Positions 1 to 37,013 of a stretch of 37,013 bases of DNA are shown here, in pieces. Positions within the stretch are counted from its first letter, which is position 1; each line of letters starts with the position of its first letter. Source of the DNA: a virus; IMG/VR virus record IMGVR_UViG_3300037808_002224, positions 1 through 37,013 of that record; one strand, 5' to 3'. Under the pieces are notes generated by a model, which was not told the DNA's origin, did not search any database, and saw only the letters and a program-made list of their open reading frames with translations. The translations under genes and the position numbers were made by a program.

Positions 1-525
1 TCATAATCCCCATCGATCTTTCAATTTTTGTAAAAAACCCAGACCATAAGCTTTCATTTTGGCCTTCTCTTCAGCAGCTTGTTGTTTCTTCTTTTTCCTA
101 GCTGTAGTTTGAGTGATTTTGTATAAATTGTCAACAAGGGTTTCCCACTCAGGCTTAGGGGCATACCCCTTCAAGTCTCCCTCTACCTCTCTGTAAACCT
201 CATATCCTTGGTAGTGACAGGTTAATCTCTTTTCATATGAAAGATACTTTATCTCTAAGTGCATCCCTCGGCTCAATCCATCGAAGAGATACCCCATCTT
301 ATAAACAGAAGTGTCTAGTTCAGAAGTAGGCAAGTCTTCAGGGTCTTCTTCTCCCCAAGTATCGAAATCATATTCGTAAGAATCGTAAAGGCTTCCGCCA
401 ACTCCTTTGATTTCTTCGCCTAAGTATCTGCAAATAGAACCAAGCTTTCCACTTGCTCCTAAAAGGTTCTTTTCTGCGGCCTCTATAAGCCTTTGTTCTT
501 TGATTCTCTTTTCTTTATCATTCAT
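1..525 (-). CDS. Hypothetical charged protein
   Basis: I do not recognise this 174-residue protein. It has no signal peptide or membrane segment, so it is probably cytoplasmic or a virion component. The first 25 residues are a charged helix-like stretch rich in Lys, Glu and Arg. A patch rich in Asp and Glu lies near residues 50-70. The last 35 residues are strongly basic and Ala/Lys-rich (for example ARKKKKQQAAEEKAKMKA), which could bind nucleic acid. The stop codon is exactly at the window edge (bases 1-3), so the gene is complete. Its ATG at 525 follows an AGAGG about 12 bases upstream. It diverges from the metalloprotease gene across a 35-base spacer containing TATATA elements. The existence of the gene is fairly sure; its function is unknown. 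Confidence 0.7.
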   Translation of the reverse strand: MNDKEKRIKEQRLIEAAEKNLLGASGKLGSICRYLGEEIKGVGGSLYDSYEYDFDTWGEEDPEDLPTSELDTSVYKMGYLFDGLSRGMHLEIKYLSYEKRLTCHYQGYEVYREVEGDLKGYAPKPEWETLVDNLYKITQTTARKKKKQQAAEEKAKMKAYGLGFLQKLKDRWGL

Positions 526-560
526 ATGAATATATACCTCTGTAATATATAGGAGAAATA
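526..560. promoter_or_regulatory. Divergent spacer with TATATA elements
   Basis: This 35-base spacer separates two divergent genes. It carries a TATATA run on each side of a central CCTCTG: ATATATA near 530-535 and AATATATAGGAG at 545-554. The second run merges into the Shine-Dalgarno AGGAGA (551-556) of the rightward gene. No -35-like hexamer is evident. It belongs to a set of similar CTATATA-type elements in this window. A promoter role is inferred only from position and recurrence. Confidence 0.4.
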
Positions 561-1844
561 ATGGTGTTTAATCTGTTTAGAAATTTGATGTTTAAATCTT
601 TGGTGAATAAAAACTCCATTGTTTATTTGATGAATGATCCGGGTACACCTAATATCAAAAAGGTGATTCCAGTTCCCGACATGTTGTCCCCTCCTTATAA
701 GGTTAAGGGATATACTGGCGGCGGGCACGAGTTAAACACCACTGGTGGTCGAGCCGCACAAACTTTTGCAACTATCACGGAGACTTTAAAGTGGGTTCAA
801 AAACATGCCCCGAAACCATTGCCTCGTTGGGCAACTGGCTTACCTCTTGTTGTTGATCCAGAAGCTGGGCAAGACCTTAACGCATATTACTACAGGAAAG
901 GAATGAAGTTCTTTTATTCTGGCAACGTCTATACTTCACTTTCTTCAGATGTTGTTGCTCACGAATTGGGACACGCAGTTTTCGATTCCTTTAGGCCAGA
1001 CACATGGAATGTTACATCATTAGAGTTGTGGTCATTCCATGAAGCGTTCGCAGACATAGTGGCGATCTTAACTACACTGCAACACAAAGAAGTAATTGAT
1101 CTTATGCTAAGGTTCCAATATTTAAGAAAAGACAATTTGGCTTCTCGTGTTGGAGAACAAATTGGAAAAGCTATTTACAACATAAACAAAGGAGAAGATG
1201 GCAGAAAGTCTACTCATCTTCGCAATGCTTCTGAAAAGTTTGAATACGTTAATCCAAACAGCTTGACAAAAAGGGGCAAGCACGACACCATCCATGCAGA
1301 ATCCCATAGCTTTGGCCGTATAATGTTGGGTGCTCTTTACACTATCTGGTATAGGATGTACGAAGAGAATGTTCTGAGGGGATTGAAACAACATCATGCT
1401 TTAGAAGTCTCTAGGGATTTGTTCTCTAAATACTTACTGGTGGCAATTACAGCCGTCCCAAAGACTCCTCGTTTCTTTCGATCATTTGCAAATACTTTAA
1501 TGTGGGTGGCTCGTAAAAATGATCCAATCAATCACAAAATCATGCTTGATGTTTTCACAGAATGGAAAATTGTTAAAGTTAACGAAGTGTGGGGAATGAG
1601 AATTCAATCAATGCCAACAGACGGAGTAGAGGTAATTAAGCTTTCTGATGAGATAGAGATAGGAACTTTGTCTCACAATCCTCTTTATGAGATTGATATT
1701 GAAATTCCAGCCAACAACAGAGAGGATGGTTTGGCAGACGCCAAGCTGTGTTTAGATTTGTTGCACCAGTCCAACAGTGTTGGCAACGATGAATCAACAC
1801 CTTTTGAAATTCAAGACAACAAGTTAATCAGAACCCACATTTAA
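561..1844 (+). CDS. Gluzincin-type zinc metalloprotease (M4/M36-like)
   Basis: This 427-residue protein carries a clear zinc-protease signature, HELGH at residues 134-138. About 23 residues later comes SFHEAFADI, whose Glu161 fits the third zinc ligand of gluzincins; thermolysin-family enzymes have a comparable E-A-x-A-D after HExxH. H134 and H138 would bind zinc and E135 would act as general base. No signal peptide is visible, so the enzyme is either cytoplasmic or carried in the virion. The C-terminal 270 residues match nothing I recognise. The start is supported by AGGAGA four bases before ATG. The next gene follows after 8 bases, so the two are probably co-transcribed. The catalytic class is well supported. 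The substrate, which might be a virion protein, host protein or cell-wall protein, is unknown. Confidence 0.82.
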   Translation: MVFNLFRNLMFKSLVNKNSIVYLMNDPGTPNIKKVIPVPDMLSPPYKVKGYTGGGHELNTTGGRAAQTFATITETLKWVQKHAPKPLPRWATGLPLVVDPEAGQDLNAYYYRKGMKFFYSGNVYTSLSSDVVAHELGHAVFDSFRPDTWNVTSLELWSFHEAFADIVAILTTLQHKEVIDLMLRFQYLRKDNLASRVGEQIGKAIYNINKGEDGRKSTHLRNASEKFEYVNPNSLTKRGKHDTIHAESHSFGRIMLGALYTIWYRMYEENVLRGLKQHHALEVSRDLFSKYLLVAITAVPKTPRFFRSFANTLMWVARKNDPINHKIMLDVFTEWKIVKVNEVWGMRIQSMPTDGVEVIKLSDEIEIGTLSHNPLYEIDIEIPANNREDGLADAKLCLDLLHQSNSVGNDESTPFEIQDNKLIRTHI

Positions 1845-1852
1845 GGAGAATC

Positions 1853-2056
1853 ATGGCAGCTACATCAGTAACAGGGACGGGGATAGGCGAATCTTTCGGA
1901 AAACAAAAGCCAAACAACAACGCAAGTTGTGGTGGTGGCGATACGGAAGAAGAAGCCAAAAAGAAGGTTATAAAAAACGGCTGCTATGTCTCCTACAAAG
2001 TAAGAGGCCACAGCAGCCATAAAATTGGACAATCTAAATCTATTCGAGTGTGTTAG
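1853..2056 (+). CDS. Small hypothetical protein
   Basis: A 67-residue protein of unknown function. Its Shine-Dalgarno AAGGAG (1843-1848) overlaps the stop codon of the metalloprotease, so translation is probably coupled. The N-terminal half is rich in Gly, Thr, Ser and Asn, with a CGGGDTEEEAKKK stretch. The C-terminal half is basic with Gly and His. Three cysteines are present, near residues 26 and 44 and at the C-terminus, but they form no recognised motif. Its 3' end overlaps the oppositely oriented lipoprotein gene by 17 bases. The tight coupling and good ribosome site argue that it is real. Confidence 0.6.
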   Translation: MAATSVTGTGIGESFGKQKPNNNASCGGGDTEEEAKKKVIKNGCYVSYKVRGHSSHKIGQSKSIRVC

Positions 2057-2459
2057 TCGGATTGCCTTCTGGGTCGAAATTGATTACGCTTATTTCTTCA
2101 TCTAAGTGTTTATAGAATAACTCTGCATATGGCTTATCGCCCATAAAGTCAATTCTTATTTTGACGCTTGAGATATCTTTTTGTGCCTCTGCAATCGTGA
2201 TCTTAAAGCGGTTGTTCTCACCTGCAATCAAGTAATATTTCCCATCTTTAGGATCATCGTCACGAGTAATTGTGTATTCTAATTCCTCGCACACTCTTTT
2301 GGATGCGTGGTAAAGTGTTTTAGAATCAGCATCATAATACTTTGTTGCTTCTCCTTCACTCCACATTACAATACCGCTTACAATTGGTGCTATGAGTATT
2401 TCAGCACCACAACCCGCAAAAAAAGTTAAACAAAATGCTAAAATTAATGTATTTTTCAT
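2040..2459 (-). CDS. Predicted lipoprotein, DUF3568-like
   Basis: This 139-residue protein starts with a lipoprotein signal: Lys3, a hydrophobic core, then the lipobox FAGC with Cys17 as the lipidated residue. The mature part begins with a hydrophobic Ile/Val/Gly segment. It continues with a domain whose pattern (YDADSKTLYHASKRVCEEL, then alternating strands ending in a short helix and Glu-rich turn) resembles the small bacterial lipoproteins grouped as DUF3568. That assignment is from memory of the family pattern, not a search. A very strong Shine-Dalgarno, AAGGAGGGAA, precedes ATG. A phage lipoprotein placed in the host envelope during infection could block superinfection or alter the surface, but this is inference. 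Confidence 0.72.
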   Translation of the reverse strand: MKNTLILAFCLTFFAGCGAEILIAPIVSGIVMWSEGEATKYYDADSKTLYHASKRVCEELEYTITRDDDPKDGKYYLIAGENNRFKITIAEAQKDISSVKIRIDFMGDKPYAELFYKHLDEEISVINFDPEGNPTNTLE

Positions 2460-2511
2460 GTTCCCTCCTTTTATATAGATAGTTCATAAATCAAGAAAAG
2501 GGAGTCTCTGT
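2460..2511. promoter_or_regulatory. Divergent spacer with TATATAG element
   Basis: This 52-base region lies between the leftward lipoprotein gene and the rightward acidic-protein gene. TTATATAGATAG lies at 2471-2482. Read leftward it gives CTATATAAAAGGAGG, so the element runs into the lipoprotein ribosome site. The rightward gene has its own AAGGGAG about 12 bases before ATG. The element is the same type as those at 4043, 4850 and 10431. Confidence 0.42.
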
Positions 2512-2793
2512 ATGTACAACACGAATTTAGAATGGTTAGATGAGGCAACAAATATGAGAAAAGATGATCTTTACGATGACGACGATTTATGGGAAGATGA
2601 ACCAACCGATGAAGAGTGTTCTGAAGAAGACGAAGATGAAGTAGAGTCTGAAGAAGAATACTGCGAATTCTGTGAAGAATATGACTGTGAGGGCACATGT
2701 CAAGATTCTGGGTGGGATGATGATGAATGGGGCGATGACAGATATGATTACGAAGAAGACCCCGATGAATACTGGTATGGGGAAGACGATTAA
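2512..2793 (+). CDS. Extremely acidic Cys-containing small protein
   Basis: A 93-residue protein in which roughly half the residues are Asp or Glu. It carries runs such as DDDD (22-25) and many D/E-W or D/E-Y pairs. Four cysteines cluster as C51-x2-C54-x4-C59-x3-C63, which could bind zinc or another metal. Such charge is typical of DNA-mimic inhibitors and of highly acidic scaffold or chaperone proteins, but nothing here selects one of these. The stop codon abuts the ATG of the next gene (TAA directly followed by ATG), so the two are translationally coupled. An AAGGGAG precedes the start. No recognised family. Confidence 0.65.
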   Translation: MYNTNLEWLDEATNMRKDDLYDDDDLWEDEPTDEECSEEDEDEVESEEEYCEFCEEYDCEGTCQDSGWDDDEWGDDRYDYEEDPDEYWYGEDD

Positions 2794-3522
2794 ATGCCTA
2801 TAAATTTGAATATGGGAGAGTTTAAAATTCCAATGCCCAAATTTTCTAAAAAAATTGGCATGAATTTAGGAATGGAATATTTAGTTCGTTCAGGGCTAGT
2901 AAGGGAGTTTATGACATTCCCTTGTTCTATATTCGTAAAATCAGGTGACGAGAAGGTAGCTGTTACAATTAATAAGGCAAATACTGGCCATACAGAACAT
3001 TGCACACAATATTCTGTTAAGAATTGGCACATTTCTGATTGTGACGAAAAGCAACCTATTCCCTCTGTGCAAGAAGAAATAGTTCGAGACGTAGATTTAT
3101 TCCACAGCCCATCGGTTGTCTTGAAGGGATTTTCTCCGCTCTATTTTGATTGTAATTCATTGGAGTGGAAACGTAATCGTGGGAATAATGGGCATCCAAT
3201 GCCTGATTACATTTATGAAGATTACTTTCATAAAATGCTTTCTCCTGCAACGCACCACGTAAAGAAAGAAGCTTTCTTGTGGTCGTGCTTTACTGAGGCT
3301 TACATTCCATCAATTAAATTCATGATTGATGATGATTATGGGTATATGCCTGTGTCTCATCGCAGGACTTTAAAAAAGACTGTTCACATAGAACAGCAGA
3401 AATTAGTGGAGAAAAATTTCAAAACTATATGGTGGGCATGGCGAAAATGGAAGAAATTTATGCTTTTCGATACTGTGCCCGGAGAATTGATCTTCATGAG
3501 AGACTACGCTGCTTTATCTTAA
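2794..3522 (+). CDS. Hypothetical protein coupled to acidic partner
   Basis: A 242-residue protein of unknown function. The first 30 residues are amphipathic, with Lys, Met and Pro. The body has several Cys and His residues (near residues 43, 67-82 and 119) but no motif I recognise. The C-terminal part is basic and Trp-rich (WWAWRKWKKF near residue 220). Its ATG directly follows the stop of the very acidic protein, so the two are made together. Their opposite charge invites the idea of a complex, but that is inference. Its stop overlaps the stop of the convergent gene through a shared TTAA. Confidence 0.65.
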   Translation: MPINLNMGEFKIPMPKFSKKIGMNLGMEYLVRSGLVREFMTFPCSIFVKSGDEKVAVTINKANTGHTEHCTQYSVKNWHISDCDEKQPIPSVQEEIVRDVDLFHSPSVVLKGFSPLYFDCNSLEWKRNRGNNGHPMPDYIYEDYFHKMLSPATHHVKKEAFLWSCFTEAYIPSIKFMIDDDYGYMPVSHRRTLKKTVHIEQQKLVEKNFKTIWWAWRKWKKFMLFDTVPGELIFMRDYAALS

Positions 3523-4037
3523 GTAGGTTCGCAGTCTGTTAGGCCAATGCTCATTCGCATTGTTACCGAGTCTCCATCAATCACAGTAAAAGCAGCCGTT
3601 GCAGGAACAGAAGCAATAAGGAAGCCATTGCTATCTCCTCTATCTGTCATAAAGAGGTTCTTAACTGGTCCCCATGAGCCGCCAATGGCTCTAAAGGTGA
3701 TAATGGATGTGATGGCTCGAACAACTCCTGCTTCTTCGGCAACAGTGATTTCGCCTAATGAGCTAACTGTCTGTCTCAAATACCCAGCAGTTGTTGGTTC
3801 TCCCAAAATATTCAAAAAATCATCATCTGCATCCACAGCACTGCGGTTGTCTAGGCCGAAAAAGTAATCATCTGGGATTAAAGAGTTTGGGGAATTTCCA
3901 CCAGTAAAAAGTGCTCGAAGCATAAACTCCTCACCTCTTTTGTGGAACACATTGTAAATATCCTTTTCTTCCCAGAGAACCTTATCGTCCCTGATGTGCT
4001 TGATCCAATCGACTTTTATTAGGTGAATATTGCTCAT
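3519..4037 (-). CDS. Probable virion structural protein
   Basis: I place the start at the ATG at 4037 (protein begins MSNIHLIKVDWIKHIRD), giving 172 residues. The upstream extension of 41 residues to 4160 lies opposite the 5' end of the neighbouring gene and looks like low-quality coding sequence. The N-terminal domain (WIKHIRDDKVLWEEKDIYN, then HKRGEEFMLRALF) and the beta-rich C-terminal half (GPVKNLFMTDRG, FTVIDGDSVTMRMSI) have the feel of phage head or tail structural proteins. I have no firm family. CTATATAA lies just upstream of the start. It converges with the preceding rightward gene and shares its TTAA stop region. Confidence 0.55.
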   Translation of the reverse strand: MSNIHLIKVDWIKHIRDDKVLWEEKDIYNVFHKRGEEFMLRALFTGGNSPNSLIPDDYFFGLDNRSAVDADDDFLNILGEPTTAGYLRQTVSSLGEITVAEEAGVVRAITSIITFRAIGGSWGPVKNLFMTDRGDSNGFLIASVPATAAFTVIDGDSVTMRMSIGLTDCEPT

Positions 4038-4070
4038 GTTATTATATAGTAAGCCCAAAGATATCTTTGA
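4038..4070. promoter_or_regulatory. Divergent spacer with TATATAG element
   Basis: A 33-base divergent spacer containing TTATATAGTAAG (4042-4053). Read leftward this is CTTACTATATAATAAC, ending right before the ATG at 4037. Neither flanking gene has a good Shine-Dalgarno, so leaders would be very short or absent if this is the promoter. It is a member of the recurrent CTATATA set. Confidence 0.4.
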
Positions 4071-4346
4071 ATGAAGATATATACTCTTATGGACTTTAAA
4101 CAATGGCTTCAAGAAAATTTTGGACCAGCCCATACTGGCGGTATGGCTCCACCAAAACAAGTTCCCGTAACACCCGGCGATCTTAGAAAAGACCCAGATA
4201 ATGCTCTAGGTGTTTCTGGAACAAGAGGGAATCCCAACCCTTCTGTAAATCCAAGTCCCACAGCCAAACAAGACGATATAGAGTCTAATGGGGAAGATTG
4301 CTACGCTTGTCGCAAAATGAAAAAGAAAATGAAGAAAAAGCCTTAA
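4071..4346 (+). CDS. Small protein with L-x-E N-terminal peptide
   Basis: A 91-residue protein, starting at the ATG at 4071 or, by analogy with its relatives, at the ATG at 4089 (MDFKQWLQENFG). The N-terminus carries F-K-Q-W-L-Q-E. This resembles the start of the protein at 23833-24492 (MRTFEQWLRET) and, more loosely, the capsid-targeting peptide of T4 internal proteins (MKTYQEFIAEA). The middle is rich in Pro, Gly, Asn and Thr and probably disordered. The end carries a CYAC pair and a very basic tail (RKMKKKMKKKP) that could bind DNA. A small, basic, head-targeted DNA-binding protein would fit, but this is inference. No clear Shine-Dalgarno is seen. Its stop shares TTAA with the convergent gene. 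Confidence 0.6.
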   Translation: MKIYTLMDFKQWLQENFGPAHTGGMAPPKQVPVTPGDLRKDPDNALGVSGTRGNPNPSVNPSPTAKQDDIESNGEDCYACRKMKKKMKKKP

Positions 4347-4837
4347 ATTAGGCTTAAGCTTTGCATCAATTTAGATGTATCATCTAAATGGACGTAATGA
4401 TAAACCTCTAATGAATCTTCATCTTGATATATCTTGTTGTGCTCTCTGAATTGAAGATGCATTCCCCCACCATCTTTAAGGTCTTTTAGCCAATCTGCAC
4501 ATGGTCTACAAGGTAAATTCTCATAATAATCTCTTCTTTCATCAGGAGTGAATGATCTCCATATTTCATCACTTAAACGAGGCTTTTCTTTTTCGTGTTC
4601 TGAAAGTTGAGGCATATTAATTTTGTATCCATCTGCTTTAAAGTGGATAGGTATTGTTTCGTTTTTATTGGTCAATTCATAATTGCATAAAACCTCAACA
4701 GCAGGCTCAGTAGACATCCCATTGTTTCTTATCCAAACAGGAATTGAGACGCCCATTACATTAATATCTCCCTCGATTAGAGCATATCTTTGCTCCTTAG
4801 TCAGATATATGTGATGCGATATAGAAAGAATAAGCAT
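4343..4837 (-). CDS. Hypothetical protein
   Basis: A 164-residue protein of unknown function. The N-terminal 60 residues look like a beta-rich fold, with alternating hydrophobics from LILSISHHIYLT to NYELTNKN. The centre is charged and helical (LSEHEKEKPRLSDEIWRSF). A CRPC pair near residue 107 is followed by WLKDLKDGGGMHLQF. It has no signal peptide. Its ATG lies 13 bases from the CTATATATCAT element, with GAGGATT upstream as a possible ribosome site. It shares the TTAA stop region with the preceding convergent gene. Confidence 0.6.
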   Translation of the reverse strand: MLILSISHHIYLTKEQRYALIEGDINVMGVSIPVWIRNNGMSTEPAVEVLCNYELTNKNETIPIHFKADGYKINMPQLSEHEKEKPRLSDEIWRSFTPDERRDYYENLPCRPCADWLKDLKDGGGMHLQFREHNKIYQDEDSLEVYHYVHLDDTSKLMQSLSLI

Positions 4838-4896
4838 AATAATAATCCTCTATATATCATAGCAACAGATTGCTAATTTACCAAAAGGATTTACAT
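4838..4896. promoter_or_regulatory. Divergent spacer with CTATATATCAT element
   Basis: A 59-base divergent spacer. CTATATATCATAG lies at 4850-4862; read leftward it contains GATATATAGAGG. The rightward protease gene has its own AAGGA (4885-4889), seven bases before ATG. The element is centred so that it could serve either direction. It is part of the recurrent set. Confidence 0.4.
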
Positions 4897-5796
4897 ATGC
4901 GAAAAAGATTTTTAATGATACTTGCCGCTCTTTCTATGGTTGCTCTCAGCTTAACGCATGGAGTAGATGAAACTGCCCCAATAAATAATGTTGAATCTAC
5001 GGCTCCTATGCCACTTGTCAGTGACCCGTTAGCTGTTAGTGACAACATTGCTCCTATAGAACAAAGAGGAATTGAGTATAGAAAGTGGCTTGCAAAAGGC
5101 GTTAAAGTTTCAGCAGGTGGTTCTTCCGGTTCAGGGACAATTATTTATTATGATAAAAAAACAGGTTGGGCTTATGTTCAATCATGCGGGCATCTCTGGA
5201 GTGGGGACATGTCTGCTGAAGAAGGATTAAGAAAAAATAGAGATGCTAAGATTACAACTTGGTATCACAATAAAAGAAAATTGGACGAACCAAAATCATA
5301 TAATGCAGAAGTTTTATTTTACAGCAATCACAGAAACCCTGACATCAGCTTATTAAGATTTAAGCCTGATTGGGATGCAGAGTTTTTTCCTGTCGCACCA
5401 GCAGATTATGTTTTAAGAGAAGGTGTTAGAGCACATTCAATTGGTTGCGATGGTGGCAGAGAAGTTGCTCACTACGATGTAAAGATCGTAGGAGAAAGAG
5501 GCGGCTCGTGGAAAGATTTAGTTACTACCAACAATAGCCCTCGACCGGGACGATCAGGTGGTGGACTCATCAGTAATGATGGATATTATATTGGCATATG
5601 TTGGGGAACGTCTGATTATGACGGTAGCGGCAATGGATACTTCACTCCATTGAGCGAAATTCACAAGGTAATGAATCGAGAAGGATATGGATGGCTCTTG
5701 AGAGTTTCCGCATCCTTAGCTAGAGAAATTCCAATTGTTGATAGAAATAATCAACAAGGAACATATCCTAGAGAATACATTGCCGTACCGGGCTAA
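4897..5796 (+). CDS. Secreted trypsin-like serine protease
   Basis: A 299-residue protein starting at the ATG at 4897, chosen because AAGGA lies seven bases upstream and the N-terminus then begins as a classic signal peptide (MRKRFLMILAALSMVALSL). The catalytic triad of chymotrypsin-fold proteases is visible: His99 in SCGHLW, Asp149 in NPDISLLRF and Ser220 in RPGRSGGGL. A probably disordered Pro/Ala-rich linker of about 35 residues joins the signal to the domain. The protein should be exported to the periplasm or beyond. Phages rarely encode such enzymes. It may process a host surface protein or another secreted phage product, but that is speculation. It is a single-gene rightward unit, with a 13-base gap to the convergent nuclease gene. 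Confidence 0.82.
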   Translation: MRKRFLMILAALSMVALSLTHGVDETAPINNVESTAPMPLVSDPLAVSDNIAPIEQRGIEYRKWLAKGVKVSAGGSSGSGTIIYYDKKTGWAYVQSCGHLWSGDMSAEEGLRKNRDAKITTWYHNKRKLDEPKSYNAEVLFYSNHRNPDISLLRFKPDWDAEFFPVAPADYVLREGVRAHSIGCDGGREVAHYDVKIVGERGGSWKDLVTTNNSPRPGRSGGGLISNDGYYIGICWGTSDYDGSGNGYFTPLSEIHKVMNREGYGWLLRVSASLAREIPIVDRNNQQGTYPREYIAVPG

Positions 5797-5809
5797 TTTT
5801 TGCCTTAAA

Positions 5810-6577
5810 TTAAGAAATCTTAACGAAAGGGCAAGTATATCTGTAATCACATCGCTCACAGTGCTTGCCCACGTTAGCAATAATCTTTTCAGGGTCTTTG
5901 GCTTCAACATACTTGTAAGAAGCCAGCAATTCAGCCTCAGCAGCGTCTAATGAGGCATCATTGAACTTTGCAGGGAATAAATCTCCACCTTCCAAGTAAT
6001 ACAAGGCACAAGTAATGTTTTCGGCCTTGGCACCAAAGTCTCTTCTGATGACATTGGCATATACCCGCAATTGAAGGTCGCTTTTAATTGTCGCCTTGTT
6101 TTTACGGAATTTACCCTTCTTTGTCGTTTTGTAATCAATCAAAAAGAATTTATCGCCCTTTTGAATGACTCTATCGATAAAACCTGTGACCATACGCTTA
6201 TTTGGAGGGTCAAGATCGTATTTGAACTCATATTCGAGCAATCCGCCTGTACCTACCTGCTTATTTAAGCGATCTAAGGCTCTCAGGTGCCCCGGTAACC
6301 GCTTTGCATAGTCTGCGGGTAGCTTGGGAGCCTTTTCATCACTTCTGTACGGGATATCGCCCTTGAGGACCATATCAGCTATCTCGTTAAGAGGAGTTGC
6401 CCCTTCTCTTTCAATATACTCTTCAGCAATGGTATGGACAATATTTCCATAAATGAAATAGAATGGCTCTTCTATACCTTCATCTCTGGGTAATTTGTCG
6501 TGGTAACGGTATTTGTATCTGGCTTCACACTCTTGAATGCATCCATGACGGGATACGGACATATGATTTATAAGCAT
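5810..6577 (-). CDS. Cas4/RecB-like PD-(D/E)XK nuclease
   Basis: A 255-residue nuclease of the PD-(D/E)XK superfamily. Visible motifs are GFIDRV (Asp135), LIDYKTT (Asp148, Lys150) and the helix QLRVYA that follows. Cys17 near the N-terminus, together with Cys240, Cys243 and Cys249, matches the four-cysteine 4Fe-4S arrangement of Cas4 and AddB-type nucleases. The N-terminal SVSRHGCIQECEARYKYRYH also fits the family. In phages such proteins act as exonucleases in recombination, repair or host DNA degradation. There is no cas1, cas2 or CRISPR array nearby, so a CRISPR role is not suggested. The start at 6577 has AAGGA about 11 bases upstream. It diverges from the primase-like gene, a sensible DNA-metabolism pairing. 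Confidence 0.85.
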   Translation of the reverse strand: MLINHMSVSRHGCIQECEARYKYRYHDKLPRDEGIEEPFYFIYGNIVHTIAEEYIEREGATPLNEIADMVLKGDIPYRSDEKAPKLPADYAKRLPGHLRALDRLNKQVGTGGLLEYEFKYDLDPPNKRMVTGFIDRVIQKGDKFFLIDYKTTKKGKFRKNKATIKSDLQLRVYANVIRRDFGAKAENITCALYYLEGGDLFPAKFNDASLDAAEAELLASYKYVEAKDPEKIIANVGKHCERCDYRYTCPFVKIS

Positions 6578-6657
6578 AAAATTATTGTTCCTTCTAAGTT
6601 ACAGTTGAATTATATGGTAAACTCTGTTAAATTAAAAGAGTAATTTAAGGCTTAAAC
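6578..6657. promoter_or_regulatory. Divergent nuclease/primase spacer
   Basis: An 80-base AT-rich spacer between divergent DNA-metabolism genes. GAATTATATGG lies near 6608-6618; read leftward it gives CCATATAATTC. TTAAGGC supplies a ribosome site eight bases before the primase ATG. No clear palindrome or -35/-10 pair is evident. The elements match the TATATA set only weakly, so these early-type genes may use another promoter. Confidence 0.3.
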
Positions 6658-7686
6658 ATGATTGACTTTGAAACTTTCCTTGAATGGGCAGAAGATAAAT
6701 TTGGCGACGTTAAAGTTAAAGGCAACGAAATACGTGCCAATAGTATCTTCCATCCTACCGACAACGACACTAAATTTCGTTTGTGGATGAGTCCGTCTGG
6801 TGGAAAGCACGGCAGAGAGAATGGAGTCTATCATTGCTTTGACACCGATAGAAAAGGAACGCTCCTTGGCCTTATTATGATGGTTGAGAAGTGTCCCTTT
6901 GAAGATGCCTTAGAGATTGCCGGTGGAACAACTTTAACTGCTGATCTTGAAGGTCAAATTGACGCCTTCTTTGCAAATAAAGAAGAGGATACTGTAGAAG
7001 AAATAGAGAACAGTATTCGGCTTCCTGATGATTGCTATTATATTGACGAAATCAAAGACAATAATCGAACAGCAATTGAAGCGGCAATGTATTTAGAGAC
7101 ACGTAAAATCCCCACAAAGGGATTGATGGTGTGTCTCTACGGTGCATATAGAGATAGGATCATCATTCCATACTATGATCGAAGTGGAGAGCTTATTTAC
7201 TTTAACTCTCGAACTCTCGTGGATAAAGATTGGATTCCAAAATACAAAGCTCCTCCCAAAGAGATTGGCGTGGGAAAAGAAGATGTCATTTACATGCAGC
7301 ACTGGCCAGAACCGGGTAGCACCATATATGTGACAGAAGGAGAGTTTGATGCCATAGTTCTTATAATCTGTGGTTTTAACGCTGCTGCTTGTGGAAGTAA
7401 AAATCTTTCCGAGACACAGATCAATTATTTGAGAGATTATGATGTTGTTATTGCTTTAGACCAAGATAAAGCTGGTCAAAAGGCTCTCATCACTTGGTAT
7501 GAGCAATTTAAAGACAATGGGGTGAATGAATTTGCTTATGTCTCTCCGCCCAGAGGTTTTAAAGATTGGAATCAGCTTTACGAAAAAACAGACTTACCAA
7601 TAGTCAGAGCTTTTATAAACAGAGAAAGAAAGATTTTCTCCGAAGAACAATACGTCGATATGACGTTTAATTTTCTGAAGAGTTAA
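6658..7686 (+). CDS. DNA primase-like protein (Toprim)
   Basis: A 342-residue protein with a Toprim domain: TEGEFDAI (Glu227) and ALDQDKAGQKAL (Asp268, Asp270) give the metal-binding E...DxD pattern of DnaG-type primases. The N-terminal 80 residues keep the frame of a primase zinc-binding domain (IFHPTDND ... NGVYHCFDTD ... GTLLGLIMM). However, most of the metal-binding cysteines of the usual CHC2 motif are missing and only the one in YHCF remains. The region between (RDRIIIPYYDRSGELIYFNS) is the typical primase core before Toprim. It would make RNA primers for lagging-strand synthesis, like T4 gp61. There is no helicase domain, so a separate helicase is needed. AAGG eight bases upstream supports the start. 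Confidence 0.85.
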   Translation: MIDFETFLEWAEDKFGDVKVKGNEIRANSIFHPTDNDTKFRLWMSPSGGKHGRENGVYHCFDTDRKGTLLGLIMMVEKCPFEDALEIAGGTTLTADLEGQIDAFFANKEEDTVEEIENSIRLPDDCYYIDEIKDNNRTAIEAAMYLETRKIPTKGLMVCLYGAYRDRIIIPYYDRSGELIYFNSRTLVDKDWIPKYKAPPKEIGVGKEDVIYMQHWPEPGSTIYVTEGEFDAIVLIICGFNAAACGSKNLSETQINYLRDYDVVIALDQDKAGQKALITWYEQFKDNGVNEFAYVSPPRGFKDWNQLYEKTDLPIVRAFINRERKIFSEEQYVDMTFNFLKS

Positions 7687-7698
7687 CTCAATTAACCT

Positions 7699-8163
7699 AT
7701 GAGCATTTTACCAGAAGAATATAGCAAGCCAACAACCTTAAACCACTTTTTAGGTAAGGTATGCACGGTGCTAGTAAGCCGTATCGCAAGCTTTCAAGAT
7801 AATATGACGCCAGAGGTAGCCACACAGACTTTCACAGGAGTTGTGAACAATATTGAGAGTCGTGGAGTGTGCATTACCGATCTTACCACAAAGACAAAGA
7901 ACTTTTTCTTTATTGATCACATTGTGGGGCTTCGAGAAGAACAAATTCTTGATCCTAATGATCCAAACGATCAGAGAGAAATTGCTTTGCTGCAAGAGGC
8001 GATGAATAAAAAGGAAGAGCCTGTTCCTGAGCCTGAACCTAAAGTGGAACAAATGGAGTCTACTGGAAAAGAAAGTGCCTTTGTAAACATTGCTGATTTA
8101 CAAAGGCTTGCCAAGGAGTCTAAGAATAATTTGACTCCCAAGAACATTTTAAGAACATCTTAG
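7699..8163 (+). CDS. Hypothetical protein, possible Sm-like N-terminal domain
   Basis: A 154-residue protein 12 bases after the primase-like gene, probably in the same transcript. Residues 17-75 alternate hydrophobic strands (GKVCTVLVSRI, FTGVVNNIESRGVCI, KNFFFIDHIVGL). The order and lengths recall Sm/Lsm/Hfq-type small barrels, which bind RNA. This is a fold impression, not a motif match. A Glu/Pro linker follows (EEPVPEPEPKVEQ, near 113-125), then a C-terminal helix (NIADLQRLAKESK). A role in replication or RNA handling would fit the neighbourhood but is unproven. No strong Shine-Dalgarno is present. Confidence 0.6.
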   Translation: MSILPEEYSKPTTLNHFLGKVCTVLVSRIASFQDNMTPEVATQTFTGVVNNIESRGVCITDLTTKTKNFFFIDHIVGLREEQILDPNDPNDQREIALLQEAMNKKEEPVPEPEPKVEQMESTGKESAFVNIADLQRLAKESKNNLTPKNILRTS

Positions 8164-8165
8164 AA

Positions 8166-10403
8166 TTAGTCTAGGTCTCCAAGCAGTTCATCAAATTCTC
8201 CCCACTTTTGGTTAATTTGATCAGATGTTATATCGTTAGGAGTTTCATCTGGCAAATCTTCTAGCTCAGGTATTTTTACATCTGCATCTGCATTTGCTGA
8301 CTCCACTTCCTCTCCTGTCAATTTAGCATATTGTTCTTTGGTCATATTCTTTAGAGCATAATCTTCTTTTCCTTTTTTGTACATAAGATGTACTGTATGC
8401 CCATCATCGTCAAGGACAACTTGGGTTTTCTTCCAATCTTTTTTTCGATGCTTCCAGCTAATTGTTCCATCATCTTCAACCTTTATCCTATCCTTGCCTT
8501 CTTTCCATTCTTTGGGGTTAATGGCTCTTGAATTTCTTGATTTAACAATTTTTTTAGCTTCCTCATCGCTTAACTCTGGATGATCATGTGGGCCACTTGC
8601 CTTCTCTGGTTCTGACGTTGTAGTTGTGTCGTCAGGTTCTGGTGTTGTAGTTGTGTCGTCAGGTTCTGGTGTTGTAGTTGTGTCGTCAGGTTCTGGTGTT
8701 GTAGTTGTGTCATCAGGCTCTGGTGTTGTAGTTGTGTCATCAGGCTCTGGTGTTGTCTCGTCATCGCCCCTAGCTCGTGCGGCCAACCAAGCGTCTGCAT
8801 CATCACCACCGTCATCACTCTTGTATGGATCGACCTCAGCGTCAAAGTCTTGAGTGTCTTGGTCTACATCTGAATCATCTTCAAAGTCATCATAGTTGCC
8901 TTCGCCATCTCCACGATCTATGTCATGATCTTCATCGTCTGCATGATCATTTTCTTCTTCGTCATCTTGATCATCTTGATCATCTTCGTCATCTACATGT
9001 TCTTCTTCGTCATCTACATGTTCTTCTTCGTCATCTACATGTTCTTCTTCGTCATCTACATGTTCTTCTTCGTCATCTAATTTCGGTTTGTCTTTAGGTT
9101 CTGGAACAACTGATGGTTCTGGTTCACCAATGTGTAGTCGGCTCTCTTCTTCAGCGGCTAGTGCGGCTTTCCATTTAGCGTTAGTAATATGAACTTCAAC
9201 ATTTTCTTCTTCGTCATTTTTGCCTGTCAATATGTGTGTTCTTGATTTCTTGTCGTATCTGTCATATTTTACTATATGTTCTCCATCGTGTTTGTCCTTA
9301 ATGACCATAGTGCCATCATCTGACTGATTCCCTATTGAGTTCACAAGACTCAACGGGCGAACATTTTTGCTTTTAATGATATTGCTTGGATTGTCAACGA
9401 CGGTAGGTTCCACATCATCTATAGGTGTATTGTCTTTCAATTCTTCTTCATCGTTTTCAATATCTTCAGCATCTTTTTCTTCAACATCATCGTTTGCATT
9501 TGGCACAGGCACAGCAGGCACGCTTCTTTGTGGTTCCCCTCTTACATCGCTAAATGTCTTTAAAGCATGCTTGGCAATAATGTTAAGAAGTTCTGTCTTG
9601 TGTTTACCGAACAACCCATTAATTGTTCGAGTTGCATCATCAAAGCTTTCTTTAAGAAGGTCTTCCAATTCTTGTAGTTTTGATTCTTGAGCAAAGAGAT
9701 CAGGATGCTTTTGAGCATCTTTCCAAGCATGGGGGTCTTGTTTATATTTGGGATCATTAGCATAACCACGTTGCAACGCATATCGTCTCAGATTTTGGTC
9801 ACCACCCGTTGCACCTTGCCAAACACTCTTGAGCCAATTCTTTGCTCTTCCAAACACTCCCGGTTTTTGTCCTCCAGCACTAGCAGAAGGAAGAGGACCA
9901 GCGGTCCTATTTTGACCAAATGTTTTAATCAAATCGTCAAGAAGATTATTGAAAACAACATCTACTTCGCCTTTGACAGCATCTGCTGCTTGTTGGTTTA
10001 CAGTTTGAAAAGAAGCCCAAGGATTTACATATTTTGAACTAGATGCAGGTTCGGGACTAGCTGGCATTGCTTCAGCACCAGCATTTTCTACAATTTGCTT
10101 AACTTGATATTTTGCTTCATTTATAAGCAATCGAGCTTGAGCACATTCTTCTTCCAGTGCTTGGCGAATAACCAAGGGAAGCTGCTTAATCATTCTGTGT
10201 TCTTGAATTGTTTTCCATTTTGATGTGGAAGTAACAGCGTTTTCACAGAAATCAATTAATCGTTCAGCATGCTGGGGAGACAAAATAAGACTGGTAACTT
10301 CGGATGTCCAGCTATTAAAAACATCATCAATGTCTTCAACAACCAGTTTTTCGTTGTTATTATTACTTTCTTTTAATCTTCTGTAATCCTTATAACTGAG
10401 CAT
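8166..10403 (-). CDS. Large acidic repeat protein with L-x-E N-terminus; candidate head scaffold or internal protein
   Basis: A 745-residue protein. It opens with MLSYKDYRRLKES, an amphipathic peptide ending L-K-E that resembles T4 capsid-targeting peptides. A helical N-terminal third (residues 20-290) has Gln, Ala and Lys. A long Asp/Glu-rich centre follows, containing tandem DDEEEHV heptads. Then come five nine-residue TTTTPEPDD units and a folded-looking C-terminal part with SYKDW-like basic strands (ISWKHRKKDWKKTQVVLDDD) and an acidic tail. No enzyme motif is seen. Length, acidity and the N-terminal peptide suit a prohead core/scaffold or packaged internal protein, but this is inference. 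GGGAG six bases before ATG supports the start, and TATATAG lies about 30 bases upstream. Confidence 0.68.
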   Translation of the reverse strand: MLSYKDYRRLKESNNNNEKLVVEDIDDVFNSWTSEVTSLILSPQHAERLIDFCENAVTSTSKWKTIQEHRMIKQLPLVIRQALEEECAQARLLINEAKYQVKQIVENAGAEAMPASPEPASSSKYVNPWASFQTVNQQAADAVKGEVDVVFNNLLDDLIKTFGQNRTAGPLPSASAGGQKPGVFGRAKNWLKSVWQGATGGDQNLRRYALQRGYANDPKYKQDPHAWKDAQKHPDLFAQESKLQELEDLLKESFDDATRTINGLFGKHKTELLNIIAKHALKTFSDVRGEPQRSVPAVPVPNANDDVEEKDAEDIENDEEELKDNTPIDDVEPTVVDNPSNIIKSKNVRPLSLVNSIGNQSDDGTMVIKDKHDGEHIVKYDRYDKKSRTHILTGKNDEEENVEVHITNAKWKAALAAEEESRLHIGEPEPSVVPEPKDKPKLDDEEEHVDDEEEHVDDEEEHVDDEEEHVDDEDDQDDQDDEEENDHADDEDHDIDRGDGEGNYDDFEDDSDVDQDTQDFDAEVDPYKSDDGGDDADAWLAARARGDDETTPEPDDTTTTPEPDDTTTTPEPDDTTTTPEPDDTTTTPEPDDTTTTSEPEKASGPHDHPELSDEEAKKIVKSRNSRAINPKEWKEGKDRIKVEDDGTISWKHRKKDWKKTQVVLDDDGHTVHLMYKKGKEDYALKNMTKEQYAKLTGEEVESANADADVKIPELEDLPDETPNDITSDQINQKWGEFDELLGDLD
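8608..8756. repeat. 27-bp in-frame tandem repeat (TTTTPEPDD)
   Basis: Five 27-base units lie at 8608-8634, 8635-8661, 8662-8688, 8689-8715 and 8716-8742, with a partial sixth to about 8756. They differ at only a few bases (GTC/ATC and GGT/GGC changes). They lie inside the 745-residue protein gene and encode nine-residue Thr/Pro/Glu/Asp units. The near identity at DNA level points to recent slippage or recombination expansion. Confidence 0.9.
8985..9080. repeat. 21-bp in-frame tandem repeat (DDEEEHV)
   Basis: Three identical 21-base units lie at 9001-9021, 9022-9042 and 9043-9063, with partial units on both sides. They encode Asp-Asp-Glu-Glu-Glu-His-Val heptads within the same acidic protein. 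Upstream copies of GATCATCTT form a shorter, older-looking repeat of Asp-rich codons. Confidence 0.88.
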
Positions 10404-10430
10404 GCTAATCTCCCAAGAAGTTCCTTAGTT

Positions 10431-10437
10431 TATATAG
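10431..10437 (-). promoter_or_regulatory. CTATATA element before the 745-residue gene
   Basis: Read leftward the sequence is AATCTATATAAACTAAGG, ending about 30 bases before the ATG at 10403. This spacing allows a short leader with the GGGAG ribosome site. It is one of the best positioned members of the recurrent CTATATAA set and lies in the 45-base gap after the DUF5659-like gene. Confidence 0.42.
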
Positions 10438-10448
10438 ATTCTCTAAGG

Positions 10449-10931
10449 CTATTCTCCGTTAGGAGTGTATTCCCCAATCTTTTTTAAAGCCATTAAGCAC
10501 GAATCAAAGGTATGAAAGGGGCTTCCAAGATATGCAAAGGATGCTGCTTTGAAGTCTTCTTCTTTTTCTTCTGGCACCACAAACATCAGCCCTCTATCTT
10601 GGCCTTTCCCGACACACCTTACTCCTAATGGATGATTGCCATATTCTTTCATTAAAACGTAGGCCGCTTGACCCATGTCGTACAATGAAGATGTTTCTCC
10701 CTTATATGGCGATGGCCAAGGATTAATCTTCTTCAAAGCCATAAGACAGGAGTCGAACAAATAAAAATCACTAGGAGGCATGTAATCGAAGACCAAATCG
10801 TTGAATTGATCTGTCGCTGAGTCTTCACACTCAAAATAGATGGCTTTGCCTCTCTTTCCAATTACTTTAAACTGATGCATCAGAAGATAGGCAGCAATAC
10901 CTAAGTCTGTTACAAATTTATGGTTGGTCAT
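10449..10931 (-). CDS. Tandem DUF5659-like protein
   Basis: A 160-residue protein built from two copies of a domain of about 60-70 residues. Copy 1 spans residues 8-69 and copy 2 residues 84-152. Both begin D-[LM]-G-x-A-A-Y-[LV]-L-M and end with the identical FDSCLMALKKI (59-69 and 142-152). Codons differ between the two copies of that peptide, so the duplication is old and the sequence is conserved by selection. The pattern (AAYLLM, a beta hairpin, then a helix ending LKKI) resembles DUF5659, a small domain of unknown function. GAAGG before ATG supports the start. It follows the actin-like gene by 24 bases on the same strand, so it is probably co-transcribed. Confidence 0.75.
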   Translation of the reverse strand: MTNHKFVTDLGIAAYLLMHQFKVIGKRGKAIYFECEDSATDQFNDLVFDYMPPSDFYLFDSCLMALKKINPWPSPYKGETSSLYDMGQAAYVLMKEYGNHPLGVRCVGKGQDRGLMFVVPEEKEEDFKAASFAYLGSPFHTFDSCLMALKKIGEYTPNGE

Positions 10932-10955
10932 TTATTACTTCCTTTTCTTTCTTTC

Positions 10956-11975
10956 TTATCCCACTGTAGCATTTTCTGCTGCGATCAAACATCCTCTTGC
11001 TACAGAATAGAGAGGGTCGTTTGGTCGAATAACTTTACCAATGTCAATTGGTAGGTCAGCGTTTTTCAATACTTTCGTAAACAATTCATCAAATCCCGGT
11101 GGAGACGATGTTCCACCAGCAATAATAATATCGACTGGATGATCCAGTCTTGCTTTCTTATCAGAGTGATCAATCAAACCTTTTTTGATTGTTCCGACAG
11201 TTTTTTCAATCATTAGGTTATATTGAGTAATAATAGCTCTTTCAACTAATGATGTTGCTTCTTTCCCTAAATCTATGCTTTCTTTTTGTTTGTTGATAAA
11301 GGTCACAGATTCGCCTGTCGCTCTAGCTGCTTGCTTGTCAATCCAATCACCACTGTTTACAATAGAGAAAGTAAATACTGGTGCTCCATACATGGCAAAG
11401 CAAAGATTGACCATACCTGCACCAAAAGAAATTCCAATGCCAGTGAATGCTTTCTCAGCAAGTTCTGCATAAACGAGAGCCAAGGCTTCATTAATGGGCA
11501 TGGGAGTAATTTTGAATCCATCAGGCTTGCTTCTATAAGCTTTAAAGATAGCTTCTAGTATCTTACCGTGATAATCAGCATCTGTTTCTGCGTTGATAGC
11601 ATTGGCTGGCACACTGTAATAAAGAAGATCACCTTCATTTTGCACATCGTCTAAAAGACTGTGCATCATGATATTCATGATTTCAAAAGCATCTCTTTCT
11701 TTGGGGTTAACACAACCATCTTTCATAGGTCTCTTAAGCTCTATGGACGGCATAGTGTAAGCCATATTGATAGCTGCTTCGCCAAGGGCATAAGCAACAT
11801 CGCCTCGTTCAATCAATGGAACTCCAGCGGTCTTCATCATATTGAACACAAATCGATTCTCCAATGGCATCTCTAAGAATGCATTGACTTCTCTTTTGTG
11901 AATGAAGTTACCATCGCTGTCTCTGTGACAGGCTACTAAGTTATATGTGCCGCAATCGAAACCAAATGCACCCAT
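10956..11975 (-). CDS. Actin-like ATPase (ParM/MreB superfamily)
   Basis: A 339-residue protein of the actin/Hsp70/ParM ATPase superfamily. Phosphate-1 is GFDCGTYNLV (Asp7, Gly9, Thr10). Phosphate-2 is GISFGAGM (181-188). The adenosine loop is IIIAGGTSSPPGFDELF, with Ala286-Gly-Gly-Thr. Length matches bacterial actins rather than chaperones. Such proteins form filaments that segregate or position DNA; some phages and prophages encode them. The strong AAGGAGATG ribosome site supports the start. The gene lies 21 bases after a small DNA-binding protein gene and before the tandem DUF5659-like gene, so all three may form a unit. Filament formation and role are inferred from the fold. Confidence 0.85.
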   Translation of the reverse strand: MGAFGFDCGTYNLVACHRDSDGNFIHKREVNAFLEMPLENRFVFNMMKTAGVPLIERGDVAYALGEAAINMAYTMPSIELKRPMKDGCVNPKERDAFEIMNIMMHSLLDDVQNEGDLLYYSVPANAINAETDADYHGKILEAIFKAYRSKPDGFKITPMPINEALALVYAELAEKAFTGIGISFGAGMVNLCFAMYGAPVFTFSIVNSGDWIDKQAARATGESVTFINKQKESIDLGKEATSLVERAIITQYNLMIEKTVGTIKKGLIDHSDKKARLDHPVDIIIAGGTSSPPGFDELFTKVLKNADLPIDIGKVIRPNDPLYSVARGCLIAAENATVG

Positions 11976-11996
11976 TTTACATCTCCTTTTTTAATT

Positions 11997-12242
11997 TTAC
12001 GTGTCCCCAACGTGTGTATTGATTCTAGTCACAACATTCCTGCTAACATCAAACTTCTCAGCGATAGCAGCATGCTTGTATCCAAGGGATAAAAGTTTTT
12101 TAATTTTTACAACATCTTCTTCACACAATTTGGAATTAACATTGTTGGCACCTCTCATTTTACTCTTTTGCTTTTCATCCCAACGATTGCCAAAATTGGG
12201 GTTATCTTCTCCGTTATAAATGCCTTTCTTTTTTGAAGACAT
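11997..12242 (-). CDS. Small DNA-binding protein: NUMOD3-like stretch plus HTH
   Basis: An 81-residue protein. Residues 9-31 (YNGEDNPNFGNRWDEKQKSK) look like a NUMOD3-type DNA-binding module known from homing endonucleases. Residues 40-75 form a helix-turn-helix (VVKIKKLLSLGYKHAAIAEK then DVSRNVVTRI). There is no GIY-YIG or HNH nuclease motif, so it is either a remnant of a homing endonuclease or a module reused as a DNA-binding protein. It lies directly upstream of the actin-like gene on the same strand. That invites comparison with adaptor proteins of plasmid-type segregation systems; both readings remain open. Confidence 0.7.
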   Translation of the reverse strand: MSSKKKGIYNGEDNPNFGNRWDEKQKSKMRGANNVNSKLCEEDVVKIKKLLSLGYKHAAIAEKFDVSRNVVTRINTHVGDT

Positions 12243-12291
12243 TAGTTCTCTTTTTGCTTACTTCATTTATAATGCCATAAATGCAAGGCAT

Positions 12292-12546
12292 CTATTCCTC
12301 CTCTTGCTTAATGTTCTTGCCAAAATCTGCAAGTCCTGACGTTGCACCGAAATCGGGTACAACCCAATCAACTTCATCGTCTTCTGTTTGTTCCGTGTAA
12401 GCTCCTGAAACATTAACCTTGATTCCTCCAGCGGAATCAAGGTTAATAGTCAGATTCAAATCTATCTGGTGATCAATCTTTAAATTAACCTCTCCATCCT
12501 GACCTTGCACATACGTTACATTTCTAGCTTTTATTTTCTGTGGCAT
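12292..12546 (-). CDS. Small hypothetical beta-rich protein
   Basis: An 84-residue protein of unknown function. The first 50 residues alternate polar and hydrophobic residues (NVTYVQ, EVNLKIDHQIDLNLTINLD, GIKVNVSG), typical of beta strands. The rest is acidic, with a short helix and an EEE terminus. AGGAT just before ATG may serve as a ribosome site, and ACTATAATAG lies about 20 bases upstream. Its codon pattern looks like its neighbours'. Confidence 0.55.
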   Translation of the reverse strand: MPQKIKARNVTYVQGQDGEVNLKIDHQIDLNLTINLDSAGGIKVNVSGAYTEQTEDDEVDWVVPDFGATSGLADFGKNIKQEEE

Positions 12547-12569
12547 ATCCTATTTACTATTATAGTTTG

Positions 12570-12836
12570 TTATTTGTTTAATTTCTTACCAACTAAAATA
12601 GCCCTCCTAAGATTGTGATGAGTTAAAAAGTGATCGAATTTCCTAGTGAATTCTGCTTCTGTCCCTGTTATATCCATGTGTTTTCGAGATACGAACCTCA
12701 TAGCTACTTTCCAAGATTCTAAGTCTGTTTTGTTGTTTTTCCAGTTGGAGTCTTTGAAATACTTTTTTAGCATCCATTCAATGTGCTGCTCAACTAATAA
12801 CCCGCAAGAGCGGCGGAATAACCATCTGTTTTTCAT
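12570..12836 (-). CDS. Small hypothetical basic protein
   Basis: I start this at the ATG at 12836 (MKNRWLFRRSCGLLVEQH), giving 88 residues. The longer version from 12875 adds 13 residues and overlaps the glycosyltransferase more deeply. Even the short version overlaps that gene by 47 bases in another frame, which is much for this genome. The protein is basic and helical, with Trp-rich stretches (HIEWMLKKYFKDSNW, ESWKVAMRFVS). It is unknown, and is probably translated by re-initiation after the upstream gene. Confidence 0.5.
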   Translation of the reverse strand: MKNRWLFRRSCGLLVEQHIEWMLKKYFKDSNWKNNKTDLESWKVAMRFVSRKHMDITGTEAEFTRKFDHFLTHHNLRRAILVGKKLNK

Positions 12837-13818
12837 GATCCCATCTCCATTTTTTAAACATTCTGTCGCATCCATCTAATATCATCTCTGATGTCAATTC
12901 TATTAGGCAAGGTTTCAGATAGCCATGTTTTTGTTTGACGCATAAGCCCCAATTGTAACAAGGGCCACAATCCCAATCACCATTGTCTCTATGTTTTTGA
13001 ACAAGTTCAAATTCATAGTGCTTGCCATAAACTTTGCCATCAGCCCATGTAAAGATACCTGTAAGAGGTTTAGATAGTCCTCCTGCCAAGTGAAAAGCAG
13101 CAGTATCTACGGAAACAACATAATCTGATTGATCAATTACTCCCATCCACTGCTTTACAGACACATTACATATCGTTGGAATGTTTAATTTTGACAACTC
13201 TTCTACTGGATGGAGGTGTACTCCATAGACATAATATCCTTGTTTTAATAACTCTGTTGCCACCGTAGTCATGTGGTCTTTAGTGAGATTTTTACCGGCC
13301 ATTGCCGAAAAGGGGCACAAAGCTACGGCTGGGCCTGTTCGATATCGATTTTTCTCAATGATACTTTTGCCAAATTCTTTTTGCTCTTGAGAGATATTGA
13401 GATGCATATCATGCTTTGTAAGCTCTATTCCACAGTGATGTGCCCAGATATCGCTTCTGTTGTACTCAGCGTAGGGAGCTTTGGCTAATTCGTATCGTCC
13501 ACAGGCTGTTGTGGTAATGTAAGAGATAACATAATCTGTTCGGTCAATTTCCCCCGAATCTAACACCTCATCCACGAAAGGGTGGTCTTTAACTGCATCA
13601 TGATATTGAGGAGGGCAAGCAAAATGAACCTCGGCTTCAGGCATTATTCTCTTGAAGTCTTCAAACATCATTCTGTGCATGAGGATATCACCCAAACCAC
13701 CGACCGCTCTTATGACCAGTATTTTGTTCCTCTTAGCGTAGAATTCTTTAATATTGAGCCTTCGGGGTCGGATTAATGACTTTTTGCCCCTTGTTTTGCT
13801 TCCTCTGATTACTCTCAT
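12790..13818 (-). CDS. Glycosyltransferase family 9 (heptosyltransferase-like)
   Basis: A 342-residue GT-B enzyme of the ADP-heptose:LPS heptosyltransferase type. The N-terminal domain has ILVIRAVGGLGDILMHR (residues 33-49), the family's nucleotide-sugar fold entry. The C-terminal domain has ALCPFSA followed by KNLTK, and VSVDTAAFHLAGGLSKPLTG, which matches the conserved D-T-[AG]-x-x-H-[IL]-A motif. A Cys-rich segment (CGPCYNWGLCVKQ) sits near residue 290. Such enzymes transfer heptose or related sugars to LPS; in a phage it may glycosylate virion fibres or alter the host surface. It starts about 30 bases after the terminator at 13846-13867. A weak TAGAG precedes ATG. Confidence 0.82.
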   Translation of the reverse strand: MRVIRGSKTRGKKSLIRPRRLNIKEFYAKRNKILVIRAVGGLGDILMHRMMFEDFKRIMPEAEVHFACPPQYHDAVKDHPFVDEVLDSGEIDRTDYVISYITTTACGRYELAKAPYAEYNRSDIWAHHCGIELTKHDMHLNISQEQKEFGKSIIEKNRYRTGPAVALCPFSAMAGKNLTKDHMTTVATELLKQGYYVYGVHLHPVEELSKLNIPTICNVSVKQWMGVIDQSDYVVSVDTAAFHLAGGLSKPLTGIFTWADGKVYGKHYEFELVQKHRDNGDWDCGPCYNWGLCVKQKHGYLKPCLIELTSEMILDGCDRMFKKWRWDHEKQMVIPPLLRVIS

Positions 13819-13845
13819 GCTCTAATAGAGTAACCAATAAAAAAA

Positions 13846-13867
13846 GCCGCCTACCGAAGTAGGCGAC
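13846..13867 (-). terminator. Rho-independent terminator with UUCG loop
   Basis: Read leftward, GTCGCCTAC - TTCG - GTAGGCGGC is followed by a run of T (TTTTTTT). The nine-base stem has a single G-U wobble in this orientation but a C/A mismatch in the other, so it is made for leftward transcription. The UUCG tetraloop is unusually stable. It ends the unit containing the virion gene at 13893-14507, 26 bases after the stop. Confidence 0.9.
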
Positions 13868-13892
13868 TTTAAATTTTAACTTAGCTTTTAAC

Positions 13893-14507
13893 TTAGCTAG
13901 TGCAAACAGACTTGACAGAAACAAGTACCTGAACGATTGCGGCAGTAGCACCAGATGTGCTATTGTCAAATGCGATTTGGCTAATTACCATTTCGCCAGC
14001 GTTGAAGACCTGAGTTTCAGATGTGCCAAGATCAAATACTGCATTAACGTCGCCGTTCAATCTAACAGTAAGAGCCTGTGAAGCATCTTGGTTTTCGATC
14101 TGGGCGAAGATGGCGTTTCCACCAGCATCGACAGCCATATCGATAATGTTGTTCGATGTAGCGAATGTAGAACCACCAGCGATTGTTCTTGTGAACACCT
14201 TGGGGAATACGTTTTCGCCGGGAACATCACTGTATACCGAACCGTCGTCAGTTACGACTTCTACGATAGCATGCTCTCTAAGCACCTGTGGGTATGCATA
14301 CTGTTTCCAGTAGTTGCAATCCGTGAAAGTGTCGCCATCGACCAGAAGACGATTAATTTTGCCCGGACCCATAACGTATACTTGACGCTGCAACGATGTT
14401 GCAATCTGCGTACCTAAATCGCCATAAGTAGTTCCGGTGTTTGTTGATGGATCAAGGTCCATTGAACCCTGATCAATGTTGTTTAATGCAACTCTAAATA
14501 CTGACAT
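13893..14507 (-). CDS. Probable abundant virion structural protein
   Basis: A 204-residue protein starting at the ATG at 14507 (MSVFRVALNNIDQG), chosen because AGAGG lies six bases upstream. The alternative at 14525 lacks a ribosome site. The sequence is polar, Ala/Gly/Thr/Val-rich and low in Lys. Its last 80 residues alternate strands (ASQALTVRLNGDVNAVFDLG, AGEMVISQIAFDNS, AAIVQVLVSV) as in beta-sandwich phage proteins. Codons look more GC-ending than in the neighbours, consistent with high expression. It stands alone between an inverted-repeat/TATATA region and a strong UUCG terminator. A decoration, tube or fibre protein would fit; I cannot choose between them. Confidence 0.68.
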   Translation of the reverse strand: MSVFRVALNNIDQGSMDLDPSTNTGTTYGDLGTQIATSLQRQVYVMGPGKINRLLVDGDTFTDCNYWKQYAYPQVLREHAIVEVVTDDGSVYSDVPGENVFPKVFTRTIAGGSTFATSNNIIDMAVDAGGNAIFAQIENQDASQALTVRLNGDVNAVFDLGTSETQVFNAGEMVISQIAFDNSTSGATAAIVQVLVSVKSVCTS

Positions 14508-14525
14508 TTTTACCTCTTGTATCAA

Positions 14526-14587
14526 TAAAAAGTGTTAAATTCTTAGTATTGTCTTTCAATGGTATATATCAATCACAACACTTTTTA
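14526..14587. promoter_or_regulatory. Inverted repeat flanking a TATATA element
   Basis: An exact 11-base inverted repeat, TAAAAAGTGTT (14526-14536) and AACACTTTTTA (14577-14587), is separated by 40 bases. Between its arms lies GGTATATATC (14561-14570); read leftward this is GATATATACC. The block sits 20-80 bases upstream of the self-contained virion gene. It could be a promoter with paired operator sites, or a long-loop hairpin ending the upstream transcript, since its leftward reading ends in CTTTTTA. Confidence 0.5.
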
Positions 14588-14612
14588 ATTTAGAGGGTTG
14601 GTGTGCAGTATA

Positions 14613-15215
14613 CTAAATCTCCATTACCTCTCCTTGAGGAAACATTTTTTGGTAAAGATTAGTTCCGATGCCTGTTTTAACCAATGTAGTTTTAATGCCA
14701 AGAGCAGCGGCTTCAAACAGTTCTTCGTTTTCAACGCCTATTACCCAACCTGCATCTTCAAGCCCTTCTCCGATTTGATACTTTTGAGCAACTGCCATTT
14801 TCTTTAGCTTGCTGATCTGAGGCTTGGTAAGGTTCCTAGTAGGATAACCTCCCAATGGGCTAATCACGCACTTTATTGTTGGTTCTATATCAGGAACATC
14901 TATTGCATATTCCTCTATCCCGCAGTTAATCATCAATTCTTCTATTGGATGGGTTTTGTTGTCGGTAAGGAACTCATAGACATGAGCAAATGTCATTTTG
15001 GCATTGCGAAGCTTAGACATCTTTAGGGATTTTTCATTGCCTAGAACATTAATGTGCTCATCTTTGCAGCAAACGTGGATGTTTAAGCCGGGAAACTTAT
15101 TTTCAAGTATTGGCCGAAGTAATCGCAATTGTACTAAATACTCTGTGGAAGACCCAAAGTATATTAAACAATAGTGGTCTTTAACCTTTATGTATTTTGT
15201 GAGTTCTATGCCCAT
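14613..15215 (-). CDS. GT-B glycosyltransferase-like protein
   Basis: I place the start at 15215 (MGIELTKYIKVKDHYCLIYF), giving 200 residues, with GAAGG ten bases upstream. A longer reading from 15302 runs into the divergent gene. The N-terminal part (YCLIYFGSSTEYLVQLRLL, then FPGLNIHVCC) looks like a Rossmann-type GT-B half. VISPLGGYPTRNLTK aligns by eye with ALCPFSAMAGKNLTK of the GT9 enzyme at 12790-13818. The end (GWVIGVENEELFEAAALGIK) matches the sugar-donor half. It is shorter than standard GT9 enzymes, so it may be a reduced or degenerate relative. Its start codon overlaps that of the rightward neighbour. Confidence 0.6.
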   Translation of the reverse strand: MGIELTKYIKVKDHYCLIYFGSSTEYLVQLRLLRPILENKFPGLNIHVCCKDEHINVLGNEKSLKMSKLRNAKMTFAHVYEFLTDNKTHPIEELMINCGIEEYAIDVPDIEPTIKCVISPLGGYPTRNLTKPQISKLKKMAVAQKYQIGEGLEDAGWVIGVENEELFEAAALGIKTTLVKTGIGTNLYQKMFPQGEVMEI

Positions 15216-15459
15216 GTCTAAACAACCTTCAAATGGTGATCTTGGTGCTGATGCCTTAAAAGGGTTCCTAGCACAGTTCGGAGAGCCAGATGTATACACC
15301 AAAGTTCTTCTCGAAGTATTATTCGAGGAGTTATTCTATGATAGTTATGAGGAGATTGAAACCGATGGAAAGACTTTATATTTACCTCCGCAAGCGAAAC
15401 AAGACGGGGGTCAAGATGGTGACAGTGGTACAGGGTCCGAAGACTGTATCACGGATTGA
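15214..15459 (+). CDS. Small acidic hypothetical protein
   Basis: An 81-residue protein if started at the ATG at 15214 (MSKQPSNGDLGADALKGF); ATGs at 15190 and 15208 are alternatives. The start codon overlaps the start codon of the leftward gene within one CATG. Residues 20-45 form a predicted helix rich in Leu, Val, Phe and Glu (VYTKVLLEVLFEELFYDSYEE). The end is Gly/Asp/Ser-rich and acidic. No family is recognised. Its 3' end overlaps the next rightward gene by 44 bases in another frame. The start choice is uncertain because no clear Shine-Dalgarno is present. Confidence 0.5.
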   Translation: MSKQPSNGDLGADALKGFLAQFGEPDVYTKVLLEVLFEELFYDSYEEIETDGKTLYLPPQAKQDGGQDGDSGTGSEDCITD

Positions 15460-15739
15460 TGATGTCAAGCAGCTTCAATTAAAGCCAGAATGGGAAACTC
15501 GCATGAGTAAAATCATGCACGAGAATAGAATGGAGTGGGAACTCTGGGTGGAACATGCTAAAGATTATCAAGACCTACGCAGAAAACTGAATGCTAGGAA
15601 TGTCACAGGGGTTCCACCATCATTTAACTTCTTGATGGACGATATGGCATCTTATAAAAACCCAGAAACGGTTAATGCCAAGAATATATCTAAGACTAAT
15701 GTGATGACCCAGAGAGGGAACAAGAACAATCAGAGTTGA
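15416..15739 (+). CDS. Small hypothetical basic protein
   Basis: A 107-residue protein starting at the ATG at 15416 (MVTVVQGPKTVSRIDDVKQ), with GGGGG seven bases upstream. The longer in-frame reading from 15290 would lie almost fully over the previous gene. The central part is helical, charged and Met/Trp-rich (WETRMSKIMHENRMEWELW), followed by a basic helix. The last 30 residues are Asn/Lys-rich. Function is unknown. It overlaps the previous gene by 44 bases and the convergent gene at 15730 by 10 bases. Confidence 0.55.
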   Translation: MVTVVQGPKTVSRIDDVKQLQLKPEWETRMSKIMHENRMEWELWVEHAKDYQDLRRKLNARNVTGVPPSFNFLMDDMASYKNPETVNAKNISKTNVMTQRGNKNNQS

Positions 15740-15915
15740 GGGGCATAGCCAGAGGCTATAATCTTCCAGACATCTAAGTCTGGCTTCTCGAAACTAAAAT
15801 GTTCTACTTGGTCACTGGTAACACACATTCCCATGTGGTTCCAATAGTCGTTAGCATAATCAATATAAGCTTGATTAATTTCTCTTTCTTTTTTCTTCTT
15901 TAGCCAATGGTTCAT
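15730..15915 (-). CDS. Small hypothetical protein
   Basis: A 61-residue protein whose ATG overlaps the stop of the upstream gene as ATGA, so it is translationally coupled. It begins with a basic helix (MNHWLKKKKEREINQAYIDY), followed by a Trp/His/Met stretch and an acidic middle. No family is recognised. The ATGA junction and operon context support a real gene. Confidence 0.6.
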   Translation of the reverse strand: MNHWLKKKKEREINQAYIDYANDYWNHMGMCVTSDQVEHFSFEKPDLDVWKIIASGYAPQL

Positions 15916-16262
15916 TTCTTTTTCTCAATATTTACACAGAATCTTGGAATTGAAAATGTTCCTGACTCTGTTAAAATCGTTACACGCTTTCCATAGCTTT
16001 TCGCTACTGTAGCGTTAGATTTGAATTCGGTTAGAAAAACTTCTTTTTTTGCCCCGCTCATGTCTTCCATCCTTTCAAGGATTTTGGAATCACTTACTTT
16101 GGGGTATACTTTTGAACCTAATGTTTTGTCTATGTCTGTTTCAATTTTGTTTAAATTAAGTGTAGGTAGCCCACTCTCATTTTCATCCAACCATTTCTTA
16201 AACTGGTAGATTGAAAAGCCGGGGCTTGATTCGTTGGTCTTGTTGTCTGCTTCGTTGCTCAT
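15912..16262 (-). CDS. Hypothetical protein with FKKWLDE segment
   Basis: A 116-residue protein of unknown function. After 16 polar residues it has FSIYQFKKWLDENESG, similar in pattern to the F-x-x-W-L-x-E peptides that begin two other proteins here, but not at the extreme N-terminus. The rest has short helices (SKILERMEDM, KEVFLTEFK) and a basic beta end (KRVTILTESGTFSIPRFCV). It is coupled by ATGA to the next small gene and lies 23 bases after the DUF115-like gene in the same leftward unit. Confidence 0.6.
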   Translation of the reverse strand: MSNEADNKTNESSPGFSIYQFKKWLDENESGLPTLNLNKIETDIDKTLGSKVYPKVSDSKILERMEDMSGAKKEVFLTEFKSNATVAKSYGKRVTILTESGTFSIPRFCVNIEKKK

Positions 16263-16285
16263 TTTAGTAAACTCTTAAAACTCCA

Positions 16286-17149
16286 TTAACTTGTTGTAAA
16301 GAAATCCGTTATCTTATCTGGTTGTATATATGGAGCATTAACATAACTTTCTCCAGAAGAACAACTCCCAACCCTCACAGGATAATCTTTTTGGTTGCTT
16401 AACCAATACAAACTAGCATCAATTATTTGATGAGATATTTTGTGTTGAGGGTATTGCCACAAGCCATTCTCAAGTTCTTCTGCTCCCGGTCGTTCATTTT
16501 CAAAAGAATCATCGCAACAAAACAGCAGCAACCTACGCACTTTCATCTTGCTGGCTAGTGCTATGGCAGCACATACAGGGTTTCTATAATCGTCAGTGTT
16601 TCCATAAATTCCCTCATTCCTATTTCCACTATAAGTCTTTTCTGAAGTGGGATTATAAAGAAATTTATTTCCATGATATTTATCTACAAATTCTGTATTT
16701 GTTCGTGTAGATGCAATACAAGAGGGATAATAATTGTTTTTTGGTAAATATGATATGCATTCAGAATAAGGGTTGTTGACTATGTAGAAGTTAATGCTTC
16801 TTCTAAGGTCTGGCCTTATCTTCTCTGTCAGTAGCTCCCACTTTGCTAGTGATCTGTTGACCGCAAAGACAGCGACATCTCCGGGGAGATGAGACAAGAT
16901 GTGTTGCTTCATTTCAAATCCATAACCATCTGAAATCAACACAACAAATGGGAATTCAAACTTTTCCTCTTCAATTGAATATGCATCTGCACGTTTAGAG
17001 TTAGTCATTTCATTTTGAATAAGCAATTCTCTTTCGTGTTCACAAAGAGAATTAATGCTAAGAGGTTTGGCATTACTTTTTGTAAAATTGCGTACCCACA
17101 TGTCGCCAGCACGAATATATTCGTTTTTGTTTACTTTTTTAATTCTCAT
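16286..17149 (-). CDS. DUF115/MAF-like glycosyltransferase candidate
   Basis: A 287-residue protein. FVVLISDGYGFEMKQHILSH near residues 68-87 and a later segment (RNPVCAAIALASKMKVRRLL, then LFCCDDSFENERPG) follow the general plan of DUF115/motility-accessory-factor proteins. In those, a loop at the start of the fold is followed by a conserved Ala-rich helix and an acidic loop. These proteins are linked to glycan transfer on flagellins and surface proteins. The canonical glycine-rich GxGPSL loop is not exact here, so the call is tentative. It overlaps the 604-residue adhesin gene by an ATGA junction, which suggests it acts on that fibre protein. Confidence 0.5.
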   Translation of the reverse strand: MRIKKVNKNEYIRAGDMWVRNFTKSNAKPLSINSLCEHERELLIQNEMTNSKRADAYSIEEEKFEFPFVVLISDGYGFEMKQHILSHLPGDVAVFAVNRSLAKWELLTEKIRPDLRRSINFYIVNNPYSECISYLPKNNYYPSCIASTRTNTEFVDKYHGNKFLYNPTSEKTYSGNRNEGIYGNTDDYRNPVCAAIALASKMKVRRLLLFCCDDSFENERPGAEELENGLWQYPQHKISHQIIDASLYWLSNQKDYPVRVGSCSSGESYVNAPYIQPDKITDFFTTS

Positions 17150-18960
17150 TTATTGCACGGCACTAACATGAAGCACTGTCTTTGGTTCCCATCTTCATCT
17201 TCAGTCATAAGAGAATCCATTTCAATTTTCATCTCAATAGGGCTTCCTCGGTAAACCATTTCTACCTCTGGCTTCTCAGGCATTACCAATTGGATAATGC
17301 TTGGAATGTTGCCCATAACTTCAATAACATCAGGAATTCCTGTTACTCTGATTGAATCAGGTAGCTCAACATCAAGCTTAAGATTCTTCGGTGCTTCTAA
17401 TTGTATTGTTTCTGGTAAGTTGTGCTCCAAAGAAATTCTCTCTGGAATCTTCATATCACTTACAAGACTAATAGAGTCTGGCAATGGTGTTTCTGGCCCT
17501 AAGATTCTTATGTCTTTCCCAAAGCCAACAGGAGTTTCTAATTTCAAACCTTTAGGGAAATCTTTTGCCGCCTCTAGCATGATCTTTTCCGGTCCTTCAT
17601 ATCGAATTTGAAGGTCTTCTTTGCTAGGAGCAATCAATTCAATGGTCTCAGGGATGCCTACAGGCTCATACATCACGGTAGGCTCCTCTAATAGAGCTTT
17701 GAATTCATCCCCAAACTCATTGATGATATCTGGATCAACCAATTGCTTCTCTACCCTACTCATTGGCTGTGTTAGTGCTACTTCTACTTTAAGTTCCGGT
17801 TGCCCTGTCCAATCAATGCCAATTTCTGGTGTAATCCCCCAATCAATACCAACCAATGAGATTGGGATATCAATAGAAATCACAGACGGCAACGGAGGGT
17901 CAATAATGATTACTGAAGGAATCTCATCAATAGTAACGTGACTTACCATGATGATTGGGAAATCATTTTCAATCACAACATGACTAACCAAGATAATTGG
18001 AAAGTCTAGGCCAGTGATATTTACATTGCTTACCGTATTGATGTCTGGGCCAATAATTATAGAAGGAATAGGCCCAACTTGACCATCGATAGATACACAA
18101 GGCAAAACCACAGCAGGGATATTAAGTTCTGGCTCTGGAACTTCACAAGGAACACAAGTGAAGTCAGGGAATTCAATATCTTCAGGAAATGGAATCGTAA
18201 CAACTGGAGGTGCTGGTGCTGGAGGTTCTGATGGATTAACACGCTCAGGTGGGGTTAAGATAATCTGACACTGATCGTTGGCTATGGTGAGCACTGGATC
18301 AATGTTAGAGTTTAAACTATATCTGTGGGTTCCAGACAAATCGGTTGTTGTAAATTGACCATCTCCAAAATCTAATCGGAAAGATGAAAATACTCCGCCA
18401 ACCGCATTAACTTCTACCAAGAACTCAGCTAAAATTCCAGTAACAGGATCATTTTCTGTGATTGTGAAATTAAAAACAACATCAGGACATGTATAGTCAT
18501 CAAAGATAATGGCTAATTCCGCCAGATTTCTGATCCTCCAGTCCAACGTGGGTTGCAACTCTGTGAAGTTCTCTCCAACAAATTTTTCAATTCTACAAAT
18601 TGCTTGAACTAATTGATTGTGATGCTCTGCAATAACAAAACTTCTAACCATTACTCCAGCGTGATTAAATTGTGTTTTATCGCCACCAAGATTTCTTCCA
18701 ATTCTAATGAGCTTTTCAACCTTATTGTTAGCATCTTTTTCAACGCCATCATAATAGAAAAGCTCACCCTCAATTGTTCCAAAGCCATTGTCAGCCCATA
18801 TTTCTGCCTCAGTATCCTTGACAGGCACAATGTTTATTTCGCTGGACCAAGGCTGGTTGTCTGTACGCAGCTTCGACTCAGTTGTGTTGTGAACCAAGAA
18901 TAGTGTTTGGTCAGAGTCGATTCCCTCTGGAAACGCTGGCTCTGGTGGAAATGGAAACAT
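17146..18960 (-). CDS. Fibre/adhesin protein with shared N-terminus and P-x-x-I repeats
   Basis: A 604-residue protein, the last of three tandem paralogs. The shared N-terminal domain includes SDQTLFLVHN and AEHHNQLVQAICRIEKFVG (His113-His114). A degenerate PKD-like module (FRLDFGDGQFTTTDLSGTHR) follows near residues 195-215. From about residue 240 onward the protein is a series of short Pro/Ile/Val units: FPIILVSHV twice, then IPETIEL, LPDSISL, IPERISL, LPETIQL, LPDSIRV, IPDVIEV and IPSIIQL. This pattern suits an elongated beta-solenoid or beta-prism shaft. It ends with CFMLVPCNK. No enzyme motif is seen. It is probably a tail or capsid fibre, coupled to the DUF115-like gene downstream. Confidence 0.72.
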   Translation of the reverse strand: MFPFPPEPAFPEGIDSDQTLFLVHNTTESKLRTDNQPWSSEINIVPVKDTEAEIWADNGFGTIEGELFYYDGVEKDANNKVEKLIRIGRNLGGDKTQFNHAGVMVRSFVIAEHHNQLVQAICRIEKFVGENFTELQPTLDWRIRNLAELAIIFDDYTCPDVVFNFTITENDPVTGILAEFLVEVNAVGGVFSSFRLDFGDGQFTTTDLSGTHRYSLNSNIDPVLTIANDQCQIILTPPERVNPSEPPAPAPPVVTIPFPEDIEFPDFTCVPCEVPEPELNIPAVVLPCVSIDGQVGPIPSIIIGPDINTVSNVNITGLDFPIILVSHVVIENDFPIIMVSHVTIDEIPSVIIIDPPLPSVISIDIPISLVGIDWGITPEIGIDWTGQPELKVEVALTQPMSRVEKQLVDPDIINEFGDEFKALLEEPTVMYEPVGIPETIELIAPSKEDLQIRYEGPEKIMLEAAKDFPKGLKLETPVGFGKDIRILGPETPLPDSISLVSDMKIPERISLEHNLPETIQLEAPKNLKLDVELPDSIRVTGIPDVIEVMGNIPSIIQLVMPEKPEVEMVYRGSPIEMKIEMDSLMTEDEDGNQRQCFMLVPCNK

Positions 18961-19226
18961 TAATCATCCTCTTGTATTGTTACTTCTGGTATTCCTGTGG
19001 CATCAGCGGAAGAATTAATTTTAAATGCATTGTTCCAATTGACTTTAAGCTTTGACTCAAATTCAATATATTGAGGATATTTTTGATAAAATGCTGAGAC
19101 TCCATTCGAGGTGTAAAATCCCCACCCATCATAGGAGACTTTATTGCACCATCTTTGAAGAGCTAATCGAGCTTCTTCTAATCGCTTCAATCGATCATCT
19201 CTTATTTTAGTCCAATGATTAACCAT
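18960..19226 (-). CDS. Small protein between adhesin paralogs
   Basis: An 88-residue protein joined to both neighbours by TAATG-type junctions, so it must be translated with them. The N-terminal 30 residues form a basic helix (WTKIRDDRLKRLEEARLALQ). An aromatic stretch follows (DGWGFYTSNGVSAFYQKYP), then an acidic tail ending EDD. It may be a chaperone or linker for the adhesins, but only the position supports this. No family is recognised. Confidence 0.65.
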   Translation of the reverse strand: MVNHWTKIRDDRLKRLEEARLALQRWCNKVSYDGWGFYTSNGVSAFYQKYPQYIEFESKLKVNWNNAFKINSSADATGIPEVTIQEDD

Positions 19227-21574
19227 TAATATATTCCTGCCATAAATTGTTCTCCTTTAGGGCGACTAACCAGTGTCGTGAAGGTTAAGTCTATTTCGCT
19301 AAACTTCATAAATGCATTCTCACTGTAGTCAAAAGATATATAGGCTCGTCGGTCATTGTCTGAAGTTGCTAACAGTGTATTGCCCGGAGCATCAAAGCCT
19401 TGTTTGCTTGTATCTTGCAATGATCTATACAATGCAGAGTTAATTCCCGGCCCACCTGTTGACCAAACTCCTGCAAGTTCTGAGAATGCAGATATAGAAC
19501 CTGAGTTATTGATGAAGAAAACCCCTGTACTCAAATTTACAAGTTCTCCTTCAATTCTAGTTGGCCCTTGCATGTCCTGTAGTTTTCTTATAGTTTGGAA
19601 TGGGTCGCCTAATGTTCCTTCTGTTTGATAGAAGCTTCTGATCCTGAAGAAAGGCCCAACTCCATCATTCCTTAAAATAAATCCTGTATTTTCTCTGGTC
19701 GTTGTTCTGTAAACACTAAAGTCACCAAACTTAGATGTTCCTGCCGTAAATTCTGGTTCATCGTCCACAGTTGCAAATTCAGATATATTTTGGAGCAACT
19801 CTTCTGCTCCATTTACAAAATCAGATTGATCAAATGTATTTGTAACTTGAGTTTGGGAAAGTAGATTATATGCAGTTCTTACCGGGTTCACAGGAGATTG
19901 GTTTGGTGGTATTGGCAACAACGAAGCACCAAACAAAAAGTAACTCGTCTCTACGAGGTTGAAGTTGGCCCAATTCCAAGGCTTTCCGGTAAGAGGAGCT
20001 TTAACAGAATACTCTGTGGGTTCGCCTGTGTTGAACCCACTAAATTCTACAACATTAATGCTTTCAGCACTTGGACTCTCAACTGCCGACCTTCCAGTTG
20101 CATAAAACATGAAGGCTGTTCCTTTTGCTCCAGAAGAAACTACACCTCTGGGAGCAAACCCTGTGTTTCTTTTGAATTCTGCCTTTTGTCGATCTTCTTC
20201 GGGAACATTGTCTAGGAAGGCGTCATTTCTGCTTAATGTTAAAGTTCCTAAGCTCGTAGATTTGAATGTCTCACTAATCAATCCATATTCTGTAGTAGAA
20301 ACTATCGTGTCACTTCCTGCCTTAAACAACCAAAGCCACAGATTGACATTTTCAATAATATCAAATGCATCTTCATATGTTGTAATTCTATAGGCACCAA
20401 ATCCTGTGTCTACTCTGAGCTTTAAGTCATATATTCCCCCAATTCCATACGAAGCAGAAGCTGTAAGAGAATTGGTGTGAGTAATATCATCTCCTAAATT
20501 CCATGTGTATTCTACTGCCGGGTCAATTGGCACATCATTTCCATCAAGCAATTCACCAGAAAATGAAACATCTTTATCGGTCACATTGGTGTTTTTGCCT
20601 GTCGGTATCTCCATTTGTATTAAAGTATTAATTGGAGATCGAACAACGGGGGTTACATCCGTAAAAGGTCCACCCACAGGCATTCCAGCAGTAATCACGC
20701 TCTGATTACTGGAATTAGGGAGAAAGTTGATTACAGCCTCATCTGGAGCCTCTAGGCGAGCATTGATAAGGTCTGGTAAAGTAATTGTGTCTGTCCCAAA
20801 ATCATTTGTTACTGTAAGTTTTGGAGAGTATATTCCCGGCACACTGTATGTTTTTGTGATTGTTCCGCCATCTAAATCTTTAACAATTACATTGTCTTGG
20901 CCTATAGGCACAACATCTGTTACCGATATTTGAGAAATCATTGAAATTGTTGATGTTGTTCCATCCCCAAAGTCCCAAACATATATGACAGGATTTTCGT
21001 TGCTATCTGTTGCTAGTCTAAAGCTCAAATCTTTAAACTCTACTTCGAGTGGAACCAAGCCTGTCCTTCTATCGGACGTAAACCACGCTCTTGGCACTAG
21101 AACCAATTTTCTAAGGAAGTTAATCCTTCCCTCAAGAGTTTCTCCAAATGGAGCAAGATCAGTCGTGCCTTTTATGCCTATAAATTTTTCAATTGCTACA
21201 CAGGCATCTTTAATTGTGTTGTGATGAACTGCCACCACATTGAGAGTAATGTTGGTAATTCTCTTGGGCTTTGCTAAGTCTTTAAAGTTTTCAAGCAGAG
21301 TAATATCTTCAAATGTAAAATCTGTAAAATTAATTGTCTCGTAATGAAAAGATATGGCTCTATCTTCTGCTGGCTCTGTACATTGTTCTGTAAGAGTAAT
21401 AACTCCCGTAGTTGGGAATCTTAAAGCTGTTCGCAAATCACCAGTCCATTGAATTTTTGTATCGCCCGGAGTATAATCTTCCACCAACTGAAGTCTTAAT
21501 TCATCATGTACTTCATACAAATTTGCATCTGTATCAAAGGTCGTTGGATAGGTGCTTGCTTTTGGATGTGTCAT
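19226..21574 (-). CDS. Large PKD-containing fibre/adhesin protein
   Basis: A 782-residue protein with the shared N-terminal domain (DANLYEVHDELRLQL; VAVHHNTIKDACVAIEKFIG with His117-His118; a Phe-x-Glu-x-Leu-x-x-Arg turn). One clear PKD module contains VIYVWDFGDGTTST and TYSVPGIYSPKLTV. A second, degenerate one has YTWNLGDDITHT and ASYGIGGIYDLKLRV. The C-terminal 370 residues are Ser/Thr/Asn/Gly/Phe-rich with many beta-type strands and no known motif; this may be the receptor-binding part. PKD domains are stiff surface spacers in bacterial adhesins. It is joined to its neighbours by TAATG junctions. I call it a virion fibre from context; direct evidence is lacking. Confidence 0.75.
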   Translation of the reverse strand: MTHPKASTYPTTFDTDANLYEVHDELRLQLVEDYTPGDTKIQWTGDLRTALRFPTTGVITLTEQCTEPAEDRAISFHYETINFTDFTFEDITLLENFKDLAKPKRITNITLNVVAVHHNTIKDACVAIEKFIGIKGTTDLAPFGETLEGRINFLRKLVLVPRAWFTSDRRTGLVPLEVEFKDLSFRLATDSNENPVIYVWDFGDGTTSTISMISQISVTDVVPIGQDNVIVKDLDGGTITKTYSVPGIYSPKLTVTNDFGTDTITLPDLINARLEAPDEAVINFLPNSSNQSVITAGMPVGGPFTDVTPVVRSPINTLIQMEIPTGKNTNVTDKDVSFSGELLDGNDVPIDPAVEYTWNLGDDITHTNSLTASASYGIGGIYDLKLRVDTGFGAYRITTYEDAFDIIENVNLWLWLFKAGSDTIVSTTEYGLISETFKSTSLGTLTLSRNDAFLDNVPEEDRQKAEFKRNTGFAPRGVVSSGAKGTAFMFYATGRSAVESPSAESINVVEFSGFNTGEPTEYSVKAPLTGKPWNWANFNLVETSYFLFGASLLPIPPNQSPVNPVRTAYNLLSQTQVTNTFDQSDFVNGAEELLQNISEFATVDDEPEFTAGTSKFGDFSVYRTTTRENTGFILRNDGVGPFFRIRSFYQTEGTLGDPFQTIRKLQDMQGPTRIEGELVNLSTGVFFINNSGSISAFSELAGVWSTGGPGINSALYRSLQDTSKQGFDAPGNTLLATSDNDRRAYISFDYSENAFMKFSEIDLTFTTLVSRPKGEQFMAGIY

Positions 21575-22593
21575 TATGTTACCACCAATGGGTCTGGTAG
21601 CCCTACACGGGTTAATCTGCCAGTGCTAAAAATTAAGATCACAACGGGATCATATGACCCCGGCTCATTGTATATGTGAGAAGTTGTGTGAATGTCTGGG
21701 TCTTCTTGTGTTTCTCTGGTTCCATCACCAAAAATCCAGTTGCGTTGAACTATCTCCCCATTTGATTGATCTACAAATTTAAATTCTGTGGGCAAACTCG
21801 CAGTCAACGAAGCAGTCTTTGAAGATATGCCTGTAACAGGGGAGATATAATAAAAAGGAATAGTTTCATCTTCATTGACTAAGATGTAGTCGGTCTTAGT
21901 CACAACCCCTTGCCCGCCTGTCGATGTCATTATATTTAATTGGACAGTATAGAGTCCTTCTACTGCATAAGTGTGGGTAGGGCTTGTTTCAGTCGAAACA
22001 CTTCCATCTCCAAAATCCCAAAAATGTCTAACTAAATGGCCTGTAGAGAAGTTTTGAAACCTCACTTTTAAAGGTGGCTGCCCCTTTAGAGGAAACGATC
22101 TGAACAGAGGCTTAGGGGTCAGAAATCTTGTTTCTTGTGACTTTAAGATTCCATTTAAAGATTCAGGGGTTGGGTTCTCTTTGACCCCCAAATTATCTTC
22201 AACATTAATGATTGCATCTTTTATGGCATTATGATGCTCTGCCATAACAGAATTAGTAACGTAAGCTCCTTTTGGCCACAATGATTGAACTGAGCCAGCA
22301 TAGGCTCTTTTCAAATCTTGGAAAGAAGTGTTTGTTTTCTTGTCATAATAAAGCAATTCACTATTTCCGGGTTCGCCCGGAGGTGGGCCAATACGCAACA
22401 GTCCTTGAGATGGAAACCCTGAAGCATCTTCTACGATGAGTTGCTTTCCCAAAAAAGGAAGACTTTGCTTCAAAATGGTTTGTGCATTGTTTTTAACTTC
22501 AAACAAAGTGTCCTTGCTATCCAGTGCTGCCGGATAGATAGAAAGATCGCCAGTTGTATATCCGGCATCCAATGAAGATATCCTGTCTACCAT
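21574..22593 (-). CDS. PKD-containing fibre/adhesin protein (shortest paralog)
   Basis: A 339-residue protein and the first of the three paralogs in transcription order. The shared N-terminal domain has SKDTLFEVKNNAQTILKQSL, then SELLYYDKK and AEHHNAIKDAIINVEDNLG (His120-His121). Two PKD modules follow: the first with HFWDFGDGSVSTETSPTHTY and the second with RNWIFGDGTRETQEDPDIHT. It ends soon after the second module, so it lacks the extra C-terminal region of its relatives and may be a connector or short fibre. The ATG directly follows the stop of the coiled-coil gene. Confidence 0.75.
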   Translation of the reverse strand: MVDRISSLDAGYTTGDLSIYPAALDSKDTLFEVKNNAQTILKQSLPFLGKQLIVEDASGFPSQGLLRIGPPPGEPGNSELLYYDKKTNTSFQDLKRAYAGSVQSLWPKGAYVTNSVMAEHHNAIKDAIINVEDNLGVKENPTPESLNGILKSQETRFLTPKPLFRSFPLKGQPPLKVRFQNFSTGHLVRHFWDFGDGSVSTETSPTHTYAVEGLYTVQLNIMTSTGGQGVVTKTDYILVNEDETIPFYYISPVTGISSKTASLTASLPTEFKFVDQSNGEIVQRNWIFGDGTRETQEDPDIHTTSHIYNEPGSYDPVVILIFSTGRLTRVGLPDPLVVT

Positions 22594-23265
22594 TTATTTC
22601 CCCTTAATGCGTGCCATTTGTTCTTTGGCAAGTGCCTGACGTTCGTTGATAATGCCCATTAACCTTTGTTTTACGGGTGTACTATCTTCTAACGCTTCAA
22701 TTGTTTTGCCTAACTCTGTATCTATGGGCTGACCCAAAACTAATCTCATATTTAGTTCATGTTCCAGCTTTGCATTCCAATAAGCTTCTTGAGCTTTCTC
22801 GTCATCAAACTCTTTCCAATCCCCTGCTTTCTTCAAATGTTCAAATGCTTGAATGAAATAATTGATCTCTTCTTGGATATTTTTCATCTTATCCACGAGA
22901 TCAAGACCATTCTTTTCAAGTTGAGCTTTATCTCTGTCCAACTGCCTTTTCTTAATGGTCTTTTCTCTCTCCATAAGTTTTAAGTGCTCAACAGGAGAAG
23001 TTTCTGTGAATTTTATTGGAAATGATAACATTTCCTTTTGGATATCTATTAATTCCATTTTATCATTCACATCCTCAATCTGTAGCTTTATTGCATCCAC
23101 AGAGTCTCTTCTGGTTTTAAGCTCTCTTATACATTGCCATAATTTGCCGTGTAAGGTATGCTCTTTTCCAATAATGTAATTTTTAAGCTGGAAATAACTG
23201 TGTCTATCCGCCAAGGAGTGCGTTCCTAGTATTTCATCTGCCTTATTTATGAGTTCACTTGACAT
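22594..23265 (-). CDS. Coiled-coil protein at head of adhesin operon
   Basis: A 223-residue protein that is almost entirely helical and charged, with heptad-like Leu/Ile spacing from about residue 45 to 140 (KLQIEDVNDKMELIDIQKEM; DRDKAQLEKNGLDLVDKMKN). A conserved-looking helix (AYWNAKLEHELNMRLVLGQ) follows near residue 160. No signal peptide or enzyme motif is seen. GAAGGAGAC before ATG is an excellent ribosome site. It opens the leftward operon leading to the three PKD adhesins, so it may be a structural rod or an assembly chaperone for them. The function is inferred. Confidence 0.7.
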   Translation of the reverse strand: MSSELINKADEILGTHSLADRHSYFQLKNYIIGKEHTLHGKLWQCIRELKTRRDSVDAIKLQIEDVNDKMELIDIQKEMLSFPIKFTETSPVEHLKLMEREKTIKKRQLDRDKAQLEKNGLDLVDKMKNIQEEINYFIQAFEHLKKAGDWKEFDDEKAQEAYWNAKLEHELNMRLVLGQPIDTELGKTIEALEDSTPVKQRLMGIINERQALAKEQMARIKGK

Positions 23266-23317
23266 TAAGTCTCCTTCATGTAATAATTGTATGTTAATAG
23301 AGTTTTGAGGTTAAAAA

Positions 23318-23830
23318 ATGAGATATTTAAAAAATAAGAGCATGTACTTATCAGGGCCAATTGAACATGATTCTACAAAGGAAAATTGGCGAACAAATCC
23401 TATTGAAGTGTTAACAGAAAGATTTGAACTTAATCTTTTTGATCCTTTTGCTGACCCAAAGCAAAAATGGGCACCATTGCTTGAAAAAGCTCGTGTTGAA
23501 AAAGACTATGAAGAAATGGAACGAATTTGCTCTATGTTTGTACGCAAAGACCTTTGCGTAGTAGACAGGGCCGATTTTATTGTGTCTTACCTCCCTAGAG
23601 GAGTTCCTACATTTGGAACAACTCATGAGATCATTAGTGCTAACAATCAGAAAAAGCCTGTTCTTTTGGTTTGTCCTGAAGGATGGGAATATAATCCCGC
23701 TTGGTTCTTTGGTTTTAAAAAGATCATCAAATTAGGTGGTTGGGATAATCTCTACGAATATCTACAGGAAGTAGATGATGGGAAGCACAAAGAAAATGAT
23801 CGTTGGGCTTATACTTACGGTTTAGTTTAA
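23318..23830 (+). CDS. Nucleoside 2-deoxyribosyltransferase-like protein
   Basis: A 170-residue protein of the nucleoside 2-deoxyribosyltransferase type. MYLSGPIE (9-16) is the family's opening strand and glycine loop. DRADFIVSYLPRGVPTFGTT is followed by His-Glu104, the probable catalytic glutamate in a GT-x-E context. PVLLVCPEGWEYNPAWFFG follows as the last strand and loop. These enzymes swap bases on deoxynucleosides, or hydrolyse the bond. In a phage the role may be base salvage, making of an altered nucleotide, or interference with nucleotide-based defence. The start has GAGG eight bases upstream. It is the only rightward gene in a long leftward region. Confidence 0.78.
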   Translation: MRYLKNKSMYLSGPIEHDSTKENWRTNPIEVLTERFELNLFDPFADPKQKWAPLLEKARVEKDYEEMERICSMFVRKDLCVVDRADFIVSYLPRGVPTFGTTHEIISANNQKKPVLLVCPEGWEYNPAWFFGFKKIIKLGGWDNLYEYLQEVDDGKHKENDRWAYTYGLV

Positions 23831-23832
23831 AA

Positions 23833-24492
23833 TTACTGGCCGAAAACACTTCTTTGGGATTGTGGGCCAAATTGAGTAAGTTGCTTTAAATCTCCAACTG
23901 CTAATTGGGCAGCATTTCCTACTTTGTCAGCAATGTGTTCTCCTTCAAATCCATCGGCAGAGAATGTATTTTCCCACCCAGAATTCCAAGGTTGGGTTAT
24001 ATCAACTTCATTAGGATATCCTTTGCCATTTTTAATTCCTCTTGCAAGAGCATTTAAATATTGATTAAATTGATGGCTCTCTCCTCCTTCTAAGTCTTTA
24101 AATCCATTAACCATTCTTTGCAAAAATGCATCTCGCTGTGTAGGGTTGTTGTGATAATGTTTCGCTGTTTGAACTATTTGGTTGAACGAATCATTCATCG
24201 CAGATGGCATAGGAAGCCGTTTGGTATTATTTATAAAGTTTTGCTCACTAGCTGGATCAATGACATCTTCAGAAGATTGTTGATTCTGTTGAGCAGGTTG
24301 ATTCTGTTGAGCAGGTTGATTCTGTTGAGCAGGTTGATTCTGTTGAGCAGGTTGATTCTGTTGAGCAGGTTGATTGGGCTGCTGAGGTTGTGCAGGCTGA
24401 CCAGCTTGTGGAGTGGGTATACCGGCTCCTACATTAATGGAGCTTGTGCCGGGTACGCCAGTTTCTCTAAGCCATTGTTCAAAGGTTCTCAT
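23833..24492 (-). CDS. Gln-rich repeat protein with L-x-E head-targeting-like peptide
   Basis: A 219-residue protein. Its first residues MRTFEQWLRET line up position for position with T4 internal-protein targeting peptides (MKTYQEFIAEA), including Glu at position 10 after Leu-x. A disordered linker of Pro/Ala/Gln/Asn follows, made of five PAQQNQ units. A folded-looking domain of about 150 residues comes next (INNTKRLPMPSAMNDSFNQI; FLQRMVNGFKDLEGGESHQF). If the peptide works as in T4, the protein would be packaged in the prohead and cut after Glu10. This is inference. The ATG has no normal ribosome site: CTATATAAAGGT runs directly into it. Confidence 0.7.
   Translation of the reverse strand: MRTFEQWLRETGVPGTSSINVGAGIPTPQAGQPAQPQQPNQPAQQNQPAQQNQPAQQNQPAQQNQPAQQNQQSSEDVIDPASEQNFINNTKRLPMPSAMNDSFNQIVQTAKHYHNNPTQRDAFLQRMVNGFKDLEGGESHQFNQYLNALARGIKNGKGYPNEVDITQPWNSGWENTFSADGFEGEHIADKVGNAAQLAVGDLKQLTQFGPQSQRSVFGQ
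24280..24369. repeat. 18-bp in-frame tandem repeat, five exact copies
   Basis: Five identical 18-base units start at 24280, 24298, 24316, 24334 and 24352. On the coding strand each encodes six residues (PAQQNQ). There are no base differences between copies, so the array expanded recently or is kept uniform. It lies in the linker of the Gln-rich protein and presumably sets its length. Confidence 0.92.
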
Positions 24493-24497
24493 ACCTT

Positions 24498-24504
24498 TAT
24501 ATAG
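24498..24504 (-). promoter_or_regulatory. CTATATA element abutting the ATG of the Gln-rich gene
   Basis: Read leftward the sequence is GAGCTATATAAAGGT followed immediately by ATG (24492). If TATATA is a -10 element, transcription would start at or next to the ATG, giving a leaderless message. This differs from the other copies of the motif, which leave room for a short leader. Confidence 0.35.
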
Positions 24505-24514
24505 CTCTAGGGAA

Positions 24515-24610
24515 TTAAAACCCGTCTCTCATCCAGTTAACATATTCATATTCAATCTTCCAGTCCCTTAAAATCTCGTCTACGAATGCATTCCATTCGT
24601 AATCAGTCAT
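24515..24610 (-). CDS. Possible 31-residue protein
   Basis: A short open frame in the otherwise empty 143-base gap between two leftward genes. It starts with ATG at 24610 and ends with TAA at 24515. The sequence MTDYEWNAFVDEILRDWKI and the following 12 residues (rich in Tyr, Trp, Glu, Asp) look like an acidic amphipathic helix, unlike random AT-rich translation. The only ribosome-like site, AAGG, lies one base from ATG, too close for normal use. Real but uncertain. Confidence 0.4.
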   Translation of the reverse strand: MTDYEWNAFVDEILRDWKIEYEYVNWMRDGF

Positions 24611-24635
24611 GCCTTATAAGAGTGTGGCCGGTCAA

Positions 24636-25190
24636 TTATCGAGGATAGCAGCCTAATATGGCCTTGAATCGACAACCTTTGCTTAAAGCATCTGCTGCCC
24701 AGAGCATCTTAAACATGTTAAAGTCAGGCTCACTGGCTTTCCACATTGTATTTTCAGCAAAATCACCTATTTCTTTAAAAAATTCTCTGTTTATAGTTAA
24801 ACAGTTCATAGAAGCTTCTAAGAAGTCGGTAGCTGTGCCAACAGCTATGGGGAAGAAAATGTCCTTTTCGTCCTGCATGTGGGTGGTAAATCTACGATCC
24901 ATATCCCCACGAAGCTGCGATCCAGCCTTGACGATTACACACCAGTCGCTTTTTGATTTTTTGAAACCCTTATTGATCATAGAAATTTCGGATTCGCCGC
25001 CACGGTGGGTAGATGGGCAGAGTTTTTTATGCTCTTTCATATCTCTAGCATCAGCTTCTTTAGGCAGGATGTGAATCATTTCTGATCCATAGTAATGTCT
25101 ACGAACTGAAGCCCACGTATGACGGAGATGCGAAACATCTCTCTCAGGGTTCAAAATAATGAATCCTAATTCCATACTTTTTCTTATCAT
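24636..25190 (-). CDS. GT-A-type glycosyltransferase-like protein
   Basis: A 184-residue protein (start at 25190, or at 25175 with MELGFIILNPERD). The pattern suggests a small GT-A fold. MELGFIILNPERDVSHLRHT is like the opening strand. SEISMINKGFKKSKSDWCVI is followed by VKAGSQLRGD, where glycosyltransferase family 2 proteins have the acidic metal-binding loop; here a strict DxD is not obvious. A later strand has DIFFPIAVG. It could be a divergent or inactive transferase. It lies between the fibre-like gene and the adhesin region, in line with a glycan role. Confidence 0.5.
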   Translation of the reverse strand: MIRKSMELGFIILNPERDVSHLRHTWASVRRHYYGSEMIHILPKEADARDMKEHKKLCPSTHRGGESEISMINKGFKKSKSDWCVIVKAGSQLRGDMDRRFTTHMQDEKDIFFPIAVGTATDFLEASMNCLTINREFFKEIGDFAENTMWKASEPDFNMFKMLWAADALSKGCRFKAILGCYPR

Positions 25191-25209
25191 TTATAGAAGT
25201 CCAATCGAC

Positions 25210-25995
25210 TTACACAAAAGATGTATCGAAGTCGATCCTTATAACGTCGTCATCAGTGATCGCTCTGGATAGAACGAAAGTGCCTGATGCGGCAGTAGGA
25301 GTAAATTTAAGCAAAGATTGAGTATCTGTGATTGCATCTGGTACAAACACTTCCTCAAATTCGCTTATTCTAATGCCATTAACATGGATTCTGAGTGATC
25401 CATCGACAAAAACCGTACTTACTGTTGTCACCTTGTAATTCAAATAATCAGGGGTGATAACATTTGCGTGTATCGGCTTTAAGTCGTAATAATGTTGATG
25501 AGCCGCCGCCAGAGGGAAACCAAGATTTGCTCTTAGCTTATTAGGAGCAGCTACCTCCCACGTTACAGTGGATGTGTCCTCGATTATAACTTCTCCGCTA
25601 ACAAATGCAATATCATCTGAAGATATTGCATCGTTAAATTCAATTCGTAAAGTTAATTCATTTGACTCATCATCAATTAAAGCTAATTTATCTCTTTCTG
25701 ATTTTGTCATTCTGACAAAACTAGAATTATCTGTGTGTTTTTCTATGCTGTGAAGCGTATCATCAACAGCAGTGGTCCTTAAACTCCCGTTATCTAGGAT
25801 AGATTGGGTTAAACGGTTTGCCAAGGTTCCTTGCGTACCAATAGATTCGGTCATAATTTGCTTGTTGATATCAACAGCATCATTTATGATCTCTTGCCGT
25901 GTAATCATTGCCTGCAAAGGCATATTATCAAATCTAAAGTGATACGGGTCCAATGCATCATGCAGAGGTACGTCAACTAGTGTTATCCTTGGCAT
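25210..25995 (-). CDS. Fibre- or baseplate-associated structural protein
   Basis: A 261-residue protein near the end of the tail operon. The N-terminal PRITLVDVPLHDALDPYHFR and MPLQAMITRQEIINDAVDIN look like an attachment segment with a helix. A helical middle (LANRLTQSILDNGSLRTTAV; MTKSERDKLALIDDES) is followed by a beta-rich C-terminal half (LTLRIEFNDAI, GEVIIEDTSTVTWEV, GSLRIHVNGIRI, DDDVIRIDFDTSF). No enzymatic motif is seen. Position after the gpI-like gene fits a tail fibre or fibre connector. The first bases overlap the end of the small helix-turn-helix gene by 13. Confidence 0.65.
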   Translation of the reverse strand: MPRITLVDVPLHDALDPYHFRFDNMPLQAMITRQEIINDAVDINKQIMTESIGTQGTLANRLTQSILDNGSLRTTAVDDTLHSIEKHTDNSSFVRMTKSERDKLALIDDESNELTLRIEFNDAISSDDIAFVSGEVIIEDTSTVTWEVAAPNKLRANLGFPLAAAHQHYYDLKPIHANVITPDYLNYKVTTVSTVFVDGSLRIHVNGIRISEFEEVFVPDAITDTQSLLKFTPTAASGTFVLSRAITDDDVIRIDFDTSFV

Positions 25996-26177
25996 TTATC
26001 TCTCCTTATACGACTAACTGTACTCTGATTTATATTTAGCCTTTCTGCTATATCTTTTTGAAACATACCTTGCTCGATTAAAGCAATTACTTCTGCTTTT
26101 TGAACCTTGGTTATTCGTGGTTTCTTCTTAATTTTGATCGCCTTCCCAGAATGTTTATGCATATCTCCACTTAACAT
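25983..26177 (-). CDS. Small helix-turn-helix protein
   Basis: A 64-residue basic protein. Residues 22-58 form a resolvase-type helix-turn-helix: TKVQKAEVIALIEQGMFQKD, then IAERLNINQSTVSRIRRD. No catalytic domain is attached. It may start at the first ATG or at the internal ATG that gives MHKHSGK. It sits inside the tail operon, where a DNA-binding protein is unexpected. It could be a leftover of a mobile element or a regulator of the operon. It overlaps the fibre-like gene by 13 bases in another frame. Confidence 0.65.
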   Translation of the reverse strand: MLSGDMHKHSGKAIKIKKKPRITKVQKAEVIALIEQGMFQKDIAERLNINQSTVSRIRRDKCQG

Positions 26178-26183
26178 ATTTTT

Positions 26184-26657
26184 TTACACAAAATTAAGAC
26201 GCCAATTCCATGTAATTTGCATCTCTGACGTTTTATTTAAGTCAGGAAAGGTAATCATACTATATAGATCATCGCTCTGCATCTGTAGAGCCATTTCATT
26301 AAGAGTTGTGCTGTTTACTTCGTCAAATGTAATCACAGAAGTCAATATGACTTGGTTTGGACTAAGGTCGTCAATCAAAGATGTAACTGGCTTTGTAAGA
26401 CGAGTTACCCCAAACAAACCATTCCTATTTGTGTTGACAAACTTCTTAACTCCAGCAGTTGTTCCTCCATCGCCAAATATCATTCTGGCAACAAAGAATT
26501 CATTCGTGTCACCAACTAAGTTGGCTAGTGTTGCGGCTAATGCCGCTCTGCCTTTATCTAAAACTGCATTCTCACATGTCATGATCTCTTTAGAACCATC
26601 TTTGTATTCGATGATTCTTTCTACAGAACCTATGAGCTTGATGGCACTATCAATCAT
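26184..26657 (-). CDS. Tail structural protein
   Basis: A 157-residue protein directly downstream of the gpI-like gene, with an ATGA-type overlap. The sequence has an opening strand pair (AIKLIGSVERIIEYKDGSKE), a helix (NAVLDKGRAALAATLANLVG) and FVARMIFGDGGTT. A beta-rich end follows (VILTSVITFDEVNS; MQITWNWRLNFV). The FGDGGT loop and the repeated small strands are typical of phage tail and fibre-associated proteins; here FGDGG is not a PKD motif. I cannot name a T4 counterpart. The operon position suggests baseplate periphery or fibre attachment. Confidence 0.65.
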   Translation of the reverse strand: MIDSAIKLIGSVERIIEYKDGSKEIMTCENAVLDKGRAALAATLANLVGDTNEFFVARMIFGDGGTTAGVKKFVNTNRNGLFGVTRLTKPVTSLIDDLSPNQVILTSVITFDEVNSTTLNEMALQMQSDDLYSMITFPDLNKTSEMQITWNWRLNFV

Positions 26658-29600
26658 AATAAATCTCCTTCTTCTATGTCGCCATTTGAATATTCAATTG
26701 TTATAGACAACCCTTCTTCTAAGGAAATTGCATCCTCAATATTTGATCCAGTATCATTTGCTAACGCAATAAATGAAACTGTATCAGCAGGATCATTTCC
26801 AGCCGCCTCTCTTAGTGCTTCTACCATGTCTTGGCCTCTACGATCTATGAACAAGAAGTTGTGTGGTCTTGGGTCTTGGGTGTCATAATTTTCGTCCACA
26901 ATTATCTCCTGCTTCAAAAATTGATGGATGGCATAAGGTTGAGATAACCCTCCAGCCGAAAGAGTTGTAAAATCGCCTGTAGGCCCGCCCAAAGTAACTG
27001 TGTCTGCGTCTATTTCTTCTATCTTGTAGTAATCAGTGTTATTGATCAAAAACAAGAAATTTTCTTTATAATGATCACTTTCTATGATTTCATCAGGGTC
27101 TGTTTCCCCATTTACTCCATTTAGTATGCCTAAATTGAATTCATGATCTCCAGCCGTCTTAAGCATGACCCCATAATAGTCTAAATATCCAGTGCTGTTT
27201 TCTGTCAGCAATCTATAAGCTATAATAGTTATCCCGCTGGCATCTCCTCCAGAATAGTCCTTAATGTAAAATTTATGGGTTTCGCCATCAACAAATCCTG
27301 TAAGTATATACTTGGTTCCGCTTATCTCTATGCGATCATTTAATTTTAGCAAATTCCTTACTTCAGTAAGAACAACATCCGTTATCTCTATTCGACCCCT
27401 TCTTTCAGGAGTCAATGCTCCAGTAGATGTTGTGGTAACAAGCGTTCCAGTGTCTGTATAAAGAGTGTAAGTAATGCCTGTCACGTTTGTTGTTGGCAAA
27501 GTGCTTGTGACATCATCTAGAAGAATTGAACCATCAGGAAGAATGTCTTTAATCGGGTACTTTGTGGCCGAATACGCAGGGATAAGAACTTCCCAAGAAC
27601 TTCCTTCTTTTTGAGTCTCAACTCCTAATTCGTTAAACTTAGTGGCTGTGTCAGTGAATGCAAAAATATCATCTTGCACTACAGCGGTGGTTGCATTCGT
27701 ATAAATGTCATTCATCAGATCATAAGTGAATGATGATTTGTTTAAAGGCTCTGTAACTCCAGAGGGAACTTCTACAAAATGCTTGCCAAGTTCAGAAACA
27801 GTGTAAGTTCCAGAGTTGACTGAGGGAGCTTTAATTTCCAATACATTGGCACTAAAATCTACTCCGTAGTCTTGGAAATTGACTTTTGGATCATACAACG
27901 CAATCTTGTCATTGTACAATGTTCCAGAAAGACCATCTGATCTGACAACGGAAGATGTCAGCATATCACGAGTAATTGTGTTTAAATCATCTCCATCTTC
28001 TCTGACTCTAGTGAAGAATGCATTTGCATTACCTGCTATTACATCTTCTGAGCCATTGATTTGGATCAACATTTCAATTTCTTCAATTGGAGTCGGAATG
28101 AATTCGTTTATTTCTCCGCCAACATTTAAAGAATGAACAAACATGTGAAAAGGAGAATAATCTTCAATAACTTCTTTGGCTTCCAAGATTCGAGTGTCAG
28201 ATATTTCCTCTAACCCTACGTCTAACGTTACAGAGCTACTTAAACATGCTTTACATGGGTCTAAGAATCTTCTTCCTATTTTGCAAGGATCAAAAGAGTC
28301 TCTAATGCTACCATTGTATTCTTCCATGTTGTAGATGTTTTCCGAGTATGGAAATTCTGTTCTAATCTGCCCAAATACTATCGGATCAGCAAAAGGGTGC
28401 CGAGTTGGAATTAAAACGTCGAACAAAGGATCGTCTTCTTCGATGAGCCGAACGTTCCAATTTTTCAAAGGGTATACTTGGTCTCTAATCCCTCTTTTGT
28501 CCGCTAGTGGCAAAGTTAAGATAAAATCTTCTATCGTTTGCTGTGTTCCATTTGGAACCGTCTTGTAGACATATTTAACTAGAAGTATGTCGCCATTGAC
28601 CAAAGTTATAGGATTGGTTGACTTTTGATCTCCAATCCAAGTCATTGTGGTGCTTCCTCCGCTTGTTGCAAATTCCACATTATCAATGGGTAAGGTTAAA
28701 TATGAGGTTTCTCCTACTGCCAACAAAGATAAGCTGAAGTTAGCGTTTGTTGGCAGAATAGCAACTTTATCCAGTTCAAATGTTTCAACATTTTTTATTA
28801 CTTCAAAAGATTCTTGCCAAGTGTATGGAGATATTATCTGCCACATAGCGGTATATTTATTTAATACCATTCCTGCTTGATCTAAAGCGTCTTCAAGTCC
28901 TTTAAGAGTTCCCTTTTTCTTCAATAACGGAACTGCTTCCTTAATTTGCCTTCTCCAAAGCGTTGGGTCGCCAGACCTTAGTTTGATGTCAAACATGTTT
29001 GATAGAAACGCTAACAGCGACTCATTTAAAACATTCGGATTGAGCAAGTCGATTAATTGATTTGCTAAGTCCTCTAAACCAGTAAACCCTGCGGCAACTG
29101 ATTTGTTGAGCTTCTGAAGAGTTGTAGGTGTCAAATCATCATCAAGCAAGACTTGTTTATACATTTCAGGCAAGTAACGATCTAGCAACAACTCATATTT
29201 TCCCTCTGTGGTAATATGGCTGGGGATTACAGTGTTTTGATTAAGATTAGCATCTATTGTGAAAAGCTCAAGATTAGATAGCTTGTCTCCTGCTGGCAAA
29301 GGGGTCCATGTCCAACACACATAGTAATCGCCTTCTCTGACTCCTCCTTCTGGCTCCCACTCTAAAGTAAAGTGTCCAAATTGAGGATTGCCATCATCAT
29401 CAAGTTCATCCTTGACTAGAAAAGCGTTTTCTACATCTGTTGAAAGCCATGCTGGAAACAATTCGTTGCCAAAAATCTTTACAGGGAGAGCTTCATCAAA
29501 ATAAACAGTTTGCTTTTGAGATAACTCCTCTGATTTAGCCTTAGCAACTTGGGCAGCTAGTATGTTTTCTTCTGTTGGGTCATCACACGCTAACTCTTGT

Positions 29601-29818
29601 GCCTCTTTAGCTAATCTGACTGATTCATCGTTTGTGGTAAGAACCTTTTGATAACTTTTATCATTGTTTGAAACAAAGGTTTTACTAATGTGAAAAATTT
29701 TGACTGTATCGATCTTAAAAGGATCAGACGTAAAACAACTTTCGGCATCTGGAGCTAAGATGTCAAAGACTATTGTGTCTGTTACTTTCGGATTTTCTGT
29801 TATTTTTTTTAAAGCCAT
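26654..29818 (-). CDS. Large P2 gpI-like tail/baseplate protein
   Basis: A 1054-residue protein. Around residues 205-330 it carries a P2 gpI-type tail domain: LLLDRYLPEMYKQVLLDDD, NQLIDLLNPNVLNESLLAFL and RRQIKEAVPLLKKKGTLKGL, with the family's KGT-x-x-G-L-E-x-x-L helix. The N-terminal 200 residues include a region on the order of an Ig-like fold (VCWTWTPLPAGDKL). The C-terminal 700 residues are beta-rich and unknown, far longer than P2 gpI itself, so this is a fused or expanded version. In contractile tails gpI-type proteins link baseplate wedges to fibres. The gene directly follows the J-like gene (TAATG overlap), the usual J-I order. Confidence 0.82.
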   Translation of the reverse strand: MALKKITENPKVTDTIVFDILAPDAESCFTSDPFKIDTVKIFHISKTFVSNNDKSYQKVLTTNDESVRLAKEAQELACDDPTEENILAAQVAKAKSEELSQKQTVYFDEALPVKIFGNELFPAWLSTDVENAFLVKDELDDDGNPQFGHFTLEWEPEGGVREGDYYVCWTWTPLPAGDKLSNLELFTIDANLNQNTVIPSHITTEGKYELLLDRYLPEMYKQVLLDDDLTPTTLQKLNKSVAAGFTGLEDLANQLIDLLNPNVLNESLLAFLSNMFDIKLRSGDPTLWRRQIKEAVPLLKKKGTLKGLEDALDQAGMVLNKYTAMWQIISPYTWQESFEVIKNVETFELDKVAILPTNANFSLSLLAVGETSYLTLPIDNVEFATSGGSTTMTWIGDQKSTNPITLVNGDILLVKYVYKTVPNGTQQTIEDFILTLPLADKRGIRDQVYPLKNWNVRLIEEDDPLFDVLIPTRHPFADPIVFGQIRTEFPYSENIYNMEEYNGSIRDSFDPCKIGRRFLDPCKACLSSSVTLDVGLEEISDTRILEAKEVIEDYSPFHMFVHSLNVGGEINEFIPTPIEEIEMLIQINGSEDVIAGNANAFFTRVREDGDDLNTITRDMLTSSVVRSDGLSGTLYNDKIALYDPKVNFQDYGVDFSANVLEIKAPSVNSGTYTVSELGKHFVEVPSGVTEPLNKSSFTYDLMNDIYTNATTAVVQDDIFAFTDTATKFNELGVETQKEGSSWEVLIPAYSATKYPIKDILPDGSILLDDVTSTLPTTNVTGITYTLYTDTGTLVTTTSTGALTPERRGRIEITDVVLTEVRNLLKLNDRIEISGTKYILTGFVDGETHKFYIKDYSGGDASGITIIAYRLLTENSTGYLDYYGVMLKTAGDHEFNLGILNGVNGETDPDEIIESDHYKENFLFLINNTDYYKIEEIDADTVTLGGPTGDFTTLSAGGLSQPYAIHQFLKQEIIVDENYDTQDPRPHNFLFIDRRGQDMVEALREAAGNDPADTVSFIALANDTGSNIEDAISLEEGLSITIEYSNGDIEEGDLL

Positions 29819-31377
29819 TATTCGTATGTGAACCCTATGTCTATTTGATCTGGTCTTATAATTTCAAAAAACTTTGTTGAAACCATTGCTCCTGAATTAT
29901 CAGCCTCATTAGTTAGAAAGTTTATATCTATTGACTTTGCTTCTTTGATAACCCCTAGTTCTCTCAATAGGTTACTATCCTTTAGGTCTTGATCATACTC
30001 CCATTTATGGAGAGCAAAGAAATTGTTAACTATGACTCTAATCCTTTCTTCATATTCGTCTTGAAACTTCTTAAAGAACTTATCCATAATAATGTCAACT
30101 GTTACATCTACCTCTACAACCACTCCATCTTTTATGCAAACAAAGTCTGTCATCATTTTAATATCATCTAAATCGTTGGCTAACTCGTTTTTAAGCTCAT
30201 TAACAGATGGGATCAACCCATTGTCTCCTTGTTGAGTCAAGATGTATAAGTCTATGATATTGGCTGCACAGCCGTGGTTTCTCAAAACAGCCGTTGATTT
30301 TCCAACCTTGCCATGAAAAGGAGTAGCAAATTGATCAGTAAAATTCTTATAGTCTTTACCGCTCACAGTTCTATTTTGGGTGTTTAAATATGCAGGCAGT
30401 TTTCTTCTTACTTCCTCAATTCCATCTCCAGCATATCCAAATTCTCCTTTGGTGTGATTGAAGAATGTAACAGCGACAGAGAATCCTAATGACCCACCAG
30501 CTAATTCAAATTGTTGCTGTTGGGAAATGGAGCCAGTAATGATGTTTCCAATAGTCCCTCCGCCTGTTCGATATGTTATTACGATGTTTGAACCAACAGG
30601 AGGGATAACCCCGGCCCTGTTGCTTCCCATTACAATGAATGCTTCAAAATCAGCATTAAATTCCACACGAAATTCTCTTCGTGGACTTGAATCCGTAAAA
30701 GCGTCTACCCTTACATAACTTGCTCCATCTACTTTAACTCGTATTGAATCAAACAATACTGGAGAAGCTGGCAAGGTGAGTATTTGATTAGATTCACCTG
30801 ATCCTACAAATGTAGTTGTCGTGGTTACTCCCTCTACGCCAATTATATTAGAAACAGATGTTGATCCTGCCGGGATTATGATTGGATCATCAAATATTGG
30901 ATTATCATTAGAATCTCTTGGAAACAATTCTACTGATGATGATGCTCCACCAGCAGTTATCCCTATGGCGGGAATTGCATCTAAAATCAAATCAGAATCC
31001 AAGTTGTTGACGATAGTCGCTGTCCAAAAAGCACGGCCACCAATTGGAGGTAAAGGCTCAAATCCAACAAGTTGCGAAAGCCTAAAAGCATTATCTACCT
31101 CTGTTACCGAATCTATAAATACCTCGTTGGCAATTTGATCAATTTTAAAAGAAAGAGTGTCTCCTACAAATGCCCACTCTTCTATTAACATAATTGCTAA
31201 GTCTGATTCTATGAAGTCAGAGAACTGATCAGAAAAATTATTCTTAATCCTATCCAGCAATCGAGCTTTCAAAGACCAAAAATCCTGACTAGTGTAATCT
31301 AATCTTTCTAGACTTGGCTTATTCAAAAGCTGGGATTGCTTCAAAGGGGTGATATCTAAATTGCAATTTTCTGTCAT
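29818..31377 (-). CDS. Baseplate wedge protein, J/gp6-like
   Basis: A 519-residue protein of the baseplate J/T4 gp6 type. N-terminal LERLDYTSQDFWSLKARLL and SDFIESDLAIMLIEEWAFVG are typical of the helical entry. The centre has a beta-rich part with IRVKVDGASYVRVDAFTDSS. The conserved C-terminal half has EVRRKLPAYLNTQNRTVSGK followed by DYKNF, and then a helical/strand arm (VVVEVDVTVDIIMDKFFKKF). Gene order gp25-like, then this, then gpI-like is the usual W-J-I order. It forms the ring of the baseplate wedges. It overlaps both neighbours by a few bases. Confidence 0.88.
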   Translation of the reverse strand: MTENCNLDITPLKQSQLLNKPSLERLDYTSQDFWSLKARLLDRIKNNFSDQFSDFIESDLAIMLIEEWAFVGDTLSFKIDQIANEVFIDSVTEVDNAFRLSQLVGFEPLPPIGGRAFWTATIVNNLDSDLILDAIPAIGITAGGASSSVELFPRDSNDNPIFDDPIIIPAGSTSVSNIIGVEGVTTTTTFVGSGESNQILTLPASPVLFDSIRVKVDGASYVRVDAFTDSSPRREFRVEFNADFEAFIVMGSNRAGVIPPVGSNIVITYRTGGGTIGNIITGSISQQQQFELAGGSLGFSVAVTFFNHTKGEFGYAGDGIEEVRRKLPAYLNTQNRTVSGKDYKNFTDQFATPFHGKVGKSTAVLRNHGCAANIIDLYILTQQGDNGLIPSVNELKNELANDLDDIKMMTDFVCIKDGVVVEVDVTVDIIMDKFFKKFQDEYEERIRVIVNNFFALHKWEYDQDLKDSNLLRELGVIKEAKSIDINFLTNEADNSGAMVSTKFFEIIRPDQIDIGFTYE

Positions 31378-31811
31378 AAGCCTGCTCCCGCTAATGGTAC
31401 TTCTAATACTAGAGATTCAACCTCTGTTATATTCTCTGGATCAAAAAATTCTATTTCTATTCCTAAGATATAACCAGCTTGTTCTAAATTGTCACTTTTA
31501 TTTAATTTGTTTCTATTGAAATTGTCTCCAGCAGAAGCTCTGATATTGTTCAAAATAACTCTAGGTTCCCAATTTCTAATGGCCTCTGCTATAATGTCTA
31601 CAGCTTGTATCTCTAACGATAAGTCTCCTTGTTCAAACATCAGTCTTTTCAAAGGGGTTCCGAATAAGGGTGTCATGACTCTTTCTCCCGGCGTAGTTAA
31701 CAGCAACTGAAGTAAGTCAGCTTTAATCTGATCTACACCATTACTTTGTGCTAACAACCCTCTTGGAGTTTTTATAATAGGGTAAGGTAGTCCCAAAAAT
31801 TTAAGTGCCAT
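31374..31811 (-). CDS. gp25/GpW-like baseplate protein
   Basis: A 145-residue protein of the GPW/gp25 family. The diagnostic stretches are TTPGERVMTPLFGTPL (39-54) and NWEPRVILNNI, with Trp81-Glu82-Pro83-Arg84-Val85, the classic W/Y-E-P-R-V signature. In T4 and type VI secretion systems this protein joins the wedge and starts sheath assembly. It lies between the spike and the J-like gene, the normal place. Its end is longer than T4 gp25 but still compact. Junctions are ATGA and TAATG, so expression is coupled. Confidence 0.9.
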   Translation of the reverse strand: MALKFLGLPYPIIKTPRGLLAQSNGVDQIKADLLQLLLTTPGERVMTPLFGTPLKRLMFEQGDLSLEIQAVDIIAEAIRNWEPRVILNNIRASAGDNFNRNKLNKSDNLEQAGYILGIEIEFFDPENITEVESLVLEVPLAGAGL

Positions 31812-34144
31812 TATTGATTTGCTCCCGGTGTTCCTGATCCTTGCGTGCTAGTACCAATTTCTCCTTGAAGCTCTTTTTCTTTACATCCGCCTCTTTCTTT
31901 TACGCATTTTGCCATTCTTGCAAAATACTCACCACAGTTACTGCCACAACTAGGCGGAGCCATGCAAGGATGATGACCAGAAGCAAAAACTCTTTCACTT
32001 ACTGATTGAATTGACCAGTGAATAATGCCAGTCACAGGACACGCCACAGGACACCTAGCAATAATCACAGGATAAACACAAGGCCCACACTCTTGACATT
32101 CACCTTGACCACCATCTTCTTTTGGTGGGCAATCTCTTCCTGCCATCAGGAAAATCTTGTCTTCTGCGAAGAAAACATGCCTATCTGCGTGATTAAAGTA
32201 AAGTTTTTCTACTTCAATTATATAGTCCTTGGAGACTATTACTGTCTTGTTTGATGGATTCTTCTCTTTGTCTCCCACTGTCGTCAACATGTTCTCGGTT
32301 GTATTGATAACATAGTTACCTCCGACCCTTAACCAAACCAATCCCGGCTCTGGATGAGGAGCAGCTAGGTATTTGTGAATATGAGCACCATGCTTTTTAT
32401 TGCACTTTGGATCAAAATCTTCTAAACAAGGAGCAGAGTTAGCTGTTTCATTACAATGACACTGAGGATTAGTAATAGTGATATCTTGCTGTTGTGTCTC
32501 AACTTGGTCAAAATCATCCCCAAATCTCATGGATAGACCATATCCAGTTCTAATTAACACAAAAGCCTTAGTAGCTCTTGGTTTTGGGCTGCCTACTTCT
32601 GCCCTAACTGGTCCACATTGTTTATTTTCATTGTCACTCATCCAAATAATGTGATTGGATGTGCTTTGCATGAAAATTCCACGTCTGTCTCCCGCTCTAT
32701 TTGGAGGACAATCTGTAGCACAATCACCACCAACTCTAACGGTGTGGTCATTTAATTCTATTTTGTTGCCAGTAGCAGACCGAAGTCTAATGTAATTTCT
32801 ATCTCCTCGAAGTTTACTTTCTTCTTCAACATCGCTTAAAGCAATTTGGTGACCAGTTGCAGATCGCCAATAACTGATTCCCAAGAATTTGTCATTGCAT
32901 CCCCAATCAAATGGATATTGCGACCCTTGATATGGATCATCCCATTTTGGAAACCCTCTGGGTTCTTCGACACTATCGTCAAAGACCATTGTGTGGCCCG
33001 AACGAGACAATATTTGCCAACCAGATTGAGGCAAGTCTGCTCTATTGTTTTGTGGCGTTCCCGGCCCTCTGAATGGCCTACACTCGTTAATGTGTTTGAA
33101 GTAAGGGTTTGTTCCCCTGTTTGTGTCTTTATACGCTGTAGGAGGCTCTGGGGGGTTGTAAGGAGTGCTGGGATGCCCAGCAATCACTGTTGGATGAGTT
33201 TTGCCATCACTGCACGGTCCCCCGCCACTTCCGCCTGCACAAGGAAGCGTTTCTGTAGGTTGAGTTCCTCCACCTTCAATGGCTGTCATTCTCTCGCCAC
33301 TAGGATCAGTCAAAAATGGCAAACTGTCATCGGAGATAACACAAAGGCTAATATCTTCGCCGCCCGGTAGAGGACTACAGGAAGGATTTGACTCTTGGCC
33401 AGAATAATGAAGATTATCGTCTTTAAAGCACATCCATTGTCCGCAACCAGAAAGAATTTCTATTCTTTTGTGTCTTCTTTGGCATCGAACATTTCCGTCC
33501 ACCATTTTAAGCATGTGCTTTTCAGGAGTTTTAAATCCATAGATGTTAGGATAGGTAATTTTCTTTTGAGCTTCTGAATCACTTAAAAATGCTTTGAATT
33601 GTTCTTTAGTGTCAACATCGTGGCCATTATAACTTTCTGTGTTCCAAGGCGGCTTAACTTGGGTTGGAGAACCGAGCAAATATCCGCCTCTGTGAGGGGC
33701 ATACCACCTTTCAAATTCTTTTACAGGGATTCCAAAGCCATCCCCTCTTTCATTTTGCCAAGTTGTGCCAAGATAATAAGGAGACCTTCTTTCTCCACCA
33801 GCAAACATTAAAGCAACAGTAGAGCCGCCCGGTGGCACCCAATTTAATCCAGAATCGTCAAAGCCACCCATAGAAGATACAGGTTTTGCATACGGCAAAG
33901 CGTTCAATGTAGTTTCAGGATCGCTAATTAAGGGACTGTAGAATCTAATTCTATTTTGTTTATACGGATCGATAGTATCAACACATAAAGCAAAGTGTAT
34001 CCCAAATAGAGTTTCGTGTTGTTGTACGAATTTGAATTTTTTCTTGTTTGCTGTTGTCACAACAGCAGAAGTTGATTGTTGAAGATCGTGAATCTTCCCT
34101 TCTAAAAATCTAATTCTTTTTTCAAAATCTTCTATGATGCTCAT
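31811..34144 (-). CDS. Baseplate spike protein (gp5/VgrG-like OB fold), Cys-rich
   Basis: A 777-residue protein. A short coiled coil (MSIIEDFEKRIRFLEGKIHD) is followed by a gp5-type OB domain near residues 35-135 (IHFALCVDTIDPYKQNRIRF; ALPYAKPVSSMGGFDDSG; GGSTVALMFAGGERRSPYYL with GTTW next). Repeated strands of VgrG-like beta-helix type appear in the middle and later (SATGHQIALSD, IRLRSATGNKIELND). There is no lysozyme domain. The last 140 residues are very Cys-rich (ECQECGPC; ARCPVACPVTG), with His nearby (GHHPCMAPPSCGSNCG), so the tip may bind metal or hold disulfides. This is the puncturing spike on the tail hub. Confidence 0.82.
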   Translation of the reverse strand: MSIIEDFEKRIRFLEGKIHDLQQSTSAVVTTANKKKFKFVQQHETLFGIHFALCVDTIDPYKQNRIRFYSPLISDPETTLNALPYAKPVSSMGGFDDSGLNWVPPGGSTVALMFAGGERRSPYYLGTTWQNERGDGFGIPVKEFERWYAPHRGGYLLGSPTQVKPPWNTESYNGHDVDTKEQFKAFLSDSEAQKKITYPNIYGFKTPEKHMLKMVDGNVRCQRRHKRIEILSGCGQWMCFKDDNLHYSGQESNPSCSPLPGGEDISLCVISDDSLPFLTDPSGERMTAIEGGGTQPTETLPCAGGSGGGPCSDGKTHPTVIAGHPSTPYNPPEPPTAYKDTNRGTNPYFKHINECRPFRGPGTPQNNRADLPQSGWQILSRSGHTMVFDDSVEEPRGFPKWDDPYQGSQYPFDWGCNDKFLGISYWRSATGHQIALSDVEEESKLRGDRNYIRLRSATGNKIELNDHTVRVGGDCATDCPPNRAGDRRGIFMQSTSNHIIWMSDNENKQCGPVRAEVGSPKPRATKAFVLIRTGYGLSMRFGDDFDQVETQQQDITITNPQCHCNETANSAPCLEDFDPKCNKKHGAHIHKYLAAPHPEPGLVWLRVGGNYVINTTENMLTTVGDKEKNPSNKTVIVSKDYIIEVEKLYFNHADRHVFFAEDKIFLMAGRDCPPKEDGGQGECQECGPCVYPVIIARCPVACPVTGIIHWSIQSVSERVFASGHHPCMAPPSCGSNCGEYFARMAKCVKERGGCKEKELQGEIGTSTQGSGTPGANQ

Positions 34145-34152
34145 TTTTGTCC

Positions 34153-35754
34153 TTAATTAATTGGAGGGCCATTGCAGCCTAGCGGTTCTCCTGTAGGCTT
34201 GGTTCCACCCGGTCCTGTCAAGTATACTTTTAATGTTGTTGTGTAAGACCCATCTCTAATAGAGTGATTGACCCCACGAACAAACCACCCTTTATTTGTC
34301 ATCATTTCATTGCAAGGAGGGGATATCGTCCAATCGGGGCAATCACCATCTCCTTTGTTTGAACCTCCTGTCAAATGAAATGGGTTGACAACAATAATTG
34401 AAACCCATTGTTTGTATATGAGTTGTGTGGCTACTAAATCGGGATTGCCTTGAATGACTAAATCCGCTTCAACAGGGAAAATATGAGGATTTTTAGAGTT
34501 TGCTTGCCGAGCTTGATTTCTTCTTGCCATTTCAACGGCTGTCGGGGTTCTTCCGCACGTTCTTTCAAAGTCTTCATGATCTGCGGATGCACCAGCTTGT
34601 TGGGCACCTTGGCCCTTTTCTCCCAAGTCACAAACGCCTTGGCCTCTGGTGAGATCGCCAGAGTCTGCCTTGGCTGTGCCTGTTGCTTGCATTTGACCAC
34701 CCGATTTGCCCAAATGAGTAAAATTCCATTTAAACTTAGGTTGAAAACTTATAACAGGAGAATTTTTACTTCCGTTTACAATATAATATCCCAATTTTTC
34801 ACAACTGCATTCAATTGGATCACAACTAGCGTTGTCTTCCCAGAAAATTATTCCCGGCTCTCCATCTTCTCTTACATCCCAAGTAAAATCTTGGCAGCCT
34901 TTACCAGCATCTGTCACATAAGGCTTCATCCAATTTAAAGCTACTGCAATCTTGGTTTTATTGGCTGGCTCCCAATAACCCACAGGTATCTTTTTGCTTG
35001 TTTCATCGCAAACAATATCATACTCCTCCTCTGACCCATCAGTTTTTCTTCTAAGGAATTGTATATTCTCTGGTTTAATTACTGGTTGTGGCGGAGCCTC
35101 AAACATTTTTCTAATCGCACCTTGTTTGTTTGCATCTGCGTTGTTTGCTTGTCCGCCAATACCATTTGGCTTAGCTTGTTTGATGGGGATTGGATTTTCT
35201 TCATCTCCTTGAACTTCGAATGCTCGTGTGGCCATCATTTGCTTCCACAAATCTGTTCCTTCAAGCTCGTAAACAATTTTTCCTTGATCGAAACTAGCAG
35301 TTAAGCTGGTTACCAAAAAAGTAACAGGGATAGATTCACAGGGACGAAATGGTTGACCACATTTTTCTCCAACCCAGCCCCACTTAACTTGCAACTGATA
35401 ATCTTCATTAAATTTTGTAGCATCAGTATTCATTGCTTCTACCAATGAATCAAAAGTTCCGCCTGCTTGGTCATGTACAACAATATTTACAGTGAGAGCA
35501 TCTGTGGAACCATACTCCAAAGATTTGACAACTGCTGAGTGTTGTGGCGAACAACCAGCACATGATTCATTTGAAACAGTAATTACTTCACCTTTGCCCC
35601 CGGTTACAGTAAGTTCTATCCAAGGGCCAAGATTATGTGCATCAATTGGTAGGTTTAGATGACATCCTTTTGCAAATTTATCGATGCAATCGTTTCGAAA
35701 AGCTATTTGGCTTGGTAGATTGCCATTGAAGGTGCCTATATTTTGACATGCCAT
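34153..35754 (-). CDS. Baseplate hub protein (gp27/gpD-like)
   Basis: A 533-residue protein that fits the hub of a contractile tail. Near residues 75-135 it has ALTVNIVVHDQAGGTFDSLV and YQLQVKWGWVG, similar to the hub's first barrel. The C-terminal WFVRGVNHSIRDGSYTTTLK followed by VYLTGPGG is the pattern of the last strands in phage late-control D and gp27-type proteins (x-V-x-H-x-I-x-x-G-x-Y-T-T). The middle has more Cys and Gln than usual. It precedes the spike gene in transcription order, like gpD-gpV and gp27-gp5 pairs. The spike would dock on its trimer. The 8-base gap before the next gene allows coupling. Confidence 0.75.
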   Translation of the reverse strand: MACQNIGTFNGNLPSQIAFRNDCIDKFAKGCHLNLPIDAHNLGPWIELTVTGGKGEVITVSNESCAGCSPQHSAVVKSLEYGSTDALTVNIVVHDQAGGTFDSLVEAMNTDATKFNEDYQLQVKWGWVGEKCGQPFRPCESIPVTFLVTSLTASFDQGKIVYELEGTDLWKQMMATRAFEVQGDEENPIPIKQAKPNGIGGQANNADANKQGAIRKMFEAPPQPVIKPENIQFLRRKTDGSEEEYDIVCDETSKKIPVGYWEPANKTKIAVALNWMKPYVTDAGKGCQDFTWDVREDGEPGIIFWEDNASCDPIECSCEKLGYYIVNGSKNSPVISFQPKFKWNFTHLGKSGGQMQATGTAKADSGDLTRGQGVCDLGEKGQGAQQAGASADHEDFERTCGRTPTAVEMARRNQARQANSKNPHIFPVEADLVIQGNPDLVATQLIYKQWVSIIVVNPFHLTGGSNKGDGDCPDWTISPPCNEMMTNKGWFVRGVNHSIRDGSYTTTLKVYLTGPGGTKPTGEPLGCNGPPIN

Positions 35755-36086
35755 TATATTAAAATCCCCAAATCAGAAGGTATCCTTAAAGTAACTCCTG
35801 ATTTGAATTCCAATATGTCCTTCATTCCATTGACTTCCATTATTCTCCACCAAAAATCTGGCGTTCCAAATAAGTCAAAAGAAACAAGGTCTGGACGGTA
35901 TTCCCAACCGGGAGTAATCAATGTTACTTTTTTGTCAATAATAGATTTAGGTGGCCTTTTGTAAATTTCAAATGTAGTTTTAGGAACATCTCCATAATAA
36001 TACACAGTAGAATTTTTGTATCTGCTGGCAGAATCAATTAAATTTCTTTTATCGACAAATATAGCTTCTACTATTTGTGTTGCCAT
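35754..36086 (-). CDS. gp53/LysM-like baseplate wedge protein
   Basis: A 110-residue protein. The stretch EYRPDLVSFDLFGTPDFWWR followed by IMEVNGM and then VTLRIPS is typical of the LysM-like gp53-type wedge proteins. Those have R-P-D-x-[IL]-S, a Y/F-G-T/N-P-x-[LF]-W-W and an L-R-I-P end. It would link neighbouring wedges or bind the tail tube base. Its length is normal for the family. TAATG-type junctions with both neighbours tie it into the tail operon. Confidence 0.8.
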   Translation of the reverse strand: MATQIVEAIFVDKRNLIDSASRYKNSTVYYYGDVPKTTFEIYKRPPKSIIDKKVTLITPGWEYRPDLVSFDLFGTPDFWWRIMEVNGMKDILEFKSGVTLRIPSDLGILI

Positions 36087-36628
36087 TATCTCCCCCTGTT
36101 AATAATGTTTGTATTCCAAGGAATGTCATCTACGGCGTATACAACTTGCCATTGACAATCTACGTCAAATTTATAAGGACAATAAGTTTCTTTGTCCCAT
36201 GCTACATCCGTAGGAAACGTTACATTATAACTTAGTAAGACAACACAAACTGGCAACGGACCTTGTGTCTCGCCACCAGATGTGGCCAATAATGACCCAC
36301 ATTGTATTTGACAAACTTGAGGAGGCTTATAGGGGCCACCCTCTTGAGGATAAACGGCACTTTCAAGCAATCTAAGATTTCTTAGATTGGTTTTAGCATC
36401 TTCCTTCTTTATGATGAAGAAGTGCAGTTTAGTAGATATTACCCTATTTTCAGAGTGAGAATAAGTCTTCAGAGGAATTGATCTTCCTATGATTGGCTCA
36501 TCATTATATGCAGCACTTTTACTGTCCGATATTTCAGGTAGATTGTTGAGTGTAATTTTTTGATTTCCAACTTGTATAAAACAATTTTGAATTGGCTGAA
36601 GATCGCACCCATTTGTTGCCAGTGTCAT
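36086..36628 (-). CDS. Tail protein upstream of LysM-like gene
   Basis: A 180-residue protein next to the gp53-like gene. It is beta-rich, with GRSIPLKTYSHSENRVISTK followed by LHFFIIKKEDAK. A Cys-containing middle (PPQVCQIQCGSLLATSGG) leads to a C-terminal strand set (VCVVLLSYNVTFPTDVAWDK). This is the pattern of conserved tail-tube-to-baseplate proteins of large phages, but I cannot give a T4 number. Its stop directly abuts the ATG of the next gene. No enzyme motif is present. Confidence 0.65.
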   Translation of the reverse strand: MTLATNGCDLQPIQNCFIQVGNQKITLNNLPEISDSKSAAYNDEPIIGRSIPLKTYSHSENRVISTKLHFFIIKKEDAKTNLRNLRLLESAVYPQEGGPYKPPQVCQIQCGSLLATSGGETQGPLPVCVVLLSYNVTFPTDVAWDKETYCPYKFDVDCQWQVVYAVDDIPWNTNIINRGR

Positions 36629-36629
36629 A

Positions 36630-37013
36630 TTACGCTACTCCTACTTGAGATACTACTGATTGCATTTGAGCGTCATTTCCAGATGAGAATGGTGCTTCTC
36701 CCCACTCTAAGGTTGAATGATTGCCCGTATGTCTTGTTCCTGTGCTTCCTGTCTTGCTGTTGTTGTCAGAACTAACTGATTCGCTTCCGCCTCTTGATGT
36801 AAGTAATCCAACAAGTTTGTTGATTCCGTCCTTAATTGCAACTAATTGAGTAACTTGATCTAATCCTATATTTTGCAATTCTTCAGTAGTGGCACTATAG
36901 ACAGAAACTTGCTGTGGTTGGGTTTCTGTTTTGTGCCTTTGTAGTCGAGCTTCAGCACTTTCCTCAGCAGACATAGTTCTGGTTTCAGCAGTGCTATTGT
37001 CAGGAAGTGAAAC
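36630..37013 (-). CDS. C-terminal part of a protein cut by the window edge, possibly tape measure
   Basis: The frame is open right to the end of the window. The ATG at 36974 is preceded by 13 further codons without a stop, so the gene probably continues outside. The visible 128 codons have a charged opening (SAEESAEARLQRHKTETQPQ), a helix (QNIGLDQVTQLVAIKDGINK followed by LVGLL) and a Ser/Gly/Asn-rich tail. The helix and low-complexity end resemble the C-terminus of tail tape-measure proteins, and the place just before tail and hub genes fits. This is inference, since the body of the protein is not visible. Confidence 0.5.
   Translation of the reverse strand, partial: VSLPDNSTAETRTMSAEESAEARLQRHKTETQPQQVSVYSATTEELQNIGLDQVTQLVAIKDGINKLVGLLTSRGGSESVSSDNNSKTGSTGTRHTGNHSTLEWGEAPFSSGNDAQMQSVVSQVGVA

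Follow-up and report, generated by a model that had tools for sequence, protein, structure and literature searches.

Three otherwise unrelated proteins encoded by one stretch of viral DNA begin with short, amphipathic peptides that end in L-x-E, which raises the question of whether these N-termini serve as an address for the phage head. The stretch analysed (the window, 37,013 nt) comes from a huge phage, is a piece of a virus record with undefined ends and is collinear with LR756511.1, a 595-kb uncultured phage, across approximately 30 genes (at 538-570 kb of the latter). The window gene products include baseplate proteins and a volactin-family actin (10956-11975, minus strand; PF25216, E 1.3e-69), of a family known from Haloferax. 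Used as a query of IMG/VR, the actin retrieved at least 27 related huge-phage loci, several on contigs of 220-530 kb, and its position within a structural cluster is kept in at least 27 such loci. Ten relatives (LR756511 and nine IMG/VR contigs found via the actin) were read whole or nearly whole; these include the close pairs G005/G006 and G003/G010 and are, thus, not ten independent samples. Two peptidase genes of the window adjoin structural genes and are kept in nearly all relatives: a thermolysin-like M4 peptidase (561-1844, plus strand), with a Pfam match under the cut-off, and a trypsin-like peptidase that probably has a signal peptide (4870-5796, plus strand).

The original prediction placed the peptides at 24492, 4089 and 10403, with a similar segment inside the protein at 15912-16262, and a check of the ORFs bears out all four positions as well as the L-x-E end of the three N-terminal peptides (LRE, LQE and LKE, respectively). 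The proteins start with MRTFEQWLRET (24492, minus strand), MDFKQWLQENFG (4089, plus strand) and MLSYKDYRRLKES (10403, minus strand), in which the aromatic pairs are F4/W7, F3/W6 and Y4/Y7. A PSSM trained on other genomes only scores these N-termini at 10.2, 19.5 and -1.5 bits, respectively. The chance expectation at 10 bits or more is approximately 5 genes per 4,700, or 0.05 per window of approximately 45 genes, whereas two are seen; the tags at 24492 and 4089 exceed chance well and both are strong. The features are compiled in Table 1.

Table 1. Proteins, tags, tag-like segments and promoter-like boxes of the window.
Feature	Position	Strand	Basis
Tagged protein with Gln-rich (AQQNQP)n linker, 219 aa	23833..24492	-	ORF
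N-terminal tag MRTFEQWLRE (F4, W7, L8, E10); predicted cut after LRE	24463..24492	-	Held-out PSSM 10.2 bits; positions as in T4 capsid-targeting sequence
Late-promoter-like TATATAAA directly 5' of ATG	24496..24503	-	Sequence; class enriched upstream of tagged genes
Short tagged protein with Lys-rich C-terminal tail, 85 aa	4089..4346	+	ORF; start corrected from promoter position
N-terminal tag MDFKQWLQE; predicted cut after LQE	4089..4115	+	PSSM 19.5 bits
Late-promoter-like TATATA, 5 nt 5' of ATG	4078..4083	+	Sequence; class enriched upstream of tagged genes
Acidic repeat-rich protein, 745 aa; positional family adjoining actin gene	8166..10403	-	ORF; homolog in L016; syntenic orthologs
Probable variant tag MLSYKDYRRLKE (Y4, Y7, LKE)	10368..10403	-	PSSM -1.5, not significant alone; clear tags on syntenic orthologs in several relatives
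Internal FKKWLDE, residues 21-27 of a 116-aa protein (15912-16262)	16182..16202	-	Orthologs keep FxxW at residues 11-25, without L-x-E

The true start of the Lys-tailed protein is 4089 rather than 4071, as a TATATA box lies 5 nt upstream of the 4089 ATG. For neither this protein nor the Gln-rich protein, in which the (AQQNQP)n units form a repeat array, were relatives of the body detected in IMG/VR or the ten relative genomes. The 745-residue protein had been assigned to the same set, an assignment that synteny upholds and that its own N-terminal score does not. Syntenic orthologs beside the actin gene have aromatics 4 and 7 and, in most cases, an L-x-E (loci L018, MISFKEYRLNEA; L041, MLGFKEYRNRLTEA; L027, MKRFKDYLVEKN; and L016, MLSYKEYRRLKES), and the counterpart N-termini at this place in four relatives are given by MISFKEYRLNEA, MLGFKEYRNRLTEA, MKRFKDYLVEKN and MRTFAEFRKRMVVES. 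The N-termini at the same place in LR756511, L028, L031 and L035-L040 are without the tag. The 10403 protein is probably tagged cargo. Its acidic body includes two in-frame repeat arrays, (DDEEEHV)n and (PEPDDTTTT)n. The FKKWLDE segment, which had been likened to the tags, lies internally in a conserved family (FxxW at residues 11-25, no L-x-E) and is judged to stand outside the system. A primase N-terminus (MIDFETFLEW, 6658-7686; score 5.3) was dropped, as it resembles ordinary primase sequence.

If the peptide is a head address, further such N-termini and a gp21-like prohead protease are to be expected in the genome; since the window is only a fragment, both were sought in the relatives. All ATGs in the first 60 codons were scanned with internal Met residues as the control, the use of longest-ORF starts alone having given false negatives (0 for contig G001). 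The tag numbers depend on rough gene counts, obtained by greedy ORF picking and not by a trained gene finder. In the relatives, F-x-x-[WFY]-[LMI]-x-[EN] follows 75 of 8245 N-terminal ATGs compared to 8 of 11386 internal Met residues (p 5e-20). When the window is left out of the PSSM, 167 genes reach 10 bits or more (5.3 expected), and cross-validation with training and test genomes kept separate recovers 86 tagged genes versus 3.7 expected and 49 versus 1.2. The consensus start, M-x(1-3)-F-x-x-[W/F/Y]-L-…, often with L-x-E after it, is found at 9 bits or more on 180 proteins of the ten relatives, with 6 to 30 tagged genes per sequenced contig; the anticipated further peptides are present on dozens of unrelated proteins per genome. 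The tag sits in the first ~10 residues, with F at residues 3-6 by construction, and the aromatic that comes after F is W in 39, F in 17 and Y in 9 of the 65 training tags. Probable false positives include the ribonucleotide reductase matches (MTGYTWLTEAS in G001 and LR756511) and one glycosyltransferase-17 match. Recent spread of a single DNA cassette is ruled out, as the tag DNA is only ~50% identical within a genome. This low identity, together with the use of all six Leu codons, indicates that selection acts on the peptide.

The bodies of the 180 tagged proteins make up 136 unrelated families, and the proteins have nothing in common but the tag. Approximately two thirds of the tagged proteins have no homolog in other genomes, compared to 46% of the untagged proteins. 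The bodies tend to be a little more basic than the average protein, and Lys-rich tails (as in the 4089 protein) are ~4-fold over-represented. Recognisable bodies include an Acb1-like 2H phosphoesterase, P-loop kinases, a C39 peptidase, a PolyA_pol-type nucleotidyltransferase and an FMN reductase. The kinase, C39 peptidase and DUF5662 families have members both with and without the tag; as untagged homologs of several bodies occur in other genomes, the tag is a module that is gained and lost. One tagged protein (G006, 142656-143222) has a second tag-like segment, ESFNSWLINNHPEIMEE, near the C-terminus that resembles its own N-terminus. A second tag, C-terminal and of the form (K/R-rich)-[YFHW]-R-S-I-D-D-[PDEN]-W, is carried by many unrelated small proteins of G001 (IMGVR_UViG_3300049215_000771, locus L017) and G003, with examples at G001 58150-58437, 453411-453812 and 517817-518273 and at G003 46019-46330 and 177667-177978. 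In G001, the string RSID is found within 14 residues of the C-terminus in 18 genes, versus 3 elsewhere. Several of the proteins with this tail are otherwise no more than a piece of the gp23 major capsid protein, and no such tail was seen at the C-termini of the other genomes and controls.

The tags often close with a putative cleavage site. Among 126 tagged proteins, L-x-E falls at F+4, F+5 and F+6 in 34, 17 and 16 cases, compared to ~2 per position deeper in the protein. Part of the F+4 excess stems from the pattern used for training, an effect that is far smaller at F+5 and F+6. Within F+3 to F+9, L-x-E is found in 73 of the 126 tags; some of the remaining 53, many of which end in WLEN, may enter the head unprocessed, be cleaved at a different motif or not be substrates. 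In T4, Asp at position 10 prevents cutting and leaves targeting unaffected (PMC9026906); on this ground, the guess may be made that tags with no nearby L-x-E are packaged and left uncut. In four families with diverged members, the tag varies in length or sequence, with the E of L-x-E directly followed by the conserved body: (i) LSE/KTTRAG, LNE/KTARAG and LTE/KTKRTG; (ii) LQE/SNLQDLY, LNE/SSLNDLY and LDE/SSLNDLY; (iii) LVE/AVETSRY, LNE/VSSAGRY and LEE/VADSTRY; and (iv) LIE/QRAYLG, LNE/ESQYFG and ITE/QKEYLA (the slash marks the boundary). Conservation that starts at this point is the pattern that a processing site would produce.

A candidate enzyme for this cut is encoded alongside the capsid genes. 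The window itself has no prohead protease match, a result that carries no information given that the window is a fragment. The expected gp21-like enzyme was found as an S77 prohead protease in LR756511 (E 6.7e-28, ~12 kb past the place that matches the left end of the window) and in 8 of 12 relative contigs; the four contigs in which none was found are all partial (61-160 kb). By size, the protease is present in 8 of the 9 searched relatives above 150 kb, plus one smaller. The gene is flanked in the relatives by a scaffold-like gene and the gene for gp23. The major capsid proteins (gp23) of eight relatives have an N-terminal part with invariant FLNE and [I/F/M]NE sites, which is consistent with a protease of L-x-E-type specificity. 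LR756511 also encodes a second, weaker S77 protease-like gene (242621-242989, minus strand; E 3.5e-9) far from the head cluster.

Tagged genes are further set apart by the DNA that precedes them. A box with a TAWATA core that ends 3-9 nt 5' of the ATG is found at 92 of 180 tagged versus 263 of 2983 untagged genes (odds ratio 10.8, p 1e-43), and only 3 of the 92 boxed tagged genes also have a Shine-Dalgarno-like sequence. An unsupervised motif search regains the box, mostly 4-5 nt from the ATG, with no -35 element and a pyrimidine at -1. Both strong tags of the window carry it (4078-4088 and 24493-24503). T4 late promoters have TATAAATA at -10 and no -35 element, a geometry that would make the message begin at the ATG. 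The boxed genes, including the 263 untagged ones, look like sources of leaderless late messages. An archaeal-type TATA box, considered given the volactin gene, is ruled out by the spacing, as the box ends 4-5 nt 5' of the ATG. The box is rare in T4 (2 of 131), RaK2 (5 of 305) and LR745208 (0 of 268). Since it lies outside the coding sequence, it provides independent support for the tag.

The T4 capsid-targeting sequence is that of the internal proteins IPI, IPII and IPIII (Mullaney and Black 1996, reviewed in PMC9026906). In IPIII, the first ten residues are enough for packaging, and mutations reveal that residues 4 and 7 govern targeting and residues 8 and 10 processing (PMC9026906). The constant residues of the huge-phage tag (aromatics 4 and 7, L8/E10) occupy exactly these places and, thus, the tag is filed as a variant of the T4 sequence. 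When T4 (KJ477686), which was absent from the training, is scanned with the PSSM, IpIII scores 7.5 bits (rank 4) and IpII 5.1 (rank 6). The top T4 score (11.6) belongs to gp61.1 (18952-19116, minus strand), which is annotated as hypothetical and starts with MKTFKEFIKE; gp61.1 may be an unrecognised T4 head cargo. PSSM matches are only at chance level in Klebsiella phage RaK2, in which the S77 protease is present, and in LR745208, whose volactin is distant and in which there is no S77 match; the tag is, therefore, not a feature of all large phages, nor does the protease by itself predict it. Apart from the processing site, which only part of the set has, the sequence-level features of T4 capsid targeting are shared by the set. 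With the mutation-defined residues matched (PMC9026906) and the searches for further peptides and the protease both positive in the relatives, the peptide is very likely a T4-type capsid-targeting sequence, as originally proposed, and the 24492 and 4089 proteins are its predicted cargo, which would bind the scaffold, be cleaved and packaged, and be injected.

Other roles can be envisaged for a shared N-terminus. The tagged proteins could be temporary helpers of the prohead core that are degraded or expelled before DNA packaging, not delivered cargo; T4 core proteins gp22, gp67 and gp68 are destroyed in this way (PMC9026906) and some of the tagged proteins are short and basic, but many bodies are enzyme- or effector-like, vary between genomes and would be useless in a core, which renders this fate unlikely. 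The peptide could alternatively be an address for a place other than the head, such as a replication compartment, the membrane or the tail. Location is not readable from sequence, and 53 of the 126 tags are without a protease site; the residue-by-residue match to the T4 tag, the bodies that start at L-x-E, the late-type promoters and the gp21-like protease adjoining gp23 all argue against such an address, which is regarded as quite improbable.

The strong association with a box 4-5 nt 5' of the ATG could also mean that the signal lies in the nucleotides that open leaderless genes, promoter and first codons together, and not in a peptide. Yet half of the tagged genes are without the box, boxed untagged genes are by definition without the peptide, and the codons vary freely (six Leu codons, TTT/TTC, and W/F/Y exchange at one site), such that a signal of this type is very hard to credit. 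Chance likeness among a few amphipathic N-termini, which the 10403 peptide would allow as it is not significant alone, has a negligible probability and is already refuted for the set by the genome-wide enrichment with internal-Met controls, the cross-validation and the negative control genomes.

A pathway of head targeting is proposed that joins the observed tag, its enrichment and modularity, the promoter link, the protease and the conservation from the predicted cut in four families. Proteins that start with M-x(1-3)-F-x-x-[W/F/Y]-[L/I/M] would be made late in infection, from T4-late-like promoters. The two aromatics (at approximately positions 4 and 7) would bind the internal scaffold of the growing prohead and draw the protein in, after which the gp21-like S77 prohead protease would cut after the L-x-E at the tag end and release the mature protein in the head, to leave for the host together with the DNA. 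Thereby, a large and changeable set of proteins probably rides in the particle and enters the host. Whether, in this clade of huge phages, the combined module of promoter and tag (TAWATA box, ATG at or close to the start of the transcript and targeting peptide) amounts to a general protein-delivery system, in which tens of fast-changing effectors and enzymes are head-packed, injected and act before phage gene expression, is an evenly balanced matter; on the same reading, and with the same even chance, the cargo would include the Acb1-like anti-CBASS phosphoesterase and RNA-repair-type enzymes. Among the hundreds of proteins with obscure roles in huge phages, a readable tag would indicate, from sequence alone, which ones travel in the particle and act in the first minute, with host take-over and counter-defence as likely roles. 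The T4 capsid-targeting sequence would then no longer be peculiar to T4 but belong to a general system, which provides a list of candidate injected proteins.

No description of the huge-phage tag system was found in the open-access literature. The closest counterpart is T4, with which the huge phages share a targeting peptide of ~10 N-terminal residues (aromatics at 4 and 7, L/I at 8 and E at 10), unrelated and often basic bodies that differ among related phages, and an S77 prohead protease. Unlike T4, in which 2 genes reach 9 bits in the same scan, the huge phages have 6 to 30 tagged genes per contig. Their tags vary in length, favour W at position 7 and have N as commonly as E at position 10; the box is directly 5' of the ATG, and the bodies are enzyme-like, as judged at the sequence level. 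In the phiKZ-like giants (SPN3US and phiKZ), many head proteins similarly lose N-terminal propeptides to the prohead protease gp245 and are then ejected into the host (PMC10052503, PMC5694885). By contrast to the huge-phage tag, these propeptides are mostly of 111-254 residues and have another cleavage motif, and the portions of the accounts drawn on here describe no short shared tag. Phage P1 likewise loads counter-defence proteins, DarA and Hdf, at head assembly and delivers them with the DNA; unlike the huge-phage set, these are described as a few dedicated proteins (PMC12810830, PMC9024508).
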